A DNA stretch of 64,000 nt, from positions 62,001 through 126,000 of the forward strand of contig NZ_CP082164.1 in NCBI RefSeq assembly GCF_023101685.1, read 5' to 3'. A program made the translations under genes and the position numbers. Below are positions 1-64,000 of this stretch, in pieces. The stretch comes from Bradyrhizobium sp. 186 (GTDB lineage: Bacteria > Pseudomonadota > Alphaproteobacteria > Rhizobiales > Xanthobacteraceae). The notes under the pieces were generated by a model. It worked only from the letters and a program-made list of their open reading frames with translations, did no database searches and was not told the origin of the DNA. Positions within the stretch are counted from its first letter, which is position 1. The number at the start of each line of letters is the position of its first letter.

Positions 1-47
1 TCGGCGATTCGTTCGAGCGAATCGGCTGAGGTCACGTCGATGTTCAT
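1..47 (-). CDS. possible 5' end of a gene running off the left edge
   Basis: On the minus strand an ATG at 45-47 opens a frame reading MNIDVTSADSLERIA before the window ends. The same frame stays open upstream to a stop near position 110, so the start is uncertain. No family can be named from 15 residues. It lies downstream of, and in the same direction as, the chemotaxis receptor gene. It could be a chance open frame. Confidence 0.3.
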   Translation of the reverse strand, partial: MNIDVTSADSLERIA

Positions 48-209
48 GTCGGGAAGCTCGCTGGAGCAGGTTCCGCAAGCGCAGTTGCTCGCGAGTTCAT
101 CTCCAACCTATAGTTGCCGGAGATGCCGGTCAAACCCGTGTGATCCCGGGGGGGCTGTGCAGTCGGGCGAGCGAGCACCGAAGATGTGCTCGCCGCTTTG
201 TTGGCGGGC

Positions 210-1928
210 TCAGGCGGCGCGCACAGTGTGGAGGAATTTCTCGACCTCCGCCTTCAAGAGACCGCTTTCGCTGGACAGCGAGCGCGCCGATGCCAGCACT
301 TGTGCTGAAGCCGAGCCGGTGGCGCTGGCACCGTGACTGACCTGGGCGATCTTGTCGGCGACCTCGACCGTTCCCTTCGCGGCTTCGCTGACGTTGCGAG
401 CGATCTCGGACGTCGCAGCACCCTGCTCCTCGATGGTCGCAGCGATGGTCGTCGAGATGTCCGAAATCCTGGCGATGGTCGCGCCGATCTCCTTGATCGC
501 GCCGACGGAGTCCTGCGTCGCGGTCTGCATGCCGGCGATCTGCGCGCCGATTTCCTCGGTCGCTCTCGCGGTCTGGGCCGCGAGCGCCTTGACCTCGCTC
601 GCCACCACGGCAAACCCGCGGCCGGATTCGCCGGCGCGCGCCGCCTCGATGGTGGCGTTCAGCGCCAGAAGGTTGGTCTGTTCGGCTATCGCCGTGATCA
701 ATTTCACGACGTCGCCGATCCGGCCCGCAGCCTTGAGCAACTCGTTGATCCGGGCGTCGGTGCGCTCGGCCTGTTTCACCGCCTCGCCGGCGATGCGGCT
801 GGAATCGTGGACCTGCCGGCTGATCTCGACCACCGACGCGCTCATTTCCTCGGCGGCGGACGCCACGGCTCCGACATTGGCGGATGCTTCCTCGGAGGCT
901 GCCGCCACCATTCCGGAGAGCTGTTCGGTCTCTTCCGCGGTCCCCGACAGTGTGCCGGCGGTGGATTCGAGTTGCTGGGAGGCCGCCGACACCGAGTCGA
1001 TGATGCCGCCGACCGCAGCTTCGAACGCGCCGGCGAGGCTCATCATCTCATCCGTGCGCCGTGCGGCCGCAGCGGCTTCCTGATCCTTCTGCTCGGCCTC
1101 CATCTGCTCGATGCGAATCAGATTGTCCTTGAAGGTGTGGGCCGCGCGGGCGTTGTCACCGATTTCGTCGCCGCGGGCGGTGTAGGGAATCTCGACGGCC
1201 TTGTTGCCACCGGCGAGTTGCAGGAGCACGTCGCCGATCCGCCGGATCGGCCGGGCGATGCTCAATACCGAAAAGACCGCGGAGCCGATCAACATCAGCA
1301 CGACGAATACGCCGACGATCAATGCGAAGCTGGCGACACGATCCAGTTCCGCCAGCAACTCGCCTTTGCGTCGCACCGCGAATTCGTTGGCGACGCCCAC
1401 CAGGTCGTCGATGCGTTTGCTGACTTCCCGGGCCGCCGGGCGCATATGTTCTGAGAGAATGCTCGCCCTCGCCGTTTCGGCCGCGGCCCTGGCGCCGCCA
1501 GCGGGCGCGCCGATGACGGCCCGTTGCGCCGCCGCCAGCTCGACGGCACTGGCCAGATAGGCGTCCACGAATTTCTTGGTCTCACGGTAGGCATCCTGTG
1601 TGACCTTCCGCGTCGCCCGTTCTGTTGCGGCGTTGATTTCCGTACCGGCCTCAGTCGCCTGGGCGCGGACAATGTCGAGGAGCTTGTCGACCTCTTCGAC
1701 TGACGGCGCCGAGCCGATCTCGATGGCGGCGAGCTGCGCCCGCGCCATCGCCGTCTGAGTCGCCTGCGCGTTGCTCTTGTTGAGGTAGTTGACGATGACC
1801 AGGCGGTTGGATTCCGCGATCGTCCGGTTGCCGAGCATCTGGTTGGCCAGGATGCCGCCGACCAGCAGAACGCTGATGCCGGTGACGATGCCGAGCTTTG
1901 TTCCAATGCGAAAATTGAATGACCCCAC
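210..1928 (-). CDS. methyl-accepting chemotaxis protein
   Basis: A 572-residue inner-membrane chemoreceptor that passes ligand or redox signals to CheA/CheW. Two membrane segments (about residues 12-28 and 200-223) flank a periplasmic helical region of roughly 170 residues. A HAMP linker follows, then a long coiled-coil signalling domain whose hairpin tip ([15 protein letters not shown]) is the conserved CheA/CheW contact. I start it at a GTG (1926-1928) because AAGGAG sits 6 bases upstream; longer in-frame starts give an unlikely charged extension before the first membrane helix. No che genes are adjacent, so it looks like an orphan receptor. The ligand cannot be predicted. Confidence 0.93.
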
Positions 1929-2139
1929 CGCTATCTCCTTGCGCCGCCGCACATCAGGTAGTCGCAACCAAAGATTGAGATTTAGGTAAGATTCGCGGGT
2001 GGCCGTAATAGTACGGCTGATGCATGAGTTCTGCTGGAACAACGGCACCGAATGCCAAAGACGACCATGCTCGCGAGGGCCGGTTTCGATGTGTGCGTTG
2101 TGCTTGCCGGTTTCCCCGACTCAGCTCTAGCGTGGCCTG

Positions 2140-2724
2140 ATGCGTTTCCAGGATCGACCCGGTGGCTATCGGCCGCAGTTCGGCGGCTCGCCGTTTGGCC
2201 GCCGCTTCGTGCCGTGGATGTTCGTGGTTGGTGTCGTGGTGGCGGTCGTGCTCACCTTTCGCCATGGAGCGAACTGGCCCGTTCCGCATGCAGCCGACGG
2301 CCGGCCGCAGGACGCCGAGATCATCCTCCAGCAGGCCGGCAACCCCGACATTCGCCAGACGGTCGACGTCATCCGCACCATCGACGGCGATACCTTCGTT
2401 GCGCGCGTGCATCAACGCGATGGCCGCGACCTCGTCGCACGCGTTCGCCTGCGCGGCATCGATGCACCCGAGATGAAAGCCTCCTGCCAGGAAGAATTGG
2501 ACAAGGCTGAAGCCGCCGCCGCCGCGCTTCGTAACCTGCTCGGCCAGGGCGGCGTCACGATCTACAATCTCGGCCCCGACAAATACGGACGCGTTCTCGC
2601 CGACGTTGCGACCAAACGCACCGCCAGCGTCTCGGCCGTGCTGCTCGCAGGCGGCTATGCGCGCAGCTACAATGGCGGCCATCGCGACGGCTGGTGCGCG
2701 CGGGGCTGGCGCTTCTGGCAATAA
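2140..2724 (+). CDS. thermonuclease-like (SNase) protein with N-terminal membrane anchor
   Basis: A 194-residue protein with one hydrophobic segment at about residues 24-40 followed by a staphylococcal-nuclease fold. The SNase signature is visible: DGDTF near residue 82, the RLRGIDAPE segment near 103-111 that supplies the catalytic Arg and Glu, and DKYGR farther on for the second Arg. The likely role is a calcium-dependent nuclease acting outside the cytoplasm, either anchored or released. It is convergent with the next gene, and the two share a terminator hairpin. The substrate is inferred from the family. Confidence 0.88.
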   Translation: MRFQDRPGGYRPQFGGSPFGRRFVPWMFVVGVVVAVVLTFRHGANWPVPHAADGRPQDAEIILQQAGNPDIRQTVDVIRTIDGDTFVARVHQRDGRDLVARVRLRGIDAPEMKASCQEELDKAEAAAAALRNLLGQGGVTIYNLGPDKYGRVLADVATKRTASVSAVLLAGGYARSYNGGHRDGWCARGWRFWQ

Positions 2725-2727
2725 AAA

Positions 2728-2749
2728 AGCCGCGTCGTTCGACGCGGCT
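2728..2749. terminator. bidirectional terminator hairpin between the SNase and L,D-transpeptidase genes
   Basis: A perfect 9-bp stem (AGCCGCGTC/GACGCGGCT) closes a GTTC tetraloop. A run of A precedes it on the plus strand, which is a T run when read on the minus strand. It lies 3 bases after the nuclease stop and 27 bases before the transpeptidase stop, so it can serve both convergent genes and is best formed for the minus-strand one. Confidence 0.85.
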
Positions 2750-2776
2750 CTCGTTGTCCTGATCTGATCCCGGCGA

Positions 2777-3295
2777 TCAGCGCGCCACGACCACCGTCGT
2801 GCCGACGGAGACGCGGCCGTAGAGATCCGTGATGTCGTCGTTGAGCATGCGGATGCAGCCATAGGAGACGAAGCCGCCGACCGAGCCCGGCACGTTGGTG
2901 CCATGGATCGCATATTCGCCGCCGGACAGCGTCATCGCGGCGACGCCCATCGGATTGCGCGGCGATCCGCCCGGAATGACGTCGGGAAGCTGCGGCTTGT
3001 CGCGCTTCACTTCGGCCGGAGGCGACCAGGCCGGGTTACGGTACTTGCCGTCGATGCGGGTGGTGCCGGCCCATTGCTTGCCGGATTTGCCGACGCCGAC
3101 CGGATAACGCACGGCGTGGCCGTTATCGAGAATGAGATAGAGCCGCCGCTCGTTGGTTTTGACCAGGATGGTGCCCGGCGAATAGTCGCCCGAATGCAGC
3201 CCCACGATTTCCGGCCGCGCCTGCGCCGCCGGCGACAGCAAGACCCCTGCCCCGATGGTGGCGGCCAGCGCCACAGCGATCCTCATCGACATCAA
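2777..3295 (-). CDS. L,D-transpeptidase (YkuD family), exported
   Basis: A 172-residue protein with a Sec signal peptide (about residues 1-26, ending in AQA) and a YkuD catalytic domain. The signature HGTN...SYGCIRM near the C-terminus carries the catalytic Cys and His. YkuD enzymes form 3-3 peptidoglycan cross-links or attach proteins to peptidoglycan in the periplasm. A Tyr stands where many members have His in the S-x-GC motif; Ser and Tyr variants also occur in the family. Three Met codons lie within the first four residues, so the exact start may shift by a few codons. Confidence 0.92.
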   Translation of the reverse strand: MMSMRIAVALAATIGAGVLLSPAAQARPEIVGLHSGDYSPGTILVKTNERRLYLILDNGHAVRYPVGVGKSGKQWAGTTRIDGKYRNPAWSPPAEVKRDKPQLPDVIPGGSPRNPMGVAAMTLSGGEYAIHGTNVPGSVGGFVSYGCIRMLNDDITDLYGRVSVGTTVVVAR

Positions 3296-3554
3296 TGCTT
3301 CCCCTCGCCCCGAACGGGTCGTCCAAAATTACGCAGAACCCGGCAATTGCCCGCTCGCCGAACATTCTTAACTGCGCCTGTTAACCGGATAGTTTCCACG
3401 CGTGGCCGCCGAGAGCCAGCCAGCAGGGGAACAAAGGAAATGTTCGAAATAAAGTAAATGACCTGAAAACAACACCCGGGGGGAAAGATGCGCAGCCGGC
3501 CGGGCGCGTCCTGACAACTCTTTGAAAGGGCGGCACGGCTTGCAAATTGGAGGC

Positions 3555-3591
3555 GTCATTCCGGGTCGCGTTGTCGCGCGCCCGGAATGAC
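3555..3591. repeat. palindromic intergenic repeat (compact family D) downstream of acs
   Basis: An 11-bp perfect inverted repeat (GTCATTCCGGG/CCCGGAATGAC) has a 15-base loop and no T tract. The same arm sequences bound longer repeats at 32341-32440 and 55728-55808. It sits just after the acs stop and may act as an RNA 3' end. The rest of the 3296-3602 gap shows no gene; 3300-3480 is relatively AT-rich and probably carries the transpeptidase promoter. Confidence 0.8.
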
Positions 3592-3602
3592 GAATGAGGA
3601 GT

Positions 3603-5555
<1,953 letters not shown>

Positions 5556-5957
5556 GTTTCCCTCCACCTACGGCAAGCCGAACCCAAGCGACCGGCGAGC
5601 CGACTTTGATCTTGAGCCGATTATGCGTCGGGCTAACCGGACCCGACAAGCGGCACAAGCTGGACCTTCGGCGAGCGGGCGGCCATGCGGAGGATCAAGA
5701 TGATTTGTCCGGCTCGCCCGGGTCGGTAACCGGCGTAAACGGCACCTTCCGGCTCTTTACCCAAACCGCCGGAACCGGCCGCGCAGGGGGCCCATGCGCC
5801 TGCTGGTGGTATTTAGAGACCGCTCCTCACTGATTCGGGACTCGCAATGCGGTTCGGAACACCCTAAATGGCCAACCCGAGGCCCCAACGAGGCCTCTGG
5901 AACAAAAATCAGAACAATTGCATTGACCGATAACAGGCAGGGCTAAGGTATAACACT
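5556..5957. other. intergenic region between divergent acs and topoisomerase IB genes
   Basis: About 400 bp without a credible gene; the short open frames here lack ribosome sites. The right end (about 5850-5950) is more AT-rich and should carry the topoisomerase promoter. I see TTGACC and TATAAC there, but with a 20-base spacer, so I do not call a promoter. No riboswitch or clear operator was recognised. Confidence 0.5.
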
Positions 5958-7127
5958 ATGATAGATCAGCAGAATCTCGGGACGATGCAGCCCGCTTCAG
6001 CTGATCCTACCGCTGTTGCACTGGCCAAAGCCCTCGGACAATGGCCGAAACCGTCTGGTTTCAGGCGTCCCAGCCCGAAAAAGGCCTTCGATACGGCCCC
6101 CGCGACCTCGGTCGAGGCAATCGCCAAGGAACTGGGCCTGCGGCTCGGCGACCAGAACGAGCTGACGATTCGGCGCATCAAGCGCGGCAAGGGCTATTCC
6201 TTCGTCCGCCCGAACGGCGCGCATATCCGCGACGCCCGCACCATCCGCCGGCTGCATGCCATGGCGGTGCCGCCGGCCTATCGCGAGGTACGCTATTCGG
6301 CCGATCCGAGCTTGCATCTCCAGGCGGTCGGGCGCGATGCCGCGGGCCGGTTGCAATATCGCTATCACGTCGACTGGGAAAAGGTCCGCGAGCAGCGCAA
6401 GGCGCATCGGCTGGAAAAGCTCGTCGGCGCGCTGCCGAAGATCCGGCGCAAGGTCTCGATGTTCCTGTCGGGCGAAGAGCCGACGCGCGAATTCGCGTTG
6501 TCGGCCGTGATCGAGCTGATCGCGCGCACGGCGATCCGTCCAGGCAATGAATCCTATGCCCGCCTCAACGGCACCCGCGGCGCCACCACGATGCTGAAGT
6601 CCAACGTCACGCTGGAGGACGACTGTTTCGTGCTGACCTTCAAGGCGAAGGGCGGCAAGGCGGTGCGGAAGGAGTGCGACGCGGCCAAGCTCGTGCGCGC
6701 CATCGGCATCCTGCGCGGCGTCCCCGGCAAGCGCATGTTCCAGTATCGCGATGCCTCCGGCATCGTGCGCGCCGTCAACACCACCCAGGTGAACGCGTTT
6801 CTGCGCGAGATCGCCGGCATCAAGATTTCGCTCAAGGACTTTCGCACGCTGATGGCGTCTGCGGTCGTTGTGGAATCTTTGTCGCGGGTTACGCCGGCGA
6901 CCAGCCAGCGCGGCCGCAAGAAGCAGGTGCTCGAAGCAATTCGCGGCGCAGCCGACCAGCTCTCCAACACGCCGGCAATCTGCCGCAAGAGCTACGTTCA
7001 CGATACCATCGTTACCGCATTCGAGGACGGCATTCTCGAACGCTTCGCCGCGACAATGAAGGGCCAGCGTTCGCAGGCCAGGCGCGAGCAGCTTTTGGCG
7101 CAGGTGGTGGCGACCGCGGCGGTCTGA
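5958..7127 (+). CDS. DNA topoisomerase IB (poxvirus/bacterial type)
   Basis: A 389-residue type IB topoisomerase that relaxes supercoils through a 3'-phosphotyrosyl intermediate. The N-terminal topoisomerase domain is followed by the catalytic domain. Visible active-site elements are IRPGNE (Arg), the downstream LKSNV segment (Lys), LKDFRT (the second basic position) and CRKSYVH, whose Tyr is the nucleophile. Slightly longer than the compact viral enzymes because of about 70 extra N-terminal residues. Many rhizobia carry such an enzyme as an accessory to gyrase. It is followed after 11 bp by a convergent SRPBCC gene. Confidence 0.93.
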   Translation: MIDQQNLGTMQPASADPTAVALAKALGQWPKPSGFRRPSPKKAFDTAPATSVEAIAKELGLRLGDQNELTIRRIKRGKGYSFVRPNGAHIRDARTIRRLHAMAVPPAYREVRYSADPSLHLQAVGRDAAGRLQYRYHVDWEKVREQRKAHRLEKLVGALPKIRRKVSMFLSGEEPTREFALSAVIELIARTAIRPGNESYARLNGTRGATTMLKSNVTLEDDCFVLTFKAKGGKAVRKECDAAKLVRAIGILRGVPGKRMFQYRDASGIVRAVNTTQVNAFLREIAGIKISLKDFRTLMASAVVVESLSRVTPATSQRGRKKQVLEAIRGAADQLSNTPAICRKSYVHDTIVTAFEDGILERFAATMKGQRSQARREQLLAQVVATAAV

Positions 7128-7138
7128 GGCGCGCGGCA

Positions 7139-7594
7139 CTACGTCCTGTCGGAAACACCCTTGTCCGGACCGGGATCGCCGCCCGCGGCTGCGATCGTGA
7201 GCCGTCCCAGATAGTGCGCCCAGCCTTTCGCGTGCGCGGCCGCCTGTTCTTCGGTCGGCAGCCCGCTATGGGTCATGCGCAGCAGCGTGCCGCCATCCCG
7301 TTCGATCAGGTCGATTTCGATCAGGCTTGAGCCGGGCGGCACGTTCTGGCCGGCATCCCATCCGAACGTGTAGGCCAGACGGTGCACCGGCACGACCTCG
7401 CGAAAGGCGCCGCGGGCCACGCCGCCGCGCTCGCCGATGCCTTTGAGGAGGTAGAGCCCGCCGGGATGCGGCTCCATGGTCGCATCGGACCCCATCCAGC
7501 CCAGGATTTTGTCCGGGTCGGTCAAATAGGCGAAGACGGTGGCACGTGGGGCGGCGATCTGGGTCTCGCGTCGGACAATGAACGGCTCGGTCAT
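7139..7594 (-). CDS. SRPBCC / AHSA1-domain protein
   Basis: A 151-residue START-like fold protein. The pattern is typical of the Aha1-like group: FIVRRETQIAAPRATVFAYLTDPDKILGW-type strands at the N-terminus, GERGGVARGAFREVVP in the middle, and a C-terminal helix with WAHYLGRL. Such proteins bind hydrophobic ligands, and many are paired with ArsR regulators. None is adjacent here, so the function is unassigned. It is divergent from the cyclase gene with about 100 bp between starts. Confidence 0.85.
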   Translation of the reverse strand: MTEPFIVRRETQIAAPRATVFAYLTDPDKILGWMGSDATMEPHPGGLYLLKGIGERGGVARGAFREVVPVHRLAYTFGWDAGQNVPPGSSLIEIDLIERDGGTLLRMTHSGLPTEEQAAAHAKGWAHYLGRLTIAAAGGDPGPDKGVSDRT

Positions 7595-7695
7595 CGGCGA
7601 TCATCCCTGGGCCAAAGCTGGCAGATGGCAGCGCCAAAGCGGCCCGTCAAGGATTGCCCGTGACAAAGCGGGTCCGTCTTCGCCATCATTGGAGC

Positions 7696-8775
7696 ATGCA
7701 ACTCTCCCCGACGCTCGCTTGGCTTGTCGACGCCGCCTCCGATGTCCCCCGGGTCGACCGCCTGCTCGCGGAACTCGGCGCACATCTGGTTGCCGATGGC
7801 GTGCCGCTTGCGGCCGGCGCCCTGACGCTGGAGGTGCCGCATCCACTGATTGCGAGGCGGACCTGGCTGTGGCGCGCGGAGAGCGGCGAGGTCATCGAAG
7901 CGCTGGGCTTTGCACCAGGCGGACTTGCTCCCGATCCGCCCAGCGACGCCGGGCGCCGTTGGTTGCGAGACATCGCAGGCGGCGAGATGCACGAAGACGT
8001 CGTCGGACGGCCCGATGGGCCATTGCTCGGCTGGATCGGGCCGCGTCCGTTCGCCGCACACGAGATAGATCAACTGCACCAGGCCGCGCGCTTTGCCGCG
8101 ACACCGCTCGCGCTGCTCGCCGCGCGCGCCACGTTGCGGGCGACGTTGGATGCCTATCTTGGCAAGCGCAGCGCGGAGCGGGTGCTAGCGGCACCGTTGC
8201 GGCGCGACCTCGGCGAGACCATTCAGGCCGCGTTGCTTTATGCCGATCTGCGCAGCTTCACGATTTTGTCGGAAACCAATCCGCCCGCGGACGTCATCGC
8301 GGCGCTCGACGCCTGGTTCGATCGCATCGCCGGTGCGGTTCACGCCTTCGGCGGCGAGGTGCTGAAGTTCATCGGTGACGGCGTGCTGGCGATCTTTCCG
8401 GTGGTCGACACGGACCGGCGGCGCTCATGTGATTCAGCTTTGCGCGCGGCAAGCGCGGCCAAAGCCGGAATGGCTCATCTCAATGAAGAGCGCCGCGGCC
8501 AAGGCTTGCCACCTCTGGCGTTCGGCGCCGCGCTACATCTCGGCGAGATGCTATGGGGCAATATCGGCGCCGCCAATCGTCTCGATTTCACGGCGATCGG
8601 GCCTGCGGTCAATCTCGTGAGCCGGCTCGAAGGATTATGCAAGCCGCTCGGCCAAACCGTGCTGATATCAGGCGCGCTTGCCGCCGAGACGGACATGCCC
8701 TTGGTCACGCTCGGGATGCATCCGCTGCGCGGCATCGCCGCGCCATGCGAGGCCTTTGCGCTGCCGGAGACGTAA
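7696..8775 (+). CDS. class III adenylate/guanylate cyclase
   Basis: About 359 residues. The N-terminal 170 residues form an unassigned sensory region, and the C-terminal half is a class III nucleotidyl cyclase homology domain. The two metal-binding Asp segments are visible (YADLRSFT and FIGDGVLAIFP), followed by LNFT-like substrate-site strands (NRLDFTAIGPAVN). The product is therefore cAMP or cGMP. The ATG at 7696 is preferred on domain grounds, but its ribosome site is too close, and in-frame TTG (7654) or GTG (7660) starts remain possible. There is no transmembrane segment, so it is probably cytosolic. A second cyclase lies at 25436. Confidence 0.9.
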   Translation: MQLSPTLAWLVDAASDVPRVDRLLAELGAHLVADGVPLAAGALTLEVPHPLIARRTWLWRAESGEVIEALGFAPGGLAPDPPSDAGRRWLRDIAGGEMHEDVVGRPDGPLLGWIGPRPFAAHEIDQLHQAARFAATPLALLAARATLRATLDAYLGKRSAERVLAAPLRRDLGETIQAALLYADLRSFTILSETNPPADVIAALDAWFDRIAGAVHAFGGEVLKFIGDGVLAIFPVVDTDRRRSCDSALRAASAAKAGMAHLNEERRGQGLPPLAFGAALHLGEMLWGNIGAANRLDFTAIGPAVNLVSRLEGLCKPLGQTVLISGALAAETDMPLVTLGMHPLRGIAAPCEAFALPET

Positions 8776-8798
8776 GCGACAGGCGCCAGCGCAGATGA

Positions 8799-9212
8799 CT
8801 ACACCCCACCCATCTTGCAGACGAGCTTCCACTCGTCTGCCGTCACCGGCTGCACCGACAGGCGCGAGTATTTCACCAGCGCCATGTCGGCCAGCTTCTT
8901 CTCGGCCTTGACCGCGGCCATCGTCACCGGCGTCTTCAACGGCTTGTCCGCCTTGATGTCGACGCAGACGAATTTTTCGGTCTTGTCGGTCGGATCGGGA
9001 TAGGCTTCCTTGATAACTTCCGCGATGCCGACGATCTCCTTGCCCTCGTTGGAATGATAGAAGAACGCCTTGTCGCCCTTCTTCATGTTCACGAGGTTCA
9101 GGCGGGCGGTGAAATTACGCACGCCGGTCCAGGCCTCGCCCTTGGCGCCCTTCGCCACCTGCTGGTCCCAGGACCACACCGATGGTTCGGATTTCACCAG
9201 CCAGTAATTCAT
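8799..9212 (-). CDS. EVE domain protein
   Basis: A 137-residue protein beginning MNYWLVKSEPSVWSWD and containing GVRNFTARLNL, GDKAFFYHSN and the C-terminal YSRLSVQPV strand, all typical of the EVE/PUA-like family. Members bind modified bases (for example 5-methylcytosine derivatives) or RNA; the target here is unknown. I start at MNYWLV because the upstream in-frame residues (GRDKPGHDE) are a translation of the adjacent interspersed repeat, a well-known annotation artefact in these genomes. Monocistronic. Confidence 0.92.
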   Translation of the reverse strand: MNYWLVKSEPSVWSWDQQVAKGAKGEAWTGVRNFTARLNLVNMKKGDKAFFYHSNEGKEIVGIAEVIKEAYPDPTDKTEKFVCVDIKADKPLKTPVTMAAVKAEKKLADMALVKYSRLSVQPVTADEWKLVCKMGGV

Positions 9213-9230
9213 CGCGCGCCCTATCCGTTC

Positions 9231-9320
9231 GTCATGGCCGGGCTTGTCCCGGCCATCCACGTCTCTGCTTCCGTATTCAATATCAAGACGTGGATGCCCG
9301 CGACAAGCGCGCGCATGACG
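9231..9320. repeat. interspersed palindromic repeat, family A
   Basis: The element runs from GTCATGGCCGGGCTTGTCCC to CATGACG with an internal inverted pair ACGTCT/AGACGTGGAT. The same outer and inner arms occur at 18574-18655. It fills the gap between the EVE and gpsA genes on the minus strand. The left arm is well conserved and the right arm is decayed. Confidence 0.85.
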
Positions 9321-9327
9321 GAAGATG

Positions 9328-10308
9328 TCATTCCTCTGCCTTGAAGGGGCGGGTCAAAAGTCCCGAGATCGCGGCGTCGATCGTGCTCCTGCCGCTCAGG
9401 ATCGAAGCGACCGCTTCCGATACCGGCATCTCGATGTTCTGCGAAGCTGCGAGCTCGATCAGCACCGGTGCGGTGAACTCCCCTTCGGCGAGCTTGCCGG
9501 CGGGCGGTTGCTCGCCGCGGCCGAGCGCAAGACCGAGCGCGAAGTTGCGTGACTGCGGACTCGAACAGGTCAGGATCAGATCGCCGAGACCGGAAAGGCC
9601 GGCGAGCGTCTCGCCGCGCGCGCCGATCGCGCGGCCCAGGCGTGTCAACTCGGCAAAGCCGCGGGTGGTGAGCGCGGCTTGAGCCGAGGCGCCGAGCTTG
9701 CGGCCGACCGCGATGCCGACCGCGATCGCCAGCACATTCTTGGCCGCGCCGCCGATCTCGACGCCGCGGACATCGGTAGAGTGATAGGGCCGGAACGTCG
9801 GCGAGCCCAGTGCCTGGACCAGGCTGCTCGCCAGCGCCTCATCCTTCGCTGCCAGCGTCACCGCCGTCGGCAGACCGCGCGCGACGTCGTCGGCAAAGCT
9901 CGGGCCCGACAGGATCCCTGGCTGTGTGTGCGGGGCGGCTTCCGCGATCACGTCGGTCATGAATTTGTGGGTACCGTGCTCGATGCCCTTGGCACAGGCG
10001 ACGACCGGCACTGCTTTTGTCAGATGCGAGGCCAGCATGTTGGCCGCGCCGCGCAGGTGTTGCGCCGGCGTTGCAATTAGCAGCATGTCGGCGCGCGCGG
10101 CTTCCGCCAGCTCGTGCGTCACGACGATCTCGGGCGCCAACCGCACGCCGGGCAGCCGCGGATTCTCGCGGGTCGCGGCGATCCGCGCCGCATGCTCGGC
10201 GTTTCGTGCCCACAGCGTGACGTTCCGCCCGGCGCGCGCCGCGACGGTTGCGAGCGCCGTGCCCCAGGCGCCTGCACCGATCACCGCGACGGATTGAAAC
10301 GGGGCCAT
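9328..10308 (-). CDS. gpsA: glycerol-3-phosphate dehydrogenase [NAD(P)+]
   Basis: A 326-residue cytosolic enzyme that reduces dihydroxyacetone phosphate to sn-glycerol-3-phosphate for phospholipid synthesis. The Rossmann motif [10 protein letters not shown] is at the N-terminus, CAKGIE and GPSFADDVA follow, and the [13 protein letters not shown] segment carries the catalytic Lys. Start at [13 protein letters not shown]; longer starts would overlap tsaD. It begins 4 bases after the tsaD stop, so the two are almost certainly co-transcribed, an order common in alphaproteobacteria. Confidence 0.97.
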
Positions 10309-10312
10309 CGCG

Positions 10313-11404
10313 CTAAAATCCTGCGCGGGTGTTGCCGTAACCCACTGGCGCCGTCGCGTTGGCATCGAGCAGCCAACGCGCGTGGGGCTGGGCTTCCATC
10401 GTATCGGTCATGCCGAGCGCAAGGCGCTCGGCGCCGGCCCAGGCGATCATCGCGCCATTGTCGGTGCAGAGGGCAGGCGGCGGCATGATCAGTTGGGTCT
10501 TCGCCCGCCTGGCAACGTCATGCAGGGCGCCGCGGATCGCCTGATTGGCGGCGACGCCGCCGGCAGCCACCAGCGCATGCGGCGCGCCGAACTGTTCGCG
10601 GAAAAGCTTCAGGCCGACGCTCAGCCGGTCGGTCGTCGAGTCCAGCACGGCGGCCTGGAAGCTCGCACAGAGATCGTTGATGTCCTGCGGCGTGATCTCG
10701 GTGATCCGGCTCGCCTCGTTGCGCACGGCCGTTTTCAATCCCGACAGCGAGAAATTGGCGTCGGGGCGTCCTTGCATCGGCCGCGGAAAGGCAAAGCGCG
10801 TGGCATCGCCGCTTGCCGCGGCGCGCTCGACCTGCGGGCCGCCGGGATAGGGCAGGCCCAGCATCTTCGCGATCTTGTCAAAGGCCTCGCCGATCGCATC
10901 GTCGACGGTGGTGCCGAGCCGCACATACTGGCCGACACCTGTAACCGCGACGATCTGGGTGTGGCCGCCTGAGGCGAGGAACAGGCAATAAGGAAATTCG
11001 ATCGCATCGGTCAGGCGCGGCGTCAGCGCATGCGCTTCCAGATGGTTCACCGCGACCAGCGGCGTGTCGTGCACCATCGCGATCGCCTTCGCGGTGGTGA
11101 GCCCGACGATGACGCCGCCGATCAACCCGGGCCCCGCGGCTGCCGCGACGCCATTGAGCTGGGCGAAGCCGATGCCGGCGTCGTGCATGGCGCGGTCGAT
11201 GATGCCGTCGAGCAGATCGACATGCGCGCGTGCGGCGATCTCCGGCACCACGCCTCCGAAACGGGCATGCTCCTCGACCTGCGACCGCACGATATTGGAG
11301 AGAATCTTGCCGCCGCCGTCAGGCGCGCGCTCGATCACCGCCGCCGCGGTCTCGTCGCAGGTGGTTTCGATGCCCAGTACCAGCATTGGCGAATTGTTAT
11401 CCAA
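10313..11404 (-). CDS. tsaD: tRNA N6-adenosine threonylcarbamoyltransferase TsaD
   Basis: A 363-residue ASKHA-fold protein that transfers threonylcarbamoyl to A37 of ANN-decoding tRNAs, working with TsaB/TsaE. Visible motifs are [12 protein letters not shown] at the N-terminus, the metal-binding NHLEAH, SGGHTQ and GGVAAN with TDNGAMIA near the C-terminus. Full length. Note that mtaB at 42152, which modifies t6A37 further, is in the same window but in a different operon. tsaD leads the tsaD-gpsA operon and is divergent from hemD, with 134 bp between starts. Confidence 0.97.
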
Positions 11405-11538
11405 TTTGCGCCCTTGCGCTCATCCGTAAAGCGGAGTTCTGGTACGTCCGGTAGCATTCCAAGGTCGGCTTGCGCAATCGCCACGCGCAGCCATCCTCGT
11501 GAAAGCGCCACCGCCACCCGGCCCAGGGAACACAAGCG

Positions 11539-12285
11539 ATGTCGATTCTTGTCACACGGCCGCATCCCGACAATGAGGCGACTGCGGACGCTCTGCGTGC
11601 GCGGGGTCATGTGGTGTTGCTTGCGCCGGTGCTCAAGTTCGAACCGGTGCCCTTCCATGACGAAAACGAGGCGAACTACAGCGCCATCATCGTCACGTCG
11701 GCCAATGCGATCCGTGCGGTCGCGCCACAATTGCGGGAGCTCGATTTGTTGAGGCTGCCTGTGTTCGTGGTCGGCGAGCATACGGCAGCCGCGGCGCGCG
11801 ACGCCGGTTTCGCCGAGGTGATTGTCGCCGGCGGCGATGCCGTGGCTCTGCGCGACAAGGTGATGCAGAGCGCGCGCGACAAGGTGCTGAAGAAGAAGAG
11901 CACGGTGCTCTATCTGGCGGGCGCGGATTTGTCGCGCGATCTCGGCGGCGAGTTCGGTGCCGAAGGATTCAACGTGGTCACGCAGACCACCTATCGCATG
12001 GCCCCGGTCAAGCATCTGCCGCGTGAGGTCTGCGAAGGCTTTGCCGCTCATGGGATCGAGGCGGTGCTGCATTACTCCCGGCGCAGTGCGCGGGCTTTCC
12101 TGGAGGCGGCGCGGGACGAAGGCGTCGAAATCTCGGCGCTGGCGATCCCGCAATGCTGCTTGTCCGAGACGGTCGCGAGCGTGCTGCGCGATGCCGGCGC
12201 GTCACAGGCTCTGGTGGCCGCGACACCGGACGAAAATGCCCTGTTTGATGCCTTGGAGCGTGCTTTGCGCACCCGTTTGGCGTAA
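11539..12285 (+). CDS. hemD: uroporphyrinogen-III synthase
   Basis: A 248-residue two-lobe enzyme that cyclises hydroxymethylbilane to uroporphyrinogen III in the tetrapyrrole pathway. The family is poorly conserved. The opening (ILVTRPHPDNEATADAL), the middle (VVTQTTYRM) and the C-terminal LVAATPDENALFDAL are recognisable. Downstream come a mitofilin-like gene and a hemY-like gene, the usual alphaproteobacterial order. The usual upstream partner hemC is not present, because tsaD diverges immediately. The start follows a CCAGGGAACAC stretch that offers a weak ribosome site. Confidence 0.92.
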   Translation: MSILVTRPHPDNEATADALRARGHVVLLAPVLKFEPVPFHDENEANYSAIIVTSANAIRAVAPQLRELDLLRLPVFVVGEHTAAAARDAGFAEVIVAGGDAVALRDKVMQSARDKVLKKKSTVLYLAGADLSRDLGGEFGAEGFNVVTQTTYRMAPVKHLPREVCEGFAAHGIEAVLHYSRRSARAFLEAARDEGVEISALAIPQCCLSETVASVLRDAGASQALVAATPDENALFDALERALRTRLA

Positions 12286-12363
12286 GAGGACGGGCCGAAT
12301 CCGACAAAGCCGGGTCCGCCCAAGGGATCTGTGCAAGGTACGCAAGTGTGAGGAACCGTCACG

Positions 12364-13563
12364 ATGGCCGATGACAAGCCTGAAGACGCAGGATCGGCCC
12401 CCGAGTCCGGCCGTGCCAAGCGCGCCCCGCCCACCATCGACCTCGAGGCGACCGAAGTCTCCACCCAGCCGCAAGAGGTGGCGGACGAGCCGCAGGCTCA
12501 GCCAGCGCCTGAACACGCCGAGCCTGAACAGGCAAAATCCGAGAAGGCCGAAGCCGAGGCGCAGGCCGCCGTCGCCTCCGCGCCGGTGTCGCCCTGGATC
12601 GTTGCACCAATCTCCGGCGCGGTGGCCGCTGCGGTCGTGATTGCAGTCGGCTGGATGCTGGGCTGGCCCGCCGTGCAGGCGCCGCCGGCTGCTCCGCAAG
12701 TTACGAGCGCGACTGTCGATAGCCTGAATGGGCGCGTCGCGGCGGTCGAAGCCAAGGTCGGCAAGCCCGCGACCGATCCGGCGATGGTCGCGCGGATCGA
12801 CACGCTGGAAAAATCGCTTGGCGCCTTGCGCAGCGATATCGCCAATCTGCGCACGCAGTCAGAGAAGACCGCGAGCGCGTTGAACGATGTGAAGTCCGCG
12901 CCCCGCGATGCGGCGGCTGCTCCCGATCTTGCAGCCCTCAACGCCCGCCTCGCGCAGCTCGAACGCGCCAGCAAGACCGATCGCGCCGAACTGGCGCAGA
13001 AGGGCGAGAAGATCGCCGATGCCAAGACAGATGCCAAGACAATGGACGATAAGCCGCTGCGCCACGTGGTGGCGGCCTCCTTGCTCGACGTCGCAGTTCG
13101 CCATGGTGATCCCTATGAATCGCAGCTGGCCGCGGCGCGGTCGCTTGCGGCCAAGCCGGATGTGCTGAAGCCGCTCGACGTTTTTGCATCGTCAGGCATC
13201 CCGACGCCGGTCGCGCTGAGCCGCGAGCTCCTCAACATTGTGCCGAAACTGTCGCCTCCAGCGGAGGCGCAGACCGGCACCGGCATCGTCGAGCGTCTGC
13301 AGGCCGGGGCGTCGAAGCTCGTTCGTATCGAGCGTACCGACGGGGTCGGCAATGATCGCGGCGCCATCGTCGCGCGGGTGACGGCTGCGGCGCTGCGCAA
13401 CGATTTCGTCGAGGCGCGGCGCGAGCTGAAGACACTGTCCGAGGCCGATCGCGCCCCCGCACAGGCCTGGCTCGACAAGACAGATGTGCGCGAGGCGGCG
13501 CTCGCCGCGTCCCGTAAATTCGCCGACGATGCCATGGCTGATATCACCAAGCCTGCTCAATAA
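12364..13563 (+). CDS. mitofilin-family (Mic60-like) inner-membrane protein
   Basis: A 399-residue protein. An acidic and Pro/Ala-rich N-terminal tail (about residues 1-75) is followed by one membrane helix (about 78-98), coiled coil (about 115-215), and a C-terminal mitofilin-like domain. In alphaproteobacteria this gene is the ancestor of mitochondrial Mic60 and lies beside hemD/hemY, where it shapes or tethers the inner membrane. Topology is N-in with a periplasmic coiled coil. It starts 78 bases after hemD, 36 bases separate it from the next gene, and the three genes are probably one operon. Confidence 0.85.
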   Translation: MADDKPEDAGSAPESGRAKRAPPTIDLEATEVSTQPQEVADEPQAQPAPEHAEPEQAKSEKAEAEAQAAVASAPVSPWIVAPISGAVAAAVVIAVGWMLGWPAVQAPPAAPQVTSATVDSLNGRVAAVEAKVGKPATDPAMVARIDTLEKSLGALRSDIANLRTQSEKTASALNDVKSAPRDAAAAPDLAALNARLAQLERASKTDRAELAQKGEKIADAKTDAKTMDDKPLRHVVAASLLDVAVRHGDPYESQLAAARSLAAKPDVLKPLDVFASSGIPTPVALSRELLNIVPKLSPPAEAQTGTGIVERLQAGASKLVRIERTDGVGNDRGAIVARVTAAALRNDFVEARRELKTLSEADRAPAQAWLDKTDVREAALAASRKFADDAMADITKPAQ

Positions 13564-13598
13564 GGTTCGCGCAATAAGTTGCGCGTATAGGGATCGCC

Positions 13599-15368
13599 AT
13601 GCTTCGCATCGTCCTCTTCCTTGTTCTGATCGCGCTGGCGGCGGCCGGCGCGGCCTGGGTCGCCGATCAGACCGGCGATGTCATCCTGACCTGGGGCAGC
13701 TTGCGCGCAGAGACGACAGTGCCGGTGTTCGCGTTCGGGCTCGGCCTTGTTGCGGTCGCGGCAATATTCGCCTGGAGCCTGTTGAGTGCGATCTGGCGTA
13801 CGCCGGGACGTCTGCGCCGCAGCCGCCACGAAAAGCGTCACGCGCGCGGCCGCCACGCCATCACCCATGGCCTGCTCGCGATCGGCCATGGCGACACTGC
13901 GCTCGCCCGCCGGCATGCGGAGGCGGCGCGGCGCCACGCGCCGAACGATCCGCTCGCGCTTCTCCTGCATGCGCAGTCGGCGCAGCTCGAGGGCAATCGC
14001 GACGAGGCGCAGCGCGCCTTCCGCGCCATGGCCGAGCGCGCGGATACGCGGCTGCTCGGCCTGCGCGGCCTGTTCATCGAGGCGCAGCGCGCCGATGATG
14101 CGGTCGGCGCCGTGATGATCGCGGAGGAGGCGATCAAGCTGTCGCCGTCCTCGACCTGGGCCTCGCATGCGGTGCTCGGCTTTCGCTGCGCACGCGGCGA
14201 CTGGAGCGGGGCGCTCGGGATTCTCGACTCGAATCTGTCCGCGGGCCTGATCGACAAGGCGGCCTATCGCCGGCAGCGCGGCGTGCTGCTCACGGCCCGC
14301 GCGCTGGAATTGGAAACCATGGACCGCGACGTCGCGCGCGAGAGCGTGATGGAGGCGGTCAAGCTCGCTCCGACGCTGGTGCCGGCCGCGGTGCTCGCCG
14401 CGAAGTTCCAGAGCGAGGCGCATCAGGTGCGCCGCGCCATGAAGCTGGTGGAAGCCGCCTGGCTCGCCAATCCGCATCCCGATCTCGCGGACGCCTATGC
14501 GCATGTGAAGCTCGGCGATGCCGCGCGGCAACGCTTGCAGCGGGTCGAGACGCTCGCGGCCAAGACACCTATGGCCAAGACACCTATGGCCAAGACACCT
14601 GCGGCCAAGACGCCTGCCGACAGGTCCGGCCACTTCGAAGGGCAGCTTGCGATCGCGCGCGCCGCAATCGATGCTTCGGAATTCGCTCGTGCGCGCGAAG
14701 CGCTCGCGCCTTACGTCAACGATCCGACCCAGCGTGTCGCACTGCTGATGGCGGACATCGAGCGCACCGAGCATGGCGACGGCGGCCGCGCACGCGCCTG
14801 GACCTTGCGCGCGGTGCGCGCCCGCCACGATCCGGCCTGGACTGCGGACGGCTATGTCAGCGACCGCTGGCGCCCGGTTTCCCCGGTCACCGGCCGGCTC
14901 GACGCCTTCCAGTGGCAGACGCCGGTTGCGAGCCTGCCCTCCGACAGAAGCACCACGATCGAGTCCTCGGCCTTCGAAGAAGCCATGCTCGCGGCCCCGC
15001 CGCCGAAGCGGGTGACGGCGCCTGCCGCGAGCCCGGTGGAACCGGCCGCGCTGGCACCGAGCCCCGCCGAGCAGGACAACTCACCTTCGCCCGCCAAAGA
15101 GGCCACAGCAGCGCCCGCCGAGCCGGTCAACCCGGCTCCAGAGCCCGCCGAATCATCGCCGCCGGCGGCAACGCCGGTGTTCCGGACCCGCGCCGATCTC
15201 GGCAAGCCCGGCCCAGTGCCGATCCCCGCTGTCATCCCGATCGTCCGTGCCCCGGACGATCCCGGCATCGACGACGAGGGTCCGAGCGATGAATTTGCGG
15301 AACAAATCGGCACGCCCAAGGCCCAGGCCGGTGGCTGGCGCGGATTCTGGTCGCGCTGGGGCGCGTAA
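13599..15368 (+). CDS. hemY: HemY-like TPR membrane protein
   Basis: A 589-residue protein with two N-terminal membrane helices (about residues 2-18 and 42-62), a HemY N-terminal domain, then TPR-like helices (about 85-300). The C-terminus (about 460-560) is Pro/Ala-rich and disordered. This is the HemY of the alphaproteobacterial hemCD locus, not protoporphyrinogen oxidase; its role in tetrapyrrole handling is unproven. It contains a low-complexity AKTP repeat near residues 321-340 that interrupts the TPR region (separate entry). Confidence 0.85.
   Translation: MLRIVLFLVLIALAAAGAAWVADQTGDVILTWGSLRAETTVPVFAFGLGLVAVAAIFAWSLLSAIWRTPGRLRRSRHEKRHARGRHAITHGLLAIGHGDTALARRHAEAARRHAPNDPLALLLHAQSAQLEGNRDEAQRAFRAMAERADTRLLGLRGLFIEAQRADDAVGAVMIAEEAIKLSPSSTWASHAVLGFRCARGDWSGALGILDSNLSAGLIDKAAYRRQRGVLLTARALELETMDRDVARESVMEAVKLAPTLVPAAVLAAKFQSEAHQVRRAMKLVEAAWLANPHPDLADAYAHVKLGDAARQRLQRVETLAAKTPMAKTPMAKTPAAKTPADRSGHFEGQLAIARAAIDASEFARAREALAPYVNDPTQRVALLMADIERTEHGDGGRARAWTLRAVRARHDPAWTADGYVSDRWRPVSPVTGRLDAFQWQTPVASLPSDRSTTIESSAFEEAMLAAPPPKRVTAPAASPVEPAALAPSPAEQDNSPSPAKEATAAPAEPVNPAPEPAESSPPAATPVFRTRADLGKPGPVPIPAVIPIVRAPDDPGIDDEGPSDEFAEQIGTPKAQAGGWRGFWSRWGA
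14559..14618 (+). repeat. four 15-bp tandem units inside the hemY-like gene
   Basis: The unit GCCAAGACACCTATG is repeated exactly twice, then twice with changes at the end of the unit. It encodes AKTPM, AKTPM, AKTPA, AKTPA. The unit is a multiple of three, so copy-number changes stay in frame. Confidence 0.95.
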
Positions 15369-15468
15369 GCCGCATTTCGGACCCGCCTTGTCCTTGCCAA
15401 TTCGGGCCGTGCCCGATATCAGGAGCGCGCGTATCGGGGTCGGCATCGCCCGGGCCCCGGCAGGGTTC

Positions 15469-15544
15469 GCCGCAATAGCTCAGTTGGTAGAGCACGTCAT
15501 TCGTAATGACGGGGTCGGGGGTTCGAATCCCTCTTGCGGCACCA
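15469..15544 (+). tRNA. tRNA-Thr (anticodon CGT)
   Basis: A 76-nt cloverleaf. The acceptor stem GCCGCAA pairs with TTGCGGC and the CCA is encoded. The D arm is AGCTCAGTTGGTAGAGC, the anticodon stem CGTCA/TGACG encloses TTCGTAA (anticodon CGT, reading ACG), and the T arm is GGGGGTTCGAATCCCTC. A possible promoter upstream is TTGCCA (15394-15399), a 17-bp spacer and TATCAG (15417-15422). The bases after the CCA show no attachment-site duplication that I can find up to 18 kb. Confidence 0.96.
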
Positions 15545-15714
15545 GCGCCTTGATTCAAGCGACGACAGCCCTCGAGACAGCTTGCGCCTGAGATTTCACG
15601 CCACGTGAGGTGCGTTGCTTCGCGCCCGCGCGCTACCTGCCTTGGCAGCCTGAGTTGGATTGACAGCGCGTCCGGAGAGCCGCAACTACTCGCAACTCGG
15701 GGGCGCGAGGGAGC

Positions 15715-18078
15715 ATGCACGATATCCTGGTAGTTGGGCTTATCGCGCTGACGTGCGGAGCCATTGGTCTTCCATTCTCCCTGCTTCTGCCGTCGGAACA
15801 TTTTGAAGTGCGCTGGGCGCTTGCGCCGCCGCTTGGCCTCGGCCTCCTCGCGGCCGGAACCGCGGTTCTGTATCTCTCCGGCGTGGCTCCGTGGGTCACG
15901 CTGCCCGCGATGGCGATCGTCGGTCTTGTCACTGCTGCTGCAATGCGCTTTCCGGCGCTGCATCGGCGATCCAGGCCATCGTCCGGACGATGGTTCGTGA
16001 CGGCGATAGCGGTTGCAGTTGTTGCGATGGTTTGTCTTGCACCCGGGTGGACTGGAGGCGCGCGCTTCCGCGTTTTCCAGGCGAATGTCTACGATCACAT
16101 GTTGTACTTGGGCTCCTCGGCTTCGTATCGCGTGCTTGATTACGCAGCCCTGGTCGTCCAGGGGGCGGATAATGCGAAGTCCGATCCATTGTCAGTGCTG
16201 GCGCTGTGGTTCGTCGACTATCGCGGCGCCGTGTCGATGATACATGCTGCCGTCGCCGCCGTGAGCGGCGGCGACGTCGTTGACTGCACCTATCCGTATA
16301 TGGTCGGCATGCAGCTCAACATGTTGTTTGCGGCGCTGTTCGTCTTTGTCAACGCGCTCTCGATGCGGCGCTGGCTGGCATTTGCGTGCGCCGCGGCACT
16401 TACGATCGGATTCTTCGAGCAGTACGTATTTGATATCAACGCCTGGTCTCAACTTGCGACGCAGCCAATCTTCCTGCTTCTCCTCGCATTCGTTGCGTTC
16501 GCCTTCGACAACAATCGCTTTGGGCAGATGCCCGGCTCGATCATACGGCTGGCAGCGATCTTTGCGGCGCTGATGACAGGTGCGTTCTTTCTCTATCCGG
16601 AATCGCTGACGATCTACGGTCCTGCCGCCGCTGTCGCGGTCGTGATGGCGTGCTGCCATCCGGCATCTCGCAAGGCCCTGCCTGTGGCTGCGCCAGGCTT
16701 GACAGCAGGTGTAGGAGTATCGTTGCTCCTGTGCATTCCTCTCTGGTCTGGTACGGTTGCCTACGTCGTCCGGCAGTTGACTCGTGCAGCCACCGACGCG
16801 CCCGACTGGTGGAAGTATTATCAACGTTACCTGTTCGGCAGTGACGCGAACTTTCTCGATGTCATCGCCAGTCCCGACAGCAGTTTCGGAGAACTGGCGA
16901 ACGCCTGGTTCTCATTGCCCGTCGAATCCGTGGTTGCTGGTCTCGGCCTATATGCGGTGCTGCCGTCCGCGGGGTGGCCTGCCGGGATCGCGGTCGTGTG
17001 GAAATTGCTGCTCTATGGCTTTTTGTTCGTGCTGTTGAGGGGCATCGCAAGGACGTCGTGGACCATTTGGCACGCCGAGCCGGGCGGAAGCGCCGCGCGG
17101 CTTCTGGCAGGCAGCCTGGTCGGATGCCTCGTGCCGATTGCCATCCTGACGGCCGGGCATGGGTGGGCGGCGGGCAAGGGCATGGCAATGGCGGCGCCGA
17201 TGCTCTTCGTACTTGTCATTGCTCCCATGGCCGCGAAGCGGTGGGATCCAGGCGCTGTTGCCGCCGTTTGTGTCGTCGTAACTGTTCACCTTGCCCTTGG
17301 CGTATTGCGGCCGCTGTTGGTCATGCAAGCGGTTGGCGCGGGTATTCCCGGTCTTCCGACCGCCGCCGTGCAGGTCAACGCGCAAAAGGCGTCTCTCGAC
17401 TGGGATTACAACCGCTTGTCCGCGGAAATCAGGAGCTGCAACGGGCTCGTCATCGACGTTGCCAATCCGATGATGCACAATTTGCTGCGCCGGCTCGCAG
17501 CGGAGCTTCGGGTACCCTGGGCAGCGCCGCGGATCCTGTCCTGGCCCGATAGGCCCGGGCGAGCGTATTTTCCTGAGGGTTTTGAAAAGTTCGACTGTCT
17601 GGTGGCGTCCGAGCGGCTCATCGCCAATCCGGGGCAGCGGCTGATATCCGTGGCCACAGACCGGTCGTCGCGTGAATTCCTGGATGGGAAGCGCAATGTG
17701 CTTGAGGTCGGTACGGAAGCCCCGCCAGGGATCGCAACGCGCGGTCTTTTCGGCAAGGAAATGACCCCTGGAGGCGCGCTTCAATGGGCATCACCGAACG
17801 CGCGCCTCGAGATTCCGAACAAGCCTGTGACTCCGGCACGCACATTGAAGCTTGAATTGTGGCCCATGCCGATCTCCGGCAACGAATTCCTAATCAAGAT
17901 CAATGGACGCGGGGTCTACAAAGGCGTCGTGCCTGCAGGCCCTTTGTCTTTCCCGTTGGATCAGTTTGCACGCGATGAGGCTCTCCTGGTCGAGTTGGAC
18001 ACCAATGCCGCCACGCGTTTTCCGGGCGATCCCCGAGACCTCGGTTTCGCGATCAGGGAGCTGAGTGTTCGCCGATAA
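15715..18078 (+). CDS. large polytopic membrane protein with C-terminal soluble domain
   Basis: 787 residues, not recognised with certainty. About 12 hydrophobic segments fill residues 1-560. A soluble tail of about 230 residues follows, ending in a strand-rich region with LELWPMPISGNEFLIKING and a final FAIRELSVRR. The layout resembles polytopic glycosyltransferases or glycan-modifying proteins that carry a C-terminal beta-sandwich domain, but no catalytic motif was seen. Third codon positions are visibly less GC-biased than in neighbours, and the gene follows tRNA-Thr directly, both hints of acquisition. It stands alone; the next gene is a small exported protein. Confidence 0.75.
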   Translation: MHDILVVGLIALTCGAIGLPFSLLLPSEHFEVRWALAPPLGLGLLAAGTAVLYLSGVAPWVTLPAMAIVGLVTAAAMRFPALHRRSRPSSGRWFVTAIAVAVVAMVCLAPGWTGGARFRVFQANVYDHMLYLGSSASYRVLDYAALVVQGADNAKSDPLSVLALWFVDYRGAVSMIHAAVAAVSGGDVVDCTYPYMVGMQLNMLFAALFVFVNALSMRRWLAFACAAALTIGFFEQYVFDINAWSQLATQPIFLLLLAFVAFAFDNNRFGQMPGSIIRLAAIFAALMTGAFFLYPESLTIYGPAAAVAVVMACCHPASRKALPVAAPGLTAGVGVSLLLCIPLWSGTVAYVVRQLTRAATDAPDWWKYYQRYLFGSDANFLDVIASPDSSFGELANAWFSLPVESVVAGLGLYAVLPSAGWPAGIAVVWKLLLYGFLFVLLRGIARTSWTIWHAEPGGSAARLLAGSLVGCLVPIAILTAGHGWAAGKGMAMAAPMLFVLVIAPMAAKRWDPGAVAAVCVVVTVHLALGVLRPLLVMQAVGAGIPGLPTAAVQVNAQKASLDWDYNRLSAEIRSCNGLVIDVANPMMHNLLRRLAAELRVPWAAPRILSWPDRPGRAYFPEGFEKFDCLVASERLIANPGQRLISVATDRSSREFLDGKRNVLEVGTEAPPGIATRGLFGKEMTPGGALQWASPNARLEIPNKPVTPARTLKLELWPMPISGNEFLIKINGRGVYKGVVPAGPLSFPLDQFARDEALLVELDTNAATRFPGDPRDLGFAIRELSVRR

Positions 18079-18180
18079 TGAATGAACAGATGCAAGGGAC
18101 GCCGCCCGCGTGATCCGCATCACATTACCTCAAACGCTGTTCACCTAGTGTCCCCTCGCGCCAACACGGGGAGATTTCAC

Positions 18181-18546
18181 ATGCGCAAGATCATTCTGGT
18201 TGCCGCCCTGGTCCTGGTCTCGGCCTCTGCCCAAGCCGCCGGCCCGCGCAGCCTGTCGCTGGCTGCGGCCAACGAGCACGCCTCGGTTCCGCAAATCACG
18301 ACGGCCACTGCCACGACACAGGTGAGCGAAGCCGCGCCAGTCACCGAAGTTCCGAAATATCTCGATCGTCCGCCGGCGGTTTCGACCGCTGCGCCTGTAG
18401 CGCCTACCACAACCACTTCGGCGCCCGCGACGACGGCCACGCCCGCCGCCAAGACCATGGCGAAGGCGGACAAGCCGAAGCACAAGCGCTACTGGACCGA
18501 AGGCCGTATCATCGGCGAGCTGCATCGCCACGGCATTTATTGGTAA
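18181..18546 (+). CDS. small exported protein, Ala/Thr-rich
   Basis: A 121-residue protein with a clear signal peptide (MRKIILVAALVLVSASAQAA). A low-complexity Thr/Ala/Pro region (about residues 40-95) and a basic C-terminus (KPKHKRYWTEGRIIGELHRHGIYW region) follow. The function is unknown; it is probably periplasmic or envelope-associated. GGGGAGA lies 6 bases before the ATG. Confidence 0.75.
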   Translation: MRKIILVAALVLVSASAQAAGPRSLSLAAANEHASVPQITTATATTQVSEAAPVTEVPKYLDRPPAVSTAAPVAPTTTTSAPATTATPAAKTMAKADKPKHKRYWTEGRIIGELHRHGIYW

Positions 18547-18573
18547 GGCGTGCTCGTCGGGCGCCACATATTC

Positions 18574-18655
18574 CGTCATGCCCGGGCTTGTCTCGGGCAT
18601 CCACGTCTGCGCGCGCCCAAGAACGTGGATGGCCGGGACAAGCCCGGCCATGACG
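18574..18655. repeat. interspersed palindromic repeat, family A
   Basis: CGTCATGCCCGGGCTTGTCTC at the left pairs imperfectly with GGGACAAGCCCGGCCATGACG at the right, with an inner inverted pair ATCCACGT/ACGTGGAT. It is a better-preserved copy of the element at 9231-9320. It separates two convergent genes and may terminate both. Confidence 0.88.
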
Positions 18656-18688
18656 TCACTTGAAACACTCAGATAGCGATCTAATCCG

Positions 18689-19732
18689 TTACTGCGAGAC
18701 CGTCTGCACCACGCTCGCGATCGGACGTGCGCTCGATGTCGGCACCTTCAGATCCTTCAGCAGCGCCTCGTCATATTCCGGCAGCGTCTGGAACGTCGTC
18801 TTGGCCTTCATTTGCACGACCCTGTAGCCGCCGGCCTTCAGGCGCGCGAGCAGCGTCGGCATCGCTTCGGCGGTGTGCTTCTGGAAATCGTGCATCAGGA
18901 TGATGCCCTTGCCGAGCTTGTCGAGCTTGGTCATCACGTTGCTGACGATCTTGTCCGGCGTGCTCTCCTTGCGAAAATCGAAGGAGTCGAGGTCGGTCGA
19001 AAACATCGCGACGTTGCGAGTGCCGAAATAGGTCACAATCGCCGGATTGTGCTGGAGCTGCGGGAAGCGGAAGAACGGCGCCGGGTTGGTGCCGAGCGCG
19101 AATTTCACCGCGCTAAAGCCCTTCTCGACCTCGTCCTTGGCCTGTTGCTCCGTCATCTTCTTGCCGTTGAGATTGACGTGAGACCAGGTGTGGGTGCCGA
19201 CCGTGTGGCCCTGGGCCAGCACCTGGCGCAGGATTTCGGGGTGATAGGTCGCGTGCTTGCCGACGGCGAAGAACAGGCCCTTGGTGCATTCGTCGGCGAG
19301 TGCCTTCAGCACGGCCGGCGTGTTGTTCGGCCAGGGACCGTCGTCGAAGGTCAGCACGACCTCCTTGTCGGTGAGGAAGTCGAACTGCTTGAAGTGCTCG
19401 AAGCCGAAGCCGGGTCCGCCGGTGGTGTCGATCTCGACCACGCGGGCCACGCCGAGCGCGTTCGGATTGGCGCAGGTCGACTTCTGCTGCACCGGGGCGG
19501 CCGGTGTAGGCGTCGCGACAGGTGTCGTCGGCTTGCCCGCGATCGTCGCGGTGGTCTCGACGTCATCCTTGGCGGCAAGCTTCGCCGGTGCCGGCAGAGG
19601 ATCGGCGGCACGGGCGGCAATTGTCTTGGGAGCGGCCTGATCGGCGCGCGAGGAATAATAAAACCAACCGCCGGCGGCGATCACGACCGCCGCAACTACA
19701 CTGGCCAGCATCAGGCCTAACGCATTACGCAT
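18689..19732 (-). CDS. polysaccharide deacetylase (NodB-homology) with N-terminal membrane anchor
   Basis: A 347-residue protein with one N-terminal membrane helix (about residues 5-25), a Thr/Pro/Ala-rich linker (to about 85) and a NodB-type carbohydrate esterase 4 domain. The motifs TFDDGPW (catalytic Asp and metal Asp) and HTWSH (metal His) are visible, with RFPQL and LMHDFQ later. It should deacetylate an N-acetylated glycan such as peptidoglycan or a capsule, on the outer face of the inner membrane. It is not a nodulation gene by context. Start ATG has GGAAAG 8 bases upstream. Confidence 0.9.
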   Translation of the reverse strand: MRNALGLMLASVVAAVVIAAGGWFYYSSRADQAAPKTIAARAADPLPAPAKLAAKDDVETTATIAGKPTTPVATPTPAAPVQQKSTCANPNALGVARVVEIDTTGGPGFGFEHFKQFDFLTDKEVVLTFDDGPWPNNTPAVLKALADECTKGLFFAVGKHATYHPEILRQVLAQGHTVGTHTWSHVNLNGKKMTEQQAKDEVEKGFSAVKFALGTNPAPFFRFPQLQHNPAIVTYFGTRNVAMFSTDLDSFDFRKESTPDKIVSNVMTKLDKLGKGIILMHDFQKHTAEAMPTLLARLKAGGYRVVQMKAKTTFQTLPEYDEALLKDLKVPTSSARPIASVVQTVSQ

Positions 19733-19861
19733 CGCTATTCTTTCCAATTACGCAACCAAACCGGCGGAATTTCCCGCGCGCCCGGCTATTAATGCGAAGG
19801 AACAGTTAACGTGACACCAACACGACGGCGGAAGAGGAGGAATTTCAGGGGAGTGCGCCAA

Positions 19862-19907
19862 GGTGACCGATGTCACAGTGGGGGAGCCTCCCGTGACCGT
19901 CATCACA
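19862..19907. promoter_or_regulatory. two CRP/FNR-like boxes in tandem
   Basis: GGTGA-N6-TCACA (19862-19877) and CGTGA-N6-TCACA (19892-19907) each differ by one base from the TGTGA-N6-TCACA consensus. They are 30 bp apart centre to centre, about three helical turns, and lie 77-122 bases before the start of the Cys-rich gene at 19984. The identity of the regulator is an inference; a CRP-family or FNR/FixK-like protein is expected. Confidence 0.5.
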
Positions 19908-19983
19908 GTGGAAAGGACTTTCGTGGAGCATCGTAGCTCCCATCAACAACGGGCCCGCTCCGGCGTGCCAATGGGAGCTTCAA

Positions 19984-20307
19984 ATGACCAAGTCTCTGAA
20001 CGGCAAGTCTCTGAATACCACGTCCCTGACCGCCAAGATCCGCGACACCAGCCTGGCTCTGGGCTTTGCCGCCATCGTCTCGATCATCTCGACCAGCTCG
20101 AGCTTCGCCTTCTCGTCCGAAGCGCAGCAGATGTGCACTGGCGACGCCTTCCGCCTGTGCTCGTCGGAAATCCCCAACATCCCGAAGATCACGGCGTGCA
20201 TGGTGAAGCATCGCTCCGACCTGAGCGTCGGTTGCCGCGCGGTGATGGACAAGGACCTCGCCAAGGGCGCGTCGCGCAAGGTCGCTAACGCCCAGGACAG
20301 TCAGTAA
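19984..20307 (+). CDS. small exported Cys-rich protein (GLG1-type Cys repeat), copy 1
   Basis: A 107-residue protein whose N-terminus carries a hydrophobic segment (about residues 24-43) that reads as a signal sequence ending before FSSEAQ. The mature part has four cysteines spaced C-x7-C-x12-C-x11-C, with TGDAFRLC and a basic HRSDLS segment. The spacing matches the Cys_rich_GLG1-type repeat and matches the next gene almost exactly. Probably disulfide-bonded and periplasmic; role unknown. Two CRP-like boxes lie upstream. Confidence 0.78.
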   Translation: MTKSLNGKSLNTTSLTAKIRDTSLALGFAAIVSIISTSSSFAFSSEAQQMCTGDAFRLCSSEIPNIPKITACMVKHRSDLSVGCRAVMDKDLAKGASRKVANAQDSQ

Positions 20308-20472
20308 GCGCGCAACGATCGTTGCATCCTTCAAGCTCCCTCGCGATGTGTCCCCGGCGTCAAGCCGGGGCCACGCGGCGGCGCAGATGCAGCCTGTCAA
20401 TAAAGCCGTTGCGGCCCCGGGATCGTCGCTCTAGCTTCGCCCGCACATCTTTCGGGTAAGAGGCATTACGCG

Positions 20473-20682
20473 ATGACCAGATTTCTTTTCATTTTTCCAT
20501 TCATGTTGTTCGCAGCGAGCGCATCCGCGCAGCAGGGGCACGACGCCTGCGCACGCGATGTCACACGCTTCTGCCGTCCCGTGATGAACAATGGCGATCA
20601 GGCCGTGCTCGCCTGCCTGAAAGAGCATCGCACCCGCCTGAGTAAGGCCTGCGACAAGGTGCTGATCGACCACGGGCAGTGA
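20473..20682 (+). CDS. small exported Cys-rich protein, copy 2
   Basis: A 69-residue protein: a signal peptide (MTRFLFIFPFMLFAASASAQ) followed by a single domain with cysteines spaced C-x7-C-x13-C-x11-C. Shared landmarks with the preceding gene are a basic (H)R-x-x-LS before the last Cys and a hydrophobic pair after it. It is a paralogue of the gene at 19984, and the 165 bp between them carry only a weak GC-rich dyad (about 20350-20425). Confidence 0.8.
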   Translation: MTRFLFIFPFMLFAASASAQQGHDACARDVTRFCRPVMNNGDQAVLACLKEHRTRLSKACDKVLIDHGQ

Positions 20683-20690
20683 GTATTTTC

Positions 20691-20775
20691 GTAGCCCGGA
20701 TGGAGCGAAGCGTAATCCAGGTCCTGTCCGCGCGGTGAGATCACCCCGGATTGCGCTTCGCTCCATCCGGGCTAC
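20691..20775. repeat. long palindrome, family E
   Basis: A 28-bp arm beginning GTAGCCCGGATGGAGCGAAG is repeated in inverted orientation with a single mismatch around a 29-base centre. Similar palindromes are scattered through many proteobacterial genomes. It sits between two convergent genes, 8 bases after the Cys-rich stop and 11 bases before the MFS stop. Confidence 0.92.
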
Positions 20776-20786
20776 CGGCTGTGAAC

Positions 20787-22475
20787 CTACGTACTGCTGC
20801 CCGCCGCGGTCGCGACTACCGGCAGTACTTCGCTTGCCGCACGATCCGGTGTCTCTTCCTTCCAGCGCACCGAGCCGAACGGGCGCTCCAGCATGCGGCG
20901 GATCCGCACCGGATCGGGGCCGACGTGGAAATCGATTGCACTCTGGTGCAGCGCGCGCTCGGACTGGGTCGAACGGTTGCGTTGGCGCAGATAGTCGAGC
21001 CAGGTCGGGCAGTGATAGCGCTCGGTCCACAATTCGGGGTCGGCGATATCGCGCGCGATCGACCAGCCATAGGCGCCGTTGCGCTGCCTGGAGAGCTGCA
21101 CGTCCTGCATCACATTGTGGAAGGCGCGCGCGTTCTCCTGCGAGACGCGGTATTCGATCTCGACCACCAAGGGTCCGCTGCGGCCTGTGAGCGGCAGCTT
21201 CACCTCGGGATCTGCCAGCACCTCGGCGTCTTCGTTGCGAGCGCCGACGCGCGGCATCGCCAGCCAGATTCCGAGCAGCGGCGAGATCAGCATCAGGCCG
21301 GCGGCAACCAGGAGCGCGACCTCGACGCCGGCATAATCGGTGAGATGGCCCCAGCCCCAGGCGCCGATCGCAATGCCGCCTGAGATCGAGGCCTGGAACG
21401 CCGCGAGCGATCGACCCGCGACCCAGCGCGGCGCCGAGAGCTGCACACCGATATTGAACAGCGCGACGGCTGCCATCCAGACCGCGCCCGCGAGCACCAG
21501 TGCGGCCGCGGTCAGCACCGGTTCGTTGCTCACCGCGAGTGCCGCCATCGCAAAGGCCATCGAGATGGTGCAGGCGCGGATCGCCGCCTCGCCGCTCATG
21601 CGCTTTCGCAATTCATGGATGTTGAGCGCGCCCACGACGGCGCCCATGCCGAAGGCGCCCAGCATGATGCCGTAGGTTTGCGCGCCGCCATGCAGCAAAT
21701 CGCGCGCGACCAGCGGCATCAGCGCCATGACGGCGCCGCCGATCAGCCCCATCACCAGCGTGCGCAACAGCACGATCTTGATCGGCGGCGAATTGGTGAT
21801 GTAGCGGAAGCCCGAGACCATCGCGCGGTTGAGCTTTTCCCGCGGCAGTCGCGAGGGCTCGGTGCTGCGCCGCCACAGCAGCAGCACCACCAGCAGCGGC
21901 AGATAGAGGATCGCATTGCAGGCGAAGGCGGCGACCGCTCCGGCGGAGGCGACGATGACGCCGCCGATCGCCGGGCCGAAACTGCGTGCGATGTTGTAGC
22001 TGATGCCGTTGAGCGCCACCGCGGACGGCAGCGCATCCGGCGGCACCTGTTCGCTGACCGAGGATTGCCAGGCCGGGCCGAACAGCGCATTGCCGCTGCC
22101 GACGATGAAGCAGAAGGCCAGCAGCGTTTCCGGGCTGATGAGCTGGAACCAGGCGAGCAGCGTGAGCGCGGTCGCGCCGGTCAGGGCGATGATGAGCGAG
22201 ATCAGGGTGACGATGCGCCGGTCATACATGTCGGCGATGGCGCCGGCCGGCATCGAGATCAGCATGATCGGCAGCATCAAGGCGGTCTGCACCAGCGCCA
22301 CCTTGTCGGCCGAGGCCGCCATCTGCGTCATCGCCCAGGCGGCGCCCACACCCTGGATCAGCAGGCCGAGATTGGAGAGCAGGCTGGCGAGCCAGATGCG
22401 CCGGAACAGGGTGTACCGCAGCGGCGCGGTGATGCCGTCGGCGGCAATTCTCTGACGGTTCGTCTGCTCGGTCAT
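20787..22475 (-). CDS. MFS_3-type transporter with C-terminal soluble domain
   Basis: A 562-residue protein. Residues about 25-410 form a 10-12 helix major-facilitator domain of the EntS/MFS_3 type (AGAIADMYDRR after helix 2, LGAFGMGAVVGA later). The C-terminal 140 residues form a cytosolic alpha/beta-barrel-like tail (VVEIEYRVSQENARAF). That two-part layout is standard for this family, whose members export siderophores or other small molecules. Start ATG has AAGGGG 3 bases upstream. No siderophore genes adjoin, so the substrate is unknown. Confidence 0.88.
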   Translation of the reverse strand: MTEQTNRQRIAADGITAPLRYTLFRRIWLASLLSNLGLLIQGVGAAWAMTQMAASADKVALVQTALMLPIMLISMPAGAIADMYDRRIVTLISLIIALTGATALTLLAWFQLISPETLLAFCFIVGSGNALFGPAWQSSVSEQVPPDALPSAVALNGISYNIARSFGPAIGGVIVASAGAVAAFACNAILYLPLLVVLLLWRRSTEPSRLPREKLNRAMVSGFRYITNSPPIKIVLLRTLVMGLIGGAVMALMPLVARDLLHGGAQTYGIMLGAFGMGAVVGALNIHELRKRMSGEAAIRACTISMAFAMAALAVSNEPVLTAAALVLAGAVWMAAVALFNIGVQLSAPRWVAGRSLAAFQASISGGIAIGAWGWGHLTDYAGVEVALLVAAGLMLISPLLGIWLAMPRVGARNEDAEVLADPEVKLPLTGRSGPLVVEIEYRVSQENARAFHNVMQDVQLSRQRNGAYGWSIARDIADPELWTERYHCPTWLDYLRQRNRSTQSERALHQSAIDFHVGPDPVRIRRMLERPFGSVRWKEETPDRAASEVLPVVATAAGSST

Positions 22476-22612
22476 ATCCCCTTCCAAGTGGGCTGTCAGA
22501 AGTAACTTCGGCGAATCCGGCGGGTTCAGTGATGCCCGCGAAAGTCCTTCGCTGTCCAGTGGTTAGGCCGCTATAAGCGGTGCAAAGACGTGGTTTTGCC
22601 GGGGAGGAACAT

Positions 22613-23983
22613 ATGAAGCTGTCGCGACGGATGATCCTGCAAGGTGCCGGTGCGCTGCCTTTCGCGGTTGCGAGCTTGCGGACGGGCGCGCTGGCGCAAC
22701 CAGCGTCCGAGGCAAAGAGCTCCGAGGTGCCGCCGATCCTGTTCGTCCACGGCAATGGCGACTACGACGCGCTCTGGATGACGACCTTGTGGCGGATGGA
22801 ATCCAACGGCATCGCGCCCGATCGTATGCTGGCGATCAATTTCACCGATCCCAATGCGCGGAGCGACGACAAGGTCGAGCAGGCCAACCGTTCGTCAACC
22901 GAGGATCAGCGCCGCGAGCTCGCGGCGGCCATCGCGGAACTGAAGCGCAGCACCGGTGCAGCCCGCGTCGCGCTGGTCGGCAGCTCGCGCGGTGGCTACG
23001 CGATCCGCAATGTCATCAAGGACGGTGGCGCCGGTGATGTCAGCCATGCCGTGTTGTGCGGTACACCCAATCACGGCGTGTTTGCAACCGACGATCCGCT
23101 CGGAAGCGAGTTCAACGGCCGCGGCGCGTTCTTGCGCGGCTTGAACGAGGGTGAGAGCGAGGTGACCCCGGGCCTGGCCTTCCTCACGTTGCGCAGCGAC
23201 GGCATGGACAAATACGCGCAACCCGATGGCCGCTTCATCGGGAAGGCCGGCGTGCCGACCGGCGTTACCGCCGAGGGGCCCGAGCTGAAGGGCGCCACCA
23301 ATCTCGTGCTCGGCGCGCTCGACCATCGCGAGGTGGCGTTTCATCCGCGGGCTTTTCGCGAGATCTACAAATTCATCGCCGGCCGCGAGCCCGCGCGCAT
23401 CGCGATCGTGCCGGAGCAGAGTGTCAGGCTGAGCGGCCTCGTGACGGGCACGCCGGGCGGCGTACCGACCAATCGCCCGGTCGCGGGCGCAGCGGTCGAT
23501 ATCTTCCGCGTGGATCCCGAAACCGGAGAGCGCAAGGGTACTGCGGTGCACAGCTCAAAGACCGGCCCTGACGGGCGTTGGGGACCGGCGGAGGTCGATC
23601 CAGCCTGGTCGCTCGAATTCGTCCTGACATCGCCGGATGCGCCGACGACGCATTCCTATCGCTCGCCCTTCCCGCGTTCTTCCGACGTCGTGCACCTGCG
23701 TGCGGCGCGCCCGCTCGGGCCGGCGGACAAGGACGCCGGCGCGGTCGTGATCATGTCGCGGCCACGCGGCTATTTAGGCCTGCCGCGGGACGTAATGCTG
23801 CTCGACGGCAAGGAGCCCGCGGACGTCAAGCCGGGCGTGCCCACGGATGCGGCAGCAACCCTGCGCCTTTCGGCCGCCGAGGTCGGGCGTAACGTCGTGG
23901 CCCAATTCAACGAAGAACGGATTGTGGCACGGGCCTGGCCCGCCTCCGAGAACAGGATTGCGATTGCCGAGCTGACTTATTAG
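22613..23983 (+). CDS. Tat-exported alpha/beta hydrolase (lipase-like)
   Basis: A 456-residue protein. The N-terminus has a twin-arginine-type signal (KLSRRMILQGAG) with a cleavage site near residue 28. An alpha/beta-hydrolase core follows with LFVHGNGDYDALW, the nucleophile elbow GSSRGG and a distal His near LGALDHREV. A C-terminal beta domain (about 260-450) contains a carboxypeptidase-regulatory-like strand set, as in AF1763-type lipases. It is divergent from the MFS gene, and GGGAGG precedes the ATG. The P450 gene starts 34 bases downstream, which suggests co-transcription and possibly action on one lipid or xenobiotic. Confidence 0.83.
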   Translation: MKLSRRMILQGAGALPFAVASLRTGALAQPASEAKSSEVPPILFVHGNGDYDALWMTTLWRMESNGIAPDRMLAINFTDPNARSDDKVEQANRSSTEDQRRELAAAIAELKRSTGAARVALVGSSRGGYAIRNVIKDGGAGDVSHAVLCGTPNHGVFATDDPLGSEFNGRGAFLRGLNEGESEVTPGLAFLTLRSDGMDKYAQPDGRFIGKAGVPTGVTAEGPELKGATNLVLGALDHREVAFHPRAFREIYKFIAGREPARIAIVPEQSVRLSGLVTGTPGGVPTNRPVAGAAVDIFRVDPETGERKGTAVHSSKTGPDGRWGPAEVDPAWSLEFVLTSPDAPTTHSYRSPFPRSSDVVHLRAARPLGPADKDAGAVVIMSRPRGYLGLPRDVMLLDGKEPADVKPGVPTDAAATLRLSAAEVGRNVVAQFNEERIVARAWPASENRIAIAELTY

Positions 23984-24017
23984 CTGTTTAGCTGCGTTAC
24001 ATCTGCGGGAGAGAGCC

Positions 24018-25385
24018 ATGAACATCGCCAGTGTGCGTCGGCCCATCGTCCCTCCGACCCCGCCGCGTGCGCCGGACGACATGTCATTCCTCGGCCGGGT
24101 TGCGGTGATCCGGCAGAACATGATTGCAACCTGGGGGCAGCGCGCCTACGAGGAAGATGTCATCCAGGGCCGCTTCTTCTTCCGCAACAGCTTTATCCTG
24201 AACCGCCCGGACGCGATCCGGCATATCCTGGTCAGCAACTACGAGAATTATTCGCGCACGCCTGCGGGCATTCGCATGTTGCGTCCCGTGCTCGGCGAAG
24301 GCCTGCTGATTGCGGAAGGCCAGGCCTGGACGCATCAGCGCCGCACGCTCGCGCCGGCCTTCACGCCGCGTGCGACCGCAAACCTCGTCCCACCCATGAC
24401 GGCGGTGCTCGACGAGACCATTGCGAAGCTCGACGCGCGCACGGGCGAGCCCGTCGATCTGCGCGAGATCATGCAGCGCATGACGCTCGAGATCGCCGGA
24501 CGCACGATGTTCTCGTTCGGCATGGACCGGCATGGCCCGACCTTGCGCAACTTCGTCATGGAATATGGCGAGCGGCTGGGGCGGCCGTATTTCCTCGACA
24601 TGGTGCTGCCGGTGTCCTGGCCGAGCCCGGTGGATTTTGCGCGTGCCCGTTTCCGCAAGCGCTGGACCGAATTCGTCGCGATGCTGATTGCCGAGCGGCG
24701 TGCCGCGGGCAAGAAGGACGGTGCACCGCCCCGCGATCTCTTCGATCTCATGGATGAGGCGCGCGATCCTGAGACCGGCAAGGGCTTCTCCGACGAACAG
24801 CTCGTCGACGAGGTCGCGACCATGATTCTCGCAGGTCACGAGACCACGGCGACGGCGTTGTTTTGGGCGCTCTATCTGCTGGCGCTCGATCCGGAGACGC
24901 AGGAGGAGGTCGCCTCCGAGACGCGCGGCGAGCATCTCGACAGTATGGCTGACATCGATCGCCAAAAATTCACCCGTGCCGTGATCGAGGAGACCATGCG
25001 GCTCTATCCGCCGGCCTTCTTGATCGCGCGCGCAGCCCGGGAAAAGGACGATGCGGCCGGCGTTGCGATCGGCAAGGGCGACATCATCATGATCGCGCCG
25101 TGGCTGCTTCACCGGCACGAGAAGCTGTGGGATCAGCCGAACGCGTTCATTCCAAAGCGCTTCATGTCGACTGAGCCGCCCGACCGCTTCGCTTATCTGC
25201 CGTTTGGCGCGGGCCCGCGCGTCTGCATCGGCGCGCCGTTTGCGCAAGCCGAATCGGTGCTGGCGCTGGCGCGGCTGATCGGTGTGTTCCGCGTCGAGCT
25301 GGCCGATGCGAGTCCCGTTATCCCGCTTGGCGTCGTCACGACCCAGCCGGACCACTCACCCATGTTCCGTATCACGCGTCGGTGA
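24018..25385 (+). CDS. cytochrome P450
   Basis: A 455-residue haem-thiolate monooxygenase. The oxygen-binding helix reads AGHETTATALF, the ExxR pair is EETMR, and the haem loop FGAGPRVCIG carries the Cys ligand. There is no membrane anchor, so it is cytosolic, as in most bacterial P450s. The sequence style (long C-helix WTHQRRTLAPAF) resembles the CYP102/CYP4-like fatty-acid group more than CYP101, but the substrate is not predictable. GGAGAG precedes the ATG. No ferredoxin or reductase gene adjoins. Confidence 0.95.
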   Translation: MNIASVRRPIVPPTPPRAPDDMSFLGRVAVIRQNMIATWGQRAYEEDVIQGRFFFRNSFILNRPDAIRHILVSNYENYSRTPAGIRMLRPVLGEGLLIAEGQAWTHQRRTLAPAFTPRATANLVPPMTAVLDETIAKLDARTGEPVDLREIMQRMTLEIAGRTMFSFGMDRHGPTLRNFVMEYGERLGRPYFLDMVLPVSWPSPVDFARARFRKRWTEFVAMLIAERRAAGKKDGAPPRDLFDLMDEARDPETGKGFSDEQLVDEVATMILAGHETTATALFWALYLLALDPETQEEVASETRGEHLDSMADIDRQKFTRAVIEETMRLYPPAFLIARAAREKDDAAGVAIGKGDIIMIAPWLLHRHEKLWDQPNAFIPKRFMSTEPPDRFAYLPFGAGPRVCIGAPFAQAESVLALARLIGVFRVELADASPVIPLGVVTTQPDHSPMFRITRR

Positions 25386-25435
25386 CAAGCGCTCGTCTGG
25401 CCAATGGCGTGATCCACCCTAGATAGAGTTTCGCC

Positions 25436-26845
25436 ATGAGCGACATTCAAGCCCAGCTTTCCGTTCTGAAGCAGACCGCCGATCCGAAGGTGGTCGACGC
25501 GATTCAACATCTCATCGACCACGGCGAGGATCACGAACTCAACCGCGTCAATGTTCTCGATTTCTCCAGGCAGCATGGTCTCGACGAAGAGCGCGCGATC
25601 TCGGGTTTTCTGCATTCGGCGCGGCTCGGGCTGTTCGATCTCGGCTGGAACGTGCTGTGTCCGGGCTGCGGCGGCGTGCTCGGCGCGCACTCGACCCTGA
25701 AGGCGCTCAAGCCCGATGATTATCACTGCGCACTCTGCGCCTGCGGCTACAAGGCCTCCGTCGACGACCAGGTCGAGGTCTCCTTCACGGTGAATCCGCG
25801 CGTCCGGCGCATCGCGGCGCATGATCCCGACTCGCTTCCGGTGTGGGAATATTTCAAGCAGGTGTTCTGGAGCTCCGGCGTCGACTTCAACAAGGAATCC
25901 TTTGCGACGCTCGCGAATGAGGTGACGCTGGATACGTTCGAGCTTCCGGCCGGCGAGAAGGCGACCATGTCGCTGCAACTGCCGAGCGACTTCATCATCA
26001 TCTTCGAGCCGGTGACGCACGCCGCCCATTTCATCGACGTTCAGGGCGAGCCGACCAAGGAGCGCCAGCAGCTCTCGATCATGTACAATAAGGTGCAGGC
26101 GCCGACGGGGACTACGACCATGCGGCCGGGCCCATTGCGGTTGTCGCTGGAGAACCAGGCCGGCGTGCGTGTGCTACCATCGGTGTTCATTGCGGCCGAA
26201 GCGCTTCATCATCTGATCGGCAAGCGCAAGCCGTTTATCACCGCCAAGCGGATGCTGTCGAACCAGACTTTTCGCGATGTGTTCAAGGCGGACAATCTCA
26301 GTCTCGACCAGCGGCTTCAGATCACCTCGCTGACCTTCCTGTTCACCGACCTGAAAGGTTCGACCGCGCTCTACGAGCGGGTTGGCGATCTCGCCGCCTT
26401 CGATCTCGTGCGCGCGCACTTCCATGCACTGCTCGAGATCATCTCCTCCGAGAAGGGTGCGGTGGTGAAGACGATCGGCGACGCCGTGATGGCGACCTTC
26501 ATCCGCCCCGAGCATGCGATCGCCGCGGGCCTGCGAATGCGCGCGGCGATGGGCGAGCTCAACAAGCAGCGCGGCACCGCCGATCTCATCGTCAAGATCG
26601 GCATCCATGAAGGCCCGTGCCTCGCGGTGATGCTCAACGAGCGGCAGGATTATTTCGGCCAGACCGTCAACATCGCTTCGCGCGTGCAGAGCCTGTCGAC
26701 CGCGCAGGAGATCCACATCACCGGGCCGGTGCTGGACGCGCCGGCCGTCGCCGAGGTGTTGCAGCAGCGCGCGATCAGACCGATCCAGAAGCAGGCCGCG
26801 CTGCGCGGCATCGCCGACAAGATGGTGGTGTACGAGATACCGTGA
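25436..26845 (+). CDS. class III adenylate cyclase with zinc-ribbon N-terminus (DUF5939-like)
   Basis: 469 residues. The N-terminal half has an early CPGCGG (Cys75, Cys78) and CALC (Cys98, Cys101), which looks like a zinc ribbon, then a beta-rich region as in DUF5939-type cyclases. The C-terminal domain (about residue 300 on) is a class III cyclase: LFTDLKGSTALYE with the first metal Asp, TIGDAVMATF with the second, and DYFGQTVNIASRVQ. It should make cAMP or cGMP in response to an input sensed by the N-terminal part. Encoded 50 bases after the P450 gene, so possibly transcribed with it. Confidence 0.92.
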   Translation: MSDIQAQLSVLKQTADPKVVDAIQHLIDHGEDHELNRVNVLDFSRQHGLDEERAISGFLHSARLGLFDLGWNVLCPGCGGVLGAHSTLKALKPDDYHCALCACGYKASVDDQVEVSFTVNPRVRRIAAHDPDSLPVWEYFKQVFWSSGVDFNKESFATLANEVTLDTFELPAGEKATMSLQLPSDFIIIFEPVTHAAHFIDVQGEPTKERQQLSIMYNKVQAPTGTTTMRPGPLRLSLENQAGVRVLPSVFIAAEALHHLIGKRKPFITAKRMLSNQTFRDVFKADNLSLDQRLQITSLTFLFTDLKGSTALYERVGDLAAFDLVRAHFHALLEIISSEKGAVVKTIGDAVMATFIRPEHAIAAGLRMRAAMGELNKQRGTADLIVKIGIHEGPCLAVMLNERQDYFGQTVNIASRVQSLSTAQEIHITGPVLDAPAVAEVLQQRAIRPIQKQAALRGIADKMVVYEIP

Positions 26846-26851
26846 CCCGAT

Positions 26852-26963
26852 GTCGTCCCGGGACCCATAGCCACAGGCTGTAGTTTGGCGAAGATTGCCG
26901 CAACGACTGTCCTGCCTATTCCCGAGATCACGCGGTATGGGTCCCGGCCTTCGCCGGGACGAC
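26852..26963. repeat. interspersed repeat, family B
   Basis: It begins GTCGTCCCGGGACCCATAGC and ends with an inverted arm GGGTCCCGGCCTTCGCCGGG followed by ACGAC. The inner landmarks CCACAGG, GAAGATTG and GAGATCACGCGGTATGGG are shared with copies at 35497-35657 and at the IS110 insertion site (40602-40628 plus 42000-42112). This copy has lost part of its left arm. Confidence 0.88.
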
Positions 26964-27086
26964 ACCAGATTGCCGAAACGTAATCGGCGCGCGGAACCGA
27001 CGCATATTGCGGCGATTGAGTTTCCCACTCATATAATGCTGGTAGCGGCCGCTTCCCGCGGCTTCATCTATCTCGGTAGGGACCTT

Positions 27087-27575
27087 ATGCTTGACGGCCT
27101 GCGCCAATTCATCGCCGACATTGTTGCCCCTCAAGCGCAGGACCGTGCCTTCGGCGACAGCGACTATCGGCTGGCGGCAACCGCGCTGCTGGTCCACATG
27201 GTTTCGCTGGACGGTCAGCCGACTGAGGCCGAGCAGCGCAAGCTGCACAGCCTGATCGAAAGCCATTTCGGGCTCGATCGCGGCACCGCCGACCGCCTGA
27301 TCGCGGACGCAACCGAGGTCGAGGGCGAAGCGGTCGACCTCTATCATTTCACCAGCGTCATTATGCGTTCGCTCGACGAAGAGGGCCGCAAGCGCATCGT
27401 GCAGATGATGTGGGAGCTGGTCTATGCCGACGGCCAGGTTACCGAGTTCGAGGATAATGTCGTCTGGCGTGCATCCGACCTGCTCGGCGTCGCCCAGCGC
27501 GACCGGATCGACCTCAAGCACGCCGTCGCGGACCGCGCCGGCGGCCAGGCGAAGGACGGCGCCGTCGGCGGGTGA
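27087..27575 (+). CDS. TerB-family protein
   Basis: A 162-residue all-helical protein. DSDYRLAATALLVHMVSLDG and MWELVYADGQVTEFED are the paired TerB-type metal-binding segments (acidic residues after DG). TerB/TerB-like proteins are tied to tellurite resistance and membrane stress but are widespread without such a role. No other ter gene adjoins. The start is the ATG preceded by GGTAGGGA, not the earlier in-frame codons. Confidence 0.87.
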   Translation: MLDGLRQFIADIVAPQAQDRAFGDSDYRLAATALLVHMVSLDGQPTEAEQRKLHSLIESHFGLDRGTADRLIADATEVEGEAVDLYHFTSVIMRSLDEEGRKRIVQMMWELVYADGQVTEFEDNVVWRASDLLGVAQRDRIDLKHAVADRAGGQAKDGAVGG

Positions 27576-27803
27576 TCCGTTTCAACACGGCGAATGGCGG
27601 GCCGTGCGGACCACATGACGAAAGTTTAATGTAATCGCCGGCCGCGCCCGTGCCGGTTTCGCTTGAAAATCAGCGGTTTTTCTCGCGCTCCCTGTCGCCC
27701 GCTCGAGCGACCATGCCGCCAGCCAGCTTGCGTGTCGCGCACGGCCTATGCTCTCGTTCCGCCATTGCGGGGGCAAAAAACTTGAATTCAAGAGACTTCG
27801 ATC

Positions 27804-28583
27804 GTGACTGAGCGGGTGACGTTGATTACCGGTGCCTCGGCGGGCATAGGCACGGAGCTGGCGCGCGTATTCGCCGCCAATGGGCATCGCCTCGCATTGA
27901 CGGCGCGTCGGGCGGATCGACTGGAGGCGCTCGCGAGCGAGCTGGCCGCCAACGGCGGCAAGAAGCCGATCGTGATCGCCTGCGACCTGCAAGCCGCAGA
28001 CGCCGGCGAGAAGATCGCGGCGGCGCTCGCCGCCGAAGACGTCGAGCTCGATCATCTCGTCAACAACGCCGGCTTTGGCGTGTTTGGCGATGCCGTCAGG
28101 CGCGACCGCGCCGAGCAGCTCGGCATTATCGACGTGAACATCCGCGCGCTGACGGATCTGTCGTTGCGTTTTGCCGACCAGCTCATCCGCAACAAGGGCG
28201 GCATTCTCAACGTCGGCTCGGTCGCGGGTTTCCTGCCCGGCCCGGGCATGGCCGTGTATTACGCGTCCAAGGCCTATGTGATCTCCTTCACCGAGGCGCT
28301 GCGCTGCGAGCTCGGCAAGCGCGGCGTGCGCGTCACCGTACTTTGCCCGGGTCCGGTACCCTCGGAGTTTCAGGCCCGCGCGGGCTTTTCCCCCGGCTTC
28401 GATTCCACGATCCTCAACGTCTCCGCCGCAGCCGTCGCGCGCGATGCCTATCGCGGCTTGATGGCGAACAAACGGGCAGTCCTGCCGGGTCTAGGCATCA
28501 AGATCGTGCCGTTCCTGCTGCGGTTTTTTCCACGCGGCTTCGTCCTGGCGGCGGTCGGCCGGTTTCAGATGCGTAAACGATAA
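27804..28583 (+). CDS. short-chain dehydrogenase/reductase
   Basis: A 259-residue Rossmann-fold oxidoreductase. Seen: the nucleotide motif TGASAGIGTELA, NNAGFG, the catalytic Ser (GSVAGF region) and YYASK with the catalytic Tyr and Lys. An Arg pair (ARRADR) after the second strand suggests NADP(H). GTG start. The substrate is unknown. The upstream 228 bp (27576-27803) hold no gene that I can support. Confidence 0.92.
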   Translation: MTERVTLITGASAGIGTELARVFAANGHRLALTARRADRLEALASELAANGGKKPIVIACDLQAADAGEKIAAALAAEDVELDHLVNNAGFGVFGDAVRRDRAEQLGIIDVNIRALTDLSLRFADQLIRNKGGILNVGSVAGFLPGPGMAVYYASKAYVISFTEALRCELGKRGVRVTVLCPGPVPSEFQARAGFSPGFDSTILNVSAAAVARDAYRGLMANKRAVLPGLGIKIVPFLLRFFPRGFVLAAVGRFQMRKR

Positions 28584-28629
28584 GCCGGCAGCGCTGGCCC
28601 GGAGTTTGCTTTCCATAATCGGTGGCGTG

Positions 28630-28665
28630 TGTGCGCAAACTCACACGAAATTAACGATCGCTTAG
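28630..28665. promoter_or_regulatory. CRP-like box followed by a CtrA-like half-perfect box
   Basis: TGTGC-N6-TCACA lies at 28630-28645. TTAA-N7-TTAG lies at 28651-28665, one base off the CtrA consensus TTAA-N7-TTAA. Both are within 75 bases of the amidotransferase start. Assignments are by consensus only. Confidence 0.35.
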
Positions 28666-28704
28666 TTATGCTGGCGGTCTGAACCGATAGCATTTGGAAA
28701 GGCG

Positions 28705-29508
28705 ATGTCGTTTCGGGCGGACAGGTTTGATGGCGCAGAGGTGGTGCCCTTCCCCAAGCGAAGGGCCCTTGGCGCATCGGCTGCTCGTCCCGAAGCTCGA
28801 CTGCCGGTCCTCATCGTCCTGCATCAGGAATCCTCGACGCCCGGCCGCGTCGGCAATGCGCTCCGCGCGCTCGGCCACCGCCTCGACATCCGCCGTCCCC
28901 GCTTCGGCGATCCCTTGCCGGATACGCTCGAGCAGCATGCCGGCGCCGTGGTCTTCGGCGGCCCGATGAGCGCCAATGATTCCGACGACTACATCCGCCG
29001 CGAGATCGACTGGATCGAAATTCCGCTCCGCGAACAGCGGCCGTTTCTCGGCATCTGCCTCGGTGCGCAAATGCTCGCGATGCAGCTCGGCGCCCGCGTC
29101 GCGCCGCATCCTGCGGCCATAACCCAGATCGGCTATTACTCGATCCGCCCGACCGCGGCGGGACACTGGCTCTGCCCGGATTGGCCGGCGCAAGTCTATC
29201 ACTGGCATCGCGAAGGATTTGAGCTGCCGGCCGGCGCTGAACTGCTTGCGGAAGGCGCCGATTTTCCGGTGCAGGCGTTCCGCACCGGAAATGCCTTCGG
29301 TGTGCAGTTTCATCCCGATGTGACCTACGCGATGATGCATTGCTGGACCACGCGCGGCTATGACGGCCTGAGCGCGCCCGGCGCGCGCGAGCGCCATCAT
29401 CATTTCGCGGACCGTGCCGTCTACGACGTCGCGGAACGCGCCTGGCTCGATCATTTCATCGACGGCTGGCTGGCGCGTCGGCCGGCACTCGCGCAAGCCG
29501 CCGAGTGA
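28705..29508 (+). CDS. class I glutamine amidotransferase-like protein
   Basis: 267 residues with the triad-type GATase fold: GICLGAQMLA carries the nucleophilic Cys and QFHPDVT the catalytic His. GPMSANDSDDYIRREIDW is typical of stand-alone amidotransferases related to the N-terminal half of GMP synthase. No synthetase partner adjoins, so the amide acceptor is unknown. GGAAAG is 4 bases before the ATG. It stands between an SDR and a broken enoyl-CoA hydratase gene. Confidence 0.87.
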   Translation: MSFRADRFDGAEVVPFPKRRALGASAARPEARLPVLIVLHQESSTPGRVGNALRALGHRLDIRRPRFGDPLPDTLEQHAGAVVFGGPMSANDSDDYIRREIDWIEIPLREQRPFLGICLGAQMLAMQLGARVAPHPAAITQIGYYSIRPTAAGHWLCPDWPAQVYHWHREGFELPAGAELLAEGADFPVQAFRTGNAFGVQFHPDVTYAMMHCWTTRGYDGLSAPGARERHHHFADRAVYDVAERAWLDHFIDGWLARRPALAQAAE

Positions 29509-29610
29509 TCGCGCGTTTGCGCAACCAGCCCTTGCCTCATCCCCGATTATGCTAGGCTCGCTGCCAACGAGCGCGCGCGAAGGCGCGCCGAGAAACCGAG
29601 GGAGAGCGCC

Positions 29611-30422
29611 ATGGGTTACGAACACATTCTCTACGAGGTGAGCGACAAGATCGCGACCATCACGCTCAATCGTCCCGACCGCATGAATGCATGGACGCCA
29701 ATCATGGAGCGCGACGTGCGTCACGCGATGGAGACATCAGCCGCCGACGACAATGTCCGCGTCATCGTGCTCACTGGCGCGGGCCGCGCGTTCTGCGCCG
29801 GTGCCGACATGGATGCGCTGAAAGGGCTCGATCCCAACGACGTCAGGCGTGCATCGAACCTGCCCCCCTTCGATATGAACCGCCGGCCGGACTGGCAGAC
29901 GCCTACGGCTTCTATCCGTCGATTGGAAAGCCGGTAATCGCCATGCTCAACGGCGCGACCGCAGGCATCGGCCTCGTGCACGCGCTCTATTGCGACCTGC
30001 GCTTTGCCGCCGACAACACCGTCTTCACCACCGCCTTTGCGCGCCGCGGCCTGATCGCCGAGCACGGCATCAGCTGGATGCTGCCCCGCATCGTCGGTCA
30101 TGCCAATGCGATGGATCTGCTGCTCTCGGCGCGGCGCGTGACGAGCGACGAGGCGCTGCGGATCGGACTGGTCAACCGGCTCTGCCCGCTCGAAAAGCTT
30201 CGCGAAGAAACCTGTGCCTATGCGCGCGATCTCGCCGATTTGGTCTCGCCGAGCGCCATGGCCGTGATCAAGCGGCAGCTCTACGAGGTGCCGTTCCAGA
30301 GCCTGGCCGAGGCCACGACCGAGGCCAACCGCGAGATGCTGGTCGCGCTCAACGGCAGCGATTTCCGGGAGGGCGTGGCAAGCTTCATGGAGAAGCGGCG
30401 GCCGCGGTTTATCGGGAGGTAG
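29611..30422 (+). pseudogene. enoyl-CoA hydratase (crotonase family), frameshifted
   Basis: Two overlapping frames give one crotonase. The first (29611-29901) has ITLNRPDRMNAW and the oxyanion-hole GAGRAFCAGADM. The second resumes at about 29904 with YGFYPSIGKPVIAMLNG and runs to FIGR at 30422 with the second oxyanion segment (AEHGISWMLPR). The reading frame is lost at 29902-29903, where two C stand in place of a codon, equal to a one-base deletion. Both halves otherwise look intact and under coding constraint, so this is a recent mutation or a sequencing error. Without the shift it would be about 270 residues, normal for the family. Confidence 0.88.
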
Positions 30423-30471
30423 GGGGAGATCTTTCGGGGCAGTCCGTCTTCGCCCTGTGGACTACGCCGGA

Positions 30472-30533
30472 CACCACGCTTCGCCCTTCGGGTTCTGCGC
30501 GGCTGCGCCACGCGTAGCCCGAAGGGCGAAGCG

Positions 30534-30538
<5 letters not shown>
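30472..30538. repeat. perfect 21-bp palindrome overlapping the tRNA-Ala 3' end
   Basis: Left arm at 30472-30492 (CACCACGCTTCGCCCTTCGG plus G) and right arm at 30518-30538 are exact inverse complements around a 25-base centre. The right arm covers the CCA end and last bases of tRNA-Ala. In RNA from the tRNA strand it forms a strong hairpin right after the mature 3' end. The rest of 30423-30799 apart from the tRNA has no gene. Confidence 0.92.
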
Positions 30539-30609
<71 letters not shown>

Positions 30610-30799
30610 GTCGCGGTCCGCTCTGGTCAATGCGGCCGACAACCGGGCGCCATTTAAGTCCCCGCCAAGGTCAAGTCAAGGACGGGCGTAACCCGGTTTT
30701 AGCCATCCTGACGCCCGAACTTCCCTTGTTTGGGCCGGAGGGAACCGATATCTAGCAAAAGGCGTCAATCCCCACCCGAAGCCAGAGTTTTCAAAAGCC

Positions 30800-31090
30800 A
30801 TGCGTGCCGTTCTCGACATCGTCATCATCGTGCTCGATCTCTACGTCTGGCTGCTGATCGCGTCCGCGATCCTGTCCTGGCTGATCGCTTTCAACGTCGT
30901 CAACACCCGCAACCAGTTCGTGTCGGCGGTAGCGGAGTTTCTGTACCGCATCACCGAGCCGGTGCTGGCGCCGATTCGCAATTTCCTGCCAAGTCTCGGC
31001 GGCCTCGACATCTCGCCGATCATCCTGATCCTGCTCATCATGTTCATCGAGCGGGTGATCCTGTACTACATCTACCCGAACGTGATTTAG
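30800..31090 (+). CDS. yggT: YggT-family membrane protein
   Basis: A 96-residue protein with two membrane segments (about residues 5-25 and 70-90) and the family motif F-x-x-x-I-T-E-P-V-L-A-P-I-R between them. YggT proteins are small integral-membrane proteins, linked in various bacteria to cell-shape, osmotic or division phenotypes. It is followed by a DUF167 gene (15-base gap) and folD, a conserved gene order that suggests one transcript. Confidence 0.9.
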   Translation: MRAVLDIVIIVLDLYVWLLIASAILSWLIAFNVVNTRNQFVSAVAEFLYRITEPVLAPIRNFLPSLGGLDISPIILILLIMFIERVILYYIYPNVI

Positions 31091-31105
31091 GCAGGCGGGA
31101 GCGCC

Positions 31106-31438
31106 TTGGTTGCCAAGGAACCTTGGCGTTACTCGGCCGCAGGCATCAGCATAGCGCTGCGGGTGACGCCGCGCGGTGGCCGCGACGGCATCGACGGGAT
31201 CGAGCAGTTGGCCGATGGCCGCAGCGTGCTCAAGGTGAGGGTGCGCGCCATCGCCGATGGTGGCGAGGCCAATCGGGCGGTCCTGGCGCTGCTGGCGAAA
31301 TCGCTTGGCGTGCCCAAGGCCAGCGTGAAGCTCCTGTCCGGGGCGACCTCGCGACTGAAGCAGATCGCGGTCGACGGCGATCCGGCGCGGCTCGGCGAAA
31401 CTCTGCGCCAGCTCGCCTCGGCCAAACCACAGATTTAA
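31106..31438 (+). CDS. DUF167 (YggU-type) protein
   Basis: A 110-residue protein with the family core RVTPRGGRDGIDG, VRVRAIADGGEANRAVLALLA and KLLSGATSRLKQIAV. Function unknown; the gene commonly travels with yggT. I use a TTG start at 31106 because GGGAG lies 5 bases upstream. Nine bases separate its stop from folD. Confidence 0.9.
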   Translation: MVAKEPWRYSAAGISIALRVTPRGGRDGIDGIEQLADGRSVLKVRVRAIADGGEANRAVLALLAKSLGVPKASVKLLSGATSRLKQIAVDGDPARLGETLRQLASAKPQI

Positions 31439-31447
31439 GGAACTGAC

Positions 31448-32332
31448 ATGACGGCCAAGATCATCGATGGAAAAGTCATCGCGGCGGAACTTCGGGCCCG
31501 TGTCGCCGACGAGGTCGCCCGCGTCGCGCGCGAGCACAATCTGGTGCCGGGCCTTGCGGTGGTGCTGGTCGGCAATGATCCCGCCAGCGAGGTCTATGTC
31601 CGCTCCAAACAGACCCAGACCCAGACCGCGGGTATGGCTTCGTTCGAGCACAAGCTGCCGGCCAGCGTCTCGCAAGGAGATCTTCTCGCGCTCGTCGCAA
31701 AACTCAACCGCGATCCCGCCGTGCACGGCATCTTGGTGCAATTGCCGCTGCCGAAGGGCGTCAACACCGAGGCCGTCATCAACGCGATCGATCCCGCCAA
31801 GGATGTCGACGGTCTGCATCCGAACAACGCCGGCCGGCTCGCCGGTGGTTTCGAGGCGCTATCGCCCTGCACGCCGCTCGGCTGCATCATCCTGACCAAG
31901 AGCGTGCATGCTTCGCTCGAAGGCATGAATGCCATCGTCGTCGGCCGCTCCAATCTGGTCGGCCGCCCGCTGGTGCAGTTGCTGCTGAACGAGAACGCCA
32001 CGGTGACGATCGCGCATTCGCGCTCGCGCGATTTGCCCGGGCTCGTGAAGCGCGCCGACCTCGTCTATGCCGCCGTCGGCAAGCCGGAGATGGTGCGCGG
32101 CGACTGGCTGAAGCCGGGCGCGACCGTGATCGACGTCGGCATCAATCGCATCCCCAAGGGTGACGGCAAGACGCGTCTGGTCGGCGACGTCGCCTATCAG
32201 GAGGCGCTCGGGGTTGCTGGCGCGATCACGCCGGTGCCGGGCGGCGTCGGCCAGATGACGGTGGCCTGCCTGCTCGTGAACACGCTTCGTGCCGCCTGCG
32301 CGATCGCGGGCCTGCCGAAGCCTGCGGTGTAA
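31448..32332 (+). CDS. folD: bifunctional methylenetetrahydrofolate dehydrogenase/cyclohydrolase
   Basis: A 294-residue cytosolic enzyme that interconverts 5,10-methylene-THF, 5,10-methenyl-THF and 10-formyl-THF. Seen: YVRSKQTQ (substrate and catalytic Lys region), [16 protein letters not shown] and the dinucleotide motif [11 protein letters not shown], ending with [13 protein letters not shown]. Full length. AGGA precedes the ATG. Last gene of the yggT-DUF167-folD group. Confidence 0.97.
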
Positions 32333-32340
32333 GCGATCTG

Positions 32341-32440
32341 TCGTTCCGGGGCGCACGAAGTGCGAACCCGGAACCTCGAGATTCTCAGGTGCGCAACTGC
32401 GCACCACAATTCGATGCTAATGGATCGCTCCGGAATGACG
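32341..32440. repeat. interspersed repeat, family D
   Basis: It begins TTCCGGGGCGCACGAAGTGC, has an internal GAACCCGGAACCTCGAGATTC dyad and ends CTCCGGAATGAC. The same architecture occurs at 55728-55808 and, reduced to its arms, at 3555-3591. It separates convergent folD and ppa. Confidence 0.85.
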
Positions 32441-32449
32441 ACTACGTCG

Positions 32450-32980
32450 TCACTTCTTCTTCTCGCGCTCGATGCCCTCGAGGATCAGCTTGTGCGCTTC
32501 CTCGGGGCCGCCCCAGCGCAAAATCTTCACCCATTTGCCCTTCTCGAGATCCTTGTAGTGCTCGAAGAAGTGCTGGATCTGCTGCAGCGTGATGTCCGGC
32601 AGATCGCTATAGGTCTTCACCTTGTCGTAGCGCTGCGTGAGCTTTGACGACGGCACCGCCAAAATCTTCTCGTCGCCGCCGGCTTCGTCTTCCATCATCA
32701 GCACGCCGACCGGACGCACGCTCATGACAGCGCCGGGGATGATGGCGCGGGTGTTGATGATCAGGACGTCGCAGGGGTCGCCATCGTCGGACAGCGTGTG
32801 CGGAATGAAGCCGTAGTTACCAGGGTAACGCATCGGCGTGTAGAGGAAGCGGTCGACGACCAGCGTGCCGGCTTCCTTGTCCATCTCGTATTTGATCGGC
32901 TCGCCACCCACTGGTACTTCGATGATGACGTTGACGTCGTGTGGCGGGTTGGTCCCGATCGAGATCGCATCGATACGCAT
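32450..32980 (-). CDS. ppa: inorganic pyrophosphatase (family I)
   Basis: A 176-residue cytosolic enzyme that hydrolyses pyrophosphate and so drives biosynthetic reactions. The metal-binding motif [10 protein letters not shown] is visible (D-x-D-P-x-D type), as are [14 protein letters not shown] and DLEKGKWVK. Full length, normal for hexameric bacterial enzymes. Monocistronic. Confidence 0.97.
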
Positions 32981-33157
32981 TCAAGGCTCCGTTGTTGCCG
33001 AGGTGAAATCGCGCCCGGCAGCGATTTGGCACCGTCATACGCGGGCTTGGCCCGCCTATCCATCGCGTTTTTGTGAAATAATGAATCCGGCGATCACCGG
33101 CTCAAAAGGCAGCGGTATCGACGGAGAGGGATCGCTGCCGGTTACGCTTTCAGCAGC

Positions 33158-33667
33158 TCAATTGGTCCAAGCGAAGGCAACCTTGTCGAGCGACTTCGGC
33201 CCGAATCGCTCCGAGGAGCGCGCCACCATGCGGCCGCCCAAGGCCCGGTAAAACTCCGTCGCCGGATCGTTATCGGACAGCGCCCACACCACCATGCTCT
33301 TCAAATTGCTCTGCATGAGGTCGCGGCGGGCGGCAGTGAACAGGCGACGACCAAAGCCGAGGCCCTGGAATTCCGGGCGCAGGTAGAGCTCGTAGATTTC
33401 GCCGTCGAAGTGCAGGCTGCGAGCGCGGTTGCGGCCGTAATTGGCGTAGCCCGCGATCTTGTCGCCGAACACCAGCACGCTGACGCGGCTGCCCTTACGA
33501 ATCGCGCTGTCCCACCATTGCGGGCCGCGGCGGTTGATCAGCTTTTCCAGCTCGGCGCCGGGAATGATGCCCTGATAGGCCGAACGCCAGGCTTCGTCAT
33601 GGGTTGACGCCACCGCAGTTGCGTCTGCAGCTTTGGCCGGCCGGACCTCGATCAGGGTTGTGCTCAT
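33158..33667 (-). CDS. GNAT-family N-acetyltransferase
   Basis: A 169-residue protein with IYELYLRPEFQGLGFGRRLF, which includes the acetyl-CoA pyrophosphate loop (Q-x-x-G-x-G/R), and a C-terminal VVWALSDNDPATEFYRALGG strand-helix. The acceptor is unknown. Start at MSTTLIEVR; earlier codons are unlikely. A perfect TTAA-N7-TTAA box lies 46 bases upstream. Confidence 0.9.
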   Translation of the reverse strand: MSTTLIEVRPAKAADATAVASTHDEAWRSAYQGIIPGAELEKLINRRGPQWWDSAIRKGSRVSVLVFGDKIAGYANYGRNRARSLHFDGEIYELYLRPEFQGLGFGRRLFTAARRDLMQSNLKSMVVWALSDNDPATEFYRALGGRMVARSSERFGPKSLDKVAFAWTN

Positions 33668-33712
33668 GGACACGATCAAACCAAGTCGCCGCGCCGGCGG
33701 CAAGACCTATCG

Positions 33713-33727
33713 TTAATTATCGGTTAA
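33713..33727. promoter_or_regulatory. perfect CtrA-type box TTAA-N7-TTAA
   Basis: TTAATTATCGGTTAA matches the alphaproteobacterial CtrA full-site consensus exactly and is followed by C, as in many such sites. It lies 46 bases before the GNAT start (minus strand) and about 207 bases before the hydrolase start (plus strand). The following stretch to 33933 is AT-richer than average and has a small dyad (CACCGAC/GTCGGTG, about 33797-33820), but no gene was recognised. Confidence 0.5.
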
Positions 33728-33933
33728 CCTGTGGACTTTCTGCATCAGTATTTTGACCATGTTGTACCGAAAAAAGACAAGCCGCCGCCTTGGACGGCAC
33801 CGACTTGCTATTCGTCGGTGCAAAACTGCTCTGCGGTAACGAATGAACGGCGATGGCACCGCAAAAAGTCCGCCCGGAATGATTCGTTCCTACTAGTCTG
33901 GCCCTCGCTGTCCGTGTTCGCCTTCGGCAATTC

Positions 33934-34827
33934 ATGCGGCTCTCCAACATCCTTGCCCTTCTGCCTCTGCTGGCCCTGCTGACTGCGCCGCCTCTGTGCG
34001 CTCAGGTCACGTTTGGTTCATCGGGAGAGGAAGGCGCGCCGTTTCGCCGCCAGCAATGGCGCGTGCCGTCACCGGATACCGATATTGCCGCGCATGCGCT
34101 GCTGTTTCGTCCGACCGGCGTCGGTTCGTTTCGTCTGGCGGTCATCGCGCATGCCACCACGCAGAACGTGCTGCGTCGCGCGCAAATGCCGCAGCCGGAA
34201 TACCGCGCGCTCGTCGCGTATCTCGTCGCGCGCGGCTTTGCCGTGCTGGTGCCGGAACGGCTCGGCCACGGCGCGACCGGCGGTCGCTATCTCGAGGACC
34301 AGGGTGGCTGTGACGAGGCGGACTATGCGCGTTCAGGCCGCGTAACCGCGGCGGAAATTTCGCTCGCGCTGGAATTCTTGCGTAAGCAGGATTTCGTCCG
34401 CAAGGACGCCGCCATCGTGATCGGCCATTCCGCCGGTGGTTGGGGCGCGCTGGCGCTCGCGAATGCCGATCCAAAAGCGATCGCCGCGATCATCGCGTTC
34501 GCGCCTGGGCGCGGCGGCCACGCCAACGATGAGCCGAACCGGATCTGCGCGCCGCATACGCTTCTTGCAGCCGCCACTGTGTTTGGCAAGACGGCGCGCA
34601 TTCCCGTCATATGGCTCGTTGCGACCAATGACAGCTATTTCGCACCGGCGTTTTCGCAGGCATTGGCAGATGCGTTTCGCGGCGGTGGCGGCAAGGTCGA
34701 CTTCCGCTCATTGCCGGCGGTGGGCAGCGAAGGCCACTGGATGATCGAGACCGAAGCCGGTGTCAAAGCCGCCGGCAGTGAGTTCGACCGCGCGTTGAAG
34801 CCGGTGGCGGGCGGCAAGCGACCATAG
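33934..34827 (+). CDS. exported alpha/beta hydrolase (dienelactone-hydrolase-like)
   Basis: A 297-residue protein. A signal peptide (about residues 1-23, ending LCAQ) precedes an alpha/beta-hydrolase domain with the nucleophile elbow GHSAGGWGAL, a later acidic residue in VATNDSYF and the His in SEGHWMIE. GCDEADYARSG resembles dienelactone-hydrolase-like esterases. Periplasmic; substrate unknown. Confidence 0.87.
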   Translation: MRLSNILALLPLLALLTAPPLCAQVTFGSSGEEGAPFRRQQWRVPSPDTDIAAHALLFRPTGVGSFRLAVIAHATTQNVLRRAQMPQPEYRALVAYLVARGFAVLVPERLGHGATGGRYLEDQGGCDEADYARSGRVTAAEISLALEFLRKQDFVRKDAAIVIGHSAGGWGALALANADPKAIAAIIAFAPGRGGHANDEPNRICAPHTLLAAATVFGKTARIPVIWLVATNDSYFAPAFSQALADAFRGGGGKVDFRSLPAVGSEGHWMIETEAGVKAAGSEFDRALKPVAGGKRP

Positions 34828-34838
34828 GCACCAGCCTG

Positions 34839-35045
34839 ATGGACATGGGCATCGGCGTGCTGATCGCCTTCCGCCGCACCGCGGCGATCGGGCTGGTCGC
34901 GGGTATCGTCGCATCGTTCGGCTATATGGGGGGTGCGGCGATCCTGACGCCTGACCTCTGGATCGAGCCGCTCGGCGCGCTGGTGAAGATCGGGCCGGCT
35001 ATTGTGCTAATGCTGGTCGCGCTCCTGATGCTGGACAATCGCTGA
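34839..35045 (+). CDS. short DoxX-like membrane protein, probably N-terminally truncated
   Basis: 68 residues with two hydrophobic segments. The C-terminal half (LTPDLWIEPLGALVKIGPAI) matches the last helix-loop-helix of DoxX-like proteins, which are usually about 100-130 residues with four helices. So the first one or two helices seem to be missing. Its stop overlaps the start of the next gene (TGATG), which implies translational coupling. Upstream codons remain open in frame for a short way into the hydrolase 3' end. Confidence 0.62.
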   Translation: MDMGIGVLIAFRRTAAIGLVAGIVASFGYMGGAAILTPDLWIEPLGALVKIGPAIVLMLVALLMLDNR

Positions 35046-35452
35046 TGCAAAAATGGCCCGACGATGACGTGATCCTGTTCGACGGCGTCTGCATCTTCTG
35101 CTCGCGCTGGGTCCGCTTCGTCGCGCAGCGCGATACGGCGCGGCGGTTTCGGTTCACGCCGGTCCAGTCGAACTACGGGGCCCGGCTCGCAAAAACGTTC
35201 GGAATTGATCCGGACGATCCCGATACAAACGCGGTGGTCCACGGTGGCGAGGTGTTCTTGAAGTCAGACGCTGCGCTGACGGTGCTGTCGCAGCTGCCGG
35301 GATGGCGCCGGGTGCGCATGTTGTTCGCGGTGCCGAAGCCGCTGCGGAATGCGGTGTACAACCTCATCGCGCGCAATCGCTATCGCATCTTTGGGAAGTA
35401 CGAAGCGTGTTTTGTGCCGGACGCCGATCTGCGCGCGCGGGTCATTGAATGA
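35045..35452 (+). CDS. DCC-family thiol-disulfide oxidoreductase
   Basis: A 135-residue protein whose N-terminus reads ILFDGVCIFCSRWVRF, the DxxCxxC motif that names the DCC family (thioredoxin-like fold), with the later hydrophobic-basic region FAVPKPLRNAVYNLIARNRY. It is thought to handle disulfides. It is coupled by a one-base overlap to the DoxX-like gene upstream, a frequent pairing. Confidence 0.92.
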   Translation: MQKWPDDDVILFDGVCIFCSRWVRFVAQRDTARRFRFTPVQSNYGARLAKTFGIDPDDPDTNAVVHGGEVFLKSDAALTVLSQLPGWRRVRMLFAVPKPLRNAVYNLIARNRYRIFGKYEACFVPDADLRARVIE

Positions 35453-35496
35453 ATTCGTCTGCGAGCGCAGCGACGAGACGCGCCTACGAACTCGGT

Positions 35497-35657
35497 GTCG
35501 TCCCGGCGAAGGCCGGGACCCATAACCACAGGGAGAGGTTTGACGAAGATTGGCAGTGAAGGAATCAATCCGCGGTACCAATACCGAGGTTCACCGAGAG
35601 ATCACGCGGTATGGGTTCCGGCCCCTCGTGCGCAATTGCGCGCTCGGCCGGGACGAC
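35497..35657. repeat. interspersed repeat, family B (longest copy)
   Basis: GTCGTCCCGGCGAAGGCCGG opens it, followed by GACCCATAACCACAGGGAGAG, a central variable part, GAGATCACGCGGTATGGGTT and a closing arm that contains an inserted CTCGTGCGCAATTGCGCGCT dyad before GGCCGGGACGAC. It gives the uninterrupted form of the site disrupted by the IS110 element at 40629. Confidence 0.88.
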
Positions 35658-35688
35658 GTTGGGGATATGACGCAATGACGGCGTCCGA

Positions 35689-36936
35689 TCAGTCTTCCCC
35701 GAGAGCCGCGAGCACTTCTTTCGCCGCCCGTTCTCCGCTGTCTCGCGCCCCATGCGCCGTCGTGAAGAAATTCGGCGACGTCGCTTCGCCCGCGAAGAAC
35801 AGCCGGCCATCGACCGGCGCCGCCAACACCGCGCGGTCGCCGGCATGGCCGGGCAGCGCATGCGAATAGGCGCCGCGGGCGAAGGGATCGTGGGCCCAGC
35901 GCGTTTCGGCGAGCGGCTTCAGCTTGCGCCGGATATCGTTGCCGAGAAAGCCTGCGATCTCGTCGATGCTTTGGGCCGCGAAGGCGCCATCGCCGGCGTC
36001 TTCCAATTCGCGCGCAAAGCTGCCGCCGAAAAAGCCCTCGATGCAGGGCTGGCCGAACGGGCGGATGTGATAGGTGCCCATCGCGGTGCGCATGGTGGCG
36101 CCGCGCAAGTTTCCCTCCTTCGGGAAAGCCTCCGCATCCTCCAGCGCCAGCGTTACCTTGTCGTCGACGCCGAGCGGCAGGCCGGCTGCCGCATCGACCT
36201 TGGCGGGCACCGGCGGCGCAAAGCGGATCGCCTCGTCTGCAATCAAATTGGTCGGCACAGTGACGATCACCTTGGCGGCATCGAGGGTGCCGAGCGAAGT
36301 TTCGAGCCGGATGCGCTGGCCGGAATGGTCGATGAGCGCGACGTTGCAGTTCAGTGTGAACGGGCAGGAAGCGCCATAGGCCGCGATCAGAGTCCCATAT
36401 CCGGCCCGCACGCGCCAATTGAAGTAAGTGTCCTCGTAGGCCTCCATGTCGAAGATCGAGACTTGATCGAGCTCGCACCCATTCACATAAGTCGAGACCG
36501 CGTCGATCATCGGGTTCCAGCGGTTGCCGAGTTCGAGATAGCGTGCGGCAGGCGCATCCTCAGCTTTTTCCGCAGCCTCAGAGGCACGATAGTAGAATTC
36601 ATCCATCGCGCGCACAAAATCCCTGCGCGCGACTTCCGGAAAGGCCTCGCCAAAGGCGCGATCGCTCCAGGGCGGCAGATCCGTGTTGACCTCGAAATCG
36701 AGCTGGCGGGCGATCGGGACGAAGGAGTTCTTGTCTGCCGAATGGAGCCAGCCGCAACCGACGTCGAAGGTCACTTCAGGTGAGGCCTGCACGGTCCAGG
36801 CCCGTCCGCCGATGCGATTGCGCGCCTCCAGCACGATCACCGAGAGGCCGGAGCCGCGTAGGGCGTGCGCCGCGCCGAGGCCCGCAGCACCGGCGCCGAT
36901 GATCGCGACGTCGACGGAGGAGGGAAGGGAACTCAT
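35689..36936 (-). CDS. FAD-dependent amine oxidase
   Basis: A 415-residue flavoprotein. The N-terminal Rossmann motif is VAIIGAGAAGLGAAHAL followed by EARNRIGGRAW, the monoamine-oxidase fingerprint. The C-terminal FAD-binding segment RLFFAGEATS is also present. It should oxidise a primary or poly-amine with O2. The substrate is not predictable. Monocistronic; about 95 bp of upstream DNA. Confidence 0.92.
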   Translation of the reverse strand: MSSLPSSVDVAIIGAGAAGLGAAHALRGSGLSVIVLEARNRIGGRAWTVQASPEVTFDVGCGWLHSADKNSFVPIARQLDFEVNTDLPPWSDRAFGEAFPEVARRDFVRAMDEFYYRASEAAEKAEDAPAARYLELGNRWNPMIDAVSTYVNGCELDQVSIFDMEAYEDTYFNWRVRAGYGTLIAAYGASCPFTLNCNVALIDHSGQRIRLETSLGTLDAAKVIVTVPTNLIADEAIRFAPPVPAKVDAAAGLPLGVDDKVTLALEDAEAFPKEGNLRGATMRTAMGTYHIRPFGQPCIEGFFGGSFARELEDAGDGAFAAQSIDEIAGFLGNDIRRKLKPLAETRWAHDPFARGAYSHALPGHAGDRAVLAAPVDGRLFFAGEATSPNFFTTAHGARDSGERAAKEVLAALGED

Positions 36937-37032
36937 CAGCGGGCTCTAGCACGTTCGCTGAAGCGGCAGAAGATGCCGCGGGCGATCCGGTATGCCCGAG
37001 AAGGTGGCGGGAGGCGGAGAAGCCGCAGAGCC

Positions 37033-37635
37033 CTACCCCTTCCTCACATCCCCCGCCTCGGCCTCGCTCGCCTCCAGCGATGCCGGCTCGATGTGATAAC
37101 GCTTGGTCAGCGGCATCTGCGCGATGGCAAACACCATCGTCAGCGGCGTCACGCCAAACACCTTGAAGTTCACCCAGAAGTCCGTGCTCTGGGTGCGCCA
37201 GACGATCTCGTTCAGAATCGCCATGCCGAAGAAGAACAGCGCCCAGCGCAGCGTCAGGATGCGCCAGCCCTGCGGGGTCAGGTTGAACATCTGGTCGAAC
37301 ATCACGGCGATGAAGGAGCGGCCGAACAGCAGCCCGCCGCCGAGGATCGCGGCAAACAGGCCGTAGATGATCGTCGGCTTGACCTTGATGAAGGTCTCGT
37401 CGTGCAGCACTAGCGTCAGCGTGCCGAACACCAGCACAATCACGCCGGTCACGATCGCCATGATCGGCACGTGGCGCGTCACCACATAGGAGGCGATCAT
37501 CGCAATGACGATCGCGACCATGAAGGCGCCGGTCGCCGCGAAAAGGTTGAACTTCGCATTCACGAAAAAGAAGATGAGCAGCGGACCGAGCTCGGTCGCA
37601 AGCTTGAACAACGGATGCGGCTGGGTCTTGTCCAT
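37033..37635 (-). CDS. yciB: septation protein A / inner membrane-spanning protein YciB
   Basis: A 200-residue protein with five hydrophobic segments and the family signature at the N-terminus ([18 protein letters not shown]) and later [14 protein letters not shown]. YciB/IspZ proteins affect septum formation and envelope integrity. It starts 3 bases after the ftsY stop, so the two are co-transcribed. A hydrophilic tail of about 20 residues follows the last helix. Confidence 0.93.
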
Positions 37636-37638
37636 TTT

Positions 37639-38586
37639 TCAGCTTTCGATTCCGGCAATGGCGCGGGCGAAATCGCGCGCGGTGAACGGCGCGAGATCGT
37701 CGACGCTCTCGCCGACGCCGATGAAATGCACGGGCAGTTTGAATTTTTCCGCGAGCGCGACCAGGATGCCGCCGCGCGCGGTGCCGTCGAGCTTCGTCAT
37801 CACGAGACCGGTGACGCCGGCGGTGCGGTGGAAGGCCTCGACCTGGGACAGCGCGTTCTGGCCGACCGTGGCATCGAGCACCAGTAACACCGCATGCGGC
37901 GCGGTGGCGTCCACCTTCCGGATGACGCGCACGACCTTTTCGAGCTCGTTCATCAGCTCGGACTTGTTCTGGAGCCGCCCCGCGGTGTCGATCAGGAGCA
38001 CATCGATGTTCTGCTCCTTCGCCGCCGTCAGTGCGTTGAACGCGAGGCTCGCCGAGTCCGAGCCCTGCGCACCGGCGATGACCGGCGTCTTGGTGCGCTC
38101 GCCCCAGACCTTGAGCTGCTCGATCGCGGCCGCGCGAAACGTGTCGCCGGCGGCCAGCATCACCTTGCGGCTTTCGGCCGCAAACTTTGCAGACAGCTTG
38201 CCGATAGTCGTGGTCTTGCCGGAACCGTTGACGCCGACCACGAGGATGACGAACGGTTTTTTCGCCGCATCGATCTCGAGCGCCTTCGCGACCGGCGACA
38301 ACACCTTCTCGACTTCGGTCGCGACGACGTCCTTGACCTCGTCCGCCGAGATCGCCTTGTCATAGCGCCCCGTGCCGACGGCGTCGGCGATCCGCACCGC
38401 GACCTCGGTGCCGAGGTCGGCGCGCAGCAGCACGTCCTCGATATCGTCGAGCATGGCGCGGTCGAGCTTGCGCTTGGTGACGAGGTCGGCGACCGCGGTC
38501 CCAAGCGAGGACGACGTGCGCTTCAGCCCGTTGGACAGGCGGCGCCACCAGCTCAGCTTTGGGGTCTCGGGGGTGGTATCGTTCAT
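37639..38586 (-). CDS. ftsY: signal recognition particle receptor FtsY
   Basis: A 315-residue SRP-GTPase that docks SRP-ribosome complexes at the membrane. G motifs: GVNGSGKTTTIGKL, DTAGRLQNKSEL and TKLDGTARGG. The N-terminal acidic A domain is short (about 15-20 residues before the N domain), as in many alphaproteobacteria. It pairs functionally with ffh at 47580. Operon ftsY-yciB; in relatives mtaB and dapF lie just upstream, but here an IS110 element and two plus-strand genes intervene. Confidence 0.97.
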   Translation of the reverse strand: MNDTTPETPKLSWWRRLSNGLKRTSSSLGTAVADLVTKRKLDRAMLDDIEDVLLRADLGTEVAVRIADAVGTGRYDKAISADEVKDVVATEVEKVLSPVAKALEIDAAKKPFVILVVGVNGSGKTTTIGKLSAKFAAESRKVMLAAGDTFRAAAIEQLKVWGERTKTPVIAGAQGSDSASLAFNALTAAKEQNIDVLLIDTAGRLQNKSELMNELEKVVRVIRKVDATAPHAVLLVLDATVGQNALSQVEAFHRTAGVTGLVMTKLDGTARGGILVALAEKFKLPVHFIGVGESVDDLAPFTARDFARAIAGIES

Positions 38587-38640
38587 GGTGGCGGTGTGTT
38601 AGCCGTTCCCGCAAGCAAACGAAAGTCTTGAACGAAAGTC

Positions 38641-39348
38641 TTGCAATTGCTCGATGTTCCCGAATTGACCGCCGACGAAATCCTGGCGCGCGTGCTCCAT
38701 CGCGACGGGCTGATGCTGGTCATCGACAAGCCGGTGGGCCTGCCGGTGCATCGCGGCCCCAAGGGCGGCGCCAATCTGGAAGCATCGTTCGACGCCCTCC
38801 GTTTCGGCCTGCCGCGGCCGCCAGTGCTGGCCCACCGGCTGGACAAGGACACCTCTGGTTGCCTCGTGCTCGGCCGCCATCGCAAGGCGACCGCCTCGCT
38901 CGGCCTCCTGTTCAAGCACGGCAAGATCGGCAAGACCTACTGGACCCTGGTCGAGGGCGGCCCCACTGAGGATGAAGGCACCATCGACATGCCGCTGGGC
39001 CGGCTCAATGCCGAACGCGGCTGGTGGCAGAAGCCCGATCCCGAGGGACAGAAGGCCGTCACCAACTGGAAGGTGATGGGCCGGGGCGCGGGCCTGACCT
39101 GGCTCGCCATGGAACCGGTCACCGGCCGGACCCATCAATTGCGGGTGCATTCGGCCGCGACGGGATGGCCGATCTTCGGCGATAACATTTACGGCAACGG
39201 CCCGCGTTTCGGCGAACCGCGCCTGCATCTGCATTCCCGCGAGATCGTGGTGCCGATCTCCAGGAACAAGGAGCCGGTCCGCGTGGTGGCCCCGGCCCCG
39301 CCCCATATGCACGAGCGGCTCCGCGCCTGCGGGTGGACTGGAGAATAG
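38641..39348 (+). CDS. RluA-family pseudouridine synthase
   Basis: A 235-residue enzyme that isomerises uridine in rRNA or tRNA. HRLDKDTSG contains the catalytic Asp, preceded by IDKPVGLPVHRGP and followed by GRTHQLRVH. It has no S4 domain, so it is closer to RluA/TruC than to RluC/D. Start is a TTG at 38641, 55 bases from divergent ftsY; its ribosome site is weak, so the start is uncertain. Confidence 0.92.
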   Translation: MQLLDVPELTADEILARVLHRDGLMLVIDKPVGLPVHRGPKGGANLEASFDALRFGLPRPPVLAHRLDKDTSGCLVLGRHRKATASLGLLFKHGKIGKTYWTLVEGGPTEDEGTIDMPLGRLNAERGWWQKPDPEGQKAVTNWKVMGRGAGLTWLAMEPVTGRTHQLRVHSAATGWPIFGDNIYGNGPRFGEPRLHLHSREIVVPISRNKEPVRVVAPAPPHMHERLRACGWTGE

Positions 39349-39452
39349 CCGCGTCCCCGTGCACGGTTTACGAAACGTTCAGCGCTCGTCTCTAATGATA
39401 ACGGTTGCTTAGAACAAGCTTCCGTCAATCCGCTCAGGACGAGCAGCGCGTC

Positions 39453-40562
39453 ATGTCCAACGCCGAGCTATCGATCATCGACGAGGTCGAATCCGCGATT
39501 CGACTCGGCTCGGCGGAAAAGGGCCTGGAAACGGCCCGGCGCGTCACTGACCTGTTCCTGTCCTCCGCCGGCAGCTTCGACGACGAGCAGATCGCGCTGT
39601 TCGACGACGTGCTCGAGCGCCTGATCGGCACGATCGAGCTGCGGGCGATCGCCGATATGGGCGCGCGCATTGCGCTCGCCGAGATCAGCGCGCAGCTCGC
39701 ACCGATCGCGCAGGCGCCGCCGTCCGTGATCCGCCGCCTCGCCAACAATGACGAGATCCGCATCGCCGGCCCCGTGCTCCAGGAATCGGCGCGCCTCGAT
39801 GATGGTGAGCTGGTGAAGATCGCGGCGAGCAAGGGCGAGCCGCATCTGCTCGCGGTCGCCGGCCGCTGGTGGCTGAAGGAGATCGTCACCGACGCGCTGC
39901 TGGCGCGCCGCTATCCGAGCGTCAGCCGGCGGCTTGCCGCCAATCCGGGCGCACGGGTCTCGGGCAGCGGATTTGCCGTCATCGTCGGACAGGCCGAGTC
40001 CGATTCCGAACTCGCCGTGAGCATCGGCGTTCGCGTCGACCTGCCGTCGGAGCTGCGCCGCCAATTGCTGCGCTCGGCGACGGATGTCGTTCGTGCCCGG
40101 CTGCTGTCGCGCGCGCCGCCGCATCTGTTCGAGGAGATCCAGAGTGCTATTGCAGCCGTCACGGTGGGCGTCGAGCGCGAGATGTCGGGTGTTCGCGACT
40201 TCGAAGGTGCCAAGCGTGCCATCGCGAATCTGAAGGCGGCCGGCGAGCTCGGCGAGGCGAGGCTGCTCGGCTTCGCGACGCAGCGGCGCTACGAGGAGAC
40301 TGTCGCTGCCTTGGCGGCGCTGTCCGGATCGACCATCGAGGTCATTCGCCCGTTGATGCAGAGCCTGCGCGACGACGGGCTACTGGTGCCGTGCAAGGCG
40401 GCGCAGCTCAGCTGGGAAACGACGGCTGCCGTGCTGGAAAGCCGCTATGCCACCGGCGCGATGAAGCCGGCCGATCTCGCCAAGGCGCAAGGCCATTTCG
40501 CCCGCATGACGCCGGAGAACGCACGGCGCACGCTCCGGTTCTGGCAGGTGCGGGCGTCGTAG
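39453..40562 (+). CDS. DUF2336 protein
   Basis: A 369-residue, all-helical, HEAT-like protein with the style of the alphaproteobacterial DUF2336 family (FDDVLERLIGTIELRAIADM; IRRLANNDEIRIAGPVL). Function unknown. The start ATG at 39453 precedes SNAELSII and leaves about 100 bp after the pseudouridine synthase gene. Its stop is 40 bases from a family B repeat that is interrupted by an IS110 element. Confidence 0.82.
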   Translation: MSNAELSIIDEVESAIRLGSAEKGLETARRVTDLFLSSAGSFDDEQIALFDDVLERLIGTIELRAIADMGARIALAEISAQLAPIAQAPPSVIRRLANNDEIRIAGPVLQESARLDDGELVKIAASKGEPHLLAVAGRWWLKEIVTDALLARRYPSVSRRLAANPGARVSGSGFAVIVGQAESDSELAVSIGVRVDLPSELRRQLLRSATDVVRARLLSRAPPHLFEEIQSAIAAVTVGVEREMSGVRDFEGAKRAIANLKAAGELGEARLLGFATQRRYEETVAALAALSGSTIEVIRPLMQSLRDDGLLVPCKAAQLSWETTAAVLESRYATGAMKPADLAKAQGHFARMTPENARRTLRFWQVRAS

Positions 40563-40601
40563 ACGGCATCCAGCAAGGCACCACGCATCCACACCCTCGA
40601 T

Positions 40602-40628
40602 GTCGTCCCGGCGAAGGCCGGGACCCAT
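40602..40628. repeat. left half of a family B repeat, interrupted by the IS110 element
   Basis: GTCGTCCCGGCGAAGGCCGG then GACCCAT is identical to the opening of the copy at 35497. The match stops where the IS begins, and the repeat resumes at 42000-42112. Confidence 0.9.
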
Positions 40629-40643
40629 ATGTGGACGGCCCCC

Positions 40644-40884
40644 GTGGCACAAGAGCTTTTTGGTGAGATCGGATCGCTTGCATCCATATGTCCGGCCTGT
40701 TGAGTGCGATGGATTAGATCGCTGGCCAAGATGGTTTGCGCGATGCGGGTTCCAAACAACCCGGCGACCTGCTGGCGGCCAATGGGTCCCACGGAATGTC
40801 TCGCATCGTTGCTCGATCGATCGCTCCATCTGCTCCTGCAGCTCCGGGTCGGCCGGCGAGCGAGCCCGCCGGTCGGCCAATCTG
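40644..40884 (-). ncRNA. candidate bridge RNA region of the IS110-family element
   Basis: This is the long non-coding end downstream of the recombinase gene, where IS1111-group elements are reported to encode their bridge RNA. On the recombinase strand it contains TGGGACCCATT (complement of 40781-40791). That sequence includes GGGACCCAT, identical to the 9 bases of target DNA left of the insertion (40620-40628). Farther 3' it has GGGTTGTT (complement of 40755-40762), which can pair with CAACC at the right target, and ACATAT (complement of 40686-40691), complementary to the left-end junction ATATGT. The order (target loop, then donor loop) fits a bridge RNA. The RNA ends are not defined. Confidence 0.6.
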
Positions 40885-41925
40885 TTAGGCGGGGACTACC
40901 GCGGCGGCATTCAACCGTGCCGCGTCGTAACTCTCGCCGCTGATCATCAGCTTCCAGGCGATGCGGGCCACCTTGTTGGCGAGCGCCACGGCCGCAAGCT
41001 TCGGCGGCTTGCGCGCAATCAGCGCCAGCAGCCAACGTGAGTGTTGGCCGCGGCCTCGTCGGGCCTGCTGGATCACGGCCGTGGCCCCGATCACGAGCAG
41101 CCGCCTCAGATCCTCGTCGCCCGCCCGGGTGATCTTGCCAAGCCTGGTCTTGCCGGCGGTGGAGTGGTCCTTGGGCGTCAATCCCACCCAGGCCGCAAAG
41201 TGACGACCGGAGCGGAACGCCCGCGGATCCGGCGTCTTCATCACCAGCGCGGTGGCAACGATCGGACCGACCGAGGGGATCTGCGCCAAACGCCGGCCCA
41301 TGGCATCGCCACGGTGCCAGGCCATCAGCCTGGCTTCGATCGCCTCCAGCTCGCTCTCGAGCTTGGCGCATTCGCGGCCCAGCACGACAAACAGCTCGCG
41401 CGCCAGGACGGGAAGCGTCTCGTCCTGCGCAATCTGCGCCAGCAACGGCTCGATCTTGTCCAGCCCCTTGGGCGCAATCAGGCCAAACTCCGCCGCATGG
41501 CCGCGGATCGTATTGGTCAACTGAGTGCGCCGGGCGATCAGCCCGTCGCGGATGCCCGTCAGCATCAATGCGGCTTGCTGCTCGGCGCTCTTCACCGGCA
41601 CGAACCGCATGGTCGGTCGGCTCATCGCCTCGCAAAGCCCTTCCGCGTCCCGTCCGTCGTTCTTGTTCCGCGACACGTAGGGCTTCACCAGTTGCGGCGC
41701 CATCAGCTTCACCTCGTGGCCGAGCTTGCGAAGCTCTCGCGCCCAATGTTGCGAAGCCCCGCAGGCCTCCATCCCGATCACGGTCGGCGGCAACTTGGTG
41801 AAGAACTCGAGCACCTGCTTGCGCGAAAGTTTCTTGCGCAGCACAGGCCGCTCATCCTCATCAACCCCATGCAGCACAAAAATATACTTCGACGTATCCA
41901 TTCCAATGCGGATAATCTGGTTCAC
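40885..41925 (-). CDS. IS110-family transposase (DEDD recombinase, IS1111 group)
   Basis: 346 residues. The N-terminal RuvC-like domain supplies D10 (IGMDTSKY), E53 (IGMEACG), D90 and D93 (NKNDGRD). The C-terminal Tnp domain has a helix-hairpin-helix (AQIPSVGPIVATAL) and the conserved Ser255 (DHSTAGK) implicated in strand exchange. I use a GTG start because GCAGGAG lies a few bases upstream; longer frames would begin outside the element. All key residues are present, so it is probably active. Recombinases of this family insert circular intermediates at RNA-guided sites without target duplication. Confidence 0.93.
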   Translation of the reverse strand: MNQIIRIGMDTSKYIFVLHGVDEDERPVLRKKLSRKQVLEFFTKLPPTVIGMEACGASQHWARELRKLGHEVKLMAPQLVKPYVSRNKNDGRDAEGLCEAMSRPTMRFVPVKSAEQQAALMLTGIRDGLIARRTQLTNTIRGHAAEFGLIAPKGLDKIEPLLAQIAQDETLPVLARELFVVLGRECAKLESELEAIEARLMAWHRGDAMGRRLAQIPSVGPIVATALVMKTPDPRAFRSGRHFAAWVGLTPKDHSTAGKTRLGKITRAGDEDLRRLLVIGATAVIQQARRGRGQHSRWLLALIARKPPKLAAVALANKVARIAWKLMISGESYDAARLNAAAVVPA

Positions 41926-41999
41926 GGGCGGCTCCTGCGAATGAGTTTCTGACAACCTCATTCTGGCACACTGATGCCGTAGGGGGCCGTCCACCCCAT

Positions 42000-42112
42000 C
42001 AACCACAGGGAGAAGTTTGACGGAGACTCTCAGTTACTCTGCTTCGCTGGGACAAGCACCGCAGGTGACTGATAGATCACGCGGTATAGGTCCCGGCCTT
42101 CGCCGGGACAAC
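42000..42112. repeat. right half of the interrupted family B repeat
   Basis: AACCACAGGGAGAAGTTTGA continues exactly where the left half stops. Later landmarks GATCACGCGGTATAGG and TCCCGGCCTTCGCCGGGACA match the other copies. Together with 40602-40628 it rebuilds one repeat of about 140 bp. Confidence 0.9.
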
Positions 42113-42151
42113 ATTGGGGATGCAGTTGCGACGCAACTCACGGCAACGGAG

Positions 42152-43405
42152 TCACACCGTCAGCCGCTCGCCATCACTTCCGTCAATCCTCAGCGGCATC
42201 ACGCTCCCGACCTTTGCGCCCGCAATCGCCACCGGCAGATAGTGCTCCGTGCGCCCCTGGCTCCCGCTCTCGATCAGCACGTCGCGGGTCGCGCCGATCT
42301 CGGCTTGCAGCCTCAGCCGTAGCGCGGCCTCACCGGCGAAACGGAGTCGCTTCGCGCGTTCCTTGATGACTGGACCCGCGACCTGCGGCATGCGCGCGGC
42401 CGGCGTGCCGGGGCGCGGCGAATAGGGGAAGACGTGCAGGAAGGTGAGGCCGCATTCCTCGACGAGGTCGAGCGAGCGCGAAAACATCTCCTCCGTCTCG
42501 GTCGGAAAACCCGCGATGACGTCGGCGCCGAACGCAATGTCCGGGCGGAGGCGGCGTACCTGGTCGCAGAATGCGATCGCGTCGCTGCGCGAATGCCGGC
42601 GCTTCATGCGCTTCAAGATCATGTCGTCGCCGGATTGCAGCGACAGATGCAGATGCGGCATCAGCCGCGCATCATCGGCGATGGCGTCGAGCAGATCGGC
42701 ATCGGCCTCGATCGAATCGATCGACGAGATGCGCAGCCGCTTCAATTCCGGCACATGCCGCAGGATCTGCTTCGTCAGCATTCCGAGCTTCGGCGTACCC
42801 GGCAGGTCGGCGCCATAGCTGGTGAGATCGACGCCGGTCAGCACGATCTCGGCATGGCCGCGCTGAGCAAGCGCCCGCACCTGATTAACAATCGCGCCCA
42901 TCGGCACCGAGCGCGAATTGCCGCGGCCGAACGGAATGATGCAGAAGGTGCAGCGATGGTCGCAGCCGTTCTGCACCTGCACGAACACGCGCGGCAGGCC
43001 GGCCGCAAAGCCGTCGACGAGATGCGGCGCCATCTCCTTCACCGCCATGATGTCGCTGACCGCGATCTTCTCGCTGGCGCCGATGGCGAATGCATCGCGC
43101 GCATCGCGCCATGCAGACGTTCGCATCTTGTCGTCATTGCCGACGACGCGATCGACCTCCGCCATGCCGGCAAACATTTGGCTTTGCGTCTGCGCGGCGC
43201 AGCCGGTGACGACGATGCGCGCCTCCGGCCGCTCGCGTTTCAATTTGCGGATCGACTGCCGCGCCTGCGCCACCGCTTCGTTGGTGACGGCGCAGCTGTT
43301 GATGACGATGGTGTCGGAAAGTCCCGCGCCCTCAGCCTCGCGGCGGATCACTTCGGCCTCGAACGCATTGAGGCGGCAGCCGAAGGTGACGACCTCGACG
43401 CCCAT
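42152..43405 (-). CDS. mtaB: tRNA t6A37 methylthiotransferase MtaB
   Basis: A 417-residue radical-SAM enzyme that converts t6A37 to ms2t6A37 in tRNA. Domains: the N-terminal UPF0004 part (VVTFGCRLNAFE, with further Cys in INSCAVT and VTGCAAQ), the radical-SAM core with NGCDHRCTFC, and a C-terminal TRAM-like tail. Length is normal for MtaB. The start codon overlaps the dapF stop (TGATG), so the two are translationally coupled; an in-frame GTG one codon earlier is also possible. Confidence 0.95.
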   Translation of the reverse strand: MGVEVVTFGCRLNAFEAEVIRREAEGAGLSDTIVINSCAVTNEAVAQARQSIRKLKRERPEARIVVTGCAAQTQSQMFAGMAEVDRVVGNDDKMRTSAWRDARDAFAIGASEKIAVSDIMAVKEMAPHLVDGFAAGLPRVFVQVQNGCDHRCTFCIIPFGRGNSRSVPMGAIVNQVRALAQRGHAEIVLTGVDLTSYGADLPGTPKLGMLTKQILRHVPELKRLRISSIDSIEADADLLDAIADDARLMPHLHLSLQSGDDMILKRMKRRHSRSDAIAFCDQVRRLRPDIAFGADVIAGFPTETEEMFSRSLDLVEECGLTFLHVFPYSPRPGTPAARMPQVAGPVIKERAKRLRFAGEAALRLRLQAEIGATRDVLIESGSQGRTEHYLPVAIAGAKVGSVMPLRIDGSDGERLTV

Positions 43406-44280
43406 CACCCGACCGGCGCGAACAGCGCCGGATCGAAGGCGCCCTCATATTCGAAGGTCGCCGTGCCCGTCATCAGCACGTGATCGTCGCGCTCGCGCCA
43501 TTCGATGCCGAGCTTGCCGCCGGGCAGCGTGATCTCGACATTGCGGTTGACGCGCTTCAGGCGCGCCGCGGCGACAGCGGTGGCGCAGGCCGCCGAGCCG
43601 CAGGCCCTGGTCAGGCCGGCGCCGCGCTCCCAGGTGCGGATCGTGATGTGCTCGCGATCGACGATATGGGCGAGCGTGATGTTGGCGCGCTCGGGGAAGA
43701 TCGGATGGTTTTCCAGCAGAGGACCAAAACGCTCGAGATCATAGGCGTTGACGTCGTCGACCCAGAAGACCGCGTGCGGATTGCCCATGCTCACCACTGA
43801 TGGCGAATGCAGAATCGGATTGTCGATCGGCCCGATCTGCAATTCGATGTAGCGGGTATCGCGAAACTCTTCCGCCAGCGGAATATCCTGCCAGCCAAAC
43901 TTGGGCGCGCCCATGTCGACGGTGTAGAGGTCGGGCGCCGGGCCCTGCCAGCAATTGAGCAGGCCCGCAGGCGTCTCGAATGTCGCCGTGGCCTGCCCGG
44001 TCTTCTCAAAGATTTGCCGCACCACGCAACGCATGCCGTTACCGCAGGCGCCGGCCTCCGAGCCGTCGTTGTTGTAGATGCGGATGAAGGCTTCGGTGCC
44101 GTCGAGCCGCGGCTTCTGAAGCACCATGAGCTGGTCGTAGGGCACGCCGCCCTGAGCCGATGCCACGGCGCGGGCGTCGTCCGGCGTGACCGGCGAGGCG
44201 GAATCGCGCATGTCGACAACGACGATCTCGTTGCCGATGCCATTCATCTTGGCAAATGCGTGGTTGGCCAGCGCGCTCAT
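43405..44280 (-). CDS. dapF: diaminopimelate epimerase
   Basis: A 291-residue cofactor-independent racemase that makes meso-diaminopimelate for lysine and peptidoglycan. The two catalytic cysteines are in [11 protein letters not shown] and [10 protein letters not shown]. Full length. First gene of dapF-mtaB; the start is the ATG before SALANHAF. Divergent from the GyrI-like gene across about 220 bp that carry a tandem repeat. Confidence 0.97.
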
Positions 44281-44431
44281 GAAAATTCCTGAATTCCGCC
44301 CGTCTTATATGGCGATCCTTGGCGGCTTGACCAGTGATTTGGGGCCGATGGCCATGACGCATCTGTCATGGGACGAATTCGGCGCTCGCGTGTTAGAACG
44401 GCGCGGTTCGCGCCAACCGGGACGCGCGGCC

Positions 44432-44494
44432 GGTTAAGGCCTTGGTGGGTTAAGGACTTGGTGAATTAAGGCCTTGGTGCGTAAGGTTTTGGGG
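44432..44494 (+). repeat. 16-bp tandem repeat array upstream of the GyrI-like gene
   Basis: Three full units (GGTTAAGGCCTTGGTG, GGTTAAGGACTTGGTG, AATTAAGGCCTTGGTG) and a degenerate fourth (CGTAAGGTTTTGGGG) lie head to tail in 44432-44494. The array ends 8 bases before the start codon. The last unit supplies the GGGGAGA ribosome site. The 16-bp period is not a multiple of three and the array is non-coding. Confidence 0.88.
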
Positions 44495-44502
44495 AGAATA
44501 GA

Positions 44503-45231
44503 ATGAATCGCTTTTGCCGTCTCGCTTTTGCCGCGCTGATCCCGGCAGCGGCCCTGTCGCTTGGCGCTTCCGGCAGTTGGGCGCAAACCCAGAGCCCCGC
44601 GCCCGCCGCATCGGCCAGTCCCCAGCCGGCGCCATCTGCATCGCCGTCCCCGGCCGTGAGCGCCTCGCCCGCGCCTGTGGCCACGCCGTCGCCGGCGGCC
44701 AGCGCCTCACCCTCGCCCAGTCCGGCGGCCCCGCCCGCTGCGGCCACCACCCCAGCCCCGGTGCAGATCGCCGATCCCTTCGGCTTGGAGACCGCGCTCG
44801 AGCCGAAAAAGGTCGTCATGGTCAAGGGCACCGCCAATTGGGACTCGGCCTTCGACACATTGGTCGATGCCTTCAAGGCGCTGAACGCGCTGCTGGACAA
44901 GCAGGGCATCAAGCACGCCGGCAATTCCATGATCGTCTACACCTCGACCGACGATACCGGCTTTACCTTCCTCGCCGAGATCCCGGTCGAGCAGGATCCG
45001 AAAAACTTGCCCAAGGACATGAGCGTCGGCAAATCTCCGGAGGGCAAGGCGCTGAAATTCGTCCATCGCGGCTCCTACGACAATATGGACAACACCTACG
45101 AGGCGATCACCAATCACCTCGACGACAAGAAGCTCGAAGCCAAGGATACGTTCATCGAGGAGTACCTTACCGATCCCCTGAAGACGGCCGAGGACAAGCT
45201 TGTGATCAACGTTTTCGTGCCGCTGAAGTGA
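44503..45231 (+). CDS. exported protein with GyrI-like domain
   Basis: 242 residues. The signal peptide is about residues 1-27. A Ser/Pro/Ala low-complexity linker fills about 30-85 (SPxP-type repeats). A C-terminal GyrI-like/effector-binding domain follows (about 95-242, with FTFLAEIPVEQ, ALKFVHRGSYDNMD and FIEEYLTDP). Most GyrI-like proteins are cytosolic ligand-binding modules; an exported version on a Pro-rich stalk suggests ligand capture in the periplasm. Followed after 5 bases by a SIMPL gene, so co-transcribed. Confidence 0.82.
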   Translation: MNRFCRLAFAALIPAAALSLGASGSWAQTQSPAPAASASPQPAPSASPSPAVSASPAPVATPSPAASASPSPSPAAPPAAATTPAPVQIADPFGLETALEPKKVVMVKGTANWDSAFDTLVDAFKALNALLDKQGIKHAGNSMIVYTSTDDTGFTFLAEIPVEQDPKNLPKDMSVGKSPEGKALKFVHRGSYDNMDNTYEAITNHLDDKKLEAKDTFIEEYLTDPLKTAEDKLVINVFVPLK

Positions 45232-45236
45232 GATCG

Positions 45237-45941
45237 ATGAACAAGCTTGCCGCCATTGCCTCCGTTTTCGCCGCCGCGCTGATCGCGGCTCCCGCGCTCG
45301 CCGACGATTTTCCAGCCGCGATCTCGGTGAGCGGCGAGGCGACCGTATCAGCGGCGCCTGACCTCGCGCAGATCGACGCTGGTGTCGCCAATGACGCCAA
45401 GACGGCGAAGGAGGCCTCCGACGCCAACAACGCCGCAATGGGCAAGGTGCTGCTGGCGCTGAAGGCCGCCGGGATCGCCGAGAAGGACTACCAGACCTCG
45501 CGGCTGTCGTTGCAGCCGCAATATGCGCCGAACCGCAGTGGCGGCGCCTCGCCGGTGGTCGGTTTCCGCGCCAGCAATCGCGTCACCGTGAAGATCCGCG
45601 ACGTGACCAAGGTGGCCGGCATCATCGACACGCTGGTCGGCGCCGGCGCCAACGATATCGGCAACATCTCCTTCGAGGTGACGCAAGCCTCAAAGCTGCT
45701 CGACGATGCGCGCGTGCAGGCCGTTGCCGATGCCCGCCGCAAGGCCGAGATCTACGCCAAGGCCACCGGCGTCACGCTCGGCTCGCCACTCAGCGTGTCC
45801 GAAGGCGGCGGCCCGGTCCCGCTGTTCAAGGCGAGGATGGCGACGGCGCCGATGGCCGCAGCGCCCGCCTCCGTTGCACCGGGCGAGGAAACGCTGTCGG
45901 TGACGGTGAGTGTGAGCTGGGCAATCAAGCAGGGGCAGTAG
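45237..45941 (+). CDS. SIMPL-domain (DUF541) periplasmic protein
   Basis: A 234-residue protein with a signal peptide (about residues 1-22, ending ALA) and a SIMPL/DUF541 domain (ISVSGEATVSAAPDLAQI; YQTSRLSLQPQY; ARRKAEIYAKATGVTLG). It is related to the Brucella 26-kDa periplasmic antigen. Members form large oligomers; the function is not settled. The start ATG lies 5 bases after the GyrI-like stop. Confidence 0.92.
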   Translation: MNKLAAIASVFAAALIAAPALADDFPAAISVSGEATVSAAPDLAQIDAGVANDAKTAKEASDANNAAMGKVLLALKAAGIAEKDYQTSRLSLQPQYAPNRSGGASPVVGFRASNRVTVKIRDVTKVAGIIDTLVGAGANDIGNISFEVTQASKLLDDARVQAVADARRKAEIYAKATGVTLGSPLSVSEGGGPVPLFKARMATAPMAAAPASVAPGEETLSVTVSVSWAIKQGQ

Positions 45942-45978
45942 CGGCGCTCGTAAGAGGCGCGCTGCTGCAAGAATTCCA

Positions 45979-46031
45979 GCTGTCGTCCCGGACAAGCGCG
46001 CTCGCTCCGCTCGCTTGTCCGGGACGACAGC
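45979..46031. repeat. inverted repeat between convergent genes
   Basis: GCTGTCGTCCCGGACAAGCG and its near-perfect inverse complement flank a short GC-rich loop. The arms resemble the outer ends of families A and B. It likely forms the 3' end of the SIMPL transcript and of the convergent MBL gene. Confidence 0.85.
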
Positions 46032-46052
46032 GGAGCAAAAAAGCGCGCAGAG

Positions 46053-47072
46053 CTAGATCTCCACCACCTGCCCCGGCTTCATCGCCACAAATTGCTCCTG
46101 CGGGATGTTTGCAGCATCCAGCGCCTCAACCAACGCCTTCGCCGGCGCATCGATCGCTTCATCCGTCAGCTGAAACGTCCCGTGATGATGCCCGAGCGCG
46201 GCCAACGCGCCGCAATCGGCGAGCGCTTTCACCGCGTCATCCGGATTCATATGCTGATCGCGCATGAACGAGCGCGGTTCGTAGGCGCCGATGGGGAGGA
46301 TCGCCAGACGTAACGGCCCATGCGCCTCGGCGACGCGGCGGAAGTGCTTGCCCTCGCCATAGCCGGAATCGCAAACGACATAGATCTTGCCTGCCGGCGT
46401 CTCCAGCACGAAGCTCGCCCACAGCGCCTTGTTGCGGTCAAACATGCCGCGCGCCGACCAGTGCCGCGTCGGCACCAGCGTCACGGCCACACCGTCGCCG
46501 AGCTCGACGCGATCGTGCCAGTCGAAGGCTTCCACCTTGATCGCGGGACCGGCGCCGCGCATCGTGACGTCGTTGCCGAGCGGGGTGACCACGCGCGGGG
46601 CAAAATTCTTGGCGAGCCGCGACAGCGTCGCGATGTCGAGATGATCGTAGTGTCCGTGCGAGACCAGCACGACGTCGATTTTCGGAAGTTTCTCGAACGC
46701 GATGCCGGGATCGTTGTGCCGTTTCGGTCCGGCCCACCCCACCGGCGAGACCCGCATCGACCAGACGGGATCGACCAGGATGTTGAGGCCGCCGGCCTGG
46801 ATCAGCCAGCTTGCGTGGCCGACGAAGGAGAGCCGGGCCTTGTCGCCGTCGACGCGGGCCGGGGGCGTATCGGCATGCGGGCTCGGGACCCAGTCCGGCC
46901 AGGTCGCGCGCTGCCGCCCGCCGCCGAATTGCCAGCGCAGCACCTCGCCAAGCGATTTCGGCGGCACGCCGTCGGGATCAAAGAAATTCAGGCCGTCGAA
47001 ATGGTCGGAGACGGGGCCATCATAGGTTTTCATGCGGGACATCCAGAGGGACGGAACACCGATCAACGCCAC
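46053..47072 (-). CDS. MBL-fold metallo-hydrolase (NAPE-PLD/UlaG-like)
   Basis: Up to 339 residues. The metal motif SHGHYDHLD (H-x-H-x-D-H) is followed by TRHWSARGMFDRN and CDSGYGEGKHF, as in the bacterial homologues of N-acylphosphatidylethanolamine phospholipase D and UlaG. Substrate unknown. The start may instead be the ATG at 47031-47033 (MKTYDGPVSDHF), since the first 13 residues are not typical. Confidence 0.88.
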   Translation of the reverse strand: MALIGVPSLWMSRMKTYDGPVSDHFDGLNFFDPDGVPPKSLGEVLRWQFGGGRQRATWPDWVPSPHADTPPARVDGDKARLSFVGHASWLIQAGGLNILVDPVWSMRVSPVGWAGPKRHNDPGIAFEKLPKIDVVLVSHGHYDHLDIATLSRLAKNFAPRVVTPLGNDVTMRGAGPAIKVEAFDWHDRVELGDGVAVTLVPTRHWSARGMFDRNKALWASFVLETPAGKIYVVCDSGYGEGKHFRRVAEAHGPLRLAILPIGAYEPRSFMRDQHMNPDDAVKALADCGALAALGHHHGTFQLTDEAIDAPAKALVEALDAANIPQEQFVAMKPGQVVEI

Positions 47073-47252
47073 CGGCCAGTAGTCCGAAGATGCGGCGGCG
47101 GGTGATAGGCACGGGCAGGCTTCAGGGCCGGGACAGGAGGTAAGGCATCACCGCCTATATGGGCGGTGCTGTGGGAAAAGGAACCCGTCGCCGGAAGGGT
47201 AATATTTTCAATGCCTTGCCTTCTCAAGCCTGCCTCGGCGCACTAACTTTCC

Positions 47253-47281
47253 TTGACTTTCGGGCGCCGGCGGCGTTTAAC
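47253..47281 (+). promoter_or_regulatory. sigma-70-type promoter upstream of the ffh leader
   Basis: TTGACT (47253-47258), a 17-bp spacer and TTTAAC (47276-47281). The -35 matches 5 of 6 consensus bases and the -10 matches 4 of 6. Expected transcription start is about 47288. Confidence 0.55.
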
Positions 47282-47287
47282 CCGCGC

Positions 47288-47428
47288 ACTTTCTCGGAAA
47301 GGCTTTCTTTTCGACCCGCCCACTGGCCCTGGAGGCCAGAGGCCAACGCCCGACAGCGCTGTGCGCCCTCGGGCGTAAAGGTGTTTGGAAGATCGCTTCC
47401 TGGCAGTTTGCCAAGGAACGAGAGCAAG
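47288..47428 (+). ncRNA. candidate structured RNA or leader upstream of ffh
   Basis: Downstream of the promoter lie four stems in 90 bases: CTGGCC/GGCCAG (47323-47339), CGCCCGA/TCGGGCG (47347-47375) with an inner CAGC/GCTG, GGAAG/CTTCC (47387-47400) and TGGCA/TGCCA (47401-47413). No coding frame here is convincing. From memory, an alphaproteobacterial sRNA family is named after its position upstream of ffh; this could be a member, but I cannot confirm it. The 47073-47252 stretch shows no gene. Confidence 0.45.
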
Positions 47429-47531
47429 GTCATCCCCCGCGAAGGCGGGGGGATCCAGTATTCCAGAGGCAACTCGGCTCGAACCGAGGCGCCGCGGCGT
47501 ACTGGATGCCCCGGTCAAGCCGGGGCATGAC
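47429..47531. repeat. interspersed repeat, family C
   Basis: It opens GTCATCCCCCGCGAAGGCGG, has ATCCAGTATTCCAGAG and its partner GTACTGGATG inside, and closes with CCCCGGTCAAGCCGGGGCAT followed by GAC. It lies between the candidate RNA and the ffh start, so it would be in the ffh leader if they are co-transcribed. Confidence 0.85.
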
Positions 47532-47579
47532 AGGGGTGAATGCGGCAACCCTGCGCGAGCAGGACAAGGGACAACGGCA

Positions 47580-49124
47580 TTGTTCGACAATCTGTCGGAA
47601 CGGCTTGGCGGCATCCTCGATCGTCTGACGGGGCGCGGTGCGCTGACCGAAAAGGACGTCGACGCCGCGATGCGCGAGGTGCGCCGCGCGCTGCTGGAAG
47701 CCGACGTTGCGCTCGAGGTCGTGCGCAGCTTCACCGAACGGGTCCGCGAGCAGGCGATCGGCGCCACCGTCGTCAAGTCGGTGACGCCCGGCCAGATGGT
47801 GGTCAAGATCGTCCACGACGAGCTGATCAACACGCTCGGCGCCGAGAGCCAGACCATCGACGTGAATTCCGTGCCGCCGGTGCCGATCATGATGGTCGGC
47901 CTGCAAGGTTCCGGTAAGACGACGACCACCGCAAAGCTCGCCCGCCGTCTCGTCCAGCGCGACAAGCGCAAGGTGCTGATGGCCTCGCTCGACGTCTACC
48001 GCCCGGCGGCGATGGAGCAGCTTGCCGTGCTCGGCCGCGATCTCGACATTCCGACGCTTCCGATCGTCGCGGGACAGCAGCCGCCTCAAATCGCCAAGCG
48101 CGCGCTCGAAGCCGGCAAGCTCGGCGGCTACGACATCGTGCTGCTCGACACCGCCGGCCGCACCACGCTCGACGAAGAGATGATGGCGGAGGCAGCAGCC
48201 ATCAAGGCTGCCGCGAATCCGCATGAAGTGCTGCTGGTCGCGGATAGCCTCACCGGCCAGGACGCCGTCAACCTCGCCCGCGCCTTCGACGAGCGCGTCG
48301 GCCTCACCGGGATCGTCTTGACCCGCGTGGACGGCGATGGCCGCGGCGGCGCGGCGCTGTCGATGCGCGCGGTCACCGGCAAGCCGATCAAGCTGCTGGG
48401 CACCGGTGAAAAGACCGACGCGCTGGAGGATTTCCACCCCGACCGTATCGCCGGCCGCATCCTCGGCATGGGCGACGTGGTGTCGCTGGTCGAGCGGGCC
48501 GCCGCCAACATCGATGCGGAGAAGGCCGCGCGCACCGCCGAGCGGATGCGCAAGGGGCAGTTCGATCTCAACGACATGCGCGAGCAGTTGTTGCAGATGG
48601 CCAATATGGGCGGCATCAGCGGCTTGATGGGCATGATGCCCGGCATCGCCAAGATGAAGAACCAGATCGCGGCCGCCGGCATCGACGACAAGATTTTGAA
48701 GCGTCAGGTCGCGGTGATCGATTCCATGACGCGCGACGAGCGGCGTCATCCCGACGTGCTCAAGGCCAGCCGCAAGAAGCGCATCGCCGCCGGCTCCGGC
48801 CAGAGCGTCGAGCAGGTCAACAAGCTGCTCAAGATGCATCGGAACATGGCCGACGTGATGAAGGCCATGGGCTCGGGCAAGCGCGGCCCGCTCGCCGGCA
48901 TCGCCCAGGCGATGGGCTTCGGCGGCGGCATGAAGCCGCCTTCGCCGGAAGAGATGAAGGCATTGCAGGACAAGATGCAGGGTGGTGGCGGTGGCCTTCC
49001 GAACCTGCCGAAGGATTTGCCGGCCGGCCTGCGTCAGGGTCTTCCGAACGTTCCAGGGCTCACCGGGCTGAGCGGCAAGCCGTTGCTGCCAGGCCTTGGT
49101 GGCTTCCCGGGCAAGAAGAAATGA
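47580..49124 (+). CDS. ffh: signal recognition particle protein Ffh
   Basis: 514 residues. It is the SRP GTPase that binds signal sequences and 4.5S RNA and targets inner-membrane proteins via FtsY. N and G domains: GLQGSGKTTTTAKL, DTAGRTTLDEE and TRVDGDGRGG. The C-terminal Met-rich M domain spans about residues 325-435, followed by an unusually Gly/Pro/Leu-rich tail. The start is a TTG (47580), with AAGGGA 8 bases upstream and the canonical opening FDNLSERLGGILDRL. An in-frame upstream extension would translate repeat DNA. It heads the ffh-rpsP-rimM group. Confidence 0.96.
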   Translation: MFDNLSERLGGILDRLTGRGALTEKDVDAAMREVRRALLEADVALEVVRSFTERVREQAIGATVVKSVTPGQMVVKIVHDELINTLGAESQTIDVNSVPPVPIMMVGLQGSGKTTTTAKLARRLVQRDKRKVLMASLDVYRPAAMEQLAVLGRDLDIPTLPIVAGQQPPQIAKRALEAGKLGGYDIVLLDTAGRTTLDEEMMAEAAAIKAAANPHEVLLVADSLTGQDAVNLARAFDERVGLTGIVLTRVDGDGRGGAALSMRAVTGKPIKLLGTGEKTDALEDFHPDRIAGRILGMGDVVSLVERAAANIDAEKAARTAERMRKGQFDLNDMREQLLQMANMGGISGLMGMMPGIAKMKNQIAAAGIDDKILKRQVAVIDSMTRDERRHPDVLKASRKKRIAAGSGQSVEQVNKLLKMHRNMADVMKAMGSGKRGPLAGIAQAMGFGGGMKPPSPEEMKALQDKMQGGGGGLPNLPKDLPAGLRQGLPNVPGLTGLSGKPLLPGLGGFPGKKK

Positions 49125-49210
49125 GGAATTCGTCGCAACGGATCGCAAGCATCCGGCGTGACGCGGAATACCAATCAACTGAACAAAACGTACTTTGAAG
49201 GAGAAACCGA

Positions 49211-49543
49211 ATGTCAGTCGTTATCCGCCTCGCACGCGCAGGCACCAAGAAGCGCCCCGTCTATCACGTCGTCGTCGCCGATTCGCGCTTCCCCCGCGAC
49301 GGCCGTTTCATCGAGCGCCTCGGCCATTTCAACCCGCTGCTGCCGAAGGACAACGAGACCCGGCTGAAGCTCGACATGGACAAGGTGAAGGCCTGGCTCG
49401 CCAAGGGCGCGCAGCCGTCGGACCGCGTGATGCGCTTCCTCGATGCCGCCGGCGTCAAGAAGCGCGAGACGCGCAGCAACCCGCAGAAGGCCGTGCCGCG
49501 CAAGGAGCGCAAGGCGCAGGCCGAAGCCGCTGCGAAGGGCTAA
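49211..49543 (+). CDS. rpsP: 30S ribosomal protein S16
   Basis: A 110-residue ribosomal protein beginning [20 protein letters not shown], the S16 signature, with a basic C-terminal extension typical of alphaproteobacteria. GAAGGAGA gives a strong ribosome site. Nine bases separate its stop from rimM. Confidence 0.98.
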
Positions 49544-49552
49544 GGCCAACCC

Positions 49553-50074
49553 ATGTCGGCGCTGATCTGCGTCGCGCGGATCGGCGCCGCGCATGGTGTG
49601 CGCGGCGCGGTCAAATTGTGGACCTTCACCGAAGATCCCTTGGCCGTGCGGCGCTATGGGCCGCTTGTCTCCAAGGACGGCAAGCGCCAGTTCGAGGTCG
49701 CGCAGGCGCGTGAGGCCAAGGATCATCTGGTCGCGACGTTCAAGGGCGTCACGACCCGCGATGAGGCCGAACGGCTCAACGGCATCGAGCTCTACGTCGC
49801 GCGCGAAAAACTGCCGGCGACCGACGAGGACGAATATTACCACACCGACCTGATCGGGCTCGCCGCCGTCACCATGACCGGCGAAGCGCTCGGCCGCGTG
49901 CTCGCGATCCATAATTTCGGCGCCGGCGACATCATCGAGATAGCGCCGCCGAAGGGCACGACGATGCTGCTGCCGTTTACCAACGCGGTGGTGCCCGAGG
50001 TCGATCTCAATAGCGGACGCGTCGTGATCGCGCTGCCGCAGGAGATCGAGGGCGATGACGACGAACAGCCGTAG
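49553..50074 (+). CDS. rimM: ribosome maturation factor RimM
   Basis: A 173-residue 30S assembly factor that binds S19. The RimM N-domain ([23 protein letters not shown]) and the PRC-barrel ([21 protein letters not shown]) are both present. The usual next gene trmD is displaced 2.4 kb downstream by a LysR/MFS pair. Confidence 0.97.
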
Positions 50075-50080
50075 TCGGGT

Positions 50081-50992
50081 TCAGTCCATCCGCCGTCCCT
50101 GCTGCTCCAGCCAATCGCAGAACACCGCGCGGTGCGGATCGTCGCTGCGCCCTTCCGGGAAGTAGGCGAAGTAGCTTCGGGCCGGCAGGCTGATCTTCGG
50201 AAACGGCGTCACCAGACGCCCGGCCGCGAGATCATCGGCGATCAGGGCCGTCGGCCCCATTGCCACGCCGAGACCGTCGAGCGCGGCCTGGATGGTCAGA
50301 TAGAAATGATCGAACGTCAGCGACGCCGCAGGCTCCAGCGACGGCTGGCCTGCGTCGGTCAGCCAGTCCCGCCACAGGCGCGGCGTCGAGGTGACATGCA
50401 ACAGCGTGTGCCGCGATAGATCCGTGATCTCCGCCAGAGGCAATTGCGCAAGCAGGGACGGGTTGCAGACCGGCAGCCTGCGCTCCGACAACAGGACGCG
50501 CGACGCGAAGCCGTGGAAGCTGTCCGGGCCGCCGCGGATCACCACGTCGAAAAGCTCAGGCAACGCATCCACCGGATCGTTCGACGTCGACAGGCGCACC
50601 TCGATGTCGGGATGCTCGGCGCGAAACCTGCTCATGCGCGGCAGCAGCCAGCGCAGGCTGAACGTCGCCAGCGCATTGACGCGCAACACGGCCGCCGGTG
50701 GATCCCCGCGCCGCGCCCGATGCTGCTGCACGGCGGCCGATATCCGATCGAGTGCGGGGCCGAACTCCGCCAGGAGCGCCGCGCCGGCCGGCGTCAGCAC
50801 CACCCGCCGGACCGATCGCCGGAATAGCGTCGGTGCACCGAGCCATTCTTCGAGGAGGCGGACCTGTTGGCTGACCGCACCATGGGTCACGGCAAGCTCG
50901 ACGGCCGCCTCCTTGAAGCTGCCGAGCCGGGCGGCCGCCTCGAAGGCACGGACCGCATTCAGGGGAGGCAGGCTGCGACGCGGGACGGACAT
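50081..50992 (-). CDS. LysR-family transcriptional regulator
   Basis: A 303-residue protein with an N-terminal winged helix (PPLNAVRAFEAAARLGSFKEAA, then THGAVSQQVRLLEEWLG) and a C-terminal periplasmic-binding-like effector domain. The sequence is in the GcvA-like subgroup. It is divergent from an MFS gene with 196 bp between starts, the standard arrangement for a LysR protein controlling its neighbour. It stops 7 bases after the rimM stop, transcribed against the ribosomal operon. Confidence 0.94.
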   Translation of the reverse strand: MSVPRRSLPPLNAVRAFEAAARLGSFKEAAVELAVTHGAVSQQVRLLEEWLGAPTLFRRSVRRVVLTPAGAALLAEFGPALDRISAAVQQHRARRGDPPAAVLRVNALATFSLRWLLPRMSRFRAEHPDIEVRLSTSNDPVDALPELFDVVIRGGPDSFHGFASRVLLSERRLPVCNPSLLAQLPLAEITDLSRHTLLHVTSTPRLWRDWLTDAGQPSLEPAASLTFDHFYLTIQAALDGLGVAMGPTALIADDLAAGRLVTPFPKISLPARSYFAYFPEGRSDDPHRAVFCDWLEQQGRRMD

Positions 50993-51035
50993 GAGCGCTC
51001 TGTCAGAATTTCTAACGCATGGTCCAATTATTACT

Positions 51036-51051
51036 GGTTTGTGACAGAACC
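51036..51051. promoter_or_regulatory. possible LysR operator in the divergent intergenic region
   Basis: GGTT-N8-AACC (GGTTTGTGACAGAACC) is a short dyad about 45 bases before the LysR start. LysR sites are loosely T-N11-A palindromes, so this is a candidate only. Confidence 0.25.
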
Positions 51052-51188
51052 ATAAAACATCTCATAATGCGCTCCAAGGCATTCGCACGGCTTCCCTTTC
51101 CAGATCCGCGGGCGCGATATCGTGGCAATCTCGTCTTCAGCTTTACTGTCACTAGCTCGATCCGCCCTGCTCTTCGCGGGAGGCGCCT

Positions 51189-52388
51189 ATGGCTGAATCC
51201 GGATCGCAGGACCGGAGCCGGGCGGCCCGCACACTTGCGGCGACGGGCGTCAACCACGCCCTCCACGATGGCTATACCGACCTGATCTACGTGCTGCTGC
51301 CGCTCTGGCAGACCGAGTTTGCCCTGAGCTACGGGCTGCTGGCGGTGATGCGCGGGCTTTATTCCGGCGCCATGGCCGGGCTGCAAATCCCCGTCGGCCG
51401 TCTCGCCGAGCGGATCGATGGGAAGATCATTCTGGCGATCGGCACCCTGGTGGCGGCGCTCGGTTATGTCTGCGCCGGGCTGTCCGGCGGGGTGGTGGCA
51501 TTGGGCCTCGCGCTCGCACTTTCCGGCGCCGGGTCGAGCACGCAGCACCCGATCGCTTCGACGGCGGTGGCGCGCGCCTATGGCCAGGCGGCGCGGGGAC
51601 CGCTCGGCATCTACAATTTCACCGGCGATCTCGGAAAGGCAGCCATCCCCGCACTGACCGCGTTGCTGCTGGTGGTGATGTCGTGGCGGCACGCCCTGCT
51701 TCTGCTGGCGCTGGCAGGACTGCTCGTCGCGGCCGGCCTCGCCCTGCTGATGCCGGCGGTTGGCAAGGGGCCCGCCAGCCAATCGAAAGGCCCATCGCAA
51801 GGCACGCACGCCGGCCGCGGCGGCTTCCACTGGTTGCTCGCGATCGGAATTTTGGACACCGCCGTCAGGATGGGTTTTCTCACATTCCTGCCCTTTCTGC
51901 TGCGTGACAAGGGCGCATCGCTGCCGACCAACGGCTTCGCGCTCGCGCTGGTCTTCATCGGAGGGGCGGCCGGCAAGTTCACTTGCGGCTGGCTCGGCGC
52001 GCGCATCGGCACGCTGCGCACGGTGCTGCTCACCGAAGGCGGAACGGCGCTGCTAATCATGGCCGTGCTGGCATTGCCGCTCACGTCGGCCATCATTGCG
52101 CTGCCGCTGCTCGGCGTGATGCTCAACGGCACGTCCTCCGTCCTCTATGGGACGGTCCCCGAACTTGCACCGCGTGATCGCACCGAACGCGCCTTCGCGC
52201 TGTTCTACACGGGGACGATTGGCTCGGGCGCGATCGCGCCCGTGCTCTATGGCCTGCTCGGCGATGTCCTCGGCCCGGCCATGGCGACCGCGGCGACCGC
52301 CGCCACCGCACTTGTCATCTGCCCGCTGGCGCTGATGCTGGCATCGCACCTGTCCGAGGAGCCCGGCGGGCATTGCTCCAACGCCTGA
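51189..52388 (+). CDS. MFS transporter, fosmidomycin-resistance-like
   Basis: A 399-residue protein with about 12 hydrophobic segments. The start NHALHDGYTDLIYVLLPLWQ and the AERIDGKIIL loop resemble the Fsr (fosmidomycin resistance) branch of the major facilitator superfamily. Probable drug or metabolite efflux; substrate unknown. Divergent from a LysR regulator. Its stop is 60 bases before trmD. Confidence 0.87.
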   Translation: MAESGSQDRSRAARTLAATGVNHALHDGYTDLIYVLLPLWQTEFALSYGLLAVMRGLYSGAMAGLQIPVGRLAERIDGKIILAIGTLVAALGYVCAGLSGGVVALGLALALSGAGSSTQHPIASTAVARAYGQAARGPLGIYNFTGDLGKAAIPALTALLLVVMSWRHALLLLALAGLLVAAGLALLMPAVGKGPASQSKGPSQGTHAGRGGFHWLLAIGILDTAVRMGFLTFLPFLLRDKGASLPTNGFALALVFIGGAAGKFTCGWLGARIGTLRTVLLTEGGTALLIMAVLALPLTSAIIALPLLGVMLNGTSSVLYGTVPELAPRDRTERAFALFYTGTIGSGAIAPVLYGLLGDVLGPAMATAATAATALVICPLALMLASHLSEEPGGHCSNA

Positions 52389-52447
52389 GGAGCGCTCTGC
52401 TTGCGCGAGGCCTCGACCTGTCGGCTGCAATGGCATAACCAGCGGCC

Positions 52448-53191
52448 ATGACCACCTCCTCACCCTGGCGCGCGACCGTGCTGACGCTGTTTCCGGAGAT
52501 GTTTCCGGGACCGCTCGGCGTGAGCCTGGCCGGGCGGGCGCTGGCGTCCGGGCTTTGGGAGCTGGAGGCGCGAGACATCCGGGCCTCCGCGACCGACCGC
52601 CACCGCAGCGTCGACGACACCCCGGCCGGTGGCGGCCCGGGCATGGTGCTGCGGGCGGATATTCTGGCCGCCGCGATCGACACGGCCGGGATCGGCCCGG
52701 AACGGCCGAAACTCCTGATGAGCCCGCGCGGTCGGCCATTGACCCAGACCCGGGTTGCAGAGCTTGCCCAGGGCCCCGGCCCCCTTATCGTCTGCGGGCG
52801 GTTCGAAGGGGTCGACCAGCGGGTGATTGACGCCCGTGGCCTGGAGGAGGTCTCGATCGGCGACTACGTGCTGTCCGGGGGCGAAATCGCAGGCATGGCG
52901 CTCATTGATGCCTGTGTCCGGCTGCTGCCGGGGGTCATGGGCAAAGAGGCCTCGGGAACCGAGGAGAGCTTCTCCGACGGGCTGCTGGAATACCCCCAAT
53001 ACACCCGCCCGCAGACCTTCGAGGGGGTTCCGATCCCCCAGATCCTGACCTCCGGCGATCACGCTAAGGTCGCGGCGTGGCGGCGGGCGGAATCCGAGGC
53101 TCTGACGGCGGCCCGGCGGCCGGATCTGTGGACGAAGGCCCCGAATCGGGCGGCCGGCCAAAAAACGCCAAAAAGCACGACAGACGGGTGA
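52448..53191 (+). CDS. trmD: tRNA (guanine-N1)-methyltransferase
   Basis: A 247-residue SPOUT enzyme that methylates G37 of tRNAs with G36, preventing frameshifting. The trefoil knot segments [13 protein letters not shown] and [10 protein letters not shown] are present, as is the N-terminal [13 protein letters not shown]. Followed by rplS after about 110 bp. Separated from rimM by the LysR/MFS insert. Confidence 0.97.
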
Positions 53192-53299
53192 CAAACGTTC
53201 CGGCTTGCCTTATAGCAGCGGCCAAATCCGCAATGGCTGGATAGACGAATTTTGCGCAGCCCCCGTTTCCAAGGCTGGGCGCGCCGATGGAGATTACCC

Positions 53300-53683
53300 A
53301 TGAACCTGATCAAGCAGCTCGAACAAGAGCAATTCGACAAGCTCTCCGCCGGCAAGGACATTCCGGAATTCGGGCCCGGCGACACCTTGATCGTCAACGT
53401 GAAGGTCGTCGAAGGCGATCGTACCCGCGTTCAGGCCTATGAAGGCGTCTGCATCGGTCGTTCCGGCGGAGGCCTCAACGAGAGCTTCACTGTCCGCAAG
53501 ATCTCCTATGGCGAGGGCGTCGAGCGCGTGTTCCCGGTGATGTCGCCGATGATCGACTCGATCAAGGTGGTGCGCCGCGGCAAGGTGCGTCGCGCCAAGC
53601 TCTATTACCTCCGCAATCTCCGCGGCAAGTCGGCCCGCATCGTCGAGAAGAAGCAGGACCGCCCCACCGCCGTCAACGAGTAG
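53300..53683 (+). CDS. rplS: 50S ribosomal protein L19
   Basis: A 127-residue ribosomal protein. [16 protein letters not shown], the [16 protein letters not shown] strand and [20 protein letters not shown] are the L19 signature. I start at [11 protein letters not shown] because GGAGA lies 6 bases upstream. A strong terminator follows. Confidence 0.98.
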
Positions 53684-53708
53684 TCTCGAAGACAGGCGAG
53701 TTTCGAAG

Positions 53709-53737
53709 AGCGCGGGGCCAAACCCCGCGCTTTTTTG
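53709..53737 (+). terminator. intrinsic terminator after rplS
   Basis: A perfect 8-bp GC stem (GCGCGGGG/CCCCGCGC) with a 5-base loop, followed by six T. It closes the trmD-rplS unit. Confidence 0.95.
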
Positions 53738-54008
53738 TTGCGTCAGCCGTGCGCGTCAAAGCCCTCGCGATTCCAGTTCGGCCTGCTATATATTCTTGGA
53801 ATGTTTCCAGATCTGACCAGCTTCGGACCCGTCAAGCGCATCGTCATCGACGATCGCTCGCGGCTGCCTGGCCGGTTCTTCGGACGCTTCGCGACCTCGG
53901 CAACGTCAGAGCTTAGTTCCGCAGCTTAAACGCTGCGCCGAAGACGACTTTGTTGCCCCGCGCGTAACCGCGCATATCCGCTGCACAACATTCCCGGAGC
54001 TGACGCTC
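53738..54008. other. leuC upstream region
   Basis: About 270 bp. A TATATATTCTT stretch near 53787-53797 could be a -10 element. A 42-codon frame from 53801 lacks a ribosome site and is not called. No T-box or leucine-rich leader peptide was recognised. Confidence 0.4.
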
Positions 54009-55415
54009 ATGTCCAAGCCGACCACATTGTACGACAAGATCTGGAACGACCATCTGGTGCACGAAGCCGAGGACGGCACCTGCCTGCTCTATATCGATCG
54101 CCATCTGGTGCACGAGGTGACCTCACCGCAAGCGTTCGAGGGTCTGCGCGCCACCGGGCGCAAGGTCCACGCCCCCGAGAAGACACTCGCCGTCGTCGAT
54201 CACAACGTGCCGACCACCGACCGCAGCAAGCCGAATCCGGATCCGGAGAGCATCGAGCAGATCAAGGCGCTGGCTGATAATGCCAAGGAATTCGGTATCG
54301 AATATTACGACGAGTTCGACAAGCGCCAGGGCGTCGTCCACGTCATCGGCCCCGAGCAAGGCTTTACGCTGCCCGGCACCACCATCGTCTGCGGCGACAG
54401 CCACACCTCGACGCATGGCGCGTTCGGCGCGCTCGCGCACGGCATCGGCACGAGCGAGGTCGAGCACGTGCTGGCGACGCAGACGCTGATCCAGAAGAAG
54501 GCGAAGAACATGCGCGTCACGGTCGACGGCAAATTGCCGGAGGGCGTGACGGGCAAGGACATCATCCTGGCCATCATCGGCGAGATCGGCACCGCCGGCG
54601 GTACCGGCTACGTGCTGGAATACGCCGGCGATGCCATCCGCGCGCTGTCGATGGAAGGCCGCATGACGGTCTGCAACATGTCGATCGAAGGCGGCGCGCG
54701 CGCCGGACTGGTTGCGCCCGACCAGAAGGCCTACGACTTCCTGCGTGATCGTCCCAAGGCGCCGAAGGGCGCCGCCTGGGACGCGGCGATGCGCTACTGG
54801 GAGAAACTGCGCTCCGATAAGGGCGCGCATTTCGACCACGAGCTGCGGCTGGATGCTGCAAAGCTGCCGCCGATCGTGACCTGGGGCACGAGCCCTGAGG
54901 ACGTCATCTCGGTGACGGGCATCGTGCCTGATCCCGACAAGATCGCGGACGAGGCCAAGCGTCTCTCGAAGCACCGCGCGCTGAAATATATGGGCCTGAC
55001 CGCGGGCACGAAGATCACCGACATCAAGCTCGATCGCATCTTCATCGGCTCCTGCACCAACGGCCGCATCGAGGATCTGCGCGCCGCCGCCAAGATCGCG
55101 GAAGGCAAGCAGGTCTCGGCGCATGTCAACGCCATGGTCGTGCCGGGCTCCGGCCTCGTGAAGGAGCAGGCCGAGGCTGAGGGTCTGGACAAGATCTTCA
55201 TCACGGCCGGCTTCGAATGGCGCGAGCCGGGCTGCTCGATGTGCCTCGCCATGAACCCGGACAAGCTGAAGCCGGAAGAGCGCTGCGCCTCGACTTCGAA
55301 CCGCAATTTCGAAGGCCGCCAGGGCTTCAAGGGCCGCACCCATCTGGTGTCGCCGGCAATGGCGGCGGCGGCCGCGATCGCGGGTCACTTCGTCGACGTG
55401 CGGGAGTGGCGCTGA
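54009..55415 (+). CDS. leuC: 3-isopropylmalate dehydratase large subunit
   Basis: A 468-residue aconitase-family protein. Together with LeuD it isomerises 2- to 3-isopropylmalate in leucine synthesis. The [4Fe-4S] ligands are in GSCTNGR and [23 protein letters not shown] is the substrate loop. Full length. Its partner leuD lies 3.2 kb downstream rather than adjacent, an arrangement that I believe occurs in related genomes. Confidence 0.97.
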
Positions 55416-55509
55416 GCCGCTCCCTGCAATTTGAACTAAAGCGGCAAACGGCTGTTAATCGGCATTGCCGACACTGCGTCCTCGCGACGGATACGCGAGG
55501 ACGCGCGCC

Positions 55510-55713
55510 ATGGCCAACAAGCCTGAATATGTCGATCTGATCGGCGAGGCGACCCGCCAGCACCGGCGTCGCGCAACGCCGCTGCGCATTGTCGCCAGGC
55601 CGGAGGTCGAGGAGACCTCACGGCTCAGCCGCTGGCCGCCGGCGATGTTCAAGCAGTGGAAGCTCGAGAACCTGATGCGGTGGAAGGCCGCGTCGTGGAA
55701 GCTGAAGGATTAG
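55510..55713 (+). CDS. small basic protein of unknown function
   Basis: 67 residues beginning MANKPEYVDLIGEATRQHRR. It is rich in Arg, Lys and Trp, with no signal peptide or membrane segment. Coding bias matches the neighbours, but the ribosome site is weak. Possibly a conserved Bradyrhizobium-type small protein. Confidence 0.5.
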   Translation: MANKPEYVDLIGEATRQHRRRATPLRIVARPEVEETSRLSRWPPAMFKQWKLENLMRWKAASWKLKD

Positions 55714-55727
55714 CTGTAGCCACGCAC

Positions 55728-55808
55728 GTCATTCCGGGGCGAAGCAAAGCATCGAACCCGGAATCTCGAGATTCCGGGTCTGGCGCTGATGCGCCATCCC
55801 GGAATGAC
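55728..55808. repeat. interspersed repeat, family D (best copy)
   Basis: GTCATTCCGGGGCGAAGCAA at the left and ATCCCGGAATGAC at the right flank a perfect internal dyad (ACCCGGAATCTCGAGATTCC followed by GGGT). It is a second copy of the element at 32341-32440. Confidence 0.88.
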
Positions 55809-55859
55809 GGTGCGATCGGCATGACGCTTTACGAATAGACCTCGGCAGCGCGGCTCAAA

Positions 55860-56420
55860 TTACCAATAGCGGTACGGATGGTGCCAGCGATGCCAGCGGC
55901 AGATGCGGCGCGGACCGTAATAGGTCCAGATGACCCGGCAGCGGCGCGGATAGCTGTAATAGGGATAGTAGCCGCCGTAGTACCGCCGGTGGAAGTGACG
56001 ATAGCCGTAATGGGGACGGTGAAAACCGCCATAGCGATGGAAGCCGCCATAGCGATAGCCGCCAACGTGGCCGTGATAGACGGGCGCGGCGCGGATGCCG
56101 CCGATATGGCCGCCATGGAAACCGCCGCCGCGGATGCCGCCGAAATGCGCCCCGCCACCATGGAAGCCGCCGCCACCGCGAAAACCGCCGCCGCCATGGA
56201 AGCCACCTCCGCCATGTCCACCACCCCCGCCACCGTGCCGAACTTGCGTGATCATGTCGTCGGCGACGGGCTTCGCCGCCGGCAACGCTGTCGGATTGAT
56301 TGGAGTCATCGCCTCGGCGCGATGCGCAGTCCCCGCCGACAGCATCAGCGTTGTGACGGCCGCAACCCCGAGCAGGCGGATCAAGCGCACGCCTGTCCTG
56401 GGATCAACAATCCTCAGCAT
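55860..56420 (-). CDS. exported Gly/His/Tyr-rich protein
   Basis: A 186-residue protein with a signal peptide (about residues 1-37, ending AEA). A Gly/His/Phe repeat region (about 60-110, FHGGGG-type units) and a Tyr/Arg/His-rich C-terminus follow. No enzyme motif. It is a rhizobial-type small envelope protein; the His content suggests metal or polyanion binding, which is speculative. The start is MLRIVD, since GGAG lies 6 bases upstream of it. Confidence 0.78.
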   Translation of the reverse strand: MLRIVDPRTGVRLIRLLGVAAVTTLMLSAGTAHRAEAMTPINPTALPAAKPVADDMITQVRHGGGGGGHGGGGFHGGGGFRGGGGFHGGGAHFGGIRGGGFHGGHIGGIRAAPVYHGHVGGYRYGGFHRYGGFHRPHYGYRHFHRRYYGGYYPYYSYPRRCRVIWTYYGPRRICRWHRWHHPYRYW

Positions 56421-56570
56421 AGAGTTCTCCATGAATTTGGACAGCGAGGTTGCGACGCCGCATCTCGGCTCGCCGTCGCTGTTCATTTGCGGTCGCTCCC
56501 GACATTAAATTAGGGATAGCGACGTGAACGCGTCATGAATGAAGGACATTCCGCGCATCACGCTGCTGCT

Positions 56571-56822
56571 TCACCACCACGGTCCGAAGCCGAACACGAA
56601 GGGCGCGGGCACGCGGTAGGGATAAGGCCGGTAGTAAACAGGTCGCGCATAGTAGTGCGGCTCGTAGGGGATAGAGCGGCGCGCACCGTCGTGGTGTCGA
56701 TGCTGGCGCCCTGCGCCGATATCCATCGCTGACGTCTGTTGCTTCGTTGCACTCTTGGCCGCCGCAGCCGGCAAGCCGGCCATGATTGCCAGAACAACGG
56801 CAACTCCGATCCATCTCGTCAT
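56571..56822 (-). CDS. small exported Tyr/Pro/His-rich protein
   Basis: An 83-residue protein with a signal peptide (MTRWIGVAVVLAIMAGLPAA) followed by a His/Arg stretch (RQHRHHDGARR) and a Tyr/Pro-rich end (PYEPHYYARPVYYRPYPYR) terminating GFGPWW. GGAGG lies 5 bases before the ATG. One of three similar exported proteins in tandem on this strand. Confidence 0.75.
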   Translation of the reverse strand: MTRWIGVAVVLAIMAGLPAAAAKSATKQQTSAMDIGAGRQHRHHDGARRSIPYEPHYYARPVYYRPYPYRVPAPFVFGFGPWW

Positions 56823-56873
56823 AACGACCTCCGCCCTCAGCATGCGGGCTTCGTGAGGCCGTTCGCAAGTTAA

Positions 56874-56898
56874 AACAGGCCCGGGATCCGGGCCTGTT
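56874..56898 (-). terminator. hairpin between two small exported-protein genes
   Basis: AACAGGCCCGGGATCCGGGCCTGTT is a near-perfect palindrome (11-bp arms, 3-base loop) with TTTT downstream when read on the minus strand. It should terminate the 56917-57150 gene. Confidence 0.8.
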
Positions 56899-56916
56899 CC
56901 TATCAACGCCGCCGCT

Positions 56917-57150
56917 TCACCAACGACGGTGATGCCAACGGTGTCCACGCCAGTGAGGACGACGCCAGTGATGGCGATGCCAGCGCACCTCGGTCGTTGG
57001 TTTGGCCTCATCCTGCACCGATTGCGCGGCACCCGGATTGATCAGCGACACCGCCTGCGCGCGCTCGACCGGCGCGGCGAGGACGAACAACGCTCCGGTG
57101 GCCGCAAGGCCCAAGACTTTCGCAAGGCCCAAGACTTTCAAAGACTGCAT
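56917..57150 (-). CDS. small exported His/Arg/Trp-rich protein
   Basis: 77 residues: a signal peptide with an internal duplication (VLGLAKVLGLA), then VSLINPGAAQSVQDEAKP and a C-terminus of alternating His, Arg and Trp (RWHRHHWRRPHWRGHRWHHRRW region). The INP...AKP spacing recalls the Gly/His-rich protein at 55860. Function unknown. Confidence 0.72.
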   Translation of the reverse strand: MQSLKVLGLAKVLGLAATGALFVLAAPVERAQAVSLINPGAAQSVQDEAKPTTEVRWHRHHWRRPHWRGHRWHHRRW

Positions 57151-57383
57151 TTGGTTGGATCTCCTGACATCGTTCCTGCGGTGCGCGCACTGACCAGACG
57201 TTGCGACACGGGGACGACGCTAGAGTCCACCGCCTGAATCGCGTATGAATGAACGCGCCGCCGACGTGAATGCGAAAGACAGGCGGCAAGTTCCAAAATG
57301 CCGGCGCAACATTTCACGCGCCACCAACAACCAGCCGTCCACGACGCACGTACCTTCTGGTCGAGCGAATACGGGAGATGGTC

Positions 57384-57593
57384 ATGGCACGTTTTCACGG
57401 ACTGCGGATATCTCGCCTCGCGATCGCGGCGAGCGTCGCCCTCGGCGCGAGCACGGCGCTTGCCGCGCAGGGACCCGGCGTCGAGGCCGGCGCGGCAAGC
57501 CCGCTCACACAATCCGTGATGGCGATTCTGGTCTATGGCGCGTCCGCGCTGATCGTCGGCGCCGGATTGATCGGCGCGCTACGCGGACATTGA
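57384..57593 (+). CDS. small membrane/exported protein
   Basis: 69 residues: MARFHGLRISRLAIAASVALG opens a signal-like segment ending at ALAA, and a second hydrophobic stretch (AILVYGASALIVGAGLIGAL) occupies the C-terminus. Probably inner-membrane. GGGAGA is 6 bases before the ATG. Function unknown. Confidence 0.6.
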   Translation: MARFHGLRISRLAIAASVALGASTALAAQGPGVEAGAASPLTQSVMAILVYGASALIVGAGLIGALRGH

Positions 57594-57676
57594 GGCGCGA
57601 TCGTCGCGCTTGAGATTCTTGATTGAGCATGATCTTGTCGGAAAACCGGACGCCACTTTTCCGGATCATGCTGCCG

Positions 57677-57991
57677 TCAGCCCCGGCGCCAGTAGCAGCT
57701 CATATGCGGCACGATCACCGTGCCGCTGGGCCTATATTCCTGCACATAGGTCGCGTTGCACTCGCGGACCGCATCGGGGCCCGGATTGTAGCGCGGATAG
57801 ACGCCGTCCGGAGTGTAGTAGGGCGTGACGCGCAGCCGGGCGGGCGGCCGCTTGCGCGGCGGCGGGCCGTCGGGCGAGGCGGCCTGGGCCAATCGGACTT
57901 CGGGACCGGCCGTCTGGGCTTCGGCGCTACCGCAAAATTGCGAAAACAACCCCATGCAAAGTAGAATCAGTACCGCTGTTCCCGCCCGCAT
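57677..57991 (-). CDS. exported protein of unknown function
   Basis: A 104-residue protein with a signal peptide (about residues 1-26, ending AEAQ), a Pro/Arg linker (PPPRKRPPARLR) and a short C-terminal domain with two cysteines (VRECNATYVQEYRPSG; MSCYWRRG), likely disulfide-bonded. Not recognised beyond that. Confidence 0.68.
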   Translation of the reverse strand: MRAGTAVLILLCMGLFSQFCGSAEAQTAGPEVRLAQAASPDGPPPRKRPPARLRVTPYYTPDGVYPRYNPGPDAVRECNATYVQEYRPSGTVIVPHMSCYWRRG

Positions 57992-58116
57992 CGTACCACC
58001 CACCTGAAACGTCCCCATCAAGGTGCCGTACGCTCCCCGTTTTGGCGGCGCCCGTCAACCTCGCCGCGCTTATAAAGCCGGATGCATCGGCGGGAAACCC
58101 GCGCTAAGAGAAGCGC

Positions 58117-58515
58117 ATGTGGACGGAATTGAAAGCGCCCTCGCTGGCCGAGATGGAAGCGACGGCGCACGACATCTTCGAGCGCCTGCCGGCGCAATTT
58201 CGCAGCCTCTGCGAGGGCGTGATCATCCGTGTCGATGACTTCCCGACCGAGGAGGTCCTGGACGAGATGGAATGCGAGAGCGAGTTCGACCTGCTCGGCC
58301 TGTTCCAGGGCGTCGGCCTGCCGCAGCAGAGTTTTGGCGACGTGGCGCGGCTGCCAAACATGGTCTGGCTCTACCGCCGGCCGATCCTGGACTATTGGGC
58401 CGAGCACGACGAGAACCTCGGCCATATCGTCCGCCATGTGCTGATCCACGAGATCGGCCACCATTTCGGCCTCTCGGACGACGATATGGCCGCAATTGAG
58501 GCTCAGGCAGACTAG
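58117..58515 (+). CDS. zincin-like metallopeptidase (type 1, short)
   Basis: A 132-residue protein with the HEIGHHFGLSDDDM motif (HExxH plus the GLSD continuation) of the small cytosolic zincin family found in many bacteria. The N-terminal PxxF helix and FLLGLF-like strand are typical. Full length for the family. Substrate unknown. It lies 81 bp before leuD. Confidence 0.9.
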   Translation: MWTELKAPSLAEMEATAHDIFERLPAQFRSLCEGVIIRVDDFPTEEVLDEMECESEFDLLGLFQGVGLPQQSFGDVARLPNMVWLYRRPILDYWAEHDENLGHIVRHVLIHEIGHHFGLSDDDMAAIEAQAD

Positions 58516-58596
58516 ATCTGCCGAATTCGGCCTAGGATTCGGGCCCCGATCGCGATAAATACACGTTCCCCTGAACCCACCCCGGGAAGCGCAACC

Positions 58597-59202
58597 ATGG
58601 ACAAGTTCACCACGCTGGAAGGCGTCGCGGCGCCGCTGAAGATCATCAATGTCGACACCGACATGATCATTCCGAAGCAGTACCTCAAGACCATCAAGCG
58701 CACCGGCCTTGGCAAGGGGCTTTTCTCCGAGCAGCGTTACAAGGACGACGGCAGCGAGAACCCGGATTTCGTGCTGAACCAGCCCGCCTATCGCAACTCG
58801 AAGGTGCTGGTGGCCGGCGACAATTTCGGCTGCGGCTCGAGCCGCGAGCATGCGCCCTGGGCGCTGCTCGACTTCGGCATCCGCTGCGTGATCTCGACCT
58901 CGTTCGGCGACATCTTCTATAACAACTGCTTCAAGAACGGCATCCTGCCGATCCGTGTCTCGCAGGAAGACCTCGACAAGCTGTTCGACGACGCCGAGCG
59001 CGGCGCCAATGCGACGCTGACGATCGACCTGCCGAACCAGGAGATCCGCGGTCCCGACGGCGGCAAGGTCAAGTTCGAGATCGACCCGTTCCGCAAGCAC
59101 TGCCTGATCAACGGCCTCGACGACATCGGACTGACGATGGAGAAGAAGTCCTCGATCGACACCTACGAGGAGAAGCTCAAGAGCGAACGCGCCTGGGCCT
59201 GA
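58597..59202 (+). CDS. leuD: 3-isopropylmalate dehydratase small subunit
   Basis: A 201-residue swivel-domain subunit, partner of Leu[16 protein letters not shown] is the substrate-recognition loop; [16 protein letters not shown] is the N-terminal signature. Terminated by a strong hairpin. Confidence 0.97.
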
Positions 59203-59220
59203 GATCGACTTCCCGTTTGA

Positions 59221-59250
59221 GCCCCGGCGTCATCAGCGCCGGGGCTTTTT
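59221..59250 (+). terminator. intrinsic terminator after leuD
   Basis: A perfect 9-bp stem (GCCCCGGCG/CGCCGGGGC) with a 7-base loop, followed by TTTTT. Confidence 0.95.
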
Positions 59251-59283
59251 CTTTGCCCTGATTATCCCTTATAGCTTCCGCGT

Positions 59284-60069
59284 ATGCTGCCCGACATCGT
59301 CACCTTCTGGCATGGCCCGATGGACGCACTGCGCCAGACCTGTCTGCGCTCGCAGCTCGCGGCTGGCCACAAGGTCACGGTCTATAGCTTCGACACCATT
59401 CCCGGCCTGCCCGCGGGCGTCGGCAATGCGGACGCCGAAGCGATTCTGCCGCATTCTTTCTCCGAACGGCTGCGGCCGCCGCAGCCGGACGGGAGCTGGC
59501 GCGACTGGACCACGCTTCAGTTCAGCGACTTCTTCCGCATGAAGCTGATGGCGAAGGGGTTGGGCCTCTGGCTCGATGCCGACGTGCTGCTCTTGAAGTC
59601 CGCCGAGATCGATCCGGCAAAACCCTACTTTGCCTGGGAGCGGCCGCGGCAGCTCGGCAATTCCGTGATCTATCTTCCGCCGGAGCACGGCATCGTTGCC
59701 GCCTTCGAGGAGTTGATGGAGCAGGGGGAGCTGACGCCCAACTGGCTGTCGCTGCGCCATCGCATCACGTTTGCGATGCGCCGCCTGCGTGGCGGCTCGA
59801 ATCGCCTCTCGGATATTCGCATCGCGATCTTCGGGCCGGCAGCGCTGACCGCACTCGCGCGCCGCACCGGGGAGTTGAGCTGCGCGTTGCCGAAGCAGTC
59901 GTTTTACGCCGTGCATGCCGAGCCAAAACTGTTCTTCGAACCGTCGAGCTATCTCGGCCTCGTCACCGATCCCGGCATCATCGGCCTGCACATCTCGCCC
60001 AAGGGACGCGGCGGCGAGAAGCCGATCCCGGGCAGCCTGTATGCGTGGGCGGCGGAGCGGTTCGCGTAA
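59284..60069 (+). CDS. glycosyltransferase-like protein with DXD motif
   Basis: A 261-residue protein. FSDFFRMKLMAKGLGLWLDADVLLL carries the DAD motif typical of GT-A sugar transferases of the capsule/OCH1-like type. The C-terminal segment GIIGLHISPKGRGGEKP is strongly conserved-looking. A copy of the last 45 codons lies at 60520-60654 and a shorter relic at 62612-62646. Donor and acceptor are unknown. Confidence 0.78.
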   Translation: MLPDIVTFWHGPMDALRQTCLRSQLAAGHKVTVYSFDTIPGLPAGVGNADAEAILPHSFSERLRPPQPDGSWRDWTTLQFSDFFRMKLMAKGLGLWLDADVLLLKSAEIDPAKPYFAWERPRQLGNSVIYLPPEHGIVAAFEELMEQGELTPNWLSLRHRITFAMRRLRGGSNRLSDIRIAIFGPAALTALARRTGELSCALPKQSFYAVHAEPKLFFEPSSYLGLVTDPGIIGLHISPKGRGGEKPIPGSLYAWAAERFA

Positions 60070-60079
60070 CTCCCTCTTA

Positions 60080-60136
60080 TGTCCCGGACGCGCTGCAGCG
60101 TGCTTGGCGTCACTGCGCAGAGCCGCATCCGGGACA
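60080..60136. repeat. inverted repeat after the glycosyltransferase gene
   Basis: TGTCCCGGA and TCCGGGACA bracket a GC-rich centre with a CGCTGCAGCG palindrome. The right arm CCGCATCCGGGACACGA reappears as CCGCGTCCGGGACACGA at about 62720-62740 upstream of the DUF6455 gene, so both derive from one intergenic sequence. Confidence 0.7.
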
Positions 60137-60294
60137 CGAGATCAGACCTCGCCTTCGCCGTTAGACTAGAAGGAAGTGTTGCAACATGAGGACCAGCATT
60201 TTCCGTTCATCTCATTGCTAGACGTCGACAATAACCAACATCAACTTAAATCGTTGAGCTTGACGAAATTCGTTTTCATCATCATATTTTGGGA

Positions 60295-60519
60295 ATGACC
60301 CCGGAACAGTGTCGAGCCGCGCGAGCATGGCTAAATTGGCCTCAGGACGCGCTTGCAAAGAACGCGAACGTCGGCGTTTCGACGGTGAGAGACTTTGAGG
60401 CAGGACGGCGGGAGCCGACGCGGAATAATTTAACGGCAATGCGAGTTGCGCTGGAGGAAGGGGGCGTTTCATTCTTTGAGGACTTCAAGGAAAACGGCAT
60501 CAAGGTCCTCCGGCGCTGA
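60295..60519 (+). CDS. small XRE-type HTH regulator
   Basis: A 74-residue protein, essentially one helix-turn-helix: CRAARAWLNWPQDALAKNAN then VGVSTVRDFEAGRREPTRNN. It is of the stand-alone phage-repressor type common in rhizobia. The ATG follows an AT-rich stretch (60180-60294) with TTGACG and an ACGAAATTCGT near-palindrome (60263-60273) that may be its own operator. Its stop codon abuts a pseudogene copy of the upstream glycosyltransferase end. Lower GC than its surroundings. Confidence 0.8.
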   Translation: MTPEQCRAARAWLNWPQDALAKNANVGVSTVRDFEAGRREPTRNNLTAMRVALEEGGVSFFEDFKENGIKVLRR

Positions 60520-60832
60520 AAGCTGTTCTTCGAGGCGTCGAGCTATCTCGGCCTCGTCACCGACCCCGACATCATCACCCTGCACATTTCGCCAAAATGC
60601 CGCGGCGGCGAGAAGCCGATTCAGGGCAGCCTGTATGCGTGGGCGGTGGAGCGGACGCGCGTCTGCACCATTGCGCTCTATTCCGCTCCAATTTCGCGTT
60701 TCGAATGGAGCTTCACAAGAGCACCGCAAGCGGCGCCCTATCCCGTGGTCCAGGATCTCGTCGAGTCCTTCCGCCTGCTTAAGCACCGCGGCGAGATGAA
60801 CGAAATGCGGCGGCTCGACCCTTCCGGCGGAC
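60520..60832 (+). pseudogene. fused relics: 3' end of the glycosyltransferase gene + 5' part of the DUF6455 gene
   Basis: 60520-60654 matches 59926-60060 (glycosyltransferase codons for LFFEASSYLGLVTD through YAWAVER) at roughly 85-90 percent by eye. 60655-60832 matches the upstream region and first 30 codons of the DUF6455 gene at 62821 (PYPVVQDLVESF, LKHRGEMNEMRRLD). Its start codon position reads AAG instead of ATG. The stop codon and intergenic repeat that should separate them are missing. It encodes nothing intact. Confidence 0.85.
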
Positions 60833-60844
60833 CGTCGTCCAGAT

Positions 60845-62518
60845 CTAGATCGCTCCGTTTCGCGCACAAGCATCGCGCTGGGCAAATCCCTTCACGAGCT
60901 TTCTACACGCACGATAACGCTCTTCCATGCTTGCTCCGCCGGCATTGCTCAGAGCGCTCGGTTTGGCCGCGCTCTCTTTTTTGACCGCATGAGGTCGCGA
61001 AGTTTTCTCGCGCCTGGTCGATGGTTCGACATCCTCAGGGACTGGCACAAGCTGCCAGACCGGACGAAGCTCGATGCTCGCAGTCTCGGACGAATTCTCC
61101 TTTTTGAAGGAGGACAGGGCGAGGACATTCTTGTCTAGCCTGACGCTAACTGGCGTTCCGCCGATGGAGAATTTGTCGTTCACAATATACTCTGCGAACG
61201 GTCTGTATCCCGCCACATCCTTCATCCACGATAGTTTCGTTGGCGGCCCCCAGAGGTAGAACCCTTTGGCCAAGCCCGTAGCGGAGACCTCCGTGATAAT
61301 CACCATGGCGTAGCGACCCTTGCCATTGGACCATCCCCGCTTGTTGGACCACACGCCGACAAATTTGGAATCGGCATTGAGAGTGTCGTTCTGATCGGGC
61401 GAGACGGTGAAGCTCGGCAGTTCGAGTTGCTGAGCTGCTGCGATGACAGAAATTTTTTGGTTATCTTCCGGCGTAAATGGATTTCGGACGACGCGCTTGA
61501 CATCAGTGCCCGGGCGCCCGCTCGCATCCGATTTGGGAGGGGCGGCCGGAGTCGATAGTGCCGCGACTTCGTTCGCCTTGAGACCTTTGATCCGCTGGCG
61601 AGCTTCCGCAACATGGTTGCTGCGGGGATATCTTTCCAGAAATTCCTCATAGAAGCCTGCCACCGTCGACGTCTGGATGGCCAGCCAAAACTTCTCGTCT
61701 TCCGCGAGGGTTGGAGGCGCCGGGATCAACGCGACTGGCGCCTGACCGGCAACGGCAGGAGCTTTTAGGTAAATCTCTTCCTTCGACAAGGAGCCGTACA
61801 CGAAAGGCTGCTGTTCGCGCTTGGTTGCCGTCATCACGTCGTCACGAACCCGCCGAAAGAGAAACGATATTTCCAGACCTGGCGTTTCGATGTGGCGAAG
61901 AAGCGACGCCGTAAAGGGGCTATTCCGACCGTCGCCATCGCTTGCTGTAGTGCCGTCCCGTGCGGCATATGCGATCAGAACATTGTCGGAAGGTTCCGTC
62001 GGCGCGAGCCCACGAGCTACGGCCCGGGTGCTCACCGAGCGCTTCATCTTCGCGGCAAAAGGGTTGTTGCGGCACGCGTCCAGTATTATGAGGCCTAACT
62101 TTCGTGCCTTCGAAACTTGAAGGCTCACCGAGCGCAGACTAATGGCCTCGCTTTCGATGTCGACATCGCTGCGCAGCTCCGCACTGATTGGAATCAGCCA
62201 ATTCTCGCCACCGACTTCCATGCCGTGCCCGGCGTAAAAAACGACGGCTATGTCAGCCTCTTCGGCAGATCGGCCGAACCCGACGACGGCCTTCCTCATC
62301 TCTTGCGCGGTCGCGTTCTTGACTTGAGTGACCTTGAAATCCAGCCGCTCCAGCGCGCGACCGATGTCGGCCGCATCGCGAGTCGGATTCGGCAACTCGG
62401 GCACCTTCTCGTAGGCGCCGTTGCCGATGACAAGAGCGACCCGGACCTGCTGCGCGATCGCCGGCTGGGAGAACCAAAGTAGCGTGACGAGAAAGATTGC
62501 TGCCCGAAAGATCTGCAT
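60845..62518 (-). CDS. exported caspase-like protease (peptidase C14)
   Basis: 557 residues. The signal peptide is about residues 1-22 (ending AIAQ). A caspase p20-like domain (about 25-240) has the catalytic His in YAGHGME and Cys in DACRNNPF, with the opening RVALVIGNGAYE. A linker follows, then a C-terminal region (about 350-500) of unassigned beta-type sequence with GRYAMVIITEVSATGLAKGF. The layout is typical of rhizobial exported caspase/metacaspase proteins. GC is visibly lower than in the core genes nearby. It is encoded opposite to its neighbours inside the patchwork islet. Confidence 0.9.
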   Translation of the reverse strand: MQIFRAAIFLVTLLWFSQPAIAQQVRVALVIGNGAYEKVPELPNPTRDAADIGRALERLDFKVTQVKNATAQEMRKAVVGFGRSAEEADIAVVFYAGHGMEVGGENWLIPISAELRSDVDIESEAISLRSVSLQVSKARKLGLIILDACRNNPFAAKMKRSVSTRAVARGLAPTEPSDNVLIAYAARDGTTASDGDGRNSPFTASLLRHIETPGLEISFLFRRVRDDVMTATKREQQPFVYGSLSKEEIYLKAPAVAGQAPVALIPAPPTLAEDEKFWLAIQTSTVAGFYEEFLERYPRSNHVAEARQRIKGLKANEVAALSTPAAPPKSDASGRPGTDVKRVVRNPFTPEDNQKISVIAAAQQLELPSFTVSPDQNDTLNADSKFVGVWSNKRGWSNGKGRYAMVIITEVSATGLAKGFYLWGPPTKLSWMKDVAGYRPFAEYIVNDKFSIGGTPVSVRLDKNVLALSSFKKENSSETASIELRPVWQLVPVPEDVEPSTRREKTSRPHAVKKESAAKPSALSNAGGASMEERYRACRKLVKGFAQRDACARNGAI

Positions 62519-62611
62519 CAAATGATTGCCCGGCTCAAATATCGGCCGCGAGGGTAGCACCCCTGTTCACCACGGCAACGGGTAAAGCTGCAAATTGTGG
62601 GCTTCGAGGGA

Positions 62612-62646
62612 AGTCTACGCATAGGCGGTGGAGAGGTTCACAGTAA
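62612..62646 (+). pseudogene. short third relic of the glycosyltransferase 3' end
   Basis: This stretch aligns with the last 36 bases of the glycosyltransferase gene (codons for LYAWAAERFA and the stop) with mostly transitions and small gaps, around 80 percent by eye. It lies just upstream of the DUF6455 gene, where the ancestral gene end would have been. The match is short, so chance similarity is not excluded. Confidence 0.5.
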
Positions 62647-62655
62647 TGCGCTGCC

Positions 62656-62695
62656 GAGCCGGGACCCAGCACTGCGGCGAGATGGGTCCCGGCTC
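62656..62695. repeat. inverted repeat upstream of the DUF6455 gene
   Basis: GAGCCGGGACCCA and TGGGTCCCGGCTC form a perfect 13-bp stem around 14 bases. Confidence 0.85.
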
Positions 62696-62820
62696 AGCGG
62701 AGCGGCACTTCGCGCCGCACCGCGTCCGGGACACGAAAGCTGTATTTGATCCAGCGCAACGCGCATCTGCACCGGTGTGCTCTATTCGGCTCCAGCTGGA
62801 TGAGCCCAATGGAGCTTCGC

Positions 62821-63240
62821 ATGAGCGCTGCGAACAGACCCTATCCCGTGGTTCAGGACCTCATCGAATCCTTTGCGAGCTGGCTGAAGCATCGCCGCGA
62901 GCTGAACGAGTTGCGGCAGCTCGATCGCGCCGATTTCGACCGGATCGCGAACGATCTCAGGATCGCGCCCGACGACCTGGAGGAACTGGTCCGTCACGGC
63001 CGGCACGCCGCCGACGAGCTGCCAAAAATGCTGGCGCAGCGCGGCATCAGCGCGGAAGGGTTAGGCCGTGCACAGCCGCTGCTGCTGCGCGACATGGAGC
63101 GGGTCTGCTCGCTGTGCCATCACAAGGGACAATGCGACCGCGACCTCGCCGGCGGTACCGCGGCGGAGAACCGCCATGGCTACTGTGCCAATGCGTCGAC
63201 GCTGGAATCGCTAGGCCGCGCCGACCTCGCACCGCGCTGA
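62821..63240 (+). CDS. DUF6455 protein with C-terminal Cys motif
   Basis: A 139-residue protein. An N-terminal helical part (PYPVVQDLIESFASWLKHRR) and a middle D-x-x-R-I-A-x-D-L helix pair are followed by a C-terminal CSLCHHKGQC cluster that looks like a metal or Fe-S site. Function unknown in the family. GGAG lies 6 bases before the ATG. A decayed copy of its first 30 codons is at 60716-60832. Confidence 0.85.
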   Translation: MSAANRPYPVVQDLIESFASWLKHRRELNELRQLDRADFDRIANDLRIAPDDLEELVRHGRHAADELPKMLAQRGISAEGLGRAQPLLLRDMERVCSLCHHKGQCDRDLAGGTAAENRHGYCANASTLESLGRADLAPR

Positions 63241-63263
63241 CGCGCAGCGCCTTGAAACGGAGG

Positions 63264-63929
63264 CTATCCGTTCAACATTGACAAGACGACGTGCGCGAGA
63301 TCAGCAGGACGTTCCACCAATTGATCTGCGCCAGCCGCTTCGAGCTCATCCCGGCTGCCATATCCCCAGAGCACGCCGAGGCCGCGCATCTTGACCGCGT
63401 GGGCTCCGACGATGTCGTGCCGGCGATCCCCGACCATGAGACTGTGCGAAGCACGGGTATTCTGTGCAGACAGGATATGGGCAAGCAACTCAGGCTTGTG
63501 ATCCAGCGCGCCGCCCGGCACCGAGCCGTGGATGCCGTCGAAGTATGTCGCGAAATTTAGGTTCTCGAGGATTCGTCGCGCAAAGATTTCGCGCTTCGAT
63601 GTGGCCAGGTAGATTTGCAGTCCCGCTTCCCGCATCTCCTCAAGCGCGCCGCGGATTCCGGGATAGGGCTCGCTCCCGAGCAGACCGCTTGCGCCGTAGT
63701 GCTGACGATAGGCGGCCACGGCTTCATCGATCCGGTCGTCTCCTTGCGTCGCCAGCAATGCGTGCAACACATCTTCGAGCGGTGGTCCGATAAAGCGCTC
63801 TATATCGAGTGCTTCGCCGGGATCGTGTCCGAGTGCACGCAGTGCGGCCAGGCAGCTTGCGGCAATGCCCGGCTGCGAATCGACCAGCGTTCCGTCGAGA
63901 TCCAGGAGTACGGATCGCGACGGAGACAC
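63264..63929 (-). CDS. HAD-superfamily phosphatase (phosphoglycolate-phosphatase-like)
   Basis: A 221-residue HAD hydrolase. LLDLDGTLVDS carries the nucleophile Asp and general acid, YLATSKRE the motif II Thr/Ser, and SLMVGDRRHDIVGA the motif IV acidic pair; a cap domain lies between. Gph-like; it may salvage 2-phosphoglycolate, but the exact substrate is open. GTG start with AAGGAG upstream, 3 bases after the stop of the next gene to the right, so the two are co-transcribed. Confidence 0.92.
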   Translation of the reverse strand: MSPSRSVLLDLDGTLVDSQPGIAASCLAALRALGHDPGEALDIERFIGPPLEDVLHALLATQGDDRIDEAVAAYRQHYGASGLLGSEPYPGIRGALEEMREAGLQIYLATSKREIFARRILENLNFATYFDGIHGSVPGGALDHKPELLAHILSAQNTRASHSLMVGDRRHDIVGAHAVKMRGLGVLWGYGSRDELEAAGADQLVERPADLAHVVLSMLNG

Positions 63930-63932
63930 TCC

Positions 63933-64000
63933 TTAACCCTTGCCCATCGCGGCGATCGCGTCCGCGATTTCGATCGTCCGCCGCGCCATGTCGGCGTGCA
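63933..64000 (-). CDS. 3' end of a gene running in from the right edge
   Basis: The last 22 codons of a minus-strand gene, ending HADMARRTIEIADAIAAMGKG and a TAA. The frame is open to the window edge and the HAD gene follows immediately. Too short to name. Confidence 0.7.
   Translation of the reverse strand, partial: HADMARRTIEIADAIAAMGKG

Follow-up and report, generated by a model that had tools for sequence, protein, structure and literature searches.

A predicted guide RNA downstream of an IS1111-type recombinase gene at Bradyrhizobium REP tails: guides and insertion sites change together among relatives

How does an insertion sequence come to lie exactly in the tail of a repeated hairpin, and is this choice of site encoded in its own non-coding end? 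The question is raised by a locus in the window, the whole stretch of 64,000 nucleotides analysed here (G000:C1:62001-126000), which belongs to a Bradyrhizobium genome of 10.77 Mb in two contigs. The locus had been read, from its letters alone, as an IS1111-group element inserted by its own downstream guide RNA. This original prediction is supported by the anatomy of the element, by empty sites, by its copies, by a conserved loop and by covariation in relatives. The features are collected in Table 1.

Table 1. Features of the element, its predicted RNA and its target (positions in the window).
Feature	Position	Strand	Basis
Complete IS1111-type (IS110 family) insertion sequence, 1,372 bp	40629..42000	-	12 full copies at 96-100% in the genome and uninterrupted orthologous sites
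DEDD transposase/recombinase gene	40885..41925	-	Pfam PF01548 and PF02371; related by sequence to the ISCro4 and IS621 transposases in the PDB
Subterminal inverted repeat TGGACGGCCCCC, 3 bp from element end	40632..40643	+	Sequence check, copies compared
Subterminal inverted repeat GGGGGCCGTCCA, 7 bp (CCCCATC) from element end	41982..41993	+	Sequence check, copies compared
Predicted bridge/seek RNA core	40667..40831	-	Covariance model R1 match (L001:1539-1703); window copy among the model's 24 training rows
Guide 1, TGGGACCCAT, 5' strand of predicted target loop	40782..40791	-	Final 9 nt identical to GGGACCCAT, the left target half
Guide 2, CGGGTT, 3' strand of predicted target loop	40758..40763	-	Last 4 nt, GGTT, complementary to AACC, start of the right half
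Predicted donor guide AAACCATC	40730..40737	-	Complement of GATGG in the 7-bp tail of the element
Predicted donor guide ACATATGG	40684..40691	-	In recombinase sense, same as ACAT (opposite end of the element) followed by ATGG (first target bases)
Left half of target, GGGACCCAT	40620..40628	+	Sequence check, empty sites
Right half of target, AACCACAGG	42001..42009	+	Sequence check, empty sites
REP hairpin CGTCCCGGCGAAGGCCGGGAC; 3' arm and tail hold the left target half	40604..40624		Short hairpin form matched 71 times in the genome, its reversed pattern 0 times
Second, inverted REP-like hairpin of the pair, other tail GATAGATCACGCGGT	42071..42109		Same arrangement in uninterrupted L220, L224, L225

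Judged by its anatomy, the element is a member of the IS1111 group as described in the part of PMC11187229 available to us. The subterminal inverted repeat is 12 bp long, with tails of 7 bp (GATGGGG) and 3 bp (CAT) in the recombinase sense, a non-coding region of 256 bp (40629-40884) lies downstream of tnp, and target-site duplication is absent, as seen from the uninterrupted orthologous sites in L220, L224 and L225. The transposase exceeds the curated Pfam cut-offs for both the DEDD_Tnp_IS110 and the Transposase_20 domains. Its solved relatives by sequence, the ISCro4 and IS621 transposases, align over the C-terminal half, and its nearest named relatives are Bradyrhizobium records with at most 95% identity in the best segment. 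The start of the gene was placed at GTG 41925; ATG 41961 is also possible, and the mechanical open reading frame reaches 42006, inside the flank. The protein contains GMDTSK, MEACG and NDGRDAE, which we take to hold the DEDD residues. At the usual Ser-Gly of the IS110-family motif G--P----S(t)G, the window recombinase reads Thr-Ala. The motif pattern was matched in 81 of 118 elements, in the forms STA (75), SSA (1) and STG (5), leaving 37 unmatched. An Rfam search of 40400-42300 matched nothing up to E=1. Among the papers listed by our literature searches we saw none that treats this Bradyrhizobium IS family or a guide switch inside a single genome, and the element may already have an IS name.

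The boundaries of the element could be fixed from uninterrupted sites. The neighbouring gene was matched in 17 of 20 relatives, from which the 12 same-genus loci were inspected. Three of them (L220, L224 and L225) carry an uninterrupted GGGACCCATAACCACAGGG at the same intergenic place; the other nine have no such site at that place, and L223 among them has a REP pair with other tails. The window genome itself contains 17 empty sites in which GGGACCCAT is followed, after 0-12 bases, by ACCACAGG (0 for the reversed pattern), 15 of which read GGGACCCATAACCACAGG and two of which have T for one A. The insertion therefore split its site exactly, without duplication. It also follows that C42000 is the element's own base, because the empty sites (three orthologous, and 15 of the 17 in the same genome over the first 18 bases) read GGGACCCATAACCACAGGG. 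The element thus extends one base beyond the 41999 originally proposed, and a proposed pairing of the RNA with CAACC to the right of the insertion holds only for the four nucleotides AACC that the target offers. The ends could be shifted by one base (an A is shared), and the IS1111 3/7-bp end rule (PMC11187229, in the part available) selects 40629.

The empty unit (window 40604-42109) consists of two REP-like hairpins in inverted orientation, which differ in their tails, CCTGTGGTT and GATAGATCACGCGGT. The guide-2 forms GGTT and GCGGT, both found in relatives, correspond to these two tails.

Copies of the element elsewhere in the genome occupy the same kind of site. There are 12 full copies, 96-100% identical, and one internally deleted copy. 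CCGGGACCCAT precedes all 13, and the element's own C is followed by AACC in all copies except L005 and L011 (AGCC). All 12 full copies share guide 1, so that the check proposed earlier, a search for copies with the same non-coding end at sites lacking the target sequence, came out in favour of guidance. A hairpin whose 3' arm and tail make up the left half of the target is present at 11 of the 12 full copies, the exception being L004, where 95 bases contain no arm pair. The transposase might itself read the REP hairpin or sequence, the match in the non-coding end being a coincidence or a captured REP fragment. The hairpin at 11 of 12 copies fits such recognition by the protein alone, as does evidence, cited in the accessible part of PMC1525189, that REPs are selected by the transposase itself in the case of IS1397 and ISKpn1, elements of another family. 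L004, which follows CCGGGACCCAT without the arm pair, speaks against it.

The distribution and state of the copies deserve a mention. None of the 12 full copies is farther than about 845 kb from the start of the 10.4-Mb contig (G000:C1), which has its DnaA gene at 248 kb; the stretch from 2.09 to 7.21 Mb contains none of the 30 TTATGGGTCCC sites and 5 of the 71 hairpin matches. REPs seem to be concentrated in the origin half, with the IS following them. The deleted copy (L013/L014, G000:C1:8165269-8165916) has kept both ends and lies at the same kind of site, with a shortened RNA-model match (36.8 bits). In two of the 12 full copies, L007 and L008, the longest open frame is shortened to 324 and 323 residues, for which reason they may be movable only in trans.

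The strings on which the original prediction was built are where it had placed them: the left target GGGACCCAT at 40620-40628 and, on the minus strand, TGGGACCCATT at 40791-40781, GGGTTGTT at 40762-40755 and ACATAT at 40691-40686. The 9-base match is real and exact, and counting every position on both strands makes it less improbable than had been implied. The 256-nt non-coding region shares no exact run longer than nine with the 18-nt empty target, and 146 of 20,000 dinucleotide shuffles reached this length. This chance of about 0.7% for the match alone is a point that recognition by the protein alone can claim, and a match of this kind, taken alone, is suggestive and does not settle the matter. 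GGTT by itself turned up in 30% of 500 shuffles; for ACATAT the figure was 1.8% of 5,000. ACATAT had been taken as complementary to the left junction; it is present, not in the target loop but in the predicted donor part, where its extended form ACATATGG equals the junction of the right end and the target, ACAT|ATGG, in the recombinase sense.

A loop presenting the guides was predicted independently of the target. RNAalifold was given an alignment of 24 non-coding regions (that of the window and 23 from the genus) and no target information. The resulting consensus contains an internal loop whose 5' strand bears TGGGACCCAT and whose 3' strand bears CGGGTTGTTT, together with two closing helices and a hairpin cap, so that the conserved internal loop called for by the original prediction was recovered blind, with both guides on its two strands. 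In the helices of the target arm and one hairpin, 96.6% of cells are paired, as compared with 92.3% after shuffling (0/500) and 25.6-40.3% when the structure is slid, a control that favours the structure because it was derived from the same alignment. Both-sided changes occur in 8 of 22 pairs of the predicted helices. The covariance model matched 173 of 265 genus genomes at E<=1e-5 and, in a family sample, 107 of 391 genomes and 20 of 47 genera at 1e-6; these E-values are rough, and weak matches are included as counted. Target guides for both strands within one loop, as expected of a bridge or seek RNA, are predicted by the fold and agree with the covariation described below, and guide 1 lies 5' of guide 2 on the minus strand, which is the IS1111 order. 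In the putative donor part, the CATC segment matches the 7-bp tail at positions 1, 3, 4 and 5 in 99-100% of 119 rows and at positions 2, 6 and 7 in 65, 66 and 26%. For a possible covariation of ACATATGG with the bases at the start of the target (ATG or CTG, ATGG or ATGA), two changes are in agreement and L096 and L183 disagree. A search for a core dinucleotide shared in the manner of IS621 revealed none; -1 is T in 119/119 rows, and at the crossover target and donor have only this T in common.

If the loop directs insertion, its guides should vary with the flanks of relatives. RNA rows were taken from among the matches listed in the genus model search together with genome-copy and related hits, a subset of all matches in the 173 genomes. 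These gave 165 matches, of which 161 were kept (L013, L209, which is the same copy as L011, L015 and a second match in L207 were omitted). The guide-2 test used 119 of the 161 rows; in 40 the left end was not found, many of these being on short contigs, and L075 and L085 were omitted for irregular left ends. The guide-1 test used 152 of the 161. Since some rows are the same copies (L041 and L073, L064 and L169), the shuffle tests were run on distinct guide-flank pairs.

Guide 2 (6 nt) agreed with the flank upstream of the recombinase at 4.75 of 6 positions, against 2.47 after shuffling (22 types, 0/20,000). Identity from -6 to -1 was 0.44, 0.49, 0.86, 0.97, 0.92 and 1.00, rising to 0.99 at -2 with wobble, and the match is weak upstream of the last 4 nt. 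The register was chosen from a slide table on the same data, in which the best slide gave 0.655 identity and the other eight 0.147-0.363, and it had already been visible by eye in an earlier listing of flanks; with the register off by one the signal vanished (1.74 vs 1.76). Guide 1 agreed at 7.85 of 10 positions against 4.96 shuffled (19 types, 152 rows, 0/20,000), with 17% matching at its first position and 71% at its last. Inside the REP family guide 1 varies little, and its agreement there (8.38 vs 7.64, 10 types, 20/20,000) comes mainly from one position, with 99 G-G, 11 A-A, 6 G-A and 1 G-C. No other guide fitted the flanks better than the own one for 14 of 22 guide-2 types and 6 of 19 guide-1 types. 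A tree built from 69 recombinase sequences requires at least 27 changes of guide 2 and at least 11 of guide 1. Among 12 phylogenetically independent pairs with different guide 2, the own guide was better in nine, tied in two and worse in one (p=0.021).

These results weigh against recognition by the protein alone. Inside the REP-directed rows guide 2 still covaries with the side of the site away from the hairpin (4.56 vs 2.63 shuffled, 17 types, 0/20,000), and relatives with similar ends occupy other kinds of site that match their own guides. Taken with the near-identical copies described below, this leaves a transposase that finds REPs unaided as a highly improbable explanation.

Several lineages of this sort have end repeats with at most one mismatch and other guide pairs, and lie at other sites matching those guides. 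The right flank of REP-directed rows starts with ATGGGTCC in 111 of 120. Where guide 1 is of TCATTCCCA type and guide 2 is TGCCCT or TGCCTT (7 rows), the right flank is ATGGGAATGG in 6/6 and the left flank TGCCCT in the 3/3 that are readable. With a guide 1 of CTCGGTTTAC type and TCTCGT (7 rows), left flank TCTCGT and right flank ATGAACC are both found in 7/7. A guide 1 of TAGATTACAC type with CTATGT or CCATGT (23 rows) goes with the left flank ATGT in 16/21 and the right flank CTGCAATCT in 17/22. We also observed that the L212-L218 lineage lies inside another dispersed repeat, ..GGGCTCTCGT|ATGAACCGAGCC.., with wider flanks that are partly alike.

The shortest distance at which guide and site were seen to differ together is within one genome, G092. 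L069 and L099 are identical, and L100 differs from them at 4 of 1,374 positions (99.7% identity): one difference is in the gene, two are in guide 2 (GGAGTT vs GTGGTT) and one, position 1266, was assigned by hand to the predicted donor segment. The flanks read GGAGTT at L069, GGAGCT at L099 and GTGGTT at L100. L069 and L099 are at different places with different wider flanks; therefore at least two insertions carry the GGAGTT form. These copies, 99.7% identical with different guide 2 at different sites, are hard to reconcile with site choice by the protein alone. Tree neighbours of the lineage have GTGGTT or CTGGTT, which suggests, from few rows, that GGAGTT is the derived form; the direction of the switch would follow from this.

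Matching alone gives no direction, and guide bases could have been copied from the flank after insertion, in which case the match would be no sign of guidance. Against such copying stand identical elements whose guide is unchanged while their flanks vary: six copies in G195 with 0 differences have the flanks CGCGGT, TGGGGT and GGTGGT, and eight in G097 with 0 differences have GTGGTT and GTGGCT. Moreover, guides equal to the own flank copy by copy were found in none of the 22 groups compared. A guide that follows its site is therefore very hard to credit. Not every guide difference has a counterpart in the site: near-identical copies in G237 differ in guide 2 and their sites do not follow, and the single difference between L114 and L122 in G036 is in guide 1, unmatched by the site. 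The idea that the guides are hypermutated was rejected, 11 of 22 hand-picked within-genome groups or pairs having no difference at all; in the window genome, one of 105 variable columns falls in guide 2 and none in guide 1.

We conclude that the element is of IS1111 type and was very probably guided to this place by the target loop of its own downstream RNA, and that in its relatives the guides change separately and the sites match them. The observations bear directly on the anatomy, the choice of site, the exact insertion, the conserved loop, the covariation and one near-identical set with a switched guide. The rest of the mechanism can be sketched by homology. A transcript of the non-coding region would be processed into the RNA and bound by the recombinase, as in seekRNA and bridge RNA systems. 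The RNA would fold such that the strands of its target loop read both sides of the insertion point, a guide of 8-9 nt reading the REP foot (ATGGGTCCC, recombinase sense) and a guide of 4-6 nt the preceding sequence (..GGTT), and a second part would read the element's own ends. The DEDD recombinase and the RNA would then join the circularised element into the REP tail between GGGACCCAT and AACCACAGGG, without duplication. We infer transcription, RNA-protein binding, the circular intermediate and the order of these steps from such homologues. Among relatives each target guide changes on its own, guide 2 the more frequently, and the sites occupied match the changed guide.

How such retargeting proceeds is a further question. 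On balance we lean towards a route of one half-guide at a time and few substitutions, in which the long guide stays anchored on the REP foot and the short guide drifts among tails. A copy would thereby keep a nearly usable site while guide 2 opens new ones; in G092, the two changed guide-2 bases go with two separate insertions at sites carrying them. Such a stepwise route, visible at within-genome distance, would be new if true.

IS110-family RNA-guided recombinases are studied as genome-engineering tools, and few cases are known of how they change target in nature. Redirection itself has been described before, in the accessible part of PMC11187229, for ISEc11/ISXne4 (72% protein identity, target region replaced) and for ISEc21/ISMch6 (72% identity, one copy), where three bases of one target-matching region, a half-guide, are altered. 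What is new here is a dense series of guide changes in one genus, from identical copies to fully retargeted relatives and down to 99.7% DNA identity within one genome, in which the two target guides are seen changing separately. Existing elements thus make the retargeting route, the tolerated mismatches (e.g. wobble at -2) and the donor contribution testable.

The system is of a known kind, and the element is a new IS1111-type member, at REP tails. By eye, the hairpin at its target resembles the CGTC-1 REPs of Bradyrhizobium in the accessible part of PMC3733652 (tag TGTC/CGTC, 8-bp stem, 4-bp loop, CCA tail, dimers), whereas the first stem pairs differ, GT/AC in CGTC-1 and AT in the window. 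That survey saw few associations of CGTC repeats with transposase genes, all deemed fortuitous; here a mobile IS family sits at their tails. In inserting into REPs the element is like ISPa11, ISPpu9, ISPpu10 and ISRm19, IS110-family elements treated in PMC1525189, the available portion of which describes no RNA guide; the word Bradyrhizobium is absent from that paper's text. With the IS621/IS110 bridge RNA, as far as the available part of PMC11208160 describes it, the predicted RNA shares a target loop followed by a donor region, guides of 8-9 nt and 4-7 nt, REP targeting and natural guides concordant with sites. Unlike in IS621, the RNA is downstream of the gene, the subterminal inverted repeat is long and no shared core dinucleotide is evident, the target reading TT, CT or GT against AT in the donor, with only the T common. 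The closest likeness is to the IS1111 elements with seekRNA (ISEc11, ISPa11, ISKpn4) in the same portion of PMC11187229, with their repeats of 11-13 bp and 7- and 3-bp tails: the downstream non-coding region, the subterminal repeats and tails, the lack of target duplication, the complement of the top strand 5' of that of the bottom strand, and a REP target as in ISPa11 are all found here. TA stands where SG is usual in the recombinase motif, a form noted there as occasional. In contrast to those elements, the present one belongs to another host genus, its target is the tails of Bradyrhizobium REPs, and its relatives form a graded series that reaches DNA copies 99.7% identical in one genome.
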